Shown piece by piece: positions 1-64,000 of a stretch of 64,000 nt of DNA; the first letter of the stretch is position 1; every line of letters begins with the position of its first letter. The stretch covers positions 2,917,001 to 2,981,000 of the forward strand of contig JAYKKM010000122.1 in NCBI GenBank assembly GCA_035772405.1, written 5' to 3'. Made by a program: the position numbers and the translations under genes. The notes beneath the pieces are model-generated. The model was not told where the DNA came from, ran no database searches, and saw nothing but the letters and a program-made list of their open reading frames with translations. Source of the stretch: Chrysogorgia sp. JL179-B06. Lineage: Eukaryota > Cnidaria > Anthozoa > Scleralcyonacea > Chrysogorgiidae.

Positions 1-795
1 CGCTTTCTTTCAATATTAAATATAAAACATCAGAATTTCCATAATATAGAATAAAACAGAGAAACAGAGAAACACATCACAGGCGTCAGAGTTGGGCTAC
101 CTGTGTTTCAACTTGACGATTGTCCATGTATCATCTAAAATGTGTCGATTGAATGACTGCTGTGCAGGTACTGACTACTACATACAAAAATGAAACAGTT
201 TGGGCTCTTTAACTACTTTTATGTCTTATAAAACAATAAAATTCCGACAACAAATGCAAGCTTTATAGTTTAAAAGCACTGAGAAATCTATTCAGATTGG
301 CAAATGGATGGATTATTATATATTTTCAAGTAAAAGAACTGAGCACTACACTATAGAGCTAGACTTGCTCCAAGTCCGCCTCGGTTTCGAGCTAAAGGAA
401 TATTGAGAAATTTAAAGTTTGTGTGGCCTCGAACAATCCCGTCAAGATGCGCGTTTCAAGTTCCTAGTGGTGCAAGAACACTCACAAGCATCTTCTAGTC
501 GTAGTCATATTTCAAACACAAAAGATAGTGCACAAACAGATGCCACTCTAGAACCTACAGGAGTTTATTCCATGAGCGTAAATTTGTTTGATGATTTCTT
601 TGTTTATTGGTCGAACACATGCAGTCACTACTAAAATTGTGATTTTTTATAATTTTTTAAACTTCAATCTGTTTTCATCGTTTCAATTTGACATACCAAC
701 CTGAGAAAAAAGTATTTGCTATTTTTAAAATGAAGACCCAAGAGTACAAATTTTCTGAGGGGGCCCCAGGAATTTTGCCAGGGGGGCCTGACCAA
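1..795. other. 5' flanking DNA without a recognised gene
   Basis: I find no supported gene here. The stretch at about 108-140 (cttgacgattgtccatgtatc) resembles the 3' body of the SINE found many times further right (cttgacgatcgtccatgtatcgtct), so a decayed SINE tail is likely. A short open frame at 419-634 has no recognisable domain and looks fortuitous. Confidence 0.4.
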
Positions 796-798
796 ATC

Positions 799-1140
799 TT
801 CATGATATCTTCATGATACCTTCATGATATCTTCATGATACCTTCATGATACCTCCATGATACTTTCATGATACCTTCATGATACCATTACGATATTTTC
901 ATGATACCATCATAATATCTTCATGATACCTTCATGATACCATCATGATACTTTCATGATATCTTCATGATATCTCCATGATACTTTCATGGTACCTTCA
1001 TGATACCTTTATGATATCTTCATGATACCTTCATGATACCTTTATGATATATTCATGATACCTTCATGATATCTTCATGATACCTTCATAATACACTCAT
1101 GATATCTTCATGATATCTTCACGATATCTTCATGCATGAT
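799..1140. repeat. 11-bp minisatellite (TTCATGATACC / TTCATGATATC)
   Basis: About thirty imperfect head-to-tail copies of an 11-bp unit read catgataccttcatgatatct. Variation is mostly at the last bases of each unit. The array passes into a CT-rich imperfect repeat (cctcatcttcat...) between 1160 and 1330. The open frame through the CT-rich part encodes a His/Pro repeat and is a by-product of the repeat. Confidence 0.9.
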
Positions 1141-1335
1141 ATTTTCATATCTTCGTTCTCATATTCAACCCCATCCTCATGCTTATGCTGATCCTCATCT
1201 TCATCCTCATCTTCTCCCTCATCTTCTCCCTCATCTTCACCATGACCCTCATCCCAATCCTCATCTTCATCCTTATTCTCAACCCCATGCTCGTGCGCTC
1301 ATCTTCATCCTATTCTTTTTCTCATCTTCACCCCT

Positions 1336-1536
1336 AAAATCTACATCGGTGAAACTGGGCGACGCCTTTCAGACAGGTTTGCTGAACATCTTCGTTCCGT
1401 GAGGAACAATGATGTTGACAAACCTGTAGCCCGCCATTTCAACAGCTCTAACCATTTGGTTTCAGACATGAAAGTCTGTGCCATCAGAGAATGTTATATA
1501 TCTTTGCGTTCATCAAATAAAAACACTAAAGTGTGA
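1336..1536 (+). pseudogene. GIY-YIG endonuclease fragment of a Penelope-like element
   Basis: The + frame from 1336 to the TGA at 1534-1536 reads KIYIGETGRRLSDRFAEHL and continues with an ARHFN and NH...CA pattern. This matches the GIY-YIG nuclease module found at the C-terminus of PLE proteins (first Tyr, IG, Arg and the Glu-His pair visible). No reverse transcriptase is attached upstream; the frame begins directly after low-complexity DNA, so the copy is 5'-truncated. A PLE-type terminal repeat with a hammerhead-like core lies 400 bp downstream in the same orientation, which fits a truncated PLE 3' end. It differs from the PLE copies inside the tandem units (YIGQTKRQF). The GIY-YIG call is firm; the subfamily is not. 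Confidence 0.75.
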
Positions 1537-1799
1537 ATAACACGTGTGCGTGTTTCTCCCACAACACCAAACTTCTCGATTTTAAAGGATTTCGTTCGAG
1601 AATGAAAGAGATACACACATTTCTCCAATAAGTCATTATGCATGTGTGACGTAAATTCCGGACATTTGCATATATCAAACAAACTGATATATCTCAAAAA
1701 GAAAGCGAATAAACGAAAATCTTCAAAAGAAGTTACTTTATCATTTTAAAAGTTCTTCCAAATAAGACAATACAAAATTTTGATGTCAGGTGCACTTTA

Positions 1800-1985
1800 A
1801 CTTTACGCATCTCATTAATTATCAGTTTGTTTATCTCCCGTGCATTTGATTGGCTACTTTCTACTTGTGACACCCTTTTGGCATATATATATATATATAA
1901 GCCCTATTTATTTTATTTCATCTCGTCTTACTCTGATGAAGGGCTCCGCTCGAAACGTCAGTACCTTTTCACTTTGTTAATTTAT
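1800..1985 (+). mobile_element. PLE terminal-repeat relic with hammerhead-like core
   Basis: From about 1800 the sequence matches the segment downstream of GIY-YIG in the tandem-unit PLEs: cgcatctcat, tttgtttatctcccgtgcatttgattggctac, a TA run, then cttactCTGATGAagggctccgctcGAAAcgtcagta. The core CTGATGA is at 1933-1939 and GAAA follows stem II. The expected 3' arm with the cgtc cleavage triplet is missing, because the sequence jumps to ccttttcactttg. This copy should therefore not self-cleave. Confidence 0.7.
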
Positions 1986-2673
1986 TATTGCAAGCCAAAT
2001 GGTATTGCAAGCCAAATGGAACAAAGCCAAACAAAACAAATGTTAAATTGTCGAAGGCAAAAAAGCACGCAGTCAGGCAGATTATATATGATATATTGAA
2101 GCGCTACTCTGCCTTGGGAAATGTTCCAATGTTGCGTTTACGGTTCTCGCTAGTCGCACCCGAAATACAGGCTTACGATATCTGATGGCAATAAAGGTTG
2201 GTAGAACAGCCACAGTACATTCCGAGGGCAATTTCTCATTGCTGAATTCGGGATGTTAGAGCAACAAATGATTATTATACCGCAAGTAAGAACAAAACTT
2301 AAAGGCAATTGTGAGTAGGACTAGAATTGGCCGCCATATTGGATTACGCGCGCGGCATATCTCCTTGGCATAACGTGATGGTGGGCGAAAGTTTCATGTT
2401 TTTATTTGTGGTATGTTTCTTGTTTTAATTTGCTTTCCGTGTGATAAACTGGTTAAGGTTTGAGTGAAAAAGTTGATAAAATCTCTAGCATAAAGGATAT
2501 CATTCACCAACGTTTGAATTCGGTCTATTTCATATTGTATCAGAAATGATAACTGCAGGTTAACAGAAATGATAACGTCACAGTCATGTTGAGAAAAACA
2601 AATCTTCATAGAACATCAACACAAAGCTCAAATCATAAAACATTTTGGCATTCAACTATTCACTTCGTGTAGA

Positions 2674-2826
<153 letters not shown>

Positions 2827-2888
2827 TCCAACACTCGAAATTTTCCTTCACCATAAATCCTTTCAACATGTAGTTTGATCGAGTGAAA

Positions 2889-3140
2889 TGCCAAATATTA
2901 CCTATAATATACCCAGAATCTTATCCCGGCATTACCACCATATATACAGAACTCGTGACTAGGCTCTCGGCAACGGCTTCCGTAGCTCAGTGGTCAGAGC
3001 ACTGCACTAGCAATCGCAGGGTCGCGGGTTCAATTCCTACCGGAAGGCCGCTAAGTTGCATTTTTCGCAACTGGTCCCGGTTTGGTCTTAAAATGTATGT
3101 ATTCCAACACTCGAAATTTTCCTTCACCATAAATCCTTTC
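2889..3140 (+). mobile_element. tRNA-derived SINE, family 1 (tRNA-Ala-like head)
   Basis: The tRNA-like head spans 2977-3046: acceptor arm CTTCCGT/CCGGAAG, D arm with box A (TAGCTCAGTGGTCAGAGC) and T arm with box B (GGGTTCAATTCC). The anticodon arm here is one base too long; the copy at 12009 has the normal length and an AGC anticodon position, suggesting tRNA-Ala ancestry. The body continues through gttgcatttttcgcaac (a small hairpin) to ccaacactcgaaattttccttcaccataaatcc. It lies directly between two TA microsatellites. A functional tRNA gene is unlikely because of the malformed anticodon arm and the repeated body. Confidence 0.8.

Positions 3141-3212
<72 letters not shown>
3140..3212. repeat. 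(TA)n microsatellite
   Basis: TA run of about 70 bp with one ATTTAT slip. It separates the family 1 SINE from the hammerhead-bearing repeat, and a second TA run lies at 3332-3361. Confidence 0.95.
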
Positions 3213-3213
<1 letters not shown>

Positions 3214-3276
3214 GGTTGTCGCCGTCTATCGCTTGTATATAATGAGTTCTCATGCCCATATCTAGATTGTACCAAG

Positions 3277-3320
3277 CTACACTGATGAGCTGTGGAACAG
3301 CGAAACACGCGTGTCTGTAG
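3277..3320 (+). ncRNA. Type I hammerhead ribozyme, full consensus
   Basis: Every core element is present and paired. Stem I is CTACA (3277-3281) with TGTAG (3316-3320), 5 perfect pairs. The core CTGATGA is at 3282-3288. Stem II is GCTGT (3289-3293) with ACAGC (3297-3301), 5 perfect pairs closed by GGA. GAAA is at 3302-3305. Stem III has three pairs including A15.1-U16.1, with loop CGCG, and the GUC triplet ends at 3315, the predicted cleavage point. Stem I can extend through a GTAC/GTAC pairing beyond a small internal loop. The surrounding 110 bp (ggttgtcgccg...attgtac) lies between TA microsatellites. The 5' part of that repeat recurs at about 12448-12500 without the ribozyme. Self-cleavage is inferred from the fold only. 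Confidence 0.85.
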
Positions 3321-3328
3321 ATATTGTA

Positions 3329-3331
<3 letters not shown>

Positions 3332-3361
<30 letters not shown>
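3332..3361. repeat. (TA)n microsatellite
   Basis: Short TA run directly 3' of the hammerhead-bearing repeat. Confidence 0.95.
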
Positions 3362-3363
<2 letters not shown>

Positions 3364-3973
3364 AACCTTTTTTGAGAAATAGATTCTTGCCGCGGCGAGA
3401 TTATCACCCTCGCTTGCGAAGGGACTACTTAATTTTACTCCATTTTACTTCATTCTGGGATCGCAGTAATAAGTAATTGGCATACGCTGTTCAGTGGCCA
3501 CGCTGCCGCTTTTGTTATGTATATGAATATGTTTTGTGTGTCCATTTTGCCATTCAACTATTCACTTCATGTAAAATCTATATCAGTAATATAGTATTTG
3601 GGGTTATAGGAACTTCAACATAATCACGATGTTTTTATTTGATCGTATTTGGGGTTAGGCCAACTGTAAACTGTCTTAGCGACAAAATGTGAAACATTCA
3701 CTTTGATTAACGGATGGATATATTTCAGTAGACGGTATTTCAAAGACTAATTGCGATGCTCGAACCTATATATCACCGACACAATCACAAACACGCCGAT
3801 ATAAATTGATAGCAAGATTATAATAAATAATTAATTGAAGAGACTGAAGTATATTATACTTGCGATTATAATTTGGTTTCGCGAGATCACTTCTCATTTC
3901 CGGTTTCAGTTAATAACTATAGCTATCTATATATAGCTATGTACTAGCTATCAAGATACTATAGCTATATATA

Positions 3974-4045
3974 GTAAAGCGAAAAGGTGGTGAACTGCCG
4001 GCGAGATTTTTAGGAACGAAATACTGACATTTTGAGCGGAGCCGA
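3974..4045 (-). repeat. Left inverted arm, PLE terminal-repeat fragment
   Basis: Read on the minus strand this arm gives ggctccgctcaaaatgtcagtatttcgttcctaaaaatctc...cttttcgct. That corresponds to the hammerhead 3' half and flank of the PLE terminal repeat, and it is the inverse of the arm at 4816-4886. The two arms enclose the 17-bp minisatellite. The GAAA element is mutated to caaaa, so it is not an intact ribozyme. Confidence 0.65.
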
Positions 4046-4323
4046 TGAAGGTCTTATTCTGATGAAGGTCTTACTCTGATGAAGGTCTTACTCTGATGAA
4101 GGTCTTACTCTGATGAAGGTCTTACTCTGATGAAGGTCTTACTCTGAATTCTGATGAAGGTCTTACTCTGATGAAGGTCTTACTCTGATGAAGCCATGAA
4201 GGTCTTACTCTGATGAAGGTCTTACTTGAAGGTCTTATACTCTGATGAAGGTCTTACTCTGATGAAGGTCTTACTCTGATGAAGGTCTTATACTCTGATG
4301 AAGGTCTTACTCTGATGAAGGTC
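4046..4323 (+). repeat. 17-bp minisatellite built on the hammerhead core (left part)
   Basis: Tandem copies of tctgatgaaggtcttac. The unit equals the hammerhead segment cttactCTGATGAagg of the PLE terminal repeat with a tc addition, so the array looks like an expansion of the ribozyme 5' half. There are about fifteen units with small irregularities (actctgaattctgatg, cttacttgaagg). The array is interrupted by the MITE at 4327-4689 and resumes at 4693. Confidence 0.85.
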
Positions 4324-4692
4324 TTAGGGGCTGTTTATATGAGGCGAGCTAGCCCGGTTACCGGGCTAGCCCGGTAAGCGAGATGATTTCTGGCTCGCGT
4401 TTATATGGGAAAAATTCATCCCGCTTACCGAGATGACTTCAGCGCCAAACAATAGACGGCGTCGGCATCCCTTTGAAAATTCATCTCGGTAAGCGGGCCC
4501 GGCTGCGAGTGTTTATATGAGAAATTTTTCAACCCGCTTACCGAGATCTCGCCTCTCGCTAACCGGGCTGGCCCGCTTGTCCATATAAACGCACCGGAAT
4601 TTTTAACAACAATATAACTACGCGGTGAGATCTCGCTTATCGAGCTAGCCCGGTAACCGGGATAGCTCGCCTCCCATATAAACAGCCCCTTA
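4324..4692. mobile_element. Harbinger-type MITE with TTA target duplication
   Basis: The element itself is 4327-4689 (363 bp). It starts GGGGCTGTTTATATGAGG and ends with the imperfect inverse CCTCCCATATAAACAGCCCC. The flanking TTA at 4324-4326 and 4690-4692 is a 3-bp target duplication, the signature of PIF/Harbinger elements. Long internal palindromes (cgagctagcccggttaccgggctagc and inverse) give it strong foldback potential. It holds no open frame. It is inserted in the 17-bp minisatellite, so it post-dates that expansion. Confidence 0.85.
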
Positions 4693-4815
4693 CTCTGATG
4701 AAGATCTTACTCTGATGAAGGTCTTACTCTGATGAAGGTCTTACTCTGATGGAGGTCTTACTCTGATGAAGGTCTTACTTGATGAAGGTCTTACTCTGTG
4801 AAGGTCTTACTCTGA
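4693..4815 (+). repeat. 17-bp minisatellite (right part)
   Basis: Continuation of the tctgatgaaggtcttac array after the MITE, about seven units, running into ctctgatgaagggctccgctc at 4810-4830. Confidence 0.85.
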
Positions 4816-4886
4816 TGAAGGGCTCCGCTCGTCAGTAAATCGTTCCTAAAAATCTCGGCAGTTCATTACCTTTTCGCTTTGCTATA
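4816..4886 (+). repeat. Right arm, PLE terminal-repeat fragment
   Basis: Reads gatgaagggctccgctcgtcagtaaatcgttcctaaaaatctcggcagttcattaccttttcgct. The GAAAC after stem II has been lost (gctcgtcag), so the hammerhead core is broken. It is inverted relative to 3974-4045. Confidence 0.65.
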
Positions 4887-5781
4887 GCCTATATAGTCAA
4901 AACACTGCCTACCGCGCAGCACTCTACTTTTTCTAGCTATGTATACTGCAGAAGTAAGATACTAGCTATATATAGCTATCAAGATACTATCTAGATACTA
5001 CCTATATCAACTATAGCGGCTATCTAGCACTGTAATATGATTGGGAGATTCGGCTGGGTTTCACGGCATATTATGAACTCCGCGTAATGATTTCTAAAAT
5101 GGTGTGGTTCAATTGAAAAAGGAAGAAATTCACAAAAATCGAGTTTTAGACTGATAAAGACATGAGGATGGCTGGACAAGGTTGTAATGTCACATGCAGG
5201 ACAATGTCAATGAGGTTTGCAACTTTGACATGCAAAATTAATACGCTTTACAGCATTTTTACAACCTCAAGGCTCAAACTAGTGATATTCCGGTTCAATT
5301 ATATATATTGGCAAAAGTAAAACGATATAAACACCTGGCACAAATCTCAAATTTCCATTTGAGATTTTCGGTTCATCTGAATTCGGTTCATCCCATTTCT
5401 GGTTCTAGCGAATCACAACTGACATATGGTACAACGACGTGATTAATAACAATTAAGATTAGGGCTTCGATTAGTTAAGCACGTATATTGTAGTTTGAGG
5501 CATGTAGCGTTCAAATGACTTTCGATAACATGACTTATATAACAACCTGGAGCTATATGCTATATATATGCAATATGCTAATATAAATTAATAACTTAAT
5601 TGTAATATACACAGCGGTGCGAGGACGCGATTGAATTTTATCTTTTTTAGATTAATATCAGTTTTGCCACATTAAATTCCAGTTGCGTTCGCCGTTTTGT
5701 TTGCCGTCTTGACAAGCAAAAAAACCGAACGGTTCCAGAGTCGAAGCAAGTACTTCTTTTGCTGCACCGGTTACGTCTATA
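4887..5781. other. Upstream region of the host gene
   Basis: AT-rich, with imperfect repeats of tatagctatc near 4890-5030. No coding potential is recognised. The promoter and 5' UTR of the gene starting at 5782 should lie here, but I see no decisive core promoter; TA-rich stretches near 5560-5580 are too unspecific to call. Confidence 0.4.
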
Positions 5782-5899
5782 ATGACAGGGCTGCGATTCT
5801 CGTGGAAATCACTTTTTCTCCTCTTGATTTTCATCAAGCTTTTTCAGACATGTGATGGAAGCACAGGTGCTTGTTTTAACCGAGATGCAAGACGTAAAG
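5782..5899 (+). CDS. Exon 1: signal peptide and start of PAN/apple domain
   Basis: The ATG at 5782 opens 39 codons plus one base, ending at the splice donor GTAACA (5900). The N-terminus is a clear signal peptide: MTGLRFSWKS, then the hydrophobic core LFLLLIFIKLF, then a polar stretch with Cys (QTCDGS), so the product is secreted or enters the membrane pathway. The mature part begins STGACFNRDARRK, typical of the first strand of PAN/apple modules in marine invertebrate secreted proteins. The ATG is chosen because it directly precedes the signal peptide. The exon ends in phase 1 and matches exon 2 at 12695. Intron 1 is about 6.8 kb and filled with repeats. Exon status is inferred from phase agreement and domain content, not from transcripts. 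Confidence 0.8.
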
Positions 5900-5901
5900 G
5901 T

Positions 5902-6713
5902 AACACAAAATTTGTCTGCCTTGTTTGAAAATCAAATTTGACTTATAATATACCAAATGTTTTGCGTACACAATCACCCTATCACTTATTTAAAGTCAAT
6001 AACGCAGAATAAGGTTCGTTGCCCTTTTCATCCAGAGACTCATGTTTAAATGACTATTGGTTTATCACTATTGTGGTGAACGGAGACTCCAGACTAGAAT
6101 GTCCAATTACTAAGGCTCCGAGGAACTACACGATTTAACGACGTTATCCGAGAAGACACAAACGTCTTACCATTTACTGATGATATTGCAAAGTTGGGGT
6201 CCGCATCCCCGGCAACAGTATAGTATAGTAACCATGAACTAAGGGGGCTTACACGGTCAGACTGGTTGGTCCGGCCAGAATGGACATCCTCTTGATTAGG
6301 CCCAAATTTTCCTGGCAGACCAGCCGCACTCCTCAAACGTATCGTGTTCCATTTAGCAAAATATTACAGGACAGAACGCCGTCTGACTGTGTAATTGCAA
6401 GCCCCATAAGACACTAAGCTGGCTGGTCAGCAATAACCTAAAAGTAGTGTGTTGCGTATAGCAAGTGTATTACCAAATATATGTAAGTCTTTCTACGTAT
6501 AGTCAGATTCTCCCGAATTAATACGATTAACTACATGGACACATTAGCGGCTTCACATGAGCCCAAATGTACTTTGCACCCGAACATATATAACTGAGCG
6601 CAAAGGAGTTGGCCAGCGAATTGGAAATTGTTTGAGAAATTAAAAAAACTAACGTTTCGGACAAAAGGGACAGAGATATTAGCAATACCTTTATTCAATA
6701 AAATATCCATTAC

Positions 6714-6745
<32 letters not shown>

Positions 6746-7740
6746 AATAGTAGTAACAATTATAATAATAATATATCTCGTAAATAAAAATACTAAAAAA
6801 ATCAGGTAAAATCTCTTAACTAATGAGATTTTAACGTAACGTCTTATACAATCCTTGCAAGAACTCATAAAATTAAGCATATACCGTTAACGTACGAATG
6901 TACGCCATGTGCTTATATTTGTTCAAACGACTTGTTGGTGGGCTTATATGCTTATTATTGCATGGAGTTTTGCTTTTCAAAATGGATATATATGCATATA
7001 TATTATATATCATACATAAGCCTATATGGACTTATATATTTTTTCAAGTTGGGGATTATTATTGCAAGGATTTTTGCGTCTAAGATGTGGGGGCTAATTT
7101 TTGGGAGCTTAATTTAGGGGGCGGGCTCATTTTGGGATGTTTATGGTAGATAATCTACTTTCTGCAATGCTATAAGTTCAATGTTCGTGTTCGGAGTTCA
7201 ATATGAAAATAATCTCGTGCTTCTTATACATGCATAGCTGAATAAAATAGATCGCATTAAATGCGACGGAACTTCGACGTCTAAACTAAGGCCTGACCCA
7301 AGAACAGCACACGCGAGAGAGAATTGCATTGCTATTATAATTCTAATAAAGTGGGCGAGGCAGGCAAGCTCCACTTCTCTGATCCTATTCTCATATTCTC
7401 TTTTATGTTTAATGATTTTCAAAAACTCATGAGGAAAAGGCAAAGGAAAATCATGACCGTATCGTGTCTTTATCAATACTGTTCTTAGCGCTAATGAGGA
7501 TAGGGTCATTTGTAATCCCTTATACAATAAATATTTTACCGAGTATATAAGAACCTCCATTTGGTTATGTTCCGATCTTTATTCATAAAATCTATCGCAT
7601 ATGTTTTCCGTGATTCATTATTATCATGTTTGGATCGAAGTGAGATAAACTTTGCTAAAAATTAATATCAGTCATCAAGTGTCAACAAAACGATCAGATG
7701 AGAATTTTGACAGTTTTAATTTTGACAAAGAATCGACTCT
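5902..7740. other. Intron 1, left part, no recognised gene
   Basis: Non-coding by inspection. It contains a short TA microsatellite at about 6714-6740. Open frames at 6094-6336, 6898-7117 and 7198-7560 show no domain, no splice context and no repetition in the window, and I treat them as chance. Confidence 0.5.
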
Positions 7741-7895
7741 GATTGGTCTGGCTTCATCAGTAAGAAAGATGAATAATTATAAAATATATAGATCGAACGC
7801 GTAAAGGTAATTGACCGGCGAAACTGATGTTTCGTGTGAGGGTCCTCCATTATAGAGAAAGATGATTGATAATTATTAAATATATTTCAAAAACT
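7741..7895 (-). repeat. Dispersed monomer(s) of the 104-bp satellite
   Basis: Contains the satellite signature on the + strand: agaaagatgaataattat.aaatatatag, followed by aaactgatgtttcgtgtgagggtcctcc. It is diverged from the array at 9469-10196. Similar single monomers lie at about 8825-8900 and 8920-8985. They look like older relatives of the array. Confidence 0.65.
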
Positions 7896-7941
7896 CATCA
7901 ATAATTCATGAGAAAAGACAAACGAAATCAGTGGCATGACC

Positions 7942-8595
7942 GTGGAAGATGGGTATAACTCTTAGTTCGGACGTTGAGGGAGGCCGAGTCAGCGATATAT
8001 CAGCGGTTTCGCATAAAAAGTTCTTGAAAACAAAATCAGATACTCCAGAAGGAGAATATTTCTTGCCAAGATGGGATAGATTTAAAAAATATATAAATTG
8101 CCGTATAACTACAAATTTAGTACGATAACTGGAACTATAAAGGATCGTTGATGATGTTTAGACTTACATATGATAACCCAGCCGTCCCTCACGTTGTAAG
8201 CCACAAATTACTGGACTTGTTAAGGCATTGTAAGTGATAAATTATTGGATTGTAACCGACCCCAAAACAACATAGATCCTAACCCTAACCTTTCTAATCC
8301 TAAACCCGCACCTAGCGAGTTTTAATTCTCCCATAATTGGAGTCCTTAGTAAATAGGTGTGGGTTAGAAAACTCGTTAGGCGGGGGTTAGGTTAGGATCT
8401 TTGTTGTTTTGGGGTCGGTTACAACCAATAATTTACTGGTTACAATGCCCTAACAAGTCCAGTAATTTGTGGCTTACAACGTGAGGGCCGGCTGTCCTGG
8501 TGAAGTATCTGATGAACATTTTTATGCGAAACCGCTGATATATCGCTGACTCGGCCTCCCTCAACGTCCGTTAGTACGTTATACCCGTGGAAGAT
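7942..8595. mobile_element. Foldback DNA element with 9-bp target duplication (Mutator-like)
   Basis: The element is 7951-8586 (636 bp). It begins GGGTATAAC and ends GTTATACCC, with long arms: acgttgagggaggccgagtcagcgatatatcagcggtttcgcat on the left and its near-exact inverse at 8521-8570. Inside, a second inverted pair (acgttgtaagccacaaattactggacttgttaaggcattgtaa and its inverse at about 8437-8481) extends the fold. The exact direct repeat GTGGAAGAT flanks it (7942-7950 and 8587-8595). A 9-bp duplication with long inverted repeats is typical of Mutator-like elements. There is no transposase. Superfamily is inferred from duplication length only. Confidence 0.75.
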
Positions 8596-8703
8596 TCATC
8601 CTAATTTACATAAACTTTATCTTTGATTTTCTCGGCTTAGACAACATTGATTTTCAAAATTACTACCCCAATAAACGTGGGGTCAAATGGGTCGTTTTTG
8701 AAG

Positions 8704-8804
8704 CCGTTTAATAAACTCGCAGCACGTGTTTTATCAGATCTAAAACACTCGGGTTACGCTATCGTGTTTTAAATCTGATAAAACACTGCTGCTCGTTTAT
8801 TAAA
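8704..8804. mobile_element. Small palindromic element (about 100 bp)
   Basis: Arms gtttaataaactcgcagcacgtgttttatcagat and atctgataaaacactgctgctcgtttattaaac are near-perfect inverses around a short centre (ctcgggttacgctatcg). It is probably a miniature foldback element. I could not define a target duplication. Confidence 0.55.
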
Positions 8805-9283
8805 CAGTATAGAACTCTTAAAATGGGGAGAAAAACTGATGTTTTAAGCGATAATCCTTTATCAGAGAGAAAGATGAATAATTATCAAATATAGAGAACC
8901 CAAGGTGATTGTGGAAAACTGCAGATGTTTCAAGTGAGGGTCCTTCATTAGAGAGAAAGATGAATAATTATCAAATATGCAGATAGAAAGTATTTGCGAA
9001 TAGTACAAATGTTATTTCTTGTGCCCAATTTGGGTTCGAAAATTGAGTCCATTTTTAGCCATTCCATTTATTCAGATATTTAGTTATGTTGCGGTATTTA
9101 TTCGTAAAATCTTTCTCATATGTTTTTCGTATTTCATCATTATCATGTTTGGATTGAAGTCTGATATCAACAAAGCCGTAACGCGTCAGTATAAAACACC
9201 TCGTAAGTCAGGTGAGAATTCTTACAATTTATAGCACGCGTCATGTCATTTCCAATTGATTGATTTTGACAAATAATCGACTC

Positions 9284-9454
9284 TAAAGCCTGGCCTGGTT
9301 TCCATATGGTCGCTGCGCTGTCTTTACGGTCGCAGAAGTGAAGCAATGAAGCGTGTTTTCTTTTGTTATGACAAAAGAAACACGCTTCACTGCTTCACTT
9401 TCGCGACCGTAAAGACAGCGTAGCGAGTAGTGACCATATGGAAACCAGGCTTAA
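9284..9454. mobile_element. MITE with TAA target duplication
   Basis: Element 9287-9451 (165 bp): AGCCTGG(CC)TGGTTTCCATATGGTC on the left and GACCATATGGAAACCAGGCT on the right. Subterminal arms (gctgcgctgtctttacggtcgcagaagtgaagca and inverse) make it almost fully palindromic. TAA flanks both ends (9284-9286, 9452-9454), as for Harbinger-type MITEs. Confidence 0.75.
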
Positions 9455-9468
9455 TTGGTGTGACTTCA

Positions 9469-10196
9469 TCAGAGAGAAAGATGAATAATTATCAAATATA
9501 TAGAACTCTTGAGGTGTTGATGAAAACTGATGTTTCAAGCGAGAGTCCTTCATCAGAGATAAAGATGAATAATTAGAGAGAAAGATGAATAATTATCAAA
9601 TATATAGAACTCTTAAGGTGTTGATGAAAACTGATGTTTCAAGCGAGAGTCCTTCATCAGAGATAAAGATGAATAATTAGAGAGAAAGATGAATAATTAT
9701 CAAATATATAGAACTCTTGAGGTGTTGATGAAAACTGATGTTTCAAGCGAGAGTCCTTCATCAGAGATAAAGATGAATAATTAGAATGAAAGATGAATAA
9801 TTATCAAATATATAGAACTCTTGAGGTGTTGATGAAAACTGATGTTTCAAGCGAGAGTCCTTCATCAGAGATAAAGATGAATAATTAGAGAGAAAGATGA
9901 ATAATTATCAAATATATAGAACTCTTGAGGTGTTGATGAAAACTGATGTTTCAAGCGAGAGTCCTTCATCAGAGATAAAGACGAATAATTAGAGAGAAAG
10001 ATGAATAATTATCAAATATATAGAACTCTTGAGGTGTTGATGAAAACTGATGTTTCAAGCGAGAGTCCTTCATCAGAGATAAAGATGAATAATTAGAGAG
10101 AAAGATAAATAATTATCAAAAATATAGAACTCTTAAGGTGTTGATGAAAACTGATGTTTCAAGCGAGTGTCCCGTTTATCAGAGATAAAGATGAAT
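9469..10196 (-). repeat. 104-bp satellite, seven monomers, hammerhead-derived
   Basis: The landmark gaactctt(g/a)aggtgttgatg occurs at 9503, 9607, 9711, 9815, 9919, 10023 and 10127, an exact 104-bp period. Read on the minus strand each monomer has ctCTGATGAaggactctcgcttGAAACatcagttttcatcaac, close to the PLE hammerhead (ctCTGATGAagggctccgctcGAAACgtcagtatttcgtcac). The CTGATGA and GAAA boxes are kept, stem II is weak, and the cleavage-side arm has lost its cgtc. It is best described as a satellite derived from a hammerhead-bearing terminal repeat. Self-cleavage by single monomers looks unlikely. Confidence 0.8.
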
Positions 10197-10200
10197 AATT

Positions 10201-10525
10201 CTCCTTTGATTTGCACGGTCCTGTCGCAATTATTCCTCAGTTGCAATCTCCTTTTTACTTGCTTCCAGATGCACTTGAAATCAGATCGAAATTATTTGCG
10301 GATAGTCCAAAAATAATATCCCAATTTGGGATCGAAAATTGAGTCCATTTTTTGGAAAAATTCCGCAATTATACTTAAAACCTAATTTTGAGAAATAAGA
10401 AATAACCTTTTTTGGACTATCCACAGATAATTTAGATCTGGTTTTAAGTGCATATGGAAAAGGTCAAGGGGCGACTGCAACTGAGAAACAATTGCGGCAT
10501 TACCATGTAAATCGAAGGGGAAATT
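10201..10525. mobile_element. Foldback element (about 325 bp)
   Basis: The left arm 10201-10315 (ctcctttgatttgcacggtcc ... gcggatagtccaaaaa) and right arm 10410-10525 (ttttttggactatccacagata ... catgtaaatcgaagggga) are imperfect inverses about 110 bp long. The centre 10316-10409 is AT-rich. No target duplication was resolved. A related piece (aaaatggagttcattttcgaactcc, gtgcatctggaagc) follows to about 10625. Confidence 0.6.
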
Positions 10526-10784
10526 AGGTTTTAAATAATCGCGTAATTTTGCTAAAAATGGAGTTCATTTTCGAACTCCAATCGGGCACACAATTTCTAT
10601 CTGGTTTCAAGTGCATCTGGAAGCACATAGGCGTACGGGCAAAATTTTGTAGGGGGGCTGAGCATAACTTGCCCGAATAAATTATGACGTCAATATTACT
10701 GAAGAACACGAATTGCCATCGTTTATAGCCTAAGCATTATTACACATGCACGTTTTTCATTAATGTATATGAACATGCATTGGC

Positions 10785-10890
10785 AACATGTACATTAGGG
10801 GAGTCCGGGGACATGCTTCCCCGAGAAAATTTTTGAATCTTTGATTCCCTGAAAGTGTATTTCCTGCAATTTGCGGGCACTCGTTTTTGC
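10785..10890. mobile_element. hAT-related fragment
   Basis: The stretch ggggagtccggggacatgcttccccgag, aaatttttgaatctttgattccctgaaa and tttcctgcaatttgcggg parallels 47466-47545 inside the hAT element of unit 3. It is a short relic of the same family without its own termini. Confidence 0.5.
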
Positions 10891-10975
10891 AGCCGCGGCA
10901 GTGTGCGGGATTCGAAGTATTTAATTACCGTTAAAGTAACACAGATTTTCCAAATTTCGACCGCGTGGATATCTC

Positions 10976-11220
10976 TCCCGGGACCAGTTGCGAAAAATGC
11001 AACTTAGCGGCCTTCCGGCTGGAATTGAACCCGCGACCCTGCGATTGCTAGTGCAGTGCTCTGACCACTGAGCTACGGAAGCCGTTGCCGAGAGCCTAGT
11101 CACGAGTTCTGTATATATGGTGGTAATGCCGGGATAAGATTCTGGTATATTATAGGTAATATTAGGCATTTTCCAACACTCGAAATTTTCCTTCACCATA
11201 AATCCTTTCAACATGTAGTT
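10976..11220 (-). mobile_element. SINE family 1, minus copy
   Basis: tRNA-like head on the minus strand, 11012-11081, with box A and box B readable. It is the first of four copies in alternating orientation (11012 -, 11321 +, 11715 -, 12009 +). Confidence 0.8.
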
Positions 11221-11510
11221 TGATCGAGTGAAATGCCAAATATTACCTATAATATACCAGAATCTTATCCCGGCATTACCACCATATATACAGAACTCGT
11301 GACTAGGCTCTCGGCAACGGCTTCCGTAGCTCAGTGGTCAGAGCACTGCACTAGCAATCGCAGGGTCGCGGGCGGGTTCAATTCCAGCCGGAAGGCCGCT
11401 AAGTTGCATTTTTCGCAACTGGTCCCGGTTTGGTCTTAAAATGTATGTATTCCAACACTCGAAATTTTCCTTCACCATAAAATCCTTTCAACATGTAGTT
11501 TGATCGAGTG
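11221..11510 (+). mobile_element. SINE family 1, plus copy
   Basis: tRNA-like head 11321-11394 with a 4-bp duplication (cgggcggg) just before box B. It is arranged head to head with the minus copy to its left, so the two can form a long hairpin. Confidence 0.8.
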
Positions 11511-11516
11511 ATATTA

Positions 11517-11518
<2 letters not shown>

Positions 11519-11575
<57 letters not shown>
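11519..11575. repeat. (TA)n microsatellite at the centre of an inverted SINE pair
   Basis: TA run flanked by ggtaatatt and its inverse aatattacc and by inverted SINE tails; the symmetry axis of a tail-to-tail pair. Confidence 0.9.
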
Positions 11576-11579
<4 letters not shown>

Positions 11580-11581
<2 letters not shown>

Positions 11582-11925
11582 GGTAATATTTGGCATTTCA
11601 CTCGATCAAACTACATGTAGAAAGGATTTTATGGTGAAGGAAAATTTCGAGTGTTGGAATACATACATTTTAAAACCAAACCGGGACCAGTTGCGAAAAA
11701 TGCAACTTCAAGGTCTTCCGGCTGGAATTGAACCCGCGACCCTGCGATGCTAGTGCAATGCTCTGACCACTGAGCTACGGAAGCCGTTGCCGAGAACCTA
11801 GTCACGAGTTCTGTATATATGGTGGTAATGCCGGGATAAGATTCTTGGTATATTATAGGTAATATTTGGCATTTCACTCGATCAAACTACATGTAGAAAG
11901 GATTTTATGGTGAAGGAAAATTTCG
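11580..11925 (-). mobile_element. SINE family 1, minus copy
   Basis: tRNA-like head on the minus strand, 11715-11783. The body flanks match the plus copies (aaaggattttatggtgaaggaaaatttcgagtg on the + strand is the inverted tail). Confidence 0.8.
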
Positions 11926-12356
<431 letters not shown>

Positions 12357-12694
12357 CAACGCCCACTACCCTTGTGGTAGTTTGAGCACTTTGGCCCTAC
12401 ACCGCTTCGCGTTCTCTGGATGCGCGCATGACCGCTATTTGTCCCACAAGCGGTTGTCACCGGCAATCGCTTGGGTATAATTAGTTCTCGTGTCCATATA
12501 TATATATTTTATATATATAGTACATACTATATCACAGGTGTATCTCAGGTCTAAAACATTGAAATTGAGCTTTTTCTGAATTAATCTAGGCGAGAGCTTG
12601 TCATATCCCATACAACATGACGGACACAAATATTGTAAATATATTTAAGGTATGCATGAAAACTTTGACGTTACCATTTTTTTTATAATTTCAG
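12357..12694. other. Intron 1, right end
   Basis: 12448-12500 (gcggttgtcaccggcaatcgcttgggtataattagttctcgtgtccatat) matches the 5' part of the hammerhead-bearing repeat at 3213-3262, but the ribozyme half is absent here. The last bases, ttttttttataatttcag, form a good polypyrimidine tract and AG acceptor for exon 2. Confidence 0.6.
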
Positions 12695-12915
12695 GTTATC
12701 GCTTAGAAAATCACGTTTTGGAACAGGTGGTCGTTGGCTCGAGCATAGAATGTGGCTTGCAGTGTTTAAGTAACTATTGCTGTAAGTCCGTTAACTACAA
12801 AGAATCGTCTATGCGAGAGAATTGTGACCTGAACAACGCAACGGCCTTAGAAAGACCAGAAAATCTAATAAAGGATGAATCATTCACTTATTATGAATTT
12901 TTGTATCCAGAGAAA
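12695..12915 (+). CDS. Exon 2: PAN/apple-like domain
   Basis: Acceptor tttataatttcag, donor GTAAGG at 12916. The exon is 221 nt; with the single base carried from exon 1 it gives 74 codons and ends in phase 0. The product reads GYRLENHVLEQVVVGSSIEC, then a Cys-rich pattern (CGLQC, YCC, NYKESS, ENCDLNN) and a YYEFLYPEK end. Spaced cysteines, the SxNY motif and the C-x-LN strand are characteristic of PAN/apple modules, which mediate protein or carbohydrate binding outside the cell. The flanking cysteine in exon 1 completes the domain. An N-glycosylation site (NAT) is visible. Splice sites, phase and domain all agree, so I regard this as a real exon. Confidence 0.85.
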
Positions 12916-14078
12916 GTAAGGACTGTTTTTGCTCTTTATTTTTATAGAATGCCGTCAGTCCTCTTTGACTGTGTAATTCTCGCCAGTTAATAAACTCCAG
13001 TTACATGTTGGCGATATATAACTAAGAGATAAATACCGAGAGCGGAGGTATGATCAGGCATATAAATTATATCTGACCTGAATACCTACGTTCGAGGTAT
13101 AGTTATAAAGTCTATAGTTTCGTTTGGGTCGTTTGAGTTTTTCACAACGACCAAAACGACCTTAAAGACAAAATGGTTTCCATGCATTCGGTATCGTTGG
13201 AGTCGCTTGTGTCGTAGAGGTTTTATAGTTGATTTGATTTTTAACGGTCGGTTGTTGGAGTCGTTCAGCGTTATTTCTACTTGAAAAGAGAAATCGTTTT
13301 GGTCGTTTGGGTCACTGAGATGGAAATATTTCTATCAGGTCGCGAGGTCGTTGAGGTCGCTGGAACTTGAATTTAACAATGTTTCCACTCCATCTTTTGG
13401 GCCCTTTGTAGTTTCGGTCGTCTTTCTCAACGTCCGACCACCTAACCCGTCAATTTAAACTCGAATTTCCAGCTATTTCTCCGGGGCATCATATTTGACC
13501 TCGAATCACCCGCTGATGACGAATATACACCGGGTGATTCGAATACTAATCCGCTGATCACGAAGACGTTTCAAGACAGCATTCAAGATTGTATTCGGTA
13601 TAATATATAATTTATCAGGGCAGTATCTAGAAGAAATGTCGAGGTTCTGATCCCAAAATGTCAGTGGTGGTTCATGGGCGTGGCTCCACCTCGACTTGCA
13701 CTCCCCCCTCATGAAATCGAACCATTTTAGAGATTTTAGCAGAGGCCGTTAATTAGATCATAAAAACTAAAGGATGAGGTTTTTGAATTTTTTGATAATC
13801 CAAAACTGCAAAACATTCTTGTCAAGGACGTCAACGTTGTTTTTGTGGCGTTTTTATGTCATCTTTGATGAGATTGTGTGGGTATTTTACCCAGATTTTG
13901 ACATTTTCGGACACCAACGACACAGCTTTGCATACAACACAGAAAGCAACCTTCTCCATATCTGTATTCGAGCCAATGAAACTTTCGCGAAAAAATAATT
14001 AGTTTGTCCTGAAATTTCTCGGCTGATGTTTCGGCTGGATTCACTGGGTTTCCATGTGAAAATACTGCAGGTTCTTAC

Positions 14079-14360
14079 CTCGCTTTACGCGTCGATACTG
14101 ACGAAAGGGATGGTGTTGATGGCGTCGCCGTCGATGGTGATGGTTCCTGTTGATCGATTGCCGGAGCTGTATTAACTTCGGAAGGCGATGCTGAGTTGTT
14201 AGGTGAAAAGAAGGATGTTATCAACCCCGCTGTTTTGACAACTGATGTGCTCGTAATACTTCCCAATGGCTATCTTTCGAAGAGTACGTTTTTGCTGCCT
14301 TGCTGCGTGTTGAAACGTTGTGGCCGGTCTTCCACGAGCACGTTTCATCTTCATCCATCT
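14079..14360 (-). pseudogene. Possible degraded minus-strand exon, function unknown
   Basis: On the minus strand there is an open stretch with a Ser/Thr/Pro-rich translation (GSITSTSVVKTAG ... STPSLSSVSTRKA) ending GCGAG|GTAAGAAC, a good donor. Upstream codons readable in a neighbouring frame include KRARGRPATTF, so a single indel near 14265 may have split one frame. I do not recognise the family. It could be a decayed transposon or host exon, or a coincidence. Confidence 0.25.
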
Positions 14361-14654
14361 TGTTTATATTATACCATACATTGCGGTATTTTGTAGAATT
14401 GTATGTACTTTATGTAAGATATATTATAGGAACTTTTGCATATCGCCCTGGTCATTACGATCGCGTTATACGAAAATGTCCGTAGAAGTGGTGTTATGAC
14501 CTCAGAATGTCTAGTAAACTCCGTTTATAAAGTAAATATTTATGTCAATTTTTTTGGCCATTGGTATTTTTTAAATTTTGTATTTATTTTTTTTTATATA
14601 ATACTTTTTCTTCCTACCGAAATGACGCTAGAAACTGCCATATTTATAGACCCT

Positions 14655-14735
14655 CCGCTGGGGAATTCGTCGAAATATTACCCCTCGGGATGATATATCC
14701 CTCGGGGTAATATTTCGTCGAATTCCCGTCGCTCT
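14655..14735. repeat. Perfect-stem palindrome
   Basis: gggaattcgtcgaaatattacccctcggg, a short centre, then the inverse ccctcggggtaatatttcgtcgaattccc. The stem is about 29 bp with almost no mismatch. No terminal duplication was seen. Confidence 0.75.
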
Positions 14736-15468
14736 ATTTCATATATAAGTATACCATAACATGAGGGATTGGAGTGATTAAATCTCTCTGATAGCCTCGG
14801 GAGGATTTGTGGAAGTCGCCGGCAAGGGCCGTAGGCATGAGGTCATGGCAACGACCGTTTACAAAATGGAAAAATAGCAACGGCAACGACAGTTAAAAAC
14901 AATATAAATTTCAGTATTTAAAAAAATCACGGTTGATTGACTATTTCATCAATGTTTCTAAAACAATTTTAGTGTCTGTGTTGAAGTCAGTCTTATAATT
15001 AGCAACAGCTCTCGGCGCGAGTTATCTTCGTCATGAAGGCGTGAAAATGCTCAGAGTGCCGCAAGGATGGTGTTGAGTTATACTCTTGACAAAAATCATT
15101 CATTCTGTTTGTTTTCATGAATAATTATTTTGTTTTGAGGAGGTTACCGTCCAGGTTACCGTCCAGGTTACCGTCCAGGTTACCGTCATAGAACGTAAAG
15201 TCGCTCCATAGAAAAGCCTCTCCATTAGATTATCGATCAGTCGGAATGCGTAACATAAGATGTACAACTCTCTTCAACGAACACCTCTCTAAGACAGACA
15301 CCTCTCTAAGACAGACACCTCTCTAAGACGGACACCTACGGTCACGGTAAATTCTCTGAGACGGACACTTCTCTAGGCCAGAAACCTCTCTGAGATTGAA
15401 CCCCCCTGAGACGGACACTTCTATAACACAGACAAGTATCATGCAACTTCATCCCTTTTCTATTCAAG

Positions 15469-15577
15469 GTTATCAGCTTCTGTTGTTCTTCGCCGTGTAA
15501 AAACAACGCATCGTGTGATTATGAATCGGGTCAGTGTCGATGTTCTGTTGGATTTACTGGAAAAACATGCGAAACAG
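15469..15577 (+). CDS. Exon 3: EGF-like domain
   Basis: Acceptor tattcaag, donor GTGAGC at 15578; 109 nt, 36 codons plus one base, entering in phase 0 and leaving in phase 1. The translation VISFCCSSPCKNNASCD, then GQCRCSVGFTGKTCET, is a non-calcium-binding EGF-like module with the SPC-NNA-C and CxCxxGFTGxxC signature. An N-glycosylation site (NAS) is present. Phase 1 at its end is exactly what the following cbEGF exons need: the junction codon G|AT gives Asp and produces TDIDEC. The neighbouring exon is 5.8 kb away because LINE A1 and SINEs occupy intron 3. Confidence 0.88.
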
Positions 15578-15800
15578 GTGAGCCGACGATTTACAACCGC
15601 TGAACCTTTGCTTTACTATTACATAAGAATGAAATATAAAGCAGGCAGTAGTTCTTCAGACATGTCTTGCAAAACTGAATCTGTTCGTTTCTGTTTGTGG
15701 CAGCATGTTTGCATGTTTATCCCCGCGCAACGCCGCAACTTTCTGATAACGTCGTTAAATCGTAGGTTCTCGGAACCGTATAGGTCCTCGGATTCCGTCG
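15578..15800. other. Intron 3 start, unannotated
   Basis: No recognisable repeat or gene until the LINE fragment whose 3' end lies at about 15801. The open frame 15515-15865 runs out of exon 3 in the wrong frame and is not coding. Confidence 0.5.
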
Positions 15801-16712
15801 ATGATGATGATGATGATAAACAATTTTTATTCAGGGACATCCAATTCAGCAATAAGCTGGTTTAAATGGAGCCCTGACTCAACAAAACTAACAATAATAA
15901 TAAATAACACAAAGTTACTCTTATAAGTATAATGCTTGAAAATGTCTTTTCAAGCGAGTTTTAAAAATAGCGAAATTATGTTCATTTCGCAATTCTGATG
16001 GTAAGACGTTCCATGTTTTAGTTCCATTTATTCTGAAAGAACCCTGATATTTCGAGGTTTTTGCAGCAGGAGGGCGAAGGAGATCTCTTCCTCTAGTATT
16101 ATATGAGTGGAAGTCCCTGGAATGTTGAAATTCATTTAGCAAGTACTCAGGTGCTATACTATTGTTACACTTGAACATGCACTAATAGGCGTATATTATA
16201 GTCTCGACGTGCTTGTAAAGATGGCCAGCTAAAGGTACGATGTAGGTCATGTTGCTGTACCTTGTGACCGTCGAGGTCTCCGTTCACCACAAAGAGTGAT
16301 AAACTAATAGTCAAACGTTTAAACATGGGAAATGGCTAAAAAGGATGACTCAAAAGCACCTTTCTGTTTTTGTCTGGTCTTTATTTTTTTGTTAAATTAT
16401 CAAATACATGCAGTTACACTTAATAGGTATCTCATGGTTAACTGTATCAAAAGCTTTTCGCAGATCGAGGAATAAGACTCCATTGAAGAGGCCCGAGTTT
16501 ATTATAAGATACCATTCGTTGCATGTATAAGTGGAGTGACCTTTCCTGATACCATGATTGTGTACAAGTATTTCAAATAGTTTTGAGACGACTGGTAAAA
16601 TACATATGCGTAGATAATTACCACAATCATCTTTGTTTTTTCCTTGAGTCAAAGATTGGTTAAAAATATGTGTTAGATAACGAGCTACAGTTATATCCCC
16701 AACAACAAGCAT
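15801..16712 (-). mobile_element. CR1/L2-type LINE fragment, 3' half
   Basis: Minus strand. 16712-16392 encodes a broken reverse-transcriptase piece (ITVARYLTHIFNQSL, then CGNYLRICILPVVSKLFE, then GVLFLDLRKAFDTVNHE: the palm region with the motif A Asp). 16178-15921 encodes the post-RT tail typical of CR1/L2/RTE-like LINEs (SIAPEYLLNEF, HSYNTRGRDLL, TWNVLPSELRN, FKTRLKRHF). The region between (16180-16390) is unrelated or deleted sequence; motif B and motif C are missing. The 3' end carries a short (ATC)n tail (+ strand gatgatgatgatgat at 15801-15818). It lies in intron 3, antisense to the host gene. Confidence 0.75.
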
Positions 16713-16896
16713 GCATTGTTAATATGCACACTGCTGTAGTGAATGTGGGAGAGCTTGGAGTAGACAGAAGGTTACAGGTTCGATTCCTGTCAGGGACTCA
16801 GAAACATTTTTCTGAGGATACGAGCTTGACGATCGCCCATGTATCGTCTGTCTACTCCAAGCTTTCCCACATTCATTACAGCAGTGTGCATATTAA
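16713..16896. repeat. Hairpin with SINE-like centre
   Basis: The arm aatatgcacactgctgtagtgaatgtgggagagcttggagtagacag (about 16718-16767) is inverted at about 16847-16895. Between them sits a SINE piece: ggttacaggttcgattcctgtcagggactcag, then the cttgacgatcgcccatgtatcgtct body. Confidence 0.75.
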
Positions 16897-17104
16897 CACA
16901 TCCAAGCATTACCGATATATAGCGACTGCCGCATATAGGCAGTACATATATCAATCGAACCAGTACATCATTGTATAACCTTCGCTCTCCATCTCTGAGT
17001 CTCGGTGGCTCACCGGCAATCAGGAGGTTACAGGTTCAATTCCTGTCCGGGACTCAGAATAATTTCTCTGAGGATACGAGCTTGACGATCGTCCATGTAT
17101 CGTC
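16897..17104 (+). mobile_element. SINE family 2 copy with D-arm deletion
   Basis: Body taacacatccaagcattaccgatatatagcgactgccgc, then a tRNA-like head at 16999-17053 (GTCTCGG ... CCGGGAC). The head lacks 17 nt (aatggttagagcgtctc) between two CTC repeats, so the D stem and box A are destroyed. Confidence 0.75.
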
Positions 17105-17258
17105 TCAATAACAAGCATGTTCGTCATTGTTTTCGTTGTTTCTTGACCTTGTTATAACAAGTTGTAACGACAATATTAACAACATTGAACAAAGCCATAA
17201 CAACATTGTTGTCATAGCTGAACAACCTAGTTTTTCATACCTCGCATCTTTTTTGTGT

Positions 17259-17260
<2 letters not shown>
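17105..17260 (+). other. Relic of a lost cbEGF exon unit
   Basis: 17105-17242 matches the intron immediately upstream of every cbEGF exon (aataacaagcatgttcgtcattg ... agctgaacaacctagtttttcatacct). Where the others continue with attctgccattactctgttcacag and the exon, this copy jumps to cgcatcttttttgtgttc, the 5' edge of LINE B. A deletion removed one exon and almost all of a B element. Confidence 0.75.

Positions 17261-17302
<42 letters not shown>
17261..17302. repeat. (ATT)n microsatellite, between B remnant and A1
   Basis: Pure ATT run. It is the 3' flank of LINE A1, seen as (AAT)n on the element's own strand. Confidence 0.95.
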
Positions 17303-20300
17303 GTAACAATTCACACGTTTCTTTCGTGGTTCCCGTAATCTAAACATCAAGCTATAGCCTATAGGCTATAGCCTTACTGCCTTAGGTGTCTAGGGTCTTT
17401 CTTAAAATCCTTGCTGTTCCCAACAAGCAAGCGTTTTGAAGTAATGAAGTGCTATCATCCAATGACAATTGGTACGACCGTTACTCTTCTACAGTTCCAG
17501 ATCTTCTTAATCTCCCTTTTAAGGTCTTGATATTTTTCAATTTTTTCCTGTTCCTTTTCGAGTACTCGTATATCGAAATGGCAAGCGACATCTATTACAC
17601 AACATGTTCTCTCCTCCTTCTCCAAGACTACAATATCGGGTCTATTGTGTTCAAGGTGATGATCTGTTTGGATCTTAAAGTCCCATAGTATCTTCACCCG
17701 ATCGTTTTCCATTACACCTTCCGGAGCGTGGTCATACCACTTATCCTTACACGTTAGGCTGAACTTCTGGCAAAGCTTCCAATGGATGACTTGTCCGACC
17801 TTGTCATGTCTCCACATTTTATATTCTTTTTGCGCTAATTTCTTACATTCCGCTGTTATATTTGGGGCTAACCCAGCTGGGACCAAGAGTCCGTTCGTTA
17901 AGCCCCTCATCATTTCTCGTACTCTTGTTTTTATGTATTAGTTTATTATGTACTTGTTTTGTATCTCGTGTACGTTTTGATGGAATTTTCTAACAAATAA
18001 ATAAATAAATAAATAATATGACTAATAGTCTCTTCTCTTTCTCCACATAACCGACACATGGGTGACACGTACATCCTCTTTATCGATCCGATTCTTGATA
18101 CTGTTAGTTCGTAATGCCTGGTCTTGCGCAGCAGTCAGAAATCCTTCTGTGTCTTTCTTCATGGTACCTCTTTTCAACCATTTCCATGAGTTCGAGTCTC
18201 TCACATCTTCCGTTCCCTTCAGAAACTGTCCATGTAATGCCTTATTTCTGTATCTATAAGTCTATCTTTATATATACTATCTGTATCTGTTATACTTTGC
18301 TTTGTCACCCCTTCATCCAAGAACTTTTCATGATCATTTACAGCTTAAAGCAACCTTTCACTACTCGCCACGACATACTTGGATAAACTGCACCTACTTC
18401 AATATTCACACAGTCCTCTACACTTATCAAACCTCGCCCACCCTCTGATCTTCTCACATAGAGCCTATCGACATCGGCCTGCGGGTGAAGTGCTCTGTTA
18501 ATGGTTAGCAGCTTTCTCGTTTTCCTATCCAGCTTCCTGAGTTCTTCCTTGGTCCAGTTGATAATCCCTGCACCATAACGTATTATTGAGACTGCTCTTG
18601 AATTCATTGCGCTCACCACGTTTCCACCATTTAATTTTGACTTAAGCAACTTTCGTATCCTTCTCAAGTACTCTTTGGATATTGCCTCTTTCATGTCACC
18701 GTGTTTTAAATCATCTGCCTCTAAAATTCCAAGATATTTATATCCATCTCTTCTTCTAGTCCCCTGATAACTTGGGTGTCTGGCATCGTAATCCCTTCAC
18801 ACTTGGACACCTTTCCCCTTTTCATAATCAGGACTGCACATTTTCTAATTCCAAACTCCATTCCAATGTCAGTGCTGAAAACGCGAACGGTGTTTATAAG
18901 GGTACTTGTTTCTCGTTCTTTCCGTAAAGTTTCAAATCATCCATAAATAAAAGATGATTTAAAAATCCCTTTCTACTTGCCAAGTCATAACCAGCTTTAA
19001 CCTTCCTTAGTACCATCGACAAAGGGATAAGAGCTAACACAAATAACAGTGGAGACAGACAATCTCCTTGGAAAATGGCTCTCCTTACATTTATTGACCC
19101 ATGAAGGGTGCGCCCTCCTACAGTTAATTCCACTTGCTATCGATTCATACTTCTTTCCAACAACAGGACCATATTTTCCGCAGCTCCAAACATTCGTAAA
19201 CACTTGACGATCCATGAGTGCGGGATCATATCATACGCCTTTTTGTAATCCACCCAAGCCATCCCAAGACCAGTTTGTCTCCTTTTGTAATTCCTGATAA
19301 CCATCTTGTCAATTAACAGTTGATCTTTGGTTCCCCTTGATTTCCTTCTACATCCCTTCTGTTCGTCTGGCAATAAATTATCTTCCTCTAGGTGTTTCTA
19401 GAGCTCATCTCCCATTATCCCTGTAAACAGTTTCCACATTAGGGGCAGGCAAGTTATAGGTCTAAAATTTGTTGCTACATTCCCCGGCCTTCTCCTTATC
19501 TTTAAGGATAAGCACTGTTCGACCTTTGGTAAACCATTCTGGTGTTTGGTTGATAGTAAGACAGTCATGTAATTGAGCGGCGATTCTTTCTCTAGATGAC
19601 GTAAGATTCTTAAGCCAGAAACCTTGCAGTCCATCTGGTCCGGGAGCTTTCCAGTTAGCCATTTTCTTTAGTTGTTTTGCCACTTTGGCTACTGTTATCG
19701 TAATATCATTCTGTTTCTGTACTTCCTCAAGCTCGTCCTCTACATCTCTTAGCCATTCAGCACCTGTGTTGTGATTCATGGGGTTATCCCAAATACTACT
19801 CCAAAATCTCATGCTCTCTTCGGTATCTGCAGGTATAACAGAATTATCCCTCTCTTCATTCTCCAATATTTCAAAAAGACGTTTTTGATTGGATTGAAAC
19901 ATTCTATTTTGCCGATACTGTTCTATCCTGCTTTGATACCGCTTGATCTTACTAGTCTTTACCAATATCCTCTGCTTCAGTTCTTCTAGAACAACAGCCG
20001 CTCCTTTCATTCTCAAATGGTACCTTCGTTCCAAACCCTCACATACAGCTATATTATGTAGCTCACCAGATCTCATCCTCTCCAACCTGCTGACATCTTT
20101 CCTTAGCTGCGCGATCTGGTTGTTAATCCTTCTTTTCCACCATGGTTCCACCTTAGGTCTCCTTTCACACTGTTTAACCCCAAGCCTCTTTGCAACCACT
20201 CGTCCCGCCGCAAGTAACAACTCATTAGTTTGGGTTATATCTTTGGTTTCTAAAAATGTGAGGATTTTGTTCACTTCATTAACTTTTTCCTTCAACCTGC

Positions 20301-20731
20301 GCCTTTCGATGTTTCTCATGTTTGGAGGAGGGTCAGACTCATTCTTCATACTATTTAAGACTTATTTTGCCAACTGAATCTGGTCTGCATTACACCCTTC
20401 TCTTTCCATCCTGTTTACCACGTCCTCAACATTTATCTCTGAATATTCATGTGGATGATCATTCCCGTTTTCTGTGTGCCCCTCTTCTCTCTGATCTGAT
20501 AGGTTTTCCTCATCATCCGAAGTCTCTCCACGATGTACATAGTGACTTAGCTCTCTCTTTATCTCCTCCAGCTCCACCTCAGACAGCCAGCCATTTGTCC
20601 GGATCGCTCTAGCCTGATCGGCTAACCTCTGCTCGGAACTTACAAACAGTCCTATCTCTTTCCAAATTCCAATCATCCTTTTCCTGTATCCCCTCTTTGA
20701 TGGTTCACTACAATCTTGTTCACTTCCTTGT

Positions 20732-20733
<2 letters not shown>
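17303..20733 (-). mobile_element. RLE-type LINE 'A', copy 1
   Basis: About 3.43 kb bounded by (ATT)n on both sides. In minus-strand order: an N-terminal charged region (20676-20362) ending in TAA; a frame resuming at ATG 20349 with coiled-coil-like segments and RT motif NWKAPGPDG; a frameshift near 19475; NFRPITCLP; motif [12 protein letters not shown]; motif B FQGDCLSPLLF; motif C LLFMDDLKLY; thumb (to 18338); zinc knuckle CRLCGEREETISHI; then WRHDK and the restriction-like endonuclease RPDIVV...VIDVACP. Domain order is that of R2/R4/NeSL-like LINEs. Defects include stops at 20362, 19398 and 19137, frameshifts, AIFQGD instead of GIFQGD, and a foreign LINE tail inside the zinc knuckle. Not functional. 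Overlapping + strand frames are shadows. Confidence 0.85.
17862..18016 (+). mobile_element. LINE 3'-end insertion in A1
   Basis: A + strand fragment (ttggggctaaccc ... gttttgatggaattttct) ends in (AAAT)n, like an RTE/CR1-type 3' end. It splits the zinc knuckle of LINE A between ISHI and the next Cys. TTATAT stands before the insert and a TTATAT/TAATAT after the tail, a likely target duplication. All four A copies share it. Confidence 0.65.
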
Positions 20734-20784
<51 letters not shown>

Positions 20785-20796
20785 ATTATTATTATT
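20734..20796. repeat. (ATT)n microsatellite, unit 1, empty site for LINE C
   Basis: Continuous ATT tract ending aatattattattattgattatcccgg. It is the unoccupied counterpart of the LINE C insertion in unit 2. Confidence 0.95.
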
Positions 20797-21182
20797 GATT
20801 ATCCCGGGCAGGAATCGAAACTGTAACCTTCTGATTGCCGGTGAGATGCTCTAACCATTGAGCCACCGAGAGTCAGATGGAGAGCGAAGGTTACAATGAT
20901 ATGTACTACCAGTCGATTGATATATGTACTGCTAGTCGATTGATATATGTACTGCCTATGCAGCAGTCACTATATATCGGTAATGTTTGGATGTGTTAAT
21001 TATATGTGTTAATTATAAATATTAACACATCCAAACATTACCGATATATAGTGACTGCCGCATAGGCAGAACATATATCAATCCAATATGCAGTACATCA
21101 TTGTAACCTTTGCTCTCCATCTGAGTCTCGGTGGCTCACCGGCAATCAGAAGGTTACAGGTTCGATTCCTGTCCGGGACTCA
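20797..21182. mobile_element. Double-SINE foldback, unit 1
   Basis: Two family 2 SINE heads face each other: minus head 20801-20874 (complete D arm) and plus head 21125-21179 (17-nt deletion). The centre is the palindrome of tatatatcggtaatgtttggatgtgttaa and its inverse, with cagtcgattgatatatgtactg repeats on the left side. The whole 386 bp is an imperfect inverted repeat. It is conserved in units 1-4 upstream of exon a. Confidence 0.8.
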
Positions 21183-21420
21183 TTTCTCTGAGGATACGAG
21201 CTTGACGATCGTCCATGTATCGTCTCAATAACAAGCATGTTCGTCATTGTTTTCATTGTTTCTTGACCTTGTTATAACAAGTTGTAACGACAATATTAAC
21301 AACATTGAACAAAGCCATAACAACACAGTGTTGTCATAGCTGAACAACCTCGTTGACAACACTGTATCCATTACATATACCTAGTTTTTCATACCTATTC
21401 TGCCATCACTCTGTTCACAG

Positions 21421-21537
21421 ATATTGATGAATGCGCTGACAATGTTTGTCACGTGAATGCCACGTGTGACAACTCGATTGGTTCATTTCAATGCACGTGT
21501 AATTCAGGATTTGGTGGTGATGGAATGAATTGCACAG
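21421..21537 (+). CDS. cbEGF exon a1
   Basis: 117 nt, 39 codons, phase 1-1, acceptor ctctgttcacag, donor GTAAATAT. It encodes a complete six-cysteine calcium-binding EGF module beginning with the Ca2+ ligand motif DIDEC and carrying the hydroxylation/Ca2+ consensus C-x-[DN]-x4-F-x-C ([10 protein letters not shown]). NAT and NCT are N-glycosylation sites. Version a ends CNSGFGGDGMNCT. Such exons can be added or lost without changing the frame, and consecutive copies join as TDIDEC. Tandem cbEGFs form rigid extracellular rods in fibrillin- and Notch-like proteins; here they follow a PAN and an EGF module. It is the first cbEGF exon of the gene in the window. Confidence 0.9.
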
Positions 21538-21608
21538 GTAAATATTTTTACATGAAGAATAAAAAAATAGAGTGTAGAATCTAAACCACATATTAATGCG
21601 ATCATATA

Positions 21609-21798
21609 TTGGATGTGTTAATTATATGTGTTAATTATAAATATTAACACATCCAAACCTTACCGATATATAGTGACTGCCGCATAGGCAGTACATATAT
21701 CAATCGACCAGTACATCATTGTAACCTTCGCTCTCCATCTGAGTCTAGGTGGTTCAATGGTTAAAGCGTCTCACCGGCAATCTGCAGAAGGTTACAGG
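21609..21798 (+). mobile_element. SINE family 2 fragment fused to PLE
   Basis: Palindromic body (tgtgttaattatatgtgttaattataaatattaacaca), then a tRNA-like head from 21743. The head breaks off inside the T arm (ggttacaggt) where PLE sequence (accgataatgaattgg) begins. The same junction is present in all units (34440, 49855, 59532). The open frame crossing it is not a gene. Confidence 0.7.
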
Positions 21799-23080
21799 TA
21801 CCGATAATGAATTGGTATCGTTTGACGTCGTTTCTCTCTTTACCAAAATACCAGTTGATCTTGCTATCACAATTGCCGACAATAGACTAAGACAGGATGT
21901 TACTTTAGATCAAAGAACATCGTTGCCTGTTGAGAATCTAATACAACATTTGACTTTTTGTCTAAACACAACTAGTTTTGGCACTTACTGTAAACAGGCT
22001 TTATTTAGTGATGGAAGACATTGAACAAAGAGCATTAGCGTCTGCGCCAGTAAAGCCTTTGTTTTGGTCGATGATGTAATTTCCGCGGTATCCAAGAATG
22101 AAGCGGAAATTATTTTGAAGTTGAACCACTTGAACTCAATGGAGCCTTCAATTCAATTCACAGTAGAACGTGACTGAAAAGAATGACTGTTTATCATTTT
22201 TGGATTCAGTCGTCAAATGAACAGACCACGGGAAATTAGAAACTGCTGTATACCGAAAACCAACACACACTGACATATTTCATTTGATTCTCGTCACCAC
22301 CCATATGCCATAAGAAGTCCGTTCCTAGAACTTTGTTTTTGAGAGCTCAAGGCTACCAACTAGTTAATTCCGATTCAAAGGAAAGTGAGCGAAAACATGT
22401 ATTCGACGCTTTAAAGGCAAATAACTATCCTAATGATTTTCCGAAAAACTGTTTAAAACCTGCAGTTACTCCGCCACGTACAAACTCTGAGAACGAAAGA
22501 TCGGTGATGGGTTTTGGATTACGGAACCAATTAAAAGAATCTTAGGTAGTTTCAACGTAAAAGTTGCTCAAAAACCTTTCTTGACGTTGGATCATATTTT
22601 CGCAAAACCTAAGGATCCTATTGCGAAGGAACAGAGGAAAGACGCTTTATTCCATCCCATACAATGACTTTGATCAGGAGTACATCGGTCAGACTAAACG
22701 TCAGTTTCGTACGCGTTTAAAAGAACACCAAAAGGCTGTTTTCTTTTCAAAAAAGGAAAATTCTGCTTTGTCGGAGCACGCGTGCGTAATCTACCATTAG
22801 ATTGCGTGGGAAAATTCCAAAATTATTACCACTAATCCGCGGTAATCAAAAGCTTATTTGCATCTTGTTAGTAGATCACAGTTGATCAGCAAACGGCTGT
22901 AAAAATAGCAAATGATTTAACTTTTCGCATCTCATCTATTATTAGTTTGTTTATCTCCCGTGCATTTGATTGGCTACTTTCTACTTTTGGCATATATATA
23001 AGCCCTATTTATTTGATTTCATTTCGTCTTACTCTGATGAAGGGCTCCGCTCGAAACGTCAGTATTTCGTCACTAAATTC
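21798..23080 (+). mobile_element. Penelope-like element, unit 1
   Basis: 5'-truncated PLE on the + strand. The RT part (21798-22024) encodes ELVSFDVVSLFTKIPVDLA, the motif A region of PLE reverse transcriptases. Further pieces (NGL..., RSEITDLSM-type frames) are broken by frameshifts. The GIY-YIG endonuclease follows at about 22670-22790 (EYIGQTKRQFRTRLKEH). The 3' repeat (22900-23080) contains a hammerhead core. A stretch (gttccgtatattcaaggg) is missing here but kept at 39360 and 62350. Multiple stops make it inactive. Confidence 0.8.
23029..23076 (+). ncRNA. Hammerhead-type ribozyme motif in PLE terminal repeat, unit 1
   Basis: TTACT / ACTAA form stem I with one C-C mismatch. The core CTGATGA is at 23034-23040. 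Stem II is GGGC/GCTC with loop TCC after an extra A. GAAA is followed by a 3-pair stem III (ACG/CGT) with a 9-nt loop, and the cleavage triplet GTC ends at 23071. Short stem III forms are typical of PLE hammerheads, which are thought to act best as dimers. Confidence 0.65.
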
Positions 23081-23211
23081 TTGGCAGTTTACCACCTTTT
23101 CACTTTGCTATATATTCAACACACTGTCTACGCAGCACTCTACTTTTCTAAGATTACATGTTTCAACACTACAGAAAATATATCAATCCTCTTGAACCAC
23201 TTTACTTAATG

Positions 23212-23309
23212 GTGTTAGTGGTAGTATAGTGGTAGTAGTGGTAGTAGTAGTGGTAGTAGTTGTAATAGTAGTAGTAGTAGTAGTAGTAATAGTAGTAGTA
23301 GAAGTAGTA
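23212..23309. repeat. (GTA)n-rich microsatellite
   Basis: GTGGTA/GTA repeats; the poly-Val frame is an artefact. Equivalent repeats follow the last PLE in units 2, 3 and 4 with different lengths. Confidence 0.9.
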
Positions 23310-23373
23310 GTTCGTCGTACTTCGTATATATCAATCGAACAGTACATCATTGTAACCTTCGCTCTCCATCTGA

Positions 23374-23756
23374 GTCTCGGTGGCTCAATGGTTAGAGCGT
23401 CTCACCGGCAATCAGAAGGTTATAGGTTCGATTCCTGTGCTACGTAATCTTCACTGGTTGCCGATGAGATCACGAATTGTTTTTAAGATACTAATAATTA
23501 CTTTCAAGGCTTTGCATGGCCAGGCGCCTGTTTATATTACTGATTTTCTAACTAAATATAAACCTACTCGTACTTTGAGATCATCTGACCGAAATCTGCT
23601 ACTCGAGCCAAAATCCAAAACCGTGACTCATGGAGACAGAGCATTCTCGGTTGCAGCACCAAAACTGTGGAATTCATTACCACAGGAAATTAGAAGCTTT
23701 GAAATGTTAAGTAGTTTTAAGTCTGTAGTTAAGACTTTTCTTTTTTTAAAATTAAT
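23374..23756 (+). mobile_element. SINE head fused to CR1-like LINE tail, unit 1
   Basis: A family 2 tRNA-like head (23374-23438, intact box A and box B) breaks off in the T arm at ttcctgt. It joins a + strand LINE C-terminus: RNLHWLPMRSRIVFKI, FKALHGQAPVYITDF, RSSDRNLLLEP, GDRAFSVAAPKLWNSLP, FKSVVKTFLF. This post-RT tail is common to CR1/L2/Jockey-like LINEs in marine invertebrates. No RT domain is attached. The single long frame starting in the SINE is a fortuitous fusion. Confidence 0.75.
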
Positions 23757-23934
23757 AGTTATTGTTCATAGTGTTAATTTGACCATGTTATAACAAGTTG
23801 TAACGACAATATTAACAACATTGAACAAAGCCATAACAACATTGTTGTCATAGCTGAACAACCTCGTTGACAACATTGTATCCATTACATATACCTAATT
23901 TTTCATACCTATTCTGCCATTACTCTGTTCACAG

Positions 23935-24051
23935 ATATTGATGAATGCGCTGACAATGTTTGTCACGTGAATGCCACGTGTGACAACTCGATTGGTTCAT
24001 TTCAATGCACGTGTAATTCCGGATTTAGTGGTGATGGAATGAATTGCACAG
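23935..24051 (+). CDS. cbEGF exon b1
   Basis: Same length, phases and splice signals as exon a1. It differs from version a at two bases: tcc for tca (silent Ser) and agt for ggt, giving [13 protein letters not shown] (Gly to Ser between the last two cysteines). Version b also has a distinct upstream intron end (cctaatttttcatacc) and is always followed by the block at 24052-24660 and LINE B. Confidence 0.9.
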
Positions 24052-24660
24052 GTAAATATTTTTACATGAAGGATAAAAAAATAGAGTGTAGAATCTAAAC
24101 CACATATTAATGCGATCATATAGCCTTATAATATTAAAATAACATACCGGTTATCATATGGCGCGTTTATACTGTCAAAATTCAACATGACCATTTGAAC
24201 GCATTTACTTGAAAGCAGCAAGCCCGCGAAGTTATAAATTTTCCATTTAAGCAACACTTTTGCCATATGGAACTTCACGTTTGTAATAATTGCTGAATTG
24301 AACGACTTATCTGGCGGTCGATCGGTCATATTTCAAATCGAACAAACGAACGGGAATACCCTTCTAATATTAAAATAACATACGGAATCATGTGTGATGA
24401 TGTGATGTCACCGTTCTCAAAAACATTGAGGTTAGTGCATCATGTCTCCTTGAATTAAGAAGCTGTCGTTTGTTGCCGAGTTCCACTCGGTAACAGGAAT
24501 GTTCTGTACGTTTAAAAGCGCCGATAAACTCACAAAGGAACACTGATTCCCTAATTAGAAAATTAGAAATTTTCCCTGTTTTGAGGGAAAATTACGGTAT
24601 TGAGGGAATTTAGAGTCCAAATTTCCCCTTGAAAACTATAAAAAACAGAGGTAATCATGA
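24052..24660. other. Intron after exon b, conserved in all units
   Basis: It holds a 235-bp block between two near-identical direct repeats taatattaaaataacatac (about 24129-24149 and 24366-24386), which may be a large target duplication. The minus open frame 24126-24329 is conserved because the DNA is duplicated; I see no domain in it. From about 24560 an A/T-rich near-palindrome (ttttccctgttttgagggaaaa) precedes the ATT run. Confidence 0.5.
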
Positions 24661-24676
24661 TATTATTATTATTATT
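24661..24676. repeat. (ATT)5, 3' flank of LINE B1
   Basis: Short ATT run at the 3' end of the minus-strand LINE B. It was probably once continuous with the ATT run at 26958. Confidence 0.85.
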
Positions 24677-26957
24677 TCTTAATCACAGTGTAAATAGACA
24701 CTGCATGAAACTCCTCCGTCGGGCAGCAACCAGCTGCCTTAGATCGTGAGGGTTCTTGTGAGGATTCGGGCTGATCCCAGTAACACTGTCTTCTGAATCA
24801 CATCCACTCCTATCGACACATTTATGTTTTTCAAATACCACTTCAGGTTAACGGAGACAGTTCCTAATGCACCTATCACAATAGGAACGATCTTAACCTC
24901 CTTTAACTTCCACAGCGCCTTCATTTCAGTAGCCAGTTCCACGTACTTGTTTACCTTTTCTTCCTCCTTCCCCACCACCTTACTATCTCCTGGGCATGCC
25001 ACGTCTATTAATTGGCAGCTTCGATCCTTCTTTCGTATGACCACAATATCAGGTCGATCATGATCAATTCTTTTGTCGGTTTGAATAGAGAAGTCCCACA
25101 AGATCTTAATGTCATCACTTTCCATCTTTTCTCTGGATCGTGTTCATACCATTTCTCTTCGTGCTCTAATCCGTACTGTTTGCATATGTCCCAATGCAGA
25201 GCTTTTGCGACTCCGTCATGTCTGCGTTTGTACTCTGTTTGTGCCAGCTTGGAGCATTCACTCAACAGATGGTTAGCTGTTTCGTCTTTCCTTTCATACC
25301 AGCGACACAGCGAGTTTCCCTGAGTCTTGTCAATTTTAGCCTTGATGCCGTTAGTTCTTAATGCCTGACTCTGTGCAGCCATCAGCAACCCTTCTGTCTC
25401 TTTCTTCAGCTGACCCTTTCTTAACCATGTCCAACTTTCTTCACTGGCTACCTTCTCTGTTTGCCTTAGGAATTGCCCATGCAACTCTTTTGCCTTCAAT
25501 TCTTCCTTTCTTTCCTACTTCCTCCTCTCCTTGTGCTCTCTAAGACACTCTTCTGTGGTAGTTCTACCTTGAGTCGCTGCTTTCAATATCCTTTCCTGAC
25601 TCTCATCAATATACGTTGCGAGTCCTAGCTTTGCCTCTTCCACACAGTCTTGCACGGATATAAGTTCGCGTTCTCCCATCTTTCTTGGGAGATATATTCG
25701 AGCCATACATATTATGAAACTTCCTTGTTCTTCGGTCCAGTTCCCTTACCTCTTCCTTGGTTCAGTCCATAAAACCTGCCGGATATCTCAGTAGTGATAC
25801 CGCCCAGGTATTAATTCCTATAATGAGGTTTCCTTCATTAAGCTTTGATCGCAATAGTTTCGTTACCCTACGGATATATTCCTTTGATAAAATTTCTTTC
25901 ATTTCCTTGCACATAACTTGATCTGTTTCAAGGATACCAAGATATCTGTAGCTTGACCCTTCTTGGAGCGTTTTGATCTCTTTGCCATCTGGCATACTTA
26001 TTCTGCGAGAACTTGTAACTTTGCCTCTTTTCACGACACCGAAAGCCATTCCAATATCGGTACTAAACACTCTGACAGTATTAACCAGTGACTCTAATCC
26101 CCTTTCCGACTTTGAAAACAACTTAAGGTCATCCATGAAGAGCAGGTGGTTGATTTTTTCTCCGTTCAAATCGTATCCAAGCTTAGATTTTCTAAGAATC
26201 AGACTCAACGGTATCAGTGAGGTGACGAACAGTAAGGGTGACAATGCATCTCCTTGAAAGTTGCCCCTGTTGATCTTAACTTCTCCTATCGTTGTGGAGC
26301 GCGATGAGAGCTCGCGGTTCTCCAGCTCTTCCTGATGACAACCAGCAGCTTCTTAATGTTCTCAGCAATTCCAAACAGGTCAAGGCATTCTTCAATGCAT
26401 GTATGCGGTAGCAAATCATAAGCTTTTTGGTAATCTATCCAAGCCATGGTTAGGTTCTTATGGTTGGCGCGAGCGTTCCTCAGTATCATCTTATCAATAA
26501 ACAGAAGGTCATGTGTTCCTTTAGATTGCTTCCTAGCACCCTTTTGTTCTTCTGGTGACAACTCATGTTCAAGCAGAAACCCATACATTTCTTCAGATAT
26601 TATTCCTGTCAGCAGTTTCCACATGGTATAGGCACGTTATTCGGGCCTATAATTGCTTGCGCCATTGCCGTTATTGCGGTCTTTCATTATGAGAACAGTC
26701 CTGCCTTTGGTCATCCATCCAGGTACTCCTCCATCTCCCATGCACATGTTTAACTGCTGTATACCAGCCTTTTATGGCTACATGAGAGATTCTTTATCCA
26801 AAACCCTTGAACTAAGTCGGGTCCGGTTGCTTTCCAGTTAGGGATCTTCTTGATGATTGTTCTTAATTTATCAAGACTTATCAAGAGGTCTTCCTGTCTA
26901 TTCTCTTGTACATCTTGTCTGATCTTTTCTAGCCACTTCGCATCTTTTTTGTGTTCA
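24677..26957 (-). mobile_element. RLE-type LINE 'B', copy 1
   Basis: About 2.28 kb, 5'-truncated: the minus strand enters at KWLEKIRQDVQ just before RT motif NWKATGPD. Order: RT fragment (27.0-26.75 kb), WKLLTGIISEE and motif A MAWIDYQKAYD (26624-26286), motif B DALSPLLF-type region and motif C LLFMDDLKLF (26244-25762), thumb YRYLGILETDQ, LRTNGIKAKID, a zinc-knuckle region (C...H..SEC), RRHDG, and the endonuclease RPDIVV...LIDVACPGD (25125-24739), ending GSARILTRTLTI. The family is related to A but clearly distinct. Frames are broken in at least four places. The element abuts ATT repeats at both ends. Confidence 0.85.
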
Positions 26958-26980
26958 TTATTATTATTATTATTATTATT
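26958..26980. repeat. (ATT)n between LINE B1 and LINE A2
   Basis: Short ATT run that separates the truncated 5' edge of B from the 3' end of A. Confidence 0.95.
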
Positions 26981-29900
26981 GTAACAATTCACACGTTTCT
27001 TTCGTGGTTCCCGTAATCTAAACATCAAGCTATAGCCTATAGCCTTACTGCCTTAGGTGTCTAGGGTCTTTCTTAAAATCCTTGCTGTTCCCAACAAGCA
27101 AGCGTTTTGAAGTAATGAAGTGCTATCATCCAATGACAATTGGTACGACCGTTACTCTTCTACAGTTCCAGATCTTCTTAATCTCCCTTTTAAGGTCTTG
27201 ATATTTTTCAATTTTTTCCTGTTCCTTTTCGAGTACTCGTATATCGAAGGGGCAAGCGACATCTATTACACAACATGTTCTCTCCTCCTTCTCCAAGACT
27301 ACAATATCGGGTCTATTGTGTTCAAGGTGATGATCTGTTTGGATGTTAAAGTCCCATAGTATCTTCACCCGATCGTTTTCCATTACACCTTCCGGAGCGT
27401 GGTCATACCACTTATACTTACACGGTAGGCTGAACTTCTGGCAAAGCTTCCAATGGATGACTTGTCCGACCTTGTCATGTCTCCACATTTTATATTCTTT
27501 TTGCGCTAATTTCTTACATTCCGCTGTTATATTTGGGGCTAACCCAGCTGGGACCAAGAGTCCGTTCGTTAAGCCCCTCATCATTTCTCGTACTCTTGTT
27601 TTTATGTATTAGTTTATTATGTACTTGTTTTGTATCTCGTGTACGTTTTGATGGAATTTTCTAATAAATAAATAAATAAATAAATTATATGACTAATAGT
27701 CTCTTCTCTTTCTCCACATAACCGACACATGGGTGACACATCCTCTTTATCGATCCGATTCTTGATACTGTTAGTTCGTAATGCCTGGTCTTGCGCAGCA
27801 GTCAGAAATCCTTCTGTGTCTTTCTTCATGGTACCTCTTTTCAACCATTTCCATGAGTCCGAGTCTCTCACATCTTCCGTTCCCTTCAGAAACTGTCCAT
27901 GTAATGCCTTATTTCTGTATCTAGTCTATCTTTATATATACTATCTGTATCTGTTATACTTTGCTTTGTCACCCCTTCATCCAAGATCTTTTCATGATCA
28001 TTTACAGCTTAAAGCAACCTTTCACTACTCGCCACGACATACTTGGATAAACTGCCTACTTCAATATTCACACAGTCCTCTACACTTATCAAACCTCGCC
28101 CACCCTCTGATCTTCTCACATAGAGCCTATCGACATCGGCCTGCGGGTGAAGTGCTCTGTTAATGGTTAGCAGCTTTCTCGTTTTCCTATCCAGCTTCCT
28201 GAGTTCTTCCTTGGTCCAGTTGATAATCCCTGCACCATAACGTATTATTGAGACTGCTCTTGAATTCATTGCGCTCACCACGTTTCCACCATTTAATTCT
28301 GATTTAAGCAACTTTCGTATCCTTCTCAAGTACTCTTTGGATATTGCCTCTTTCATGTCACCGTGTTTTAAATCATCTGCCTCTAAAATTCCAAGATATT
28401 TATATCCATCTCTTCTTCTAGTCCCCTGATAACTTGGGTGTCTGGCATCGTAATCCCTTCACACTTGGACACCTTTCCCCTTTTCATAATCAGGACTGCA
28501 CATTTTCTAATTCCAAACTCCATTCCAATGTCACTGCTGAAAACGCGAACGGTGTTTATAAGGGTACTTGTTTCTCGTTCTTTCCGTAAAGTTTCAAATC
28601 ATCCATAAATAAAAGATGATTTAAAAATCCCTTTCTACTTGCCAAGTCATAACCAGCTTTAACCTTCCTTAGTACCATCGACAAAGGGATAAGATCTAAC
28701 ACAAATAACAGTGGAGACAGACAATCTCCTTAGAAAATGCCTCTCCTTACATTTATTGACCCATGAAGGGTGCGCCCTCCTACAGTTAATTCCACTTGCT
28801 ATCGATTCATACTTCTTTCCAACAACAGGACCATATTTTCCGCAGCTCCAAACATTCGTAAACACTTGACGATCCATGAGTGCGGGATCATATCATACGC
28901 CTTTTTGTAATCCACCCAAGCCATCCCAAGACCAGTTTGTCTCCTTTTGTAATTCCTGATAACCATCTTGTCAATTAACAGTTGATCTTTGGTTCCCCTT
29001 GATTTCCTTCTACATCCCTTCTGTTCGTCTGGCAATAAATTCTCTTCCTCTAGGTGTTTCTAGAGCTCATCTCCCATTATCCCTGTAAACAGTTTCCACA
29101 TTAGGGGCAGGCAAGTTATAGGTCTAAAATTTGTTGCTACATTCCCCGGCCTTCTCCTTATCTTTAAGGATAAGCACTGTTCGACCTTTGGTAAACCATT
29201 CTGGTGTTTGGTTGATAGTAAGACAGTCATGTAATTGAGCGGCGATTCTTTCTCTAGATGACGTAAGATTCTTAAGCCAGAAACCTTGCAGTCCATCTGG
29301 TCCGGGAGCTTTCCAGTTAGCCATTTTCTTTAGTTGTTTTGCCACTTTAGCTACTGTTATCGTAATATAATTCTGTTTCTGTACTTCCTCAAGCTCGTCC
29401 TCTACATCTCTTAGCCATTCAGCACCTGTGTTGTGATTCATGGGGTTATCCCAAATACTACTCCAAAATCTCATGCTCTCTTCGGTATCTGCAGGTATAA
29501 CAGAATTATCCCTCTCTTCATTCTCCAATATTTCAAAAAGACGTTTTTGATTGGATTGAAACATTCTATTTTGCCGATACTGTTCTATCCTGCTTTGATA
29601 CCGCTTGATCTTACTAGTCTTTGCCAATATCCTCTGCTTCAGTTCTTCTAGAACAACAGCCGCTCCTTTCATTCTCAAATGGTACCTTCGTTCCAAACCC
29701 TCACATACAGCTATATTATGTAGCTCACCAGATCTCATCCTTTCCAACCTGCTGACATCTTTCCTTAGCTGCGCGATCTGGTTGTTAATCCTTCTTTTCC
29801 ACCATGGTTCCACCTTAGGTCTCCTTTCACACTGTTTAACCCCAAGCCTCTTTGCAACCACTCGTCCCGCCGCAAGTAACAACTCATTAGTTTGGGTTAT

Positions 29901-30412
29901 ATCTTTGGTTTCTAAAAATGTGAGGATTTTGTTCACTTCATTAACTTTTTCCTTCAACCTGCGCCTTTCGATGTTTCTCATGTTTGGAGGAGGGTCAGAC
30001 TCATTCTTCATACTATTTAAGACTTATTTTGCCAACTGAATCTGGTCTGCATTACACCCTTCTCTTTCCATCCTGTTTACCACGTCCTCAACATTTATCT
30101 CTGAATATTCATGTGGATGATCATTCCCGTTTTCTGTGTGCCCCTCTTCTCTCTGATCTGATAGGTTTTCCTCATCATCCGAAGTCTCTCCACGATGTAC
30201 ATAGTGACTTAGCTCTCTCTTTATCTCCTCCAGCTCCACCTCAGACAGCCAGCCATTTGTCCGGATCGCTCTAGCCTGATCGGCTAACCTCTGCTCGGAA
30301 CTTACAAACAGTCCTATCTCTTTCCAAATGCCAATCATCCTTTTCCTGTATCCCCTCTTTGATGGTTCACTCTTGAAGAAACACTTCATTACAATCTAGT
30401 TCACTTCCTTGT

Positions 30413-30414
<2 letters not shown>
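26981..30414 (-). mobile_element. RLE-type LINE 'A', copy 2
   Basis: Same structure and mostly the same disabling changes as A1 (stop before ATG 30011, frameshift near 29137, stop at 29060, foreign LINE tail at about 27537-27688). Particular to this copy: the motif B region is further damaged (cctta for ccttg before gaaaatg), an aatataattc variant (YITIT) and a 13-bp insertion near its 5' end (tcttgaagaaacacttc at 30372). It shares the Ala codon in QRILAKTSK with A4, whereas A1 and A3 have Val. In unit 2 its 5' ATT flank is occupied by LINE C. Confidence 0.85.

Positions 30415-30498
<84 letters not shown>
30415..30498. repeat. (ATT)n microsatellite, 5' flank of LINE C
   Basis: 84 bp of pure ATT repeat, with LINE C starting directly at its end. 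Poly-Ile and poly-Asn frames are artefacts. Confidence 0.97.
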
Positions 30499-30500
<2 letters not shown>

Positions 30501-30909
30501 ACTACCGAAATCGCCATTACAATGGTCAACCGCTAACGACTTTTTCAAACTGACCTTTTTAAACCACCCAATCACACCGCACGATTTGAATAACAACATC
30601 AACACCATGGCAACAGTTATATACAACTACTTTAGCGAAAATTTTGGACACGTTGATAACCACAACGATGTAAATTTGAGAAAAAAGTATGCGAAATCCT
30701 CGGTCAAGGACCTGAAAATCGCCTTAAAGAAATTAAAATCAGAAAACGGAGAAGTGCTAGAAATCAAATTCGTAGCCAAGAAACTGCGCAACCTTCTTAA
30801 ACCTAATAATGCCGATCAAGATAACATCAACAGTCAAAAGTCAGCGGAAATTGATCATGACAGTGTAATTACTAAAAACTTCTGGGGTTACGTTAAAAGA
30901 GTTTTTTAA
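30499..30909 (+). pseudogene. LINE C polyprotein, N-terminal segment before frameshift
   Basis: Frame 1 translation begins KLPKSPLQWSTANDFFKLTF directly after the ATT repeat and ends at GYVKRVF*, with basic, Lys-rich, possibly nucleic-acid-binding stretches (KYAKSSVKDLKIALKKLKS). The stop results from a run of six T in gttttttaaaaag; with five, the frame would continue into the downstream ORF in the same sense. No zinc finger or Myb motif is visible, so the true N-terminus is missing. Confidence 0.7.
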
Positions 30910-30940
30910 AAAGAAAATTTGCTCACTTCCATCATTTAAT

Positions 30941-33307
30941 ATGGCTCAATGCACATCATACTTCACTAAGACATTCTCTGCCATCAACCCAAATAAAGCG
31001 TTCAGCATCCCAAGCTGGATTCCAAAATTTGCTTCACCTCAAAAGCCATTTAATCTCGACCCCCCGACCTATCAAGAGATTACCAATGTCATCCGTAAAA
31101 TGAAACCGTCTGGCTCACCATGTCCACTTGACCAAATATCTATAATCTGTTTTAAACGCTGTCCCTACTTACGTTCCTATCTATCCGACATAATCCACTC
31201 AGCCTGGTCTCACGGCGCTGTCCCTTCTGATTGGAAAAAAGCATGTACAATACTTATACACAAGAAAGGAGAGACAGACGAACCAGCAAACTTTAGACCA
31301 ATAACACTTGAATCCATTCCACTTAAAGTTTTAACATCGTGCATTCGCAATAAAACATTTCAATTTATTGCGGAAAACAAGTATATAGAACAGAATATCC
31401 AAAAAGGCTTCACCCCAAAACTTTCCGGAACACTAGAACATACAGCTCAGATGGCGCATATAATCAACAAAGCGCGCACAAAACAACGATCTCTCGTCAT
31501 AACATTACTAGACCTAAAAAACGCATTTGGTGAAGTCCATCATAACCTTATTCACGAAGTCCTTGATTTTCACCATATCCCTGATCACATAAAGAATCTC
31601 ATTAGTAGCCTCTATACCGATTTCAAAACTTCCATCATCACAGATGAATTCAACACCCCATTCATCACTGTTGACCGAGGTGTGCTCCAAGGCGATTCTC
31701 TCAGTCCTCTCTTGTTCAATATGTCGTTCAATACTTTTATTCAACACATCAAGTTGGAAAAATACGGTCAACTTGGCTTCCGGAAACCAAACGATAGTAC
31801 TACCTTATTCAACCCAATCCACTGGTTACAATTTGCAGACGACGCTGCCGTTATCAGTGGTCAAGAAAAAGAAAATCAAATGCTTCTCAATCGCTTTACG
31901 ATCTGGTGTCAGTGGGCCAACATGATTATACGTGTGGATAAATGTTCAACATTTGGCATTAAAAAGGATTCAACAAAATCGGTCCAATATCTCCCCAAAC
32001 TGTTTGTAAATAACCATCTCGTACCACGTGTTGAAAATGGGAAATCGTTTCGTTACCTAGGCCGCTACTTTGACTTTAATATGTCCGAAGAAAATCACAA
32101 ATCTGAGCTACACGACACACTAACCGACATCATGAATGAAATTGACGAACTGCCATTACATCCAAAAAATAAAATTATGTTGTACAGCCGCTACGCACTT
32201 GCAAAAATCTCTTGGCACTTCACTGTTTCTGACATAGGTAAAACCTGGGTGAATGAAAAACTAGATGGTATTGCGTCGAAATATATACGGAAATGGCTTG
32301 AACTTCCCATCTCAGCAACACTTAGCAACGTCCTACTTCCTCGCAGTAAGTACGGTCTAAATATCATTCTCCCTTCAACGAAATTTCTTCAATGCCAAAC
32401 TGTTTCGCGAAAAGCTTTAAAATTATCACCAAATGAAGAAATTAGAAACCTATGGACTGTCACAAGTAATCACAAGAATGTGCAATACGACAAGTACAAA
32501 AACACAAAGGACGTACTAAACACTTTCAGAAAAGAACACGAAGAAAGGCTTCAACATCACCTTATTTCACAAGGTTCATTCTTTTCCAACATCATTAAAT
32601 ATTCGACTCTCTCGTTCAACTCCACATGGTCCTCAGTCCAAAGCAAACTCCCTAAGAACATATTTAACTTCACCATCCGATACATCAACAACACGCTTCC
32701 GACTCGCAAAAACCTTATGAAATGGGGAATATCACCTACATCTGACTGTTCATTCTGCTTGCAACCTGAGACCCTACTTCACGTCATTGCTGGTTGCCAA
32801 ACATACCTAAACGAAGGGCGGTTTACTTGGCGACATGACTCTGTTTTAAATTTTATTGCCTCCTCACTCAACTCCGTACAAAATTATAGCCTCTACGCTG
32901 ACATACCTGGCTACATCAGCCCATCTGTTCTCACCGGAGATAGATTACGCCCCGATCTTTTGGTAACAATCGAAAACAAATGTATATATATTCTCGAACT
33001 CACAGTCGGATTTGAATCCAATCTACTCAATAATGCCACCCGTAAGAGACAGAAGTATCAGGAACTAATTACGGAACAGAACAACAATTATGAACAAGTT
33101 AAATTTGTGAATCTGTCCATCAGCTCACTCGGAGTCTTCAGTCAACCATCATTAGAATTTATTGAAATGCTGAAAGATCTCAAATTTGACGAACGTTGCC
33201 GAAAATACTTCATGAAAAGAATAATTAACATTTGTATAAGAACCTCATACTATATTTTCTGTAAACGTAACAAAACCTGGGACAACCCAACACTAATGCA
33301 AAACTAA
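30941..33307 (+). CDS. LINE C reverse transcriptase and restriction-like endonuclease
   Basis: 788 codons uninterrupted. Domains by residue: RT entry around 55-80 (PSGSPCPLDQIS), NFRPITLESIP near 125, motif A LLDLKNAFGEVHH near 190 (catalytic Asp), motif B GVLQGDSLSPLLFN near 248, motif C LQFADDAAV near 298 (two catalytic Asp), SFRYLGRYFDF near 370, thumb, zinc knuckle CSFCLQPETLLHVIAGC near 602, RHD near 631, and endonuclease RPDLLVTIEN...ILELTVGFE near 670-695 (PD-(D/E)XK-type). Product: target-primed reverse transcriptase nicking its own target. The ATG at 30941 is simply the first Met after the frameshift; the native protein starts upstream. Catalytic residues look intact. Confidence 0.9.
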   Translation: MAQCTSYFTKTFSAINPNKAFSIPSWIPKFASPQKPFNLDPPTYQEITNVIRKMKPSGSPCPLDQISIICFKRCPYLRSYLSDIIHSAWSHGAVPSDWKKACTILIHKKGETDEPANFRPITLESIPLKVLTSCIRNKTFQFIAENKYIEQNIQKGFTPKLSGTLEHTAQMAHIINKARTKQRSLVITLLDLKNAFGEVHHNLIHEVLDFHHIPDHIKNLISSLYTDFKTSIITDEFNTPFITVDRGVLQGDSLSPLLFNMSFNTFIQHIKLEKYGQLGFRKPNDSTTLFNPIHWLQFADDAAVISGQEKENQMLLNRFTIWCQWANMIIRVDKCSTFGIKKDSTKSVQYLPKLFVNNHLVPRVENGKSFRYLGRYFDFNMSEENHKSELHDTLTDIMNEIDELPLHPKNKIMLYSRYALAKISWHFTVSDIGKTWVNEKLDGIASKYIRKWLELPISATLSNVLLPRSKYGLNIILPSTKFLQCQTVSRKALKLSPNEEIRNLWTVTSNHKNVQYDKYKNTKDVLNTFRKEHEERLQHHLISQGSFFSNIIKYSTLSFNSTWSSVQSKLPKNIFNFTIRYINNTLPTRKNLMKWGISPTSDCSFCLQPETLLHVIAGCQTYLNEGRFTWRHDSVLNFIASSLNSVQNYSLYADIPGYISPSVLTGDRLRPDLLVTIENKCIYILELTVGFESNLLNNATRKRQKYQELITEQNNNYEQVKFVNLSISSLGVFSQPSLEFIEMLKDLKFDERCRKYFMKRIINICIRTSYYIFCKRNKTWDNPTLMQN

Positions 33308-33414
33308 TATTATATATCATATATATCGTTAATTCAAGTAGACATTGGTGAACTACCTGTAAAAGAGAGGTTTATCATTGTAGTATATATCAATTATGAA
33401 TAAATAAAGTTTAC

Positions 33415-33441
33415 ATTATTATTATTAATATTATTATTATT
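33415..33441. repeat. (ATT)n, 3' flank of LINE C
   Basis: attattattattaatattattattattg; the aatatt interruption is shared with the empty sites in units 1, 3 and 4 and fixes the insertion point within the tract. Confidence 0.95.
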
Positions 33442-33827
33442 GATTATCCCGGACAGGAATCGAACCTGCAACCTTCTGATTGCCGGTGAGATGCTCTAAC
33501 CATTGAGCCACCGAGAGTCAGATGGAGAGCGAAGGTTACAATGATATGTACTACCAGTCGATTGATATATGTACTGCTAGTCGATTGATATATGTACTGC
33601 CTATGCAGCAGTCACTATATATCGGTAATGTTTGGATGTGTTAATTATATGTGTTAATTATAAATATTAACACATCCAAACATTACCGATATATAGTGAC
33701 TGCCGCATAGGCAGAACATATATCAATCCAATATGCAGTACATCATTGTAACCTTTGCTCTCCATCTGAGTCTCGGTGGCTCACCGGCAATCAGAAGGTT
33801 ACAGGTTCGATTCCTGTCCGGGACTCA
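33442..33827. mobile_element. Double-SINE foldback, unit 2
   Basis: As in unit 1: minus head with a full D arm (about 33446-33521) and plus head with the 17-nt D-arm deletion (to 33826), joined by the 'taacacatccaaacattaccg' palindrome. Confidence 0.8.
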
Positions 33828-34065
33828 TTTCTCTGAGGATACGAGCTTGACGATCGCCCATGTATCGTCTCAATAACAAGCATGTTCGTCATTGTTTTCA
33901 TTGTTTCTTGACCTTGTTATAACAAGTTGTAACGACAATATTAACAACATTGAACAAAGCCATAACAACACAGTGTTGTCATAGCTGAACAACCTCGTTG
34001 ACAACATTGTATCCATTACATATACCTAGTTTTTCATACCTATTCTGCCATTACTCTGTTCACAG

Positions 34066-34182
34066 ATATTGATGAATGCGCTGACAATGTTTGTCACGTG
34101 AATGCCACGTGTGACAACTCGATTGGTTCATTTCAATGCACGTGTAATTCAGGATTTGGTGGTGATGGAATGAATTGCACAG
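34066..34182 (+). CDS. cbEGF exon a2
   Basis: Version a (CNSGFGGDG), identical by eye to a1 over 117 nt. The upstream intron has cattactctgttcacag, where a1, a3 and a4 have catcactctgttcacag. Phase 1-1. Confidence 0.9.
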
Positions 34183-34254
34183 GTAAATATTTTTACATGA
34201 AGGTAAAAAAATAGAGTGTAGAATCTAAACCACATATTAATGCGATCATATATT

Positions 34255-34440
34255 GGATGTGTTAATTATATGTGTTAATTATAAATATTAACACATCCAA
34301 ACCTTACCGATATATAGTGACTGCCGCATAGGCAGTACATATATCAATCGACCAGTACATCATTGTAACCTTCGCTCTCCATCTGAGTCTCGGTGGTTCA
34401 ATGGTTAGAGCGTCTCACCGGCAATCAGAAGGTTACAGGT
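34255..34440 (+). mobile_element. SINE family 2 fragment fused to PLE, unit 2
   Basis: Same junction as 21798. The head at 34387 keeps gagtctcggtggttcaatggttagagc (ttaaagc in units 1, 3 and 4). Confidence 0.7.
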
Positions 34441-35790
34441 ACCGATAATGAATTGGTATCGTTTGACGTCGTTTCTCTCTTTACCAAAATACCAGTTGAT
34501 CTTGCTATCACAATTGCCGACAATAGACTAAGACAGGATGTTACTTTAGATCAAAGAACATCGTTGCCTGTTGAGGATCTAATAGAACATTTTACTTTTT
34601 GTCTAAACACAACTAGTTTTGGCACTTACTATAAACAGGCTTTATTTAGTGATGGAAGACATTGAACAAAGAGCATTAGCGTCTGCGCCAGTGAAGCCTT
34701 TGTTTTGGTAGATGATGTCATTTCCGCGGTATCCAAGAATGAAGCGGAAATTCTTTTGAAGTTGAACCACTTGAACTCAATAGAGCCTCCAATTCAATTC
34801 ACAGTAGAACGTGACTGAAAAGAATGATTGTTTATCATTTTTGGATTCAGTCGTCAAATGAACAGACCACGGGAAATTAGAAACTGCTGTATACCGAAAG
34901 GCGAAAACCAACACACACTGACATATTTCATTTGATTCTCGTCACCACCCATATGCCATAAGAAGTCCGTTCCTAGAACTTTGTTTTTGAGAGCTCAAGG
35001 CATACCAACTAGTTAATTCCGATTCAAAGGAAAGTGAGCGAAAACATGTATTCGACGCTTTAAAGGCAAATAACTATCCTAATGATTTTCCGAAAAACTG
35101 TTTAAAACCTGCAGTTACTCCGCCACGTACAAACTCTGAGAACGAAAGATCGGTGATGGGTTTTGGATTACGGAACCAATTAAAAGAATCTTAGGTAGTT
35201 TCAACGTAAAAGTTGCTCAAAAACCTTTCTTGACGTTGGATCATATTTTCGCAAAACCTAAGGATCCTATTGCGAAGGAACAGAGGAAAGACACTTTATT
35301 CCATCCCGTGCAATGACTTTGATCAGGAGTACATCGGTCAGACTAAACGTCAGTTTCGTACGCGTTTAAAAGAACACAAAAAGGCTGTTTTCTTTTCAAA
35401 AAAGGAAAATTCTGCTTTGTCGGAGCACGCGCGTGCGTAATCTACCATTAGATTGCGTGGGAAAATTCCAAAATTATTACCACTAATCCGCGGTTACCAA
35501 AAGCTTATTTGCATCTTGTTAGTAGATCATCTGTCATGAGATGCGAAAAGTTAAATCATTTGCTATTTTTACAGTTGATCAGCAAATTGTAAAAATAGCG
35601 AATGATTTAACTTTTCGCATCTCATCTATTATTAGTTTGTTTATCTCCCGTGCATTTGATTGGCTACTTTCTACTTGTGACACCCTTTTGGCATATATAT
35701 AAGCCCTATTTATTTTATTTCATCTCGTCTTACTCTGATGAAGGGCTCCGCTCGAAACGTCAGTATTTCGTCACTAAATTCTAGGCAGTT
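34441..35790 (+). mobile_element. Penelope-like element 2a
   Basis: Truncated PLE with RT motif (VSFDVVSLFTKIPVDLA) and GIY-YIG (EYIGQTKRQF, about 35325). The 3' repeat contains an inverted duplication of gcgaaaagttaaatcatttgctatttttacag around gttgatcagcaaat. It is followed by a hammerhead core and leads directly into a second PLE unit. Confidence 0.8.
35730..35777 (+). ncRNA. Hammerhead motif, PLE 2a
   Basis: Same fold as at 23029: CTGATGA at 35735-35741, GTC ending at 35772. Confidence 0.65.
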
Positions 35791-36041
35791 TACCACCTTT
35801 TCACTTTGCTATATATTCAAAACACTGTCTACGCAGCACTCTTTTTTGTGTTCATTATTATTATTATTATATATGTACTGCCTATGCGGCAGTCACTATA
35901 TATCGGTAATGTCTGGATGTGTTAATTATATGTGTTAATTATAAATATTAACACAACCTTACCGATATATAGTGACTGCCGCACAGGCAGTACATATATC
36001 AATCGACCAGTACATCATTGTAACCTTTGCTCTCCATCTGA

Positions 36042-36116
36042 GTCTCGGTGGCTAAATGGTTAGAGCGTCTTACTGGCAATCAGAATTAGGTTACAGGTTC
36101 GATTCCTGTCCGGGAC
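36042..36116 (+). ncRNA. tRNA-like SINE head, complete cloverleaf
   Basis: All four arms can be drawn. The acceptor stem has 7 pairs (one G-T), D stem GCTA/GAGC is imperfect here, and T stem ACAGG/CCTGT is perfect. Two extra bases in gaattaggtt widen the variable region. GGC occupies the anticodon position without U33, so this is a SINE, not a tRNA gene. Copies: 38139-38213 and 61128-61202. Confidence 0.6.
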
Positions 36117-36189
36117 TCAGAATAATTTTTCTGAGGATACAGTACTAGCTTGACGATCGTCCATATATCGGAGTATTAAAAGCTAGTAC

Positions 36190-36245
36190 TGTCCATGACC
36201 CAACGTTTCGGCACTCCAATCTAGTGTCTTCATCAGGGGTGATCG
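36190..36245 (-). ncRNA. Hammerhead-like motif on minus strand
   Basis: The minus strand reads ccCTGATGAagacactagattggagtgccGAAACgttggGTCatgg. Stem II (GACACT/AGTGCC) is good apart from one mismatch. Stem III has only two pairs and stem I is poor. Copies lie at about 38287-38342 and 61270-61325. Probably a terminal-repeat ribozyme of a second PLE type, degenerate or minimal. Confidence 0.4.
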
Positions 36246-37826
36246 TTGTAAAGTTAAGATCCCTATTTATACCTTCATAGAACCGATGATGACGTTATCT
36301 ATATTAACAAGATGCAAATAAGCTTCTGGTAATAAACCACCGTCATCGCGATTTTACGGCTTACCAAAAATTCACAAAATGGGAATTTCTTTGAGACCTA
36401 ATTGTCTCATTTATCAATTCTCCGAGTTATGGTATATCGAGTCATTTGGGACAGGTTTTGTCACCCTTGTATTGTTGGGAAGTCCGCGGAGAACACAGTC
36501 AAACATTCCCTTGAATTTGGGATTTTATTAAGAGTATTACTCTTAATACCGATAATGAATTGGTATCGTTTGACGTCGTTTCTCTCTTTACCAAAATACC
36601 AGTTGATCTTGCTATCACAATTGCCGACAATAGACTAAGACAGGATGTTACTTTAGATCAAAGAACATTGTTGCCTGTTGAGGATCTAATAGAACATTTG
36701 ACGTTTTGTCTAAACACAACTAGTTTTGGCACTTACTATCAACAGGCTTTATTTGGTGATGGAAGACATTGAACAAAGAGCATTAGCGTCTGCGCCAGAG
36801 CCTTTGTTTTGGTCGATGATGTCATTTCCGCGGTATCCAAGAATGAAGCGGAAATTATTTTGAAGTTGAACCACTTGAACTCAATAGAGCGTTCAATTTA
36901 ATTCACAGTAGAACGTGACTGAAAATAATGATTGTTTATCATTTTTGGATTCAGTCGTCAAATGAACAGACCACGGGAAATTAGAAACTGCTGTATACCG
37001 AAAACCAACACACACTGACATATTTCATTTGATTCTCGTCACCACCCATATGCCATAAGAAGTCCGTTCCTAGAACTTTGTTTTTGAGAGCTCAAGGCAT
37101 ACCAACTAGTTAATTCCGATTCAAAGGAAAGTGAGCGAAAACATGTATTCGACGCTTTAAAGGCAAATAACTATCCTAATGATTTTCCGAAAAACTGTTT
37201 AAAACCTGCAGTTACTCCGCCACGTACAAACTCTGAGAACGAAAGATCGGTGATGGGTTTTGGATTACGGAACCAATTAAAAGAATCTTAGGTAGTTTCA
37301 ACGTAAAAGTTGCTCAAAAACCTTTCTTGACGTTGGATCATATTTTCGCAAAACCTAAGGATCCTATTGCGAAGGAACAGAGGAAAGACACTTTATTCCA
37401 TCCCGTGCAATGACTTTGATCAGGAGTACATCGGTCAGACTAAACGTCAGTTTCGTACGCGTTTAAAAGAACACAAAAAGGCTGTTTTCTTTTCAAAAAA
37501 GGAAAATTCTGCTTTGTCGGAGCACGCGCGTGCGTAATCTACCATTAGATTGCGTGGGAAAATTCCAAAATTATTACCACTAATCCGCGGTTACCAAAAG
37601 CTTATTTGCATCTTGTTAGTAGATCATCTGTCATGAGATGCGAAAAGTTAAATCATTTGCTATTTTTACAGTTGATCAGCAAATTGTAAAAATAGCGAAT
37701 GATTTAACTTTTCGCATCTCATCTATTATTAGTTTGTTTATCTCCCGTGCATTTGATTGGCTACTTTCTACTTGTGACACCCTTTTGGCATATATATAAG
37801 CCCTATTTATTTTATTTCATCTCGTC

Positions 37827-37874
37827 TTACTCTGATGAAGGGCTCCGCTCGAAACGTCAGTATTTCGTCACTAA
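37827..37874 (+). ncRNA. Hammerhead motif, PLE 2b
   Basis: Identical arrangement to 35730-35777, one period (2,097 bp) further. Confidence 0.65.
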
Positions 37875-37966
37875 ATTCTAGGCAGTTTACCACCTTTTCA
37901 CTTTGCTATATATTCAAAACACTGTCTACGCAGCACTCTTTTTTGTGTTCATTATTATTATTATTA

Positions 37967-39945
37967 TATATGTACTGCCTATGCGGCAGTCACTATATAT
38001 CGGTAATGTCTGGATGTGTTAATTATATGTGTTAATTATAAATATTAACACAACCTTACCGATATATAGTGACTGCCGCACAGGCAGTACATATATCAAT
38101 CGACCAGTACATCATTGTAACCTTTGCTCTCCATCTGAGTCTCGGTGGCTAAATGGTTAGAGCGTCTTACTGGCAATCAGAATTAGGTTACAGGTTCGAT
38201 TCCTGTCCGGGACTCAGAATAATTTTTCTGAGGATACAATACTAGCTTGACGATCGTCCATATATCGGAGTCTTAAAAGCTAGTACTGTCCATGACCCAA
38301 CGTTTCGGCACTCCAATCTAGTGTCTTCATCAGGGGTGATCGTTGTAAAGTTAAGATCCCTATTTATACCTTCATAGAACCGATGATGACGTTATCTATA
38401 TTAACAAGATGCAAATAAGCTTCTGGTAATAAACCACCGTCATCGCGATTTTACGGCTTACCAAAAATTCACAAAATGGGAATTTCTTTGAGACCTAATT
38501 GTCTCATTTATCAATTCTCCGAGTTATGGTATATCGAGTCATTTGGGACAGGTTTTGTCACCCTTGTATTGTTGGGAAGTCCGCGGAGAACACAGTCAAA
38601 AATTCCCTTGAATTTGGGATTTTATTAAGAGTATTACTCTTAATACCGATAATGAATTGGTATCGTTTGACGTCGTTTCTCTCTTTACCAAAATACCAGT
38701 TGATCTTGCTATCACAATTGCCGACAATAGACTAAGACAGGATGTTACTTTAGATCAAAGAACATTGTTGCCTGTTGAGGATCTAATAGAACATTTGACG
38801 TTTTGTCAAAACACAACTAGTTTTGGCACTTACTATCAACAGGCTTTATTTAGTGATGGAAGACATTGAACAAAGAGCATTAGCGTCTGCGCCAGAGCCT
38901 TTGTTTTGGTCGATGATGTCATTTCCGCGGTATCCAAGAATGAAGCGGAAATTATTTTGAAGTTGAACCACTTGAACTCAATAGAGCGTTCAATTTAATT
39001 CACAGTAGAACGTGACTGAAAATAATGATTGTTTATCATTTTTGGATTCAGTCGTCAAATGAACAGACCACGGGAAATTAGAAACTGCTGTATACCGAAA
39101 ACCAACACACACTGACATATTTCATTTGATTCTCGTCACCACCCATATGCCATAAGAAGTCCGTTCCTAGAACTTTGTTTTTGAGAGCTCAAGGCATACC
39201 AACTAGTTAATTCCGATTCAAAGGAAAGTGAGCGAAAACATGTATTCGACGCTTTAAATGCAAATATCCTAATGATTTTCCGAAAAACTGTTTAAACCTG
39301 CAGTTACTCCGCCACGTACAAACTCTGAGAACGAAAGATCGGTGATGGGTTTTGCGATTGTTCCGTATATTCAAGGGATTACGGAACCAATTAAAAGAAT
39401 CTTAGGTAGTTTCAACGTAAAAGTTGTTCAAAAACCTTTCTTGACGTTGGATCATATTTTCGCAAAACCTAAGGATCCTATTGCGAAGGAACAGAGGAAA
39501 GACGCTTTATTCCATCCCATACAATGACTTTGATCAGGAGTACATCGGTCAGACTAAACGTCAGTTTCGTACGCGTTTAAAAGAACACCAAAAGGCTGTT
39601 TTCTTTTCAAAAAATGAAAATTCTGCTTTGTCGGAGCACTCGTGCGTAATCTACCATTAGATTGCGTGGGAAAATTCCAAAATTATTACCACTAATCCGC
39701 GGTTATCAAAAGCTTATTTGCATCTTGTTAGTAGATCACAGTTGATCAGCAAACGGCTGTAAAAATAGCAAATGATTTAACTTTTCGCATCTCATCTATT
39801 ATTAGTTTGTTTATCTCCCGTGCATTTGATTGGCTACTTTCTACTTTTGGCATATATATAAGCCCTATTTATTTGATTTCATTTCGTCTTACTCTGATGA
39901 AGGGCTCCGCTCGAAACGTCAGTAACTCGTCACTAAATTCTTGGC
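37967..39945 (+). mobile_element. 2.1-kb composite unit: SINE plus PLE 2c
   Basis: Third PLE in unit 2. It keeps the stretch gcgattgttccgtatattcaaggg (39350-39375; protein MGFAIVPYIQGITEPIKRI) that 1, 2a, 2b, 3 and 4a lack. It ends with the 'last-copy' 3' repeat version (agcaaacggctgtaaaaatagc; tttgatttcatttcgtc). Confidence 0.8.
39889..39936 (+). ncRNA. Hammerhead motif, PLE 2c
   Basis: CTGATGA at 39894-39900. The stem III loop differs (tcagtaact), keeping the cgtc triplet. Confidence 0.65.
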
Positions 39946-40069
39946 AGTTTACCACCTTTTCACTTTGCTATATATCCAAAACACTGTCTACGCAGCACTC
40001 TACTTTTCTAAGATTACATGTTTCAACACTACAGAAAATATATCAATCCTCTTGAACCACTTTACTTAA

Positions 40070-40182
40070 TGGTGGTAGTGGTAGTAGTGGTAGTAGTGGT
40101 AGTGGTAGTAGTAGTAATAGTAGTAGTAGTAGTAGTAATAGTAGTAGTAGTAATAGTAATAGTAGTAGTAGAAGTAGTACTT
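40070..40182. repeat. (GTA)n-rich microsatellite, unit 2
   Basis: Longer than in unit 1, with interspersed AAT units. Confidence 0.9.
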
Positions 40183-40243
40183 CGTCGTACTTCGTATATA
40201 TCAATCGAACAGTACATCATTGTAACCTTCGCTCTCCATCTGA

Positions 40244-40626
40244 GTCTCGGTGGCTCAATGGTTAGAGCGTCTCACCGGCAATCAGAAGGTTATAGGTTCG
40301 ATTCCTGTGCTACGTAATCTTCACTGGTTGCCGATGAGATCACGAATTGTTTTTAAGATACTAATAATTACTTTCAAGGCTTTGCATGGCCAGGCGCCTG
40401 TTTATATTACTGATTTTCTAACTAAATATAAACCTACTCGTACTTTTGAGATCATCTGACCGAAATCTGCTACTCGAGCCAAAATCCAAAACCGTGACTC
40501 ATGGAGACAGAGCATTCTCGGTTGCAGCACCAAAACTGTGGAATTCATTACCACAGGAAATTAGAAGCTTTGAAATGTTAAGTAGTTTTAAGTCTGTAGT
40601 TAAGACTTTTCTTTTTTTAAATTAAT
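40244..40626 (+). mobile_element. SINE head fused to CR1-like LINE tail, unit 2
   Basis: Same fusion as 23374-23756. An extra T (tactttt-gag) shifts the LINE frame after KPTRT. Confidence 0.75.
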
Positions 40627-40804
40627 AGTTATTGTTCATAGTGTTAATTTGACCATGTTATAACAAGTTGTAACGACAATATTAACAACATTGAACAAAG
40701 CCATAACAACATTGTTGTCATAGCTGAACAACCTCGTTGACAACATTGTATCCATTACATATACCTAATTTTTCATACCTATTCTGCCATTACTCTGTTC
40801 ACAG

Positions 40805-40921
40805 ATATTGATGAATGCGCTGACAATGTTTGTCACGTGAATGCCACGTGTGACAACTCGATTGGTTCATTTCAATGCACGTGTAATTCCGGATTTAGTG
40901 GTGATGGAATGAATTGCACAG
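40805..40921 (+). CDS. cbEGF exon b2
   Basis: Version b (CNSGFSGDG), no difference from b1 by eye, phase 1-1, same splice sites. The following intron is interrupted by an L2/CR1-type LINE at 41617. Confidence 0.9.
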
Positions 40922-41546
40922 GTAAATATTTTTACATGAAGGATAAAAAAAGAGAGTGTAGAATCTAAACCACATATTAATGCGATCATATAGCCTTATA
41001 ATATTAAAATAAATACCGGTTATCATATGGCGCGTTTATACTGTCAAAATTCAACATGACCATTTGAACGCATTTACTTGAAAGCAGCAAGCCCGCGAAG
41101 TTATAAATTTTCCATTTAAGCAACACTTTTGCCATATGGAACTTCACGTTTGTAATAATTGCTGAATTGAACGACTTATCTGGCGGTCGATCGGTCATAT
41201 TTCAAATCGAACAAACGAACGGGAATACCCTTCTAATATTAAAATAACATACGGAAATCATGTGTGATGATGTGATGTCACCGTTCTCAAAAACATTGAG
41301 GTTAGTGCATCATGTCTCCTTGAATTAAGAAGCTGTCGTTTGTTGCCGAGTTCCACTCGATAACAGGAATGTTCTGTACGTTTAAAAGCGCCGATAAACT
41401 CACAAAGGAACACTGATTCCCTAATTAGAAAATTAGAAATTTTCCCTGTTTTGAGGGAAAATTACGGTATTGAGGGAATTTAGAGTCCAAATTTCCCCTT
41501 GAAAACTATAAAAACAGAGGTAATCATGATATTATTATTATTATTT
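40922..41546. other. Intron after exon b2, with ATT run
   Basis: Same block as 24052-24676, including the two direct repeats and the short minus frame (41004-41198, 3'-shifted by a small deletion: aataaatacc). The ATT run at about 41529-41546 marks the 3' end of LINE B2. Confidence 0.6.
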
Positions 41547-44535
41547 CTTAATCACAGTGTAAATAGACACTGCATGAAACTCCTCCGTCGGGCAGCAACC
41601 AGCTGCCTTAGATCGTAGATACTTTAGTTAATAAGACCCAGGCAGATAGTTTTCAGCTAAACGAAGCCAAATGCAAAGAACTGCGGATCAGCTTCAGCAA
41701 ATCAAAGTCTAATTTCGATCCCATTACAGTTAATGGAAATAACCTAGAAACAGTTGAAAATGCCAAAATCTTGGGTATAAACATTTCTAGTAATCTCAAG
41801 TGGAACTTTCATATTTCTGAGATCATCAAGAAAGCGAGGAAGAGATTATACTTCCTAGCTCAGCTTAAAAGAGCCCAGATAAACAGTGGTGAACTAATTC
41901 AGTTTTACAGAACTTGTATTAGGCCCTTAACTGAATACGCATGCCCCGTATTCCACAATAGCTTACCCGACTATTTATCTGTCGAATTAGAAACAATTCA
42001 GAAGCGTGCCATGCGCATTATTTTTCCCTGGCAATCATATGACGAGGTGCTAACACATACTGGACTCCAACCTCTGCAAGACCGACGCGAACACTTGACG
42101 AGTAAGTTATTTCAGGATATTATGTCAAATGAAAAACATAAACTGCGAAGCCTTTTGCCGCCGAGAATCAACACCAGAGTGTTAAGGAAGAATCGCACTT
42201 TTAGTTTAAATTTTCGTACCAATAGATTTAAAAATAGTTTTATAATATCTAATGCAATCAAGGTCTAGATTGTTAACACTTGTTATACAGTTGTATCATT
42301 TTAAAATTGTATTTTAAACTGTAAGATATGACGTAATTCAGCCTATTGGCTGCAAAGTCTTTATCAATAAACCATCTATCTATCTATCTATCTATCTATC
42401 TTCTGAGGATTCGGGCTGATCCCAGTAACACTGTCTTCTGAATCACATCCACTCCTATCGACACATTTATGTTTTTCAAATACCACTTCAGGTTAACGGA
42501 GACAGTTCCTAATGCACCTATCACAATAGGAACGATCTTAACCTCCTTTAACTTCCACAGCGCCTTCATTTCAGTAGCCAGTTCCACGTACTTGTTTACC
42601 TTTTCTTCCTCCTTCCCCACCACCTTACTATCTCCTGGGCATGCCACGTCTATTAATTGGCAGCTTCGATCCTTCTTTCGTATGACCACAATATCAGGTC
42701 GATCATGATCAATTCTTTTGTCGGTTTGAATAGAGAAGTCCCACAAGATCTTAATGTCATCACTTTCCATCTTTTCTCTGGATCGTGTTCATACCATTTC
42801 TCTTCGTGTTCTAATCCGTACTGTTTGCATATGTCCCAATGCAGGGCTTTTGCGACTCCGTCATGTCTGCGTTTGTACTCTGTTTGTGCCAGCTTGGAGC
42901 ATTCACTCAACAGATGGTTAGCTGTTTCGTCTTTCCTTTCATACCAGCGACACAGCGAGTTTCCCTGAGTCTTGTCAATTTTAGCCTTGATGCCGTTAGT
43001 TCTTAATGCCTGACTCTGTGCAGCCATCAGCAACCCTTCTGTCTCTTTCTTCAGCTGACCCTTTCTTAACCATGTCCAACTTTCTTCACTGGCTACCTTC
43101 TCTGTTTGCCTTAGGAATTGCCCATGCAACTCTTTTGCCTTCAATTCTTCCTTTCTTTCCTACTTCCTCCTCTCCTTGTGCTCTCTAAGACACTCTTCTG
43201 TGGTAGTTCTACCTTGAGTCGCTGCTTTCAATATCCTTTCCTGACTCTCATCAATATACGTTGCGAGTCCTAGCTTTGCCTCTTCCACACAGTCTTGCAC
43301 GGATATAAGTTCGCGTTCTCCCATCTTTCTTGGGAGATATATTCGAGCCATACATATTATGAAACTTCCTTGTTCTTCGGTCCAGTTCCCTTACCTCTTC
43401 CTTGGTTCAGTCCATAAAACCTGCCGGATATCTCCATTAAGCTTTGATCGCAATAGTTTCGTTACCCTACGGATATATTCCTTTGATAAAATTTCTTTCA
43501 TTTCCTTGCACATAACTTGATCTGTTTCAAGGATACCAAGATATCTGTAGCTTGACCCTTCTTGGAGCGTTTTGATCTCTTTGCCATCTGGCATACTTAT
43601 TCTGCGAGAACTTGTAACTTTGTCTCTTTTCACGACACCGAAAGCCATTCCAATATCGGTACTAAACACTCTGACAGTATTAACCAGTGACTCTAATCCC
43701 CTTTCCGACTTTGAAAACAACTTAAGGTCATCCATGAAGAGCAGGTGGTTGATTTTTTCTCCGTTCAAATCGTATCCAAGCTTAGATTTTCTAAGAATCA
43801 GACTCAACGGTATCAGTGAGGTGACGAACAGTAAGGGTGACAATGCATCTCCTTGAAAGTTGCCCCTGTTGATCTTAACTTCTCCTATCGTTGTGGAGCG
43901 CGATGAGAGCTCGCGGTTCTCCAGCTCTTCCTGATGACAACCAGCAGCTTCTTAATGTTCTCAGCAATTCCAAACAGGTCAAGGCATTCTTCAATGCATG
44001 TATGCGGTAGCAAATCATAAGCTTTTTGGTAATCTATCCAAGCCATGGTTAGGTTCTTATGGTTCGCGCGAGCGTTCCTCAGTATCATCTTATCAATAAA
44101 CAGAAGGTCATGTGTTCCTTTAGATTGCTTCCTAGCACCCTTTTGTTCTTCTGGTGACAACTCATGTTCAAGCAGAAACCCATACATTTCTTCAGATATT
44201 ATTCCTGTCAGCAGTTTCCACATGGTATAGGCACGTTATTCGGGCCTATAATTGCTTGCGCCATTGCCGTTATTGCGGTCTTTCATTATGAGAACAGTCC
44301 TGCCTTTGGTCATCCATCCAGGTACTCCTCCATCTCCCATGCACATGTTTAACTGCTGTATACCAGCCTTTTATGGCTACATGAGAGATTCTTTATCCAA
44401 AACCCTTGAACTAAGTCGAGTCCGGTTGCTTTCCAGTTAGGGATCTTCTTGATGATTGTTATCAAGAGGTCTTCCTGTCTATTCTCTTGTACATCTTGTC
44501 TGATCTTTTCTAGCCACTTCGCATCTTTTTTGTGT

Positions 44536-44537
<2 letters not shown>
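41547..44537 (-). mobile_element. RLE-type LINE 'B', copy 2, interrupted
   Basis: Same family and truncation as B1. Its 3' end is split by the LINE insertion at 41617-42403, which removes the original C-terminal codons. A further deletion of about 55 bp (near 43433, between tatct and ccattaagc) removes the segment EGNLIIGINTWAV found in B1 and B3. RT motifs MAWIDYQKAYD and LLFMDDLKLF and the endonuclease RPDIVV...IDVACPGD remain readable. Confidence 0.85.
41617..42403 (+). mobile_element. L2/CR1-type LINE, 5'-truncated, inserted in B2
   Basis: The + strand encodes the region after RT motif C (frame 41771-42268; GINISSNLKWNFHISEI, KARKRLYFLAQLKRAQI, RTCIRPLTEYACPVFHN, LETIQKRAMRIIF), typical of the L2/CR1 C-terminal domain. 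After the stop there is a 130-bp 3' UTR and a (ATCT)6 tail, as these LINEs often have. Compared with the empty sites (atcgtgagggttcttgtgagg at about 24746 and 52798), roughly ten host bases were lost at the insertion point instead of duplicated. It is the youngest insertion of unit 2 together with LINE C, since no other unit has it. Confidence 0.85.

Positions 44538-44573
<36 letters not shown>
44538..44573. repeat. (ATT)n between LINE B2 and LINE A3
   Basis: Longer than the matching runs at 26958 and 55009. Confidence 0.95.
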
Positions 44574-47303
44574 GTAACAATTCACACGTTTCTTTCGTGG
44601 TTCCCGTAATCTAAACATCAAGCTATAGCCTATAGCCTTACTGCCTTAGGTGTCTAGGATCTTTCTTAAAATCCTTGCTGTTCCCAACAAGCAAGCGTTT
44701 TGAAGTAATGAAGTGCTATCATCCAATGACAATTGGTACGACCGTTACTCTTCTACAGTTCCAGATCTTCTTAATCTCCCTTTTAAGGTCTTGATATTTT
44801 TCAATTTTTTCCTGTTCCTTTTCGAGTACTCGTATATCGAAAGGGCAAGCGACATCTATTACACAACATGTTCTCTCCTTCTCCAAGACTACAATATCGG
44901 GTCTATTGTGTTCAAGGTGATGATCTGTTTGGATCTTAAAGTCCCATAGTATCTTCACCCGATCGTTTTCCATTACACCTTCCGGAGCGTGGTCATACCA
45001 CTTATACTTACACGTTAGGCTGAACTTCTGGCAAAGCTTCCAATGGATGACTTGTCCGACCTTGTCATGTCTCCACATTTTATATTCTTTTTGCGCTAAT
45101 TTCTTACATTCCGCTGTTATATTTGGGGCTAACCCAGCTGGGACCAAGAGTCCGTTCGTTAAGCCCCTCATCATTTCTCGTACTCTTGTTTTTATGTATT
45201 AGTTTATTATGTACTTGTTTTGTATCTCGTGTACGTTTTGATGGAATTTTCTAATAAATAAATAAATAAATAAATAAATTATATGACTAATAGTCTCTTC
45301 TCTTTCTCCACATAACCGACACATGGGTGACACATCCTCTTTATCGATCCGATTCTTGATACTGTTAGTTCGTAATGCCTGGTCTTGCGCAGCAGTCAGA
45401 AATCCTTCCGTTTCTTTCTTCATGGTACCTCTTTTCAACCATTTCCATGAGTCCGAGTCTCTCACATCTTCCCTTCCCTTCAGAAACTGTCCATGTAATG
45501 CCTTATTTCTGTATCTAGTCAATCTTTCTGCTGTTATACTTTGCTTTGTCACCCCTTCATCCAAGATCTTTTCATCATTTACAGCTTAAAGCAACCTTTC
45601 ACTACTCGCCACGACATACTTGGATAAACTGCCTACTTCAATATTCACACAGTCCTCTACACTTATCAAACCTCGCCCACCCTCTGATCTTCTCACATAG
45701 AGCCTATCGACATCGGCCTGCGGGTGAAGTGCTCTGTTAATGGTTAGCAGCTTTCTCGTTTTCCTATCCAGCTTCCTGAGTTCTTCTTTGGTCCAGTTGA
45801 TAATCCCTGCACCATAACGTATTATTGAGACTGCTCTTGAATTCATTGCGCTCACCACGTTTCCACCATTTAATTTTGACTTAAGCAACTTTCGTATCCT
45901 TCTCAAGTACTCTTTGGATATTGCCTCTTTCATGTCACCGTGTTTTAAATCATCTGCCTCTAAAATTCCAAGATATTTATATCCATCTCTTCTTCTAGTC
46001 CCCTGATAACTTGGGTGTCTGGCATCGTAATCCCTTCACACTTGGACACCTTTCCCCTTTTCATAATCAGGACTGCACATTTTCTAATTCCAAACTCCAT
46101 TCCAATGTCACTGCTGAAAACGCGAACGGTGTTTATAAGGGTACTTGTTTCTCGTTCTTTCCGTAAAGTTTCAAATCATCCATAAATAAAAGATGATTTA
46201 AAAATCCCTTTCTACTTGCCAAGTCATAACCAGCTTTAACCTTCCTTAGTACCATCGACAAAGGGATAAGAGCTAACACAAATAACAGTGGAGACAGACA
46301 ATCTCCTTGGAAAATGGCTCTCCTTACATTTATTGACCCATGAAGGGTGCGCCCTCCTACAGTTAATTCCACTTGCTATCGATTCATACTTCTTTCCAAC
46401 AACAGGACCATATTTTCCGCAGCTCCAAACATTCGTAAACACTTGACGATCCATGAGTGCGGGATCATATCATACGCCTTTTTGTAATCCACCCAAGCCA
46501 TCCCAAGACCAGTTTGTCTCCTTTTGTAATTCCTGATAACCATCTTGTCAATTAACAGTTGATCTTTGGTTCCCCTTGATTTCCTTCTACATCCCTTCTG
46601 TTCGTCTGGCAATAAATTCTCTTCCTCTAGGTGTTTCTAGAGCTCATCTCCCATTATCCCTGTAAACAGTTTCCACATTAGGGGCAGGCAAGTTATAGGT
46701 CTAAAATTTGTTGCTACATTCCCCGGCCTTCTCCTTATCTTTAAGGATAAGCACTGTTCGACCTTTGGTAAACCATTCTGGTGTTTGGTTGATAGTAAGA
46801 CAGTCATGTAATTGAGCGGCGATTCTTTCTCTAGATGACGTAAGATTCTTAAGCCAGAAACCTTGCAGTCCATCTGGTCCGGGAGCTTTCCAGTTAGCCA
46901 TTTTCTTTAGTTGTTTTGCCACTTTGGCTACTGTTATCGTAATATCATTCTGTTTCTGTACTTCCTCAAGCTCGTCCTCTACATCTCTTAGCCATTCAGC
47001 ACCTGTGTTGTGATTCATGGGGTTATCCCAAATACTACTCCAAAATCTCATGCTCTCTTCGGTATCTGCAGGTATAACAGAATTATCCCTCTCTTCATTC
47101 TCCAATATTTCAAAAAGACGTTTTTGATTGGATTGAAACATTCTATTTTGCCGATACTGTTCTATCCTGCTTTGATACCGCTTGATCTTACTAGTCTTTA
47201 CCAATATCCTCTGCTTCAGTTCTTCTAGAACAACAGCCGCTCCTTTCATTCTCAAATGGTACCTTCGTTCCAAACCCTCACATACAGCTATATTATGTAG
47301 CTC

Positions 47304-48129
47304 ACCAGATCCAGTGGCGTGGTGGCTCGAATATTTCAAGGGGGGCCACTGGCCAGTGCTAAATTGGCGCCCCCAGAGATGCCAAATCCAGTTGCAAATC
47401 TGACATAAGCGAGCGCCGAAGGCGCGAGAAGCGAGCGCCGAAGGCGTGAGTTGTCCGCTTTCTAGGGGGGTTTGGGGGCATGCACCCCCGAAATTTTTGA
47501 AATCTAGAGTCTCTGAAATGCCATTTCCTGCGTTCTGGGGAAAGATTTTACAGAATTCCCATGGTTAGAAAATAACATTTTTTGTATCAAGATTTACAAT
47601 TTGTTTAGAAATTTATAGGGTTTTACAAGAACGAAGAGACTGAAGAGAGACTGTTAGAAAATAATTTTGTTCCTGGTCAAATGTCAATAACGTATAGTCA
47701 GAATATACTATAGCCTATAGGCTAAAGTTTATGCACGTTGAGCATAATATAACACTAACTTAACAGTTTTAAAAGACAACCGATTAACCGAATGCAAGTC
47801 AATTAGTCAAAGTAGAGCATTTGACAGTTCGGGAGAAAGCTTTGCGTACAAGTTGATGAGACGGTCTTTATCGCATTTGAGCAAAATTTTACGCTCGATT
47901 GTCATTGAAAGCAACGATTCAAGTCTCTCCTGAACCATGGACGAACGAATTCGAGTCTTCACCCTCTTGAGTGCAGAAAATGAACGCTTTAATTTAAATT
48001 TTACACACTAATCCAGGCCCTTCTTGGTAATTTTGGCGCCCACCGTCCGTGTCGGCGCCCCTCCTGAAACCATCGCTGGGGGGGCCATGGCCCCCCGGCC
48101 CCCCCGGCCACCACGCCACTGACCAGATC
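47304..48129. mobile_element. Non-autonomous hAT element with 8-bp target duplication
   Basis: Element 47312-48121 (810 bp): terminal repeats CAGTGGCGTGGTGGC and GCCACCACGCCACTG, flanked by the exact duplication ACCAGATC (47304-47311 and 48122-48129). The empty site gctcaccagatctcatcc is seen in A1, A2 and A4. Eight-bp duplications and CAGTGGCG ends are characteristic of hAT. Internal sequence related to 10785-10890 shows the family has other copies in the window. Confidence 0.92.
47807..47992 (-). pseudogene. hAT transposase C-terminal fragment
   Basis: The minus frame LKRSFSALKRVKTRIRSSM, then QERLESLLSMTIER, matches the C-terminal dimerisation region of hAT transposases (the xRSFSxLKxxKTxLRSxMxxERL signature), ending in TGA at 47807. 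The catalytic core is absent, so the element depends on a transposase elsewhere. Confidence 0.85.
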
Positions 48130-48788
48130 TCATCCTTTCCAACCTGCTGACATCTTTCCTTAGCTGCGCGATCTGGTTGTTAATCCTTCTTTTCCACCAT
48201 GGTTCCACCTTAGGTCTCCTTTCACACTGTTTAACCCCAAGCCTCTTTGCAACCACTCGTCCCGCCGCAAGTAACAACTCATTAGTTTGGGTTATATCTT
48301 TGGTTTCTAAAAATGTGAGGATTTTGTTCACTTCATTAACTTTTTCCTTCAACCTGCGCCTTTCGATGTTTCTCATGTTTGGAGGAGGGTCAGACTCATT
48401 CTTCATACTATTTAAGACTTATTTTGCCAACTGAATCTGGTCTGCATTACACCCTTCTCTTTCCATCCTGTTTACCACGTCCTCAACATTTATCTCTGAA
48501 TATTCATGTGGATGATCATTCCCGTTTTCTGTGTGCCCCTCTTCTCTCTGATCTGATAGGTTTTCCTCATCATCCGAAGTCTCTCCACGATGTACATAGT
48601 GACTTAGCTCTCTCTTTATCTCCTCCAGCTCCACCTCAGACAGCCAGCCATTTGTCCGGATCGCTCTAGCCTGATCGGCTAACCTCTGCTCGGAACTTAC
48701 AAACAGTCCTATCTCTTTCCAAATTCCAATCATCCTTTTCCTGTATCCCCTCTTTGATGGTTCACTACAATCTTGTTCACTTCCTTGT

Positions 48789-48790
<2 letters not shown>

Positions 48791-48841
<51 letters not shown>

Positions 48842-48853
48842 ATTATTATTATT
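48791..48853. repeat. (ATT)n microsatellite, unit 3, empty site for LINE C
   Basis: Unoccupied ATT tract ending aatattattattattgattatcccgggc as in unit 1. Confidence 0.95.
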
Positions 48854-49239
48854 GATTATCCCGGGCAGGAATCGAAACTGTAACCTTCTGATTGCCGGTG
48901 AGATGCTCTAACCATTGAGCCACCGAGAGTCAGATGGAGAGCGAAGGTTACAATGATATGTACTACCAGTCGATTGATATATGTACTGCTAGTCGATTGA
49001 TATATGTACTGCCTATGCAGCAGTCACTATATATCGGTAATGTTTGGATGTGTTAATTATATGTGTTAATTATAAATATTAACACATCCAAACATTACCG
49101 ATATATAGTGACTGCCGCATAGGCAGAACATATATCAATCCAATATGCAGTACATCATTGTAACCTTTGCTCTCCATCTGAGTCTCGGTGGCTCACCGGC
49201 AATCAGAAGGTTACAGGTTCGATTCCTGTCCGGGACTCA
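48854..49239. mobile_element. Double-SINE foldback, unit 3
   Basis: Same as 20797-21182, including the cccgggcaggaatcgaaact variant shared only with unit 1 (units 2 and 4 read cccggacaggaatcgaacct). Confidence 0.8.
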
Positions 49240-49477
49240 TTTCTCTGAGGATACGAGCTTGACGATCGTCCATGTATCGTCTCAATAACAAGCATGTTCG
49301 TCATTGTTTTCATTGTTTCTTGACCTTGTTATAACAAGTTGTAACGACAATATTAACAACATTGAACAAAGCCATAACAACACAGTGTTGTCATAGCTGA
49401 ACAACCTCGTTGACAACACTGTATCCATTACATATACCTAGTTTTTCATACCTATTCTGCCATCACTCTGTTCACAG

Positions 49478-49594
49478 ATATTGATGAATGCGCTGACAAT
49501 GTTTGTCACGTGAATGCCACGTGTGACAACTCGATTGGTTCATTTCAATGCACGTGTAATTCAGGATTTGGTGGTGATGGAATGAATTGCACAG
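49478..49594 (+). CDS. cbEGF exon a3
   Basis: Version a, identical by eye to a1; acceptor catcactctgttcacag, donor gtaaat; phase 1-1. Confidence 0.9.
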
Positions 49595-49665
49595 GTAAAT
49601 ATTTTTACATGAAGAATAAAAAAATAGAGTGTAGAATCTAAACCACATATTAATGCGATCATATA

Positions 49666-51145
49666 TTGGATGTGTTAATTATATGTGTTAATTATAAATA
49701 TTAACACATCCAAACCTTACCGATATATAGTGACTGCCGCATAGGCAGTACATATATCAATCGACCAGTACATCATTGTAACCTTCGCTCTCCATCTGAG
49801 TCTAGGTGGTTCAATGGTTAAAGCGTCTCACCGGCAATCTGCAGAAGGTTACAGGTACCGATAATGAATTGGTATCGTTTGACGTCGTTTCTCTCTTTAC
49901 CAAAATACCAGTTGATCTTGCTATCACAATTGCCGACAATAGACTAAGACAGGATGTTACTTTAGATCAAAGAACATCGTTGCCTGTTGAGAATCTAATA
50001 CAACATTTGACTTTTTGTCTAAACACAACTAGTTTTGGCACTTACTGTAAACAGGCTTTATTTAGTGATGGAAGACATTGAACAAAGAGCATTAGCGTCT
50101 GCGCCAGTAAAGCCTTTGTTTTGGTCGATGATGTAATTTCCGCGGTATCCAAGAATGAAGCGGAAATTATTTTGAAGTTGAACCACTTGAACTCAATGGA
50201 GCCTTCAATTCAATTCACAGTAGAACGTGACTGAAAAGAATGACTGTTTATCATTTTTGGATTCAGTCGTCAAATGAACAGACCACGGGAAATTAGAAAC
50301 TGCTGTATACCGAAAACCAACACACACTGACATATTTCATTTGATTCTCGTCACCACCCATATGCCATAAGAAGTCCGTTCCTAGAACTTTGTTTTTGAG
50401 AGCTCAAGGCTACCAACTAGTTAATTCCGATTCAAAGGAAAGTGAGCGAAAACATGTATTCGACGCTTTAAAGGCAAATAACTATCCTAATGATTTTCCG
50501 AAAAACTGTTTAAAAACCTGCAGTTACTCCGCCACGTACAAACTCTGAGAACGAAAGATCGGTGATGGGTTTTGGATTACGGAACCAATTAAAAGAATCT
50601 TAGGTAGTTTCAACGTAAAAGTTGCTCAAAAACCTTTCTTGACGTTGGATCATATTTTCGCAAAACCTAAGGATCCTATTGCGAAGGAACAGAGGAAAGA
50701 CGCTTTATTCCATCCCATACAATGACTTTGATCAGGAGTACATCGGTCAGACTAAACGTCAGTTTCGTACGCGTTTAAAAGAACACCAAAAGGCTGTTTT
50801 CTTTTCAAAAAAGGAAAATTCTGCTTTGTCGGAGCACGCGTGCGTAATCTACCATTAGATTGCGTGGGAAAATTCCAAAATTATTACCACTAATCCGCGG
50901 TTATCAAAAGCTTATTTGCATCTTGTTAGTAGATCACAGTTGATCAGCAAACGGCTGTAAAAATAGCAAATGATTTAACTTTTCGCATCTCATCTATTAT
51001 TAGTTTGTTTATCTCCCGTGCATTTGATTGGCTACTTTCTACTTTTGGCATATATATAAGCCCTATTTATTTGATTTCATTTCGTCTTACTCTGATGAAG
51101 GGCTCCGCTCGAAACGTCAGTATTTCGTCACTAAATTCTTGGCAG
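49666..51145 (+). mobile_element. SINE fragment plus Penelope-like element, unit 3
   Basis: Collinear with 21609-23080 at an offset of about 28,055 bp, with an extra A (tttaaaaacctgc) in the RT-endonuclease linker. There is a single PLE copy, as in unit 1. RT VSFDVVSLFTKIP at about 49890, GIY-YIG at about 50735. Confidence 0.8.
51087..51134 (+). ncRNA. Hammerhead motif, PLE unit 3
   Basis: CTGATGA at 51092-51098; same arms as at 23029. Confidence 0.65.
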
Positions 51146-51266
51146 TTTACCACCTTTTCACTTTGCTATATATTCAACACACTGTCTACGCAGCACTCTA
51201 CTTTTCTAAGATTACATGTTTCAACACTACAGAAAATATATCAATCCTCTTGAACCACTTTACTTA

Positions 51267-51362
51267 ATGGTGTTAGTGGTAGTAGTGGTAGTAGTGGTAG
51301 TAGTAGTGGTAGTAGTTGTAATAGTAGTAGTAGTAGTAGTAATAGTAGTAGTAGAAGTAGTA
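51267..51362. repeat. (GTA)n-rich microsatellite, unit 3
   Basis: GTA/GTG repeats following the PLE, as in the other units. Confidence 0.9.
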
Positions 51363-51426
51363 CTTCGTCGTACTTCGTATATATCAATCGAACAGTACAT
51401 CATTGTAACCTTCGCTCTCCATCTGA

Positions 51427-51809
51427 GTCTCGGTGGCTCAATGGTTAGAGCGTCTCACCGGCAATCAGAAGGTTATAGGTTCGATTCCTGTGCTACGTAA
51501 TCTTCACTGGTTGCCGATGAGATCACGAATTGTTTTTAAGATTCTAATAATTACTTTCAAGGCTTTGCATGGCCAGGCGCCTGTTTATATTACTGATTTT
51601 CTAACTAAATATAAACCTACTCGTACTTTGAGATCATCTGACCGAAATCTGCTACTCGAGCCAAAATCCAAAACCGTGACTCATGGAGACAGAGCATTCT
51701 CGGTTGCAGCACCAAAAACTGTGGAATTCATTACCACAGGAAATTAGAAGCTTTGAAATGTTAAGTAGTTTTAAGTCTGTAGTTAAGACTTTTCTTTTTT
51801 TAAATTAAT
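51427..51809 (+). mobile_element. SINE head fused to CR1-like LINE tail, unit 3
   Basis: Same fusion. An extra A (ccaaaaactgtgg) shifts the frame after SVAAPK. Confidence 0.75.
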
Positions 51810-51987
51810 AGTTATTGTTCATAGTGTTAATTTGACCATGTTATAACAAGTTGTAACGACAATATTAACAACATTGAACAAAGCCATAACAACATTGTTG
51901 TCATAGCTGAACAACCTCGTTGACAACATTGTATCCATTACATATACCTAATTTTTCATACCTATTCTGCCATTACTCTGTTCACAG

Positions 51988-52104
51988 ATATTGATGAATG
52001 CGCTGACAATGTTTGTCACGTGAATGCCACGTGTGACAACTCGATTGGTTCATTTCAATGCACGTGTAATTCCGGATTTAGTGGTGATGGAATGAATTGC
52101 ACAG
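51988..52104 (+). CDS. cbEGF exon b3
   Basis: Version b, no difference from b1 or b2 seen; phase 1-1. Confidence 0.9.
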
Positions 52105-52729
52105 GTAAATATTTTTACATGAAGGATAAAAAAATAGAGTGTAGAATCTAAACCACATATTAATGCGATCATATAGCCTTATAATATTAAAATAACATAC
52201 CGGTTATCATATGGCGCGTTTATACTGTCAAAATTCAACATGACCATTTGAACGCATTTACTTGAAAGCAGCAAGCCCGCGAAGTTATAAATTTTCCATT
52301 TAAGCAACACTTTTGCCATATGGAACTTCACGTTTGTAATAATTGCTGAATTGAACGACTTATCTGGCGGTCGATCGGTCATATTTCAAATCGAACAAAC
52401 GAACGGGAATACCCTTCTAATATTAAAATAACATACGGAATCATGTGTGATGATGTGATGTCACCGTTCTCAAAAACATTGAGGTTAGTGCATCATGTCT
52501 CCTTGAATTAAGAAGCTGTCGTTTGTTGCCGAGTTCCACTCGGTAACAGGAATGTTCTGTACGTTTAAAAGCGCCGATAAACTCACAAAGGAACACTGAT
52601 TCCCTAATTAGAAAATTAGAAATTTTCCCTGTTTTGAGGGAAAATTACGGTATTGAGGGAATTTAGAGTCCAAATTTCCCCTTGAAAACTATAAAAACAG
52701 AGGTAATCATGATATTATTATTATTATTT
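52105..52729. other. Intron after exon b3 with ATT run
   Basis: Same block as 24052-24676; ATT run at about 52713-52729. Confidence 0.6.
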
Positions 52730-55008
52730 CTTAATCACAGTGTAAATAGACACTGCATGAAACTCCTCCGTCGGGCAGCAACCAGCTGCCTTAGATCGTG
52801 AGGGTTCTTGTGAGGATTCGGGCTGATCCCAGTAACACTGTCTTCTGAATCACATCCACTCCTATCGACACATTTATGTTTTTCAAATACCACTTCAGGT
52901 TAACGGAGACAGTTCCTAATGCACCTATCACAATAGGAACGATCTTAACCTCCTTTAACTTCCACAGCGCCTTCATTTCAGTAGCCAGTTCCACGTACTT
53001 GTTTACCTTTTCTTCCTCCTTCCCCACCACCTTACTATCTCCTGGGCATGCCACGTCTATTAATTGGCAGCTTCGATCCTTCTTTCGTATGACCACAATA
53101 TCAGGTCGATCATGATCAATTCTTTTGTCGGTTTGAATAGAGAAGTCCCACAAGATCTTAATGTCATCACTTTCCATCTTTTCTCTGGATCGTGTTCATA
53201 CCATTTCTCTTCGTGCTCTAATCCGTACTGTTTGCATATGTCCCAATGCAGAGCTTTTGCGACTCCGTCATGTCTGCGTTTGTACTCTGTTTGTGCCAGC
53301 TTGGAGCATTCACTCAACAGATGGTTAGCTGTTTCGTCTTTCCTTTCATACCAGCGACACAGCGAGTTTCCCTGAGTCTTGTCAATTTTAGCCTTGATGC
53401 CGTTAGTTCTTAATGCCTGACTCTGTGCAGCCATCAGCAACCCTTCTGTCTCTTTCTTCAGCTGACCCTTTCTTAACCATGTCCAACTTTCTTCACTGGC
53501 TACCTTCTCTGTTTGCCTTAGGAATTGCCCATGCAACTCTTTTGCCTTCAATTCTTCCTTTCTTTCCTACTTCCTCCTCTCCTTGTGCTCTCTAAGACAC
53601 TCTTCTGTGGTAGTTCTACCTTGAGTCGCTGCTTTCAATATCCTTTCCTGACTCTCATCAATATACGTTGCGAGTCCTAGCTTTGCCTCTTCCACACAGT
53701 CTTGCACGGATATAAGTTCGCGTTCTCCCATCTTTCTTGGGAGATATATTCGAGCCATACATATTATGAAACTTCCTTGTTCTTCGGTCCAGTTCCCTTA
53801 CCTCTTCCTTGGTTCAGTCCATAAAACCTGCCGGATATCTCAGTAGTGATACCGCCCAGGTATTAATTCCTATAATGAGGTTTCCTTCATTAAGCTTTGA
53901 TCGCAATAGTTTCGTTACCCTACGGATATATTCCTTTGATAAAATTTCTTTCATTTCCTTGCACATAACTTGATCTGTTTCAAGGATACCAAGATATCTG
54001 TAGCTTGACCCTTCTTGGAGCGTTTTGATCTCTTTGCCATCTGGCATACTTATTCTGCGAGAACTTGTAACTTTGCCTCTTTTCACGACACCGAAAGCCA
54101 TTCCAATATCGGTACTAAACACTCTGACAGTATTAACCAGTGACTCTAATCCCCTTTCCGACTTTGAAAACAACTTAAGGTCATCCATGAAGAGCAGGTG
54201 GTTGATTTTTTCTCCGTTCAAATCGTATCCAAGCTTAGATTTTCTAAGAATCAGACTCAACGGTATCAGTGAGGTGACGAACAGTAAGGGTGACAATGCA
54301 TCTCCTTGAAAGTTGCCCCTGTTGATCTTAACTTCTCCTATCGTTGTGGAGCGCGATGAGAGCTCGCGGTTCTCCAGCTCTTCCTGATGACAACCAGCAG
54401 CTTCTTAATGTTCTCAGCAATTCCAAACAGGTCAAGGCATTCTTCAATGCATGTATGCGGTAGCAAATCATAAGCTTTTTGGTAATCTATCCAAGCCATG
54501 GTTAGGTTCTTATGGTTGGCGCGAGCGTTCCTCAGTATCATCTTATCAATAAACAGAAGGTCATGTGTTCCTTTAGATTGCTTCCTAGCACCCTTTTGTT
54601 CTTCTGGTGACAACTCATGTTCAAGCAGAAACCCATACATTTCTTCAGATATTATTCCTGTCAGCAGTTTCCACATGGTATAGGCACGTTATTCGGGCCT
54701 ATAATTGCTTGCGCCATTGCCGTTATTGCGGTCTTTCATTATGAGAACAGTCCTGCCTTTGGTCATCCATCCAGGTACTCCTTCATCTCCCATGCACATG
54801 TTTAACTGCTGTATACCAGCCTTTTATGGCTACATGAGAGATTCTTTATCCAAAACCCTTGAACTAAGTCGGGTCCGGTTGCTTTCCAGTTAGGGATCTT
54901 CTTGATGATTGTTCTTAATTTATCAAGACTTATCAAGAGGTCTTCCTGTCTATTCTCTTGTACATCTTGTCTGATCTTTTCTAGCCACTTCGCATCTTTT
55001 TTGTGTTC
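52730..55008 (-). mobile_element. RLE-type LINE 'B', copy 3
   Basis: Collinear with B1 (offset about 28,052) and retaining the EGNLIIGINTWAV segment that B2 lacks. Endonuclease RPDIVV...IDVACPGD at 53177-52791, RT motif C LLFMDDLKLF at about 54190, motif A MAWIDYQKAYD at about 54490. The same frameshifts as in B1 show it was inactive before duplication. Confidence 0.85.
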
Positions 55009-55032
55009 ATTATTATTATTATTATTATTATT
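55009..55032. repeat. (ATT)n between LINE B3 and LINE A4
   Basis: Matches the run at 26958-26980. Confidence 0.95.
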
Positions 55033-58000
55033 GTAACAATTCACACGTTTCTTTCGTGGTTCCCGTAATCTAAACATCAAGCTATAGCCTATAGCCTTAC
55101 TGCCTTAGGTGTCTAGGGTCTTTCTTAAAATCCTTGCTGTTCCCAACAAGCAAGCGTTTTGAAGTAATGAAGTGCTATCATCCAATGACAATTGGTACGA
55201 CCGTTACTCTTCTACAGTTCCAGATCTTCTTAATCTCCCTTTTAAGGTCTTGATATTTTTCAATTTTTTCCTGTTCCTTTTCGAGTACTCGTATATCGAA
55301 GGGGCAAGCGACATCTATTACACAACATGTTCTCTCCTCCTATCCAAGACTACAATATCGGGTCTATTGTGTTCAAGGTGATGATCTGTTTGGATCTTAA
55401 AGTCCCATAGTATCTTCACCCGATCGTTTTCCATTACACCTTCCGGAGCGTGGTCATACCACTTATACTTACACGTTAGGCTGAACTTCTGGCAAAGCTT
55501 CCAATGGATGACTTGTCCGACCTTGTCATGTCTCCACATTTTATATTCTTTTTGCGCTAATTTCTTACATTCCGCTGTTATATTTGGGACTAACCCAGCT
55601 GGGACCAAGAGTCCGTTCGTTAAGCCCCTCATAATTTCTCGTACTCTTGTTTTTATGTATTAGTTTATTATGTACTTGTTTTGTATATCTCGTGTACGTT
55701 TTGATGGAATTTTCTAATAAATAAATAAATAAATAAATAATATGACTAATAGTCTCTTCTCTTTCTCCACATAACCGACACATGGGTGACACATCCTCTT
55801 TATCGATCCGATTCTTGATACTGTTAGTTCGTAATGCCTGGTCTTGCGCAGCAGTCAGAAATCCTTCTGTGTCTTTCTTCATGGTACCTCTTTTCAACCA
55901 TTTCCATGAGTCCGAGTCTCTCACATCTTCCGTTCCCTTCAGAAACTGTCCATGTAATGCCTTATTTCTGTATCTAGTCTATCTTTATATATACTATCTG
56001 TATCTGTTATACTTTGCTTTGTCACCCCTTCATCCAAAATCTTTTCATGATCATTTACAGCTTAAAGCAACCTTTCACTACTCGCCACGACATACTTGGA
56101 TAAACTGCCTACTTCAATATTCACACAGTCCTCTACACTTATCAAACCTCGCCCACCCTCTGATCTTCTCACATAGAGCCTATCGACATCGGCCTGCGGG
56201 TGAAGTGCTCTGTTAATGGTTAGCAGCTTTCTCGTTTTCCTATCCAGCTTCCTGAGTTCTTCCTTGGTCCAGTTGATAATCCCTGCACCATAACGTATTA
56301 TTGAGACTGCTCTTGAATTCATTGCGCTCACCACGTTTCCACCATTTAATTTTGACTTAAGCAACTTTCGTATCCTTCTCAAGTACTCTTTGGATATTGC
56401 CTCTTTCATGTCACCGTGTTTTAAATCATCTGCCTCTAAAATTCCAAGATATTTATATCCATCTCTTCTTCTAGTCCCCTGATAACTTGGGTGTCTGGCA
56501 TCGTAATCCCTTCACACTTGGACACCTTTCCCCTTTTCATAATCAGGACTGCACATTTTCTAATTCCAAACTCCATTCCAATGTCACTGCTGAAAACGCG
56601 AACGGTGTTTATAAGGGTACTTGTTTCTCGTTCTTTCCGTAAAGTTTCAAATCATCCATAAATAAAAGATGATTTAAAAATCCCTTTCTACTTGCCAAGT
56701 CATAACCAGCTTTAACCTTCCTTAGTACCATCGACAAAGGGATAAGAGCTAACACAAATAACAGTGGAGACAGACAATCTCCTTGGAAAATGCCTCTCCT
56801 TACATTTATTGACCCATGAAGGGTGCGCCCTCCTACAGTTAATTCCACTTGCTATCGATTCATACTTCTTTCCAACAACAGGACCATATTTTCCGCAGCT
56901 CCAAACATTCGTAAACACTTGACGATCCATGAGTGCGGGATCATATCATACGCCTTTTTGTAATCCACCCAAGCCATCCCAAGACCAGTTTGTCTCCTTT
57001 TGTAATTCCTGATAACCATCTTGTCAATTAACAGTTGATCTTTGGTTCCCCTTGATTTCCTTCTACATCCCTTCTGTTCGTCTGGCAATAAATTCTCTTC
57101 CTCTGGGTGTTTGTAGAGCTCATCTCCCATTATCCCTGTAAACAGTTTCCACATTAGGGGCAGGCAAGTTATAGGTCTAAAATTTGTTGCTACATTCCCC
57201 GGCCTTCTCCTTATCTTTAAGGATAAGCACTGTTCGACCTTTGGTAAACCATTCTGGTGTTTGGTTGATAGTAAGACAGTCATGTAATTGAGCGGCGATT
57301 CTTTCTCTAGATGACGTAAGATTCTTAAGCCAGAAACCTTGCAGTCCATCTGGTCCGGGAGCTTTCCAGTTAGCCATTTTCTTTAGTTGTTTTGCCACTT
57401 TGGCTACTGTTATCGTAATATCATTCTGTTTCTGTACTTCCTCAAGCTCGTCCTCTACATCTCTTAGCCATTCAGCACCTGTGTTGTGATTCATGGGGTT
57501 ATCCCAAATACTACTCCAAAATCTCATGCTCTCTTCGGTATCTGCAGGTATAACAGAATTATCCCTCTCTTCATTCTCCAATATTTCAAAAAGACGTTTT
57601 TGATTGGATTGAAACATTCTATTTTGCCGATACTGTTCTATCCTGCTTTGATACCGCTTGATCTTACTAGTCTTTGCCAATATCCTCTGCTTCAGTTCTT
57701 CTAGAACAACAGCCGCTCCTTTCATTCTCAAATGGTACCTTCGTTCCATACCCTCACATACAGCTATATTATGTAGCTCACCAGATCTCATCCTCTCCAA
57801 CCTGCTGACATCTTTCCTTAGCTGCGCGATCTGGTTGTTAATCCTTCTTTTCCACGATGGTTCCACCTTAGGTCTCCTTTCACACTGTTTAACCCCAAGC
57901 CTCTTTGCAACCACTCGTCCCGCCGCAAGTAACAACTCATTAGTTTGGGTTATATCTTTGGTTTCTAAAAATGTGAGGATTTTGTTCACTTCATTAACTT

Positions 58001-58441
58001 TTTCCTTCAACCTGCGCCTTTCGATGTTTCTCATGTTTGGAGGAGGGTCAGACTCATTCTTCATACTATTTAAGACTTATTTTGCCAACTGAATCTGGTC
58101 TGCATTACACCCTTCTCTTTCCATCCTGTTTACCACGTCCTCAACATTTATCTCTGAATATTCATGTGGATGATCATTCCCGTTTTCTGTGTGCCCCTCT
58201 TCTCTCTGATAGGTTTTCCTCATCATCCGAAGTCTCTCCACGATGTACATAGTGACTTAGCTCTCTCTTTATCTCCTCCAGCTCCACCTCAGACAGCCAG
58301 CCATTTGTCCGGATCGCTCTAGCCTGATCGGCTAACCTCTGCTCGGAACTTACAAACAGTCCTATCTCTTTCCAAATCCCAATCATCCTTTTCCTGTATC
58401 CCCTCTTTGATGGTTCACTACAATCTTGTTCACTTCCTTGT

Positions 58442-58443
<2 letters not shown>
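55033..58443 (-). mobile_element. RLE-type LINE 'A', copy 4, least degraded
   Basis: Collinear with A2. It differs in that the frame is open through 57349-56852 ([20 protein letters not shown]), where A1-A3 have a TAG (ctagagctc against gtagagctc here), and motif B reads RRGIFQGDCLSPLLF with the conserved Gly. Still defective: TAA before ATG 58064, frameshift near 57190, stop at 56852, the foreign LINE tail at about 55578-55740, and a one-codon change in the endonuclease region (VVLDRRREHVV after a frameshift near 55340). A 6-bp deletion near 58207 shifts the N-terminal region. Confidence 0.85.
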
Positions 58444-58509
<66 letters not shown>

Positions 58510-58521
58510 ATTATTATTATT
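58444..58521. repeat. (ATT)n microsatellite, unit 4, empty site for LINE C
   Basis: Unoccupied ATT tract, about 78 bp, with the same aatatt interruption before gattatcccgg. Confidence 0.95.
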
Positions 58522-58908
58522 GATTATCCCGGACAGGAATCGAACCTGCAACCTTCTGATTGCCGGTGAGATGCTCTAACCATTGAGCCACCGAGAGTCA
58601 GATGGAGAGCGAAGGTTACAATGATATGTACTACCAGTCGATTGATATATGTACTGCTAGTCGATTGATATATGTACTGCCTATGCAGCAGTCACTATAT
58701 ATCGGTAATGTTTGGATGTGTTAATTATATGTGTTAATTATAAATATTAACACATCCAAACATTACCGATATATAGTGACTGCCGCATAGGCAGAACATA
58801 TATCAATCCAATATGCAGTACATCATTGTAACCTTTGCTCTCCATCGGTGAGTCTCGGTGGCTCACCGGCAATCAGAAGGTTACAGGTTCGATTCCTGTC
58901 CGGGACTC
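58522..58908. mobile_element. Double-SINE foldback, unit 4
   Basis: Same structure, with a small insertion (catcggtgagtctcgg) before the D-arm-deleted plus head. Confidence 0.8.
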
Positions 58909-59147
58909 ATTTCTCTGAGGATACGAGCTTGACGATCGTCCATGTATCGTCTCAATAACAAGCATGTTCGTCATTGTTTTCATTGTTTCTTGACCTTGTT
59001 ATAACAAGTTGTAACGACAATATTAACAACATTGAACAAAGCCATAACAACACAGTGTTGTCATAGCTGAACAACCTCGTTGACAACACTGTATCCATTA
59101 CATATACCTAGTTTTTCATACCTATTCTGCCATCACTCTGTTCACAG

Positions 59148-59264
59148 ATATTGATGAATGCGCTGACAATGTTTGTCACGTGAATGCCACGTGTGACAAC
59201 TCGATTGGTTCATTTCAATGCACGTGTAATTCAGGATTTGGTGGTGATGGAATGAATTGCACAG
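59148..59264 (+). CDS. cbEGF exon a4
   Basis: Version a, identical by eye to a1 and a3, acceptor catcactctgttcacag; phase 1-1. Confidence 0.9.
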
Positions 59265-59335
59265 GTAAATATTTTTACATGAAGAATAAAAAAATAGAGT
59301 GTAGAATCTAAACCACATATTAATGCGATCATATA

Positions 59336-60875
59336 TTGGATGTGTTAATTATATGTGTTAATTATAAATATTAACACATCCAAACCTTACCGATATATAG
59401 TGCACTGCCGCATAGGCAGTACATATATCAATCGACCAGTACATCATTGTAACCTTCGCTCTCCATCTTCGCTCTCCGAGTCTCGGTGGTTCAATGGTTA
59501 AAGCGTCTCACCGGCAATCAGAAGGTTACAGGTACCGATAATGAATTGGTATCGTTTGACGTCGTTTCTCTCTTTACCAAAATACCAGTTGATCTTGCTA
59601 TCACAATTGCCGACAATAGACTAAGACAGGATGTTACTTTAGATCAAAGAACATCGTTGCCTGTTGAGGATCTAATACAACATTTGACTTTTTGTCTAAA
59701 CACAACTAGTTTTGGCACTTACTGTAAACAGGCTTTATTTAGTGATGGAAGACATTGAACAAAGAGCATTAGCGTCTGCGCCAGTAAAGCCTTTGTTTTG
59801 GTCGATGATGTAATTTCCGCGGTATCCAAGAATGAAGCGGAAATTATTTTGAAGTTGAACCACTTGAACTCAATGGAGCCTTCAATTCAATTCACAGTAG
59901 AACGTGACTGAAAAGAATGACTGTTTATCATTTTTGGATTCAGTCGTCAAATGAACAGACCACGGGAAATTAGAAACTGCTGTATACCGAAAACCAACAC
60001 ACACTGACATATTTCATTTGATTCTCGTCACCACCCATATGCCATAAGAAGTCCGTTCCTAGAACTTTGTTTTTGAGAGCTCAAGGCATACCAACTAGTT
60101 AATTCCGATTCAAAGGAAAGTGAGCGAAAACATGTATTCGACGCTTTAAAGGCAAATAACTATCCTAATGATTTTCCGAAAAACTGTTTAAAACCTGCAG
60201 TTACTCCGCCACGTACAAACTCTGAGAACGAAAGATCGGTGATGGGTTTTGGATTACGGAACCAATTAAAAGAATCTTAGGTAGTTTCAACGTAAAAGTT
60301 GCTCAAAAACCTTTCTTGACGTTGGATCATATTTTCGCAAAACCTATAAGGATCCTATTGCGAAGGAACAGAGGAAAGACACTTTATTCCATCCCGTGCA
60401 ATGACTTTGATGAGGAGTACATCGGTCAGACTAAACGTCAGTTTCGTACGCGTTTAAAAGAACACAAAAAGGCTGTTTTCTTTTCAAAAAAGGAAAATTC
60501 TGCTTTGTCGGAGCACGCGTGCGTAATCTACCATTAGATTGCGTGGGAAAATTCCAAAATTATTACCACTAATCCGCGGTTACCAAAAGCTTATTTGCAT
60601 CTTGTTAGTAGATCATCTGTCATGAGATGCGAAAAGTTAAATCATTTGCTATTTTTACAGTTGATCAGCAAACTGTAAAAATAGCGAATGATTTAACTTT
60701 TCGCATCTCATCTATTATTAGTTTGTTTATCTCCCGTGCATTTGATTGGCTACTTTCTACTTGTGACACCCTTTTGGCATGTATATAAGCCCTATTTATT
60801 TTATTTCATCTCGTCTTACTCTGATGAAGGGCTCCGCTCGAAACGTCAGTATTTCGTCACTAAATTCTAGGCAGT
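59336..60875 (+). mobile_element. SINE fragment plus Penelope-like element 4a
   Basis: As in the other units. Here acctataaggatcc (2-bp insertion) opens a frame that reaches the GIY-YIG (CNDFDEEYIGQTKRQFRTRL, 60316-60537). The 3' repeat is of the 2a/2b type (gtgacacccttttggc). Confidence 0.8.
60816..60863 (+). ncRNA. Hammerhead motif, PLE 4a
   Basis: CTGATGA at 60821-60827, GTC triplet ending at 60858. Confidence 0.65.
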
Positions 60876-60953
60876 TTACCACCTTTTCACTTTGCTATAT
60901 ATTCAAAACACTGTCTACGCAGCACTCTTTTTTGTGTTCATTATTATTATTAT

Positions 60954-62940
60954 TATATATGTACTGCCTATGCGGCAGTCACTATATATCGGTAATGTCT
61001 GGATGTGTTAATTATATGTGTTAATTATAAATATTAACACAACCTTACCGATATATAGTGACTGCCGCACAGGCAGTACATATATCAATCGACCAGTACA
61101 TCATTGTAACCTTCGCTCTCCATCTGAGTCTCGGTGGCTAAATGGTTAGAGCGTCTCACTGGCAATCAGAATTAGGTTACAGGTTCGATTCATGTCCGGG
61201 ACTCAGAATAATTTTTCTGAGGATACAGTATACTAGCTTGACGATCGTCCATATCTCGGAGTCTTAAAAGCTAGTACTGTCCATGACCCAACGTTTCGGC
61301 ACTCCAATCTAGTGTCTTCATCAGGGGTGATCGTTGTAAAGTTAAGATCCCTATTTATACCTTCATAGAACCGATGATGACGTTATCTATATTAACAAGA
61401 TGCAAATAAGCTTCTGGTAATAAACCACCGTCATCGCGATTTTACGGCTTACCAAAAATTCACAAAATGGGAATTTCTTTGAGACCTAATTGTCTCATTT
61501 ATCAATTCTCCGAGTTATGGTATATCGAGTCATTTGGGACAGGTTTTGTCACCCTTGTATTGTTGGGAAGTCCGCGGAGAACACAGTCAAAAATTCCCTT
61601 GAATTTGGGATTTTATTAAGAGTATTACTCTTAATACCGATAATGAATTGGTATCGTTTGACGTCGTTTCTCTCTTTACCAAAATACCAGTTGATCTTGC
61701 TATCACAATTGCCGACAATAGACTAAGACAGGATGTTAATACTTTAGATCAAAGAACATTGTTGCCTGTTGAGGATCTAATAGAACATTTGACGTTTTGT
61801 CAAAAACACAACTAGTTTTGGCACTTACTATCAACAGGCTTTATTTAGTGATGGAAGACATTGAACAAAGAGCATCAGCGTCTGCGCCAGAGCCTTTGTT
61901 TTGGTCGATGATGTCATTTCCGCGGTATCCAAGAATGAAGCGGAAATTATTTTGAAGTTGAACCACTTGAACTCAATAGAGCGTTCAATTTAATTCACAG
62001 TAGAACGTGACTGAAAATAATGATTGTTTATCATTTTTGGATTCAGTCGTCAAATGAACAGACCACGGGAAATTAGAAACTGCTGTATACCGAAAACCAA
62101 CACACACTGACATATTTCATTTGATTCTCGTCACCACCCATATGCCATAAGAAGTCCGTTCCTAGAACTTTGTTTTTGAGAGCTCAAGGCATACCAACTA
62201 GTTAATTCCGATTCAAAGGAAAGTGAGCGAAAACATGTATTCGACGCTTTAAATGCAAATATCCTAATGATTTTCCGAAAAACTGTTTAAACCTGCAGTT
62301 ACTCCGCCACGTACAAACTCTGAGAACGAAAGATCGGTGATGGGTTTTGCGATTGTTCCGTATATTCAAGGGATTACGGAACCAATTAAAAGAATCTTAG
62401 GTAGTTTCAACGTAAAAGTTGCTCAAAAACCTTTCTTGACGTTGGATCATATTTTCGCAAAACCTAAGGATCCTATTGCGAAGGAACAGAGGAAAGACGC
62501 TTTATTCCATCCCATACAATGACTTTGATCAGGAGTACATCGGTCAGACTAAACGTCAGTTTCGTACGCGTTTAAAAGAACACCAAAAGGCTGTTTTCTT
62601 TTCAAAAAAGGAAAATTCTGCTTTGTCGGAGCACGCGTGCGTAATCTACCATTAGATTGCGTGGGAAAATTCCAAAATTATTACCACTAATCCGCGGTTA
62701 TCAAAAGCTTATTTGCATCTTGTTAGTAGATCACAGTTGATCAGCAAACGGCTGTAAAAATAGCAAATGATTTAACTTTTCGCATCTCATCTATTATTAG
62801 TTTGTTTATCTCCCGTGCATTTGATTGGCTACTTTCTACTTTTGGCATATATATAAGCCCTATTTATTTGATTTCATTTCGTCTTACTCTGATGAAGGGC
62901 TCCGCTCGAAACGTCAGTATTTCGTCACTAAATTCTTGGC
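60954..62940 (+). mobile_element. 2.1-kb composite unit: SINE plus PLE 4b
   Basis: Second PLE of unit 4, closest to PLE 2c: it keeps IVPYIQGITEPIKRI (62337-62400) and the last-copy 3' repeat. SINE head 61128-61202. A 3-bp insertion (gttaatacttt) and an extra A (gtcaaaaacac) break the RT frame. Confidence 0.8.
62884..62931 (+). ncRNA. Hammerhead motif, PLE 4b
   Basis: CTGATGA at 62889-62895, same arms as at 23029. Confidence 0.65.
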
Positions 62941-63063
62941 AGTTTACCACCTTTTCACTTTGTTATATATCCAAAACACTGTCTACGCAGCACTCTACTT
63001 TTCTAAGATTACATGTTTCAAACACTACAGAAAATATATCAATCCTCTTGAACCACTTTACTT

Positions 63064-63163
63064 AATGGTGTTAGTGGTAGTAGTGGTAGTAGTGGTAGTA
63101 GTAGTGGTAGTAGTTGTAATAGTAGTAGTAGTAGTAGTTATATAGTAGTAGTAGAAGTAGTAC
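63064..63163. repeat. (GTA)n-rich microsatellite, unit 4
   Basis: As in the other units, with a TTATATAG interruption. Confidence 0.9.
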
Positions 63164-63226
63164 TTCGTCGTACTTCGTATATATCAATCGAACAGTACAT
63201 CATTGTAACCTTCGCTCTCCATCTGA

Positions 63227-63609
63227 GTCTCGGTGGCTCAATGGTTAGAGCGTCTCACCGGCAATCAGAAGGTTATAGGTTCGATTCCTGTGCTACGTAA
63301 TCTTCACTGGTTGCCGATGAGATCACGAATTGTTTTTAAGATACTAATAATTACTTTCAAGGCTTTGCATGGCCAGGCGCCTGTTTATATTACTGATTTT
63401 CCAACTAAATATAAACCTACTCGTACTTTGAGATCATCTGACCGAAATCTGCAACTCGAGCCAAAATCCAAAACCGTGACTCATGGAGACAGAGCATTCT
63501 CGGTTGCAGCACCAAAACTGTGGAATTCATTACCACAGGAAATTAGAAGCTTTGAAATGTTAAGTAGTTTTAAGTCTGTAGTTAAGACTTTTCTTTTTTT
63601 AAATTAATA
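63227..63609 (+). mobile_element. SINE head fused to CR1-like LINE tail, unit 4
   Basis: Same fusion; the LINE tail frame is uninterrupted (APVYITDFPTKYKPTRTLRS, then AFSVAAPKLWNSLPQEIRSF) and ends FLFLN. No RT domain, so still a fragment. Confidence 0.75.
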
Positions 63610-63790
63610 GTTATTGTTCATAGTGTTAATTTGACCATGTTATAACAAGTTGTAACGACAATATTAACAACATTGAACAAAGCCATAACAATTTACATTG
63701 TTGTCATAGCTGAACAACCTCGTTGACAACATTGTATCCATTACATATACCTAATTTTTCATACCTATTCTGCCATTACTCTGTTCACAG

Positions 63791-63907
63791 ATATTGATGA
63801 ATGCGCTGACAATGTTTGTCACGTGAATGCCACGTGTGACAACTCGATTGGTTCATTTCAATGCACGTGTAATTCCGGATTTAGTGGTGATGGAATGAAT
63901 TGCACAG
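63791..63907 (+). CDS. cbEGF exon b4
   Basis: Version b, eighth and last cbEGF exon in the window; donor gtaaat, phase 1, so the gene continues beyond 64000. With exons 1-3 and the seven other cbEGF exons it gives a continuous 461-codon reading frame plus one base. Confidence 0.9.
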
Positions 63908-64000
63908 GTAAATATTTTTACATGAAGGATAAAAAAATAGAGTGTAGAATCTAAACCACATATTAATGCGATCATATAGCCTTATAATATTAAAATAACA

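Follow-up and report, generated by a model that had tools for sequence, protein, structure and literature searches.

Part of one report states that (TAA)n is the target of R4/Dong retrotransposons in most insects, mollusks, and cnidarians (PMC7998251), and in the relevant portion of another study, Dong was assayed with TAA repeats upstream and is described as carrying a 5′ ribozyme (PMC3774820). Among other LINEs with a restriction-like endonuclease (RLE), some HERO families are called microsatellite-specific in a passage of one paper (PMC4640811), and a passage of another counts HEROFr, HEROTn, and HERODr among the families that lack target specificity (PMC3636483). According to an excerpt on telomeric elements, TRAS and SART enter the Bombyx (TTAGG)n repeat in opposite directions (PMC7265360).

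Here we describe a locus of the octocoral Chrysogorgia sp. JL179-B06 in which three RLE LINEs, A, B, and C, lie on one ATT/AAT microsatellite. The window, that is, the whole stretch of 64,000 nucleotides analyzed, belongs to a contig of the 781-Mb genome and is part of a tandem array, in which ten A-bearing units were distinguishable (C122:2934303 to 3048731). Positions below are those of the window unless a contig is given.

Three RLE LINEs in the second array unit

Unit 2 of the array reads (ATT)5-B-(ATT)8-A-(ATT)28-C-(ATT)4-AAT-(ATT)4, with A and B on the minus strand and C on the plus strand (Table 1). The first-pass annotation, made from the letters of the window, had described the three elements as starting and ending at ATT runs in the order ATT-B-ATT-A-ATT-C-ATT, with C opposite to A and B; the tract coordinates and strands agree with this, and all six ends adjoin ATT/AAT runs. 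At the A/B junction, the tract counts 14 repeats in unit 1, 12 in unit 3, and 8 in unit 4. In unit 1, B is nearly all gone and only its 5′ edge beside the tract is kept.

Table 1 Features of the window. Strand is given where it applies.
Feature	Position	Strand	Remarks
Empty site for C, unit 1	20734-20796		
(ATT)5 tract, 3′ end of B	24662-24676		
LINE B, R4/Dong-like	24678-26956	-	5′-truncated, broken frame; RT, CCHC, RLE pieces
(ATT)8 tract	26957-26980		A 3′ end to truncated B 5′ edge
LINE A, R4/Dong-like	26981-30414	-	5′-truncated, broken frame
(ATT)28 tract	30415-30498		Truncated A 5′ end to truncated C 5′ end
LINE C, RLE element	30500-33414	+	Clade apart from A/B; 5′-truncated
C open frame, 812 aa	30869-33307	+	RVT_1, zf-RVT, RLE motif RPDLL..ELTV
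(ATT)4-AAT-(ATT)4	33415-33441		Right part of target tract: (ATT)4 33415-33426, AAT, (ATT)4 33430-33441
Empty site for C, unit 3	48791-48853		
Empty site for C, unit 4	58444-58521		
Exon-like repeat copies	21263-21608, 23779-24122, 33908-34252, 40649-40992, 49320-49665, 51832-52175, 58990-59335, 63631-63978		
tRNA-Ala-like sequences	33445-33517, 36042-36118, 38139-38215, 58525-58597, 61128-61204		

C carries RT, CCHC, and RLE together in one ORF, as an RLE LINE does, and its RLE motif aligns with that of R2; one frame break lies near 30900. Its relatives reach ~1074 aa and bear N-terminal Cys/His motifs (by eye), and the species named among those listed are two octocorals, Paramuricea clavata and Dendronephthya gigantea. 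The match of C to the 1074-aa relative P0001 starts at residue 140 of the latter, which coincides with the end of (ATT)28. A and B are broken copies with the R4/Dong-type RT-CCHC-RLE (PD..D) arrangement, in which CCHC and RPDIV..IDVA motifs were recognized by eye. The B motif reads RPDIVV..IDVACP and one Cys of its CCHC is changed, and the last Cys of the A CCHC lies beyond an insertion. A holds an insertion at ~27533-27684 that many A copies outside the array lack. The A relative P0121 comprises 1117 aa; ~47 N-terminal residues are missing in A (by eye), and the truncation removed ~47 codons plus the 5′ UTR. B matches the A family, and its start at the tract falls inside the ORF. Since A, B, and C each begin inside the element at a tract, all three are 5′-truncated and none is full length. 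The RT and RLE motifs found in all three uphold their earlier identification as RLE LINEs.

Several further observations concern the array. An exon-like stretch of ~346 bp is repeated in it; the one copy tested encodes a calcium-binding EGF domain (EGF_CA, 34068-34184). The array may therefore be part of a gene with EGF repeats, with the LINE stacks in its introns. The tRNA-Ala-like sequences, detected with ARAGORN and Rfam, lie in inverted-repeat stretches, two of them adjoining the ATT tract, and are perhaps SINE or foldback parts. The A copy of unit 3 has an insert of ~800 bp with a 22-bp tandem repeat (47311-48119) that is absent from units 1, 2, and 4, and a similar gap was seen for the copy at C122:2996127-3000333. 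The A copy of the window and three others (L057, L059, and L061) are truncated at nearly one point, beside AAAATGG, perhaps owing to AAT-repeat microhomology or one truncated source. Three partial copies, which we take by eye to be Penelope-like from their SFDVVSLFTKIP motif, end in 13 bp plus (ATT)5 at 35842-35870, 37939-37967, and 60928-60956. These letters are the same as the truncated 5′ edge of B, yet B is absent there, which looks like recombination at ATT.

Clade placement of the three elements was examined with an unrooted RT tree built on 405 columns from 34 sequences, among which R4, Dong, HERO, and NeSL had no named representative. A paired with P0121 (0.996) and B with P0153 (0.931), and A and B fell in one clade, on the same side as the loci L001-L004 of a split from R2 and C. 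The C family joined R2 against A, B, and L001-L004 with a support of 1.000, a value that belongs to an unrooted tree with long branches. This split suggests that two of the stacked families are R4/Dong-like and that the third element belongs to a different RLE clade. The first-pass annotation had pointed to the Dong/R4 group as RLE LINEs known to insert into TAA repeats and expected the RT phylogeny to place the three elements in RLE clades; A and B indeed look R4/Dong-like by sequence and lie in (TAA)n with TAA in sense, but C does not stand with them and appears to group nearer R2, on its long branch. We rejected C as an R4/Dong member because the RT tree separates it from A and B and its sense repeat is ATT, not AAT. 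An R2-clade assignment by the 28S rDNA target was also rejected, as all 38 best-scoring C copies with an intact 3′ end have that end at ATT.

At the 5′ end of full-length A, a P1/P2/P3 layout could be drawn by hand, with a score that was reached by 10 of 2000 single-base shuffles; when six A 5′ ends were compared with Rfam, none matched a ribozyme family at E ≤ 1. Pfam gave no Myb/SANT-like match in P0121 at E ≤ 5. A published case of a divergent N-terminal Myb/SANT-like domain relied, in the part concerned, on HHpred (PMC7998251). For six C loci, Rfam returned only bxd_4 matches near E 1, which we take as chance. No relatives of C or A were found in scans of viral contigs. One scan of bacterial genomes gave four R4-like loci; bacterial R4-like LINEs were discarded as probable contamination (L001 in a Streptomyces record, L002 and L003 in cyanobacterium MAG records), and 28S rDNA was recognized by eye at the ends of L002 and L003.

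The target tract before C and flanks across the genome

C was absent from nine of the ten array units examined, namely units 1, 3, and 4 and six units beyond the window (L074-L079). In each of the nine, 16-22 ATT units precede the AAT break and the four closing ATT units that are also seen in the right tract of unit 2. Because a 19-bp deletion in A, absent from unit 2, is common to units 1, 3, and 4, these three cannot be counted as independent of one another. The doubt that this cast on the empty sites was dropped, because L079, alone among the nine, keeps the 19 bp together with the CTAG variant of unit 2 and yet is empty. Its right flank also reads as in unit 2, and with the shared left-flank variants it shows better than any other unit how the site looked before C inserted. 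The precise empty sites reported earlier for units 1, 3, and 4 are thus confirmed, with six more, and they show the tract before C, contrary to the case of tails generated at non-ATT targets. The filled tract comprises 28 + 4 = 32 ATT units at this single site (n = 1), against 16-22 in the nine empty ones. The growth of the microsatellite, of which the first-pass annotation had spoken, is only suggested by this one event and may be slippage.

The flanks of C elsewhere in the genome were scored in the 40 best of 1007 first-look candidates, a sample that is not random and is biased to young copies. ATT directly followed all 38 copies with an intact 3′ end (window copy included); at least two pure units were present in 37, at least three in 31, and at least four in 25, seven copies having only one or two. 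In L094, ATTT precedes the ATT repeats. The two copies left out of the 38 (L102 and L103) are 3′-truncated and end elsewhere. At the 5′ end, ATT was found at 28 of 29 fetched loci outside the window, including 19 scored full length; a script placed 26 of the 29 and found (ATT)3 at 24, and the misplaced L031 and the unplaced L017, L026, and L030 were read by eye. The one exception, L018, has a non-ATT minisatellite at its 5′ end and only two ATT units at its 3′ end. C as a whole is flanked by repeat sequence and not by the unrelated DNA that the first-pass annotation had named as a refutation. Eight further copies have a match starting inside C; six of these adjoin ATT, one (L086) has an internal deletion, and one (L092) was left out. 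The chance level, estimated from 30-bp distal-flank windows around C copies, was 9/1534 for (ATT)3 and 1/1534 for (AAT)3.

For A and B, the 40 best of 481 and of 193 candidates, respectively, were used, again not at random. Of the A 3′ ends listed, 19 lie outside the C122 array, and 18 of these are followed by (AAT)3 or more; two of the 19 (L036 and L046) lie less than 500 bp apart, and L050 has no AAT and meets a C-like 3′ end instead. By eye, 16 of 20 A 5′ ends, taken from the 22 listed outside the array that reach A position 1, clearly adjoin (AAT)3 or more, the others being L058 (no AAT), L055 (two units), L062 (weak), and L067 (mixed). Among 20 B 3′ ends, taken from about 27 listed outside the array, 18 have at least two units and 15 at least three; the sequence around the two misses (L114 and L120) is rich in AAT, and L114 has a C-like 3′ end next to it. 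Sixteen B 5′ breaks were fetched, of which seven adjoin AAT, one lies ~45 bp from AAT, and eight are not at AAT; B copies are ~5-11% diverged, so some of these breaks may be internal. Overall, the earlier expectation that most 3′ ends would be followed by TAA or ATT repeats held for all three families.

Besides the full-length reference set, the C family comprised 208 protein records. At least six unrelated N-terminal residues were present in 13 of them, and in three of these (P0066, P0115, and P0251) long Ile/Tyr runs, readable from (ATT)n, precede the truncated homology. In the A family, P0159 has an Ile run and P0205 an Asn run followed by a Tyr run. Read from proteins, not codons, such runs are weak evidence.

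C spread recently, as its low divergence and mostly private substitutions indicate. Over 2915 bp, the 28 C copies compared (window copy included) differ by a mean of 9.5 substitutions; 102 substitutions are private, compared with 35 shared cells (hand sums), and a frame of 934-935 aa over this part is kept in 11 of them.

Orientation at the tract and recurrent stacks

Junction pieces were turned so that the tract read ATT before orientation was scored. C-like 3′ termini beside tracts were in ATT sense in 19 of 19 cases, two of them from one C triple, and none was reversed. At the protein level, C-like matches in ATT sense were obtained for 19 pieces, of which 14 independent junctions or neighbors remain: L016 and L018 were rejected because they match P0352 in a part unrelated to C, as was L086, the focal copy itself, and four of the remaining pieces belong to the C123 triple. 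The single reverse C match (27%) was in L023, beside R4-like sequence. R4-like matches were reverse in six pieces, one of them weak (L009, 31%) and several some hundred bases from the tract; the two in ATT sense (L006, 28% identity; L018, 34%) were weak and not at the tract. R4-like elements thus run with AAT and C-like elements with ATT, one direction per lineage, which supports the earlier proposal that target strand choice may differ between families.

Stacks recur in the genome. A and C-like elements stand tail to tail in L038 (the same place as L029), L044, L048, and L050. Head-to-tail C-like stacks include L011, L021, L026, L027, L028, L034, L087, L088, and L093, and successive R4-like elements in AAT sense were seen in L041, L043, L057, and L059 (the last two by eye). 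In the C123 triple, the starts of three C copies are spaced by 3461 bp, and (ATT)4 separates each copy from the next; this triple may be a tandem duplication. Targeting of the repeat by the three families is supported by their 3′ ends at ATT/AAT genome-wide.

Probable insertion into the repeat and comparison with known systems

A, B, and C are very probably RLE non-LTR retrotransposons that insert into (ATT/AAT)n by target-primed reverse transcription, given that the tract predates C, that the elements end in repeat units, and that many 5′-truncated copies stop at a tract. From the sense flanks, AAT for A and B and ATT for C, the endonuclease would nick the ATT strand in the case of A/B and the AAT strand in that of C. 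The 3′ end of the RNA, in or beside the same repeat, would anneal to the nicked repeat as the primer. Repeat units left on both sides would keep the site a target, so that later insertions could stack, C-like elements head to tail and R4-like against C-like elements tail to tail. One short ATT/AAT repeat can in this way collect several LINEs in a row.

The benefit of earlier insertions to later ones is a separate matter. The chances are about even that the stacks are a coincidence of several families on limited tracts, with no such benefit. (ATT)8 has 61,859 matches in the 781 Mb (both strands, overlaps counted), and 100 listed places, on contigs C1-C3 only, represent 15 tracts by hand count; extrapolation from C1-C3 gives very roughly 9,300 tracts of at least eight units, ~0.05% of the genome. 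The control pattern for this count, being the repeat itself in a different phase, is uninformative. Set against the 1007 first-look C candidates, occupancy may be high, and no observation decides against coincidence. The proposal that ATT tracts are self-renewing landing pads, in which insertions add units by target duplication or slippage and two RLE clades keep a dispersed niche, one strand each, is speculative and in our view rather unlikely.

The orientation rule itself might be set by the tail of the RNA, which would be (AUU)n in C and (AAU)n in A/B and would anneal to whichever strand was nicked, and not by strand choice of the endonuclease. The sense flank repeats fit such tails, but nicking choice and tail annealing would give identical junctions, and we consider the tail a real though lesser possibility. 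Recombination between ATT tracts, which could have joined the elements or removed C from the other units, appears improbable: array breakpoints do occur at ATT (the B edge of unit 1 and the same edge at 35842, 37939, and 60928) and C is flanked by direct repeats that would permit clean excision, but like neighbor arrangements exist on other contigs with different partners, and C is absent in nine of ten units, including L079, the sister with the same left flank. Slightly more improbable still, the runs could be element-made tails at targets of any sequence, since TAA-repeat ends are described for the I element in part of one paper (PMC3747384) and some copies have only two 3′ units; this is rejected because the repeats also stand 5′, even of 5′-truncated copies, and, in the case of C, because L079 and the eight other empty units hold 16-22 units without it.

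Insertion into the microsatellite as the preferred reading places A and B close to R4/Dong elements such as Dong of Bombyx and Darwinula, which combine an RLE with a (TAA)n target; the hand-drawn layout of full-length A may also be of the Dong 5′ ribozyme kind. C differs from R4/Dong by the RT tree and its sense repeat. By description, C may be compared with HERO, being likewise an RLE LINE in a microsatellite, with relatives that bear N-terminal Cys/His motifs. Among solved structures, R2 matches the relatives of A and C best, the RLE motif region aligning weakly, but its target is 28S rDNA and not a microsatellite. R4/Dong in (TAA)n is already published; a second RLE lineage on the opposite strand with recurrent stacks looks new, and none of the papers listed in our literature search, which covered few subscription papers, was seen to describe two RLE clades that use opposite strands of a shared microsatellite. 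As a young family, C could serve as a living system for the study of insertion, strand choice, and repeat growth.

Two separate RLE lineages thus share one of the simplest possible targets, one strand each. The nearest parallel is TRAS/SART, two families that likewise use one simple repeat in opposite directions. TRAS and SART are R1-clade elements with another endonuclease type and lie in telomeric repeats, whereas the RLE elements described here lie in microsatellites on many contigs, as a non-telomeric, RLE counterpart of that arrangement.
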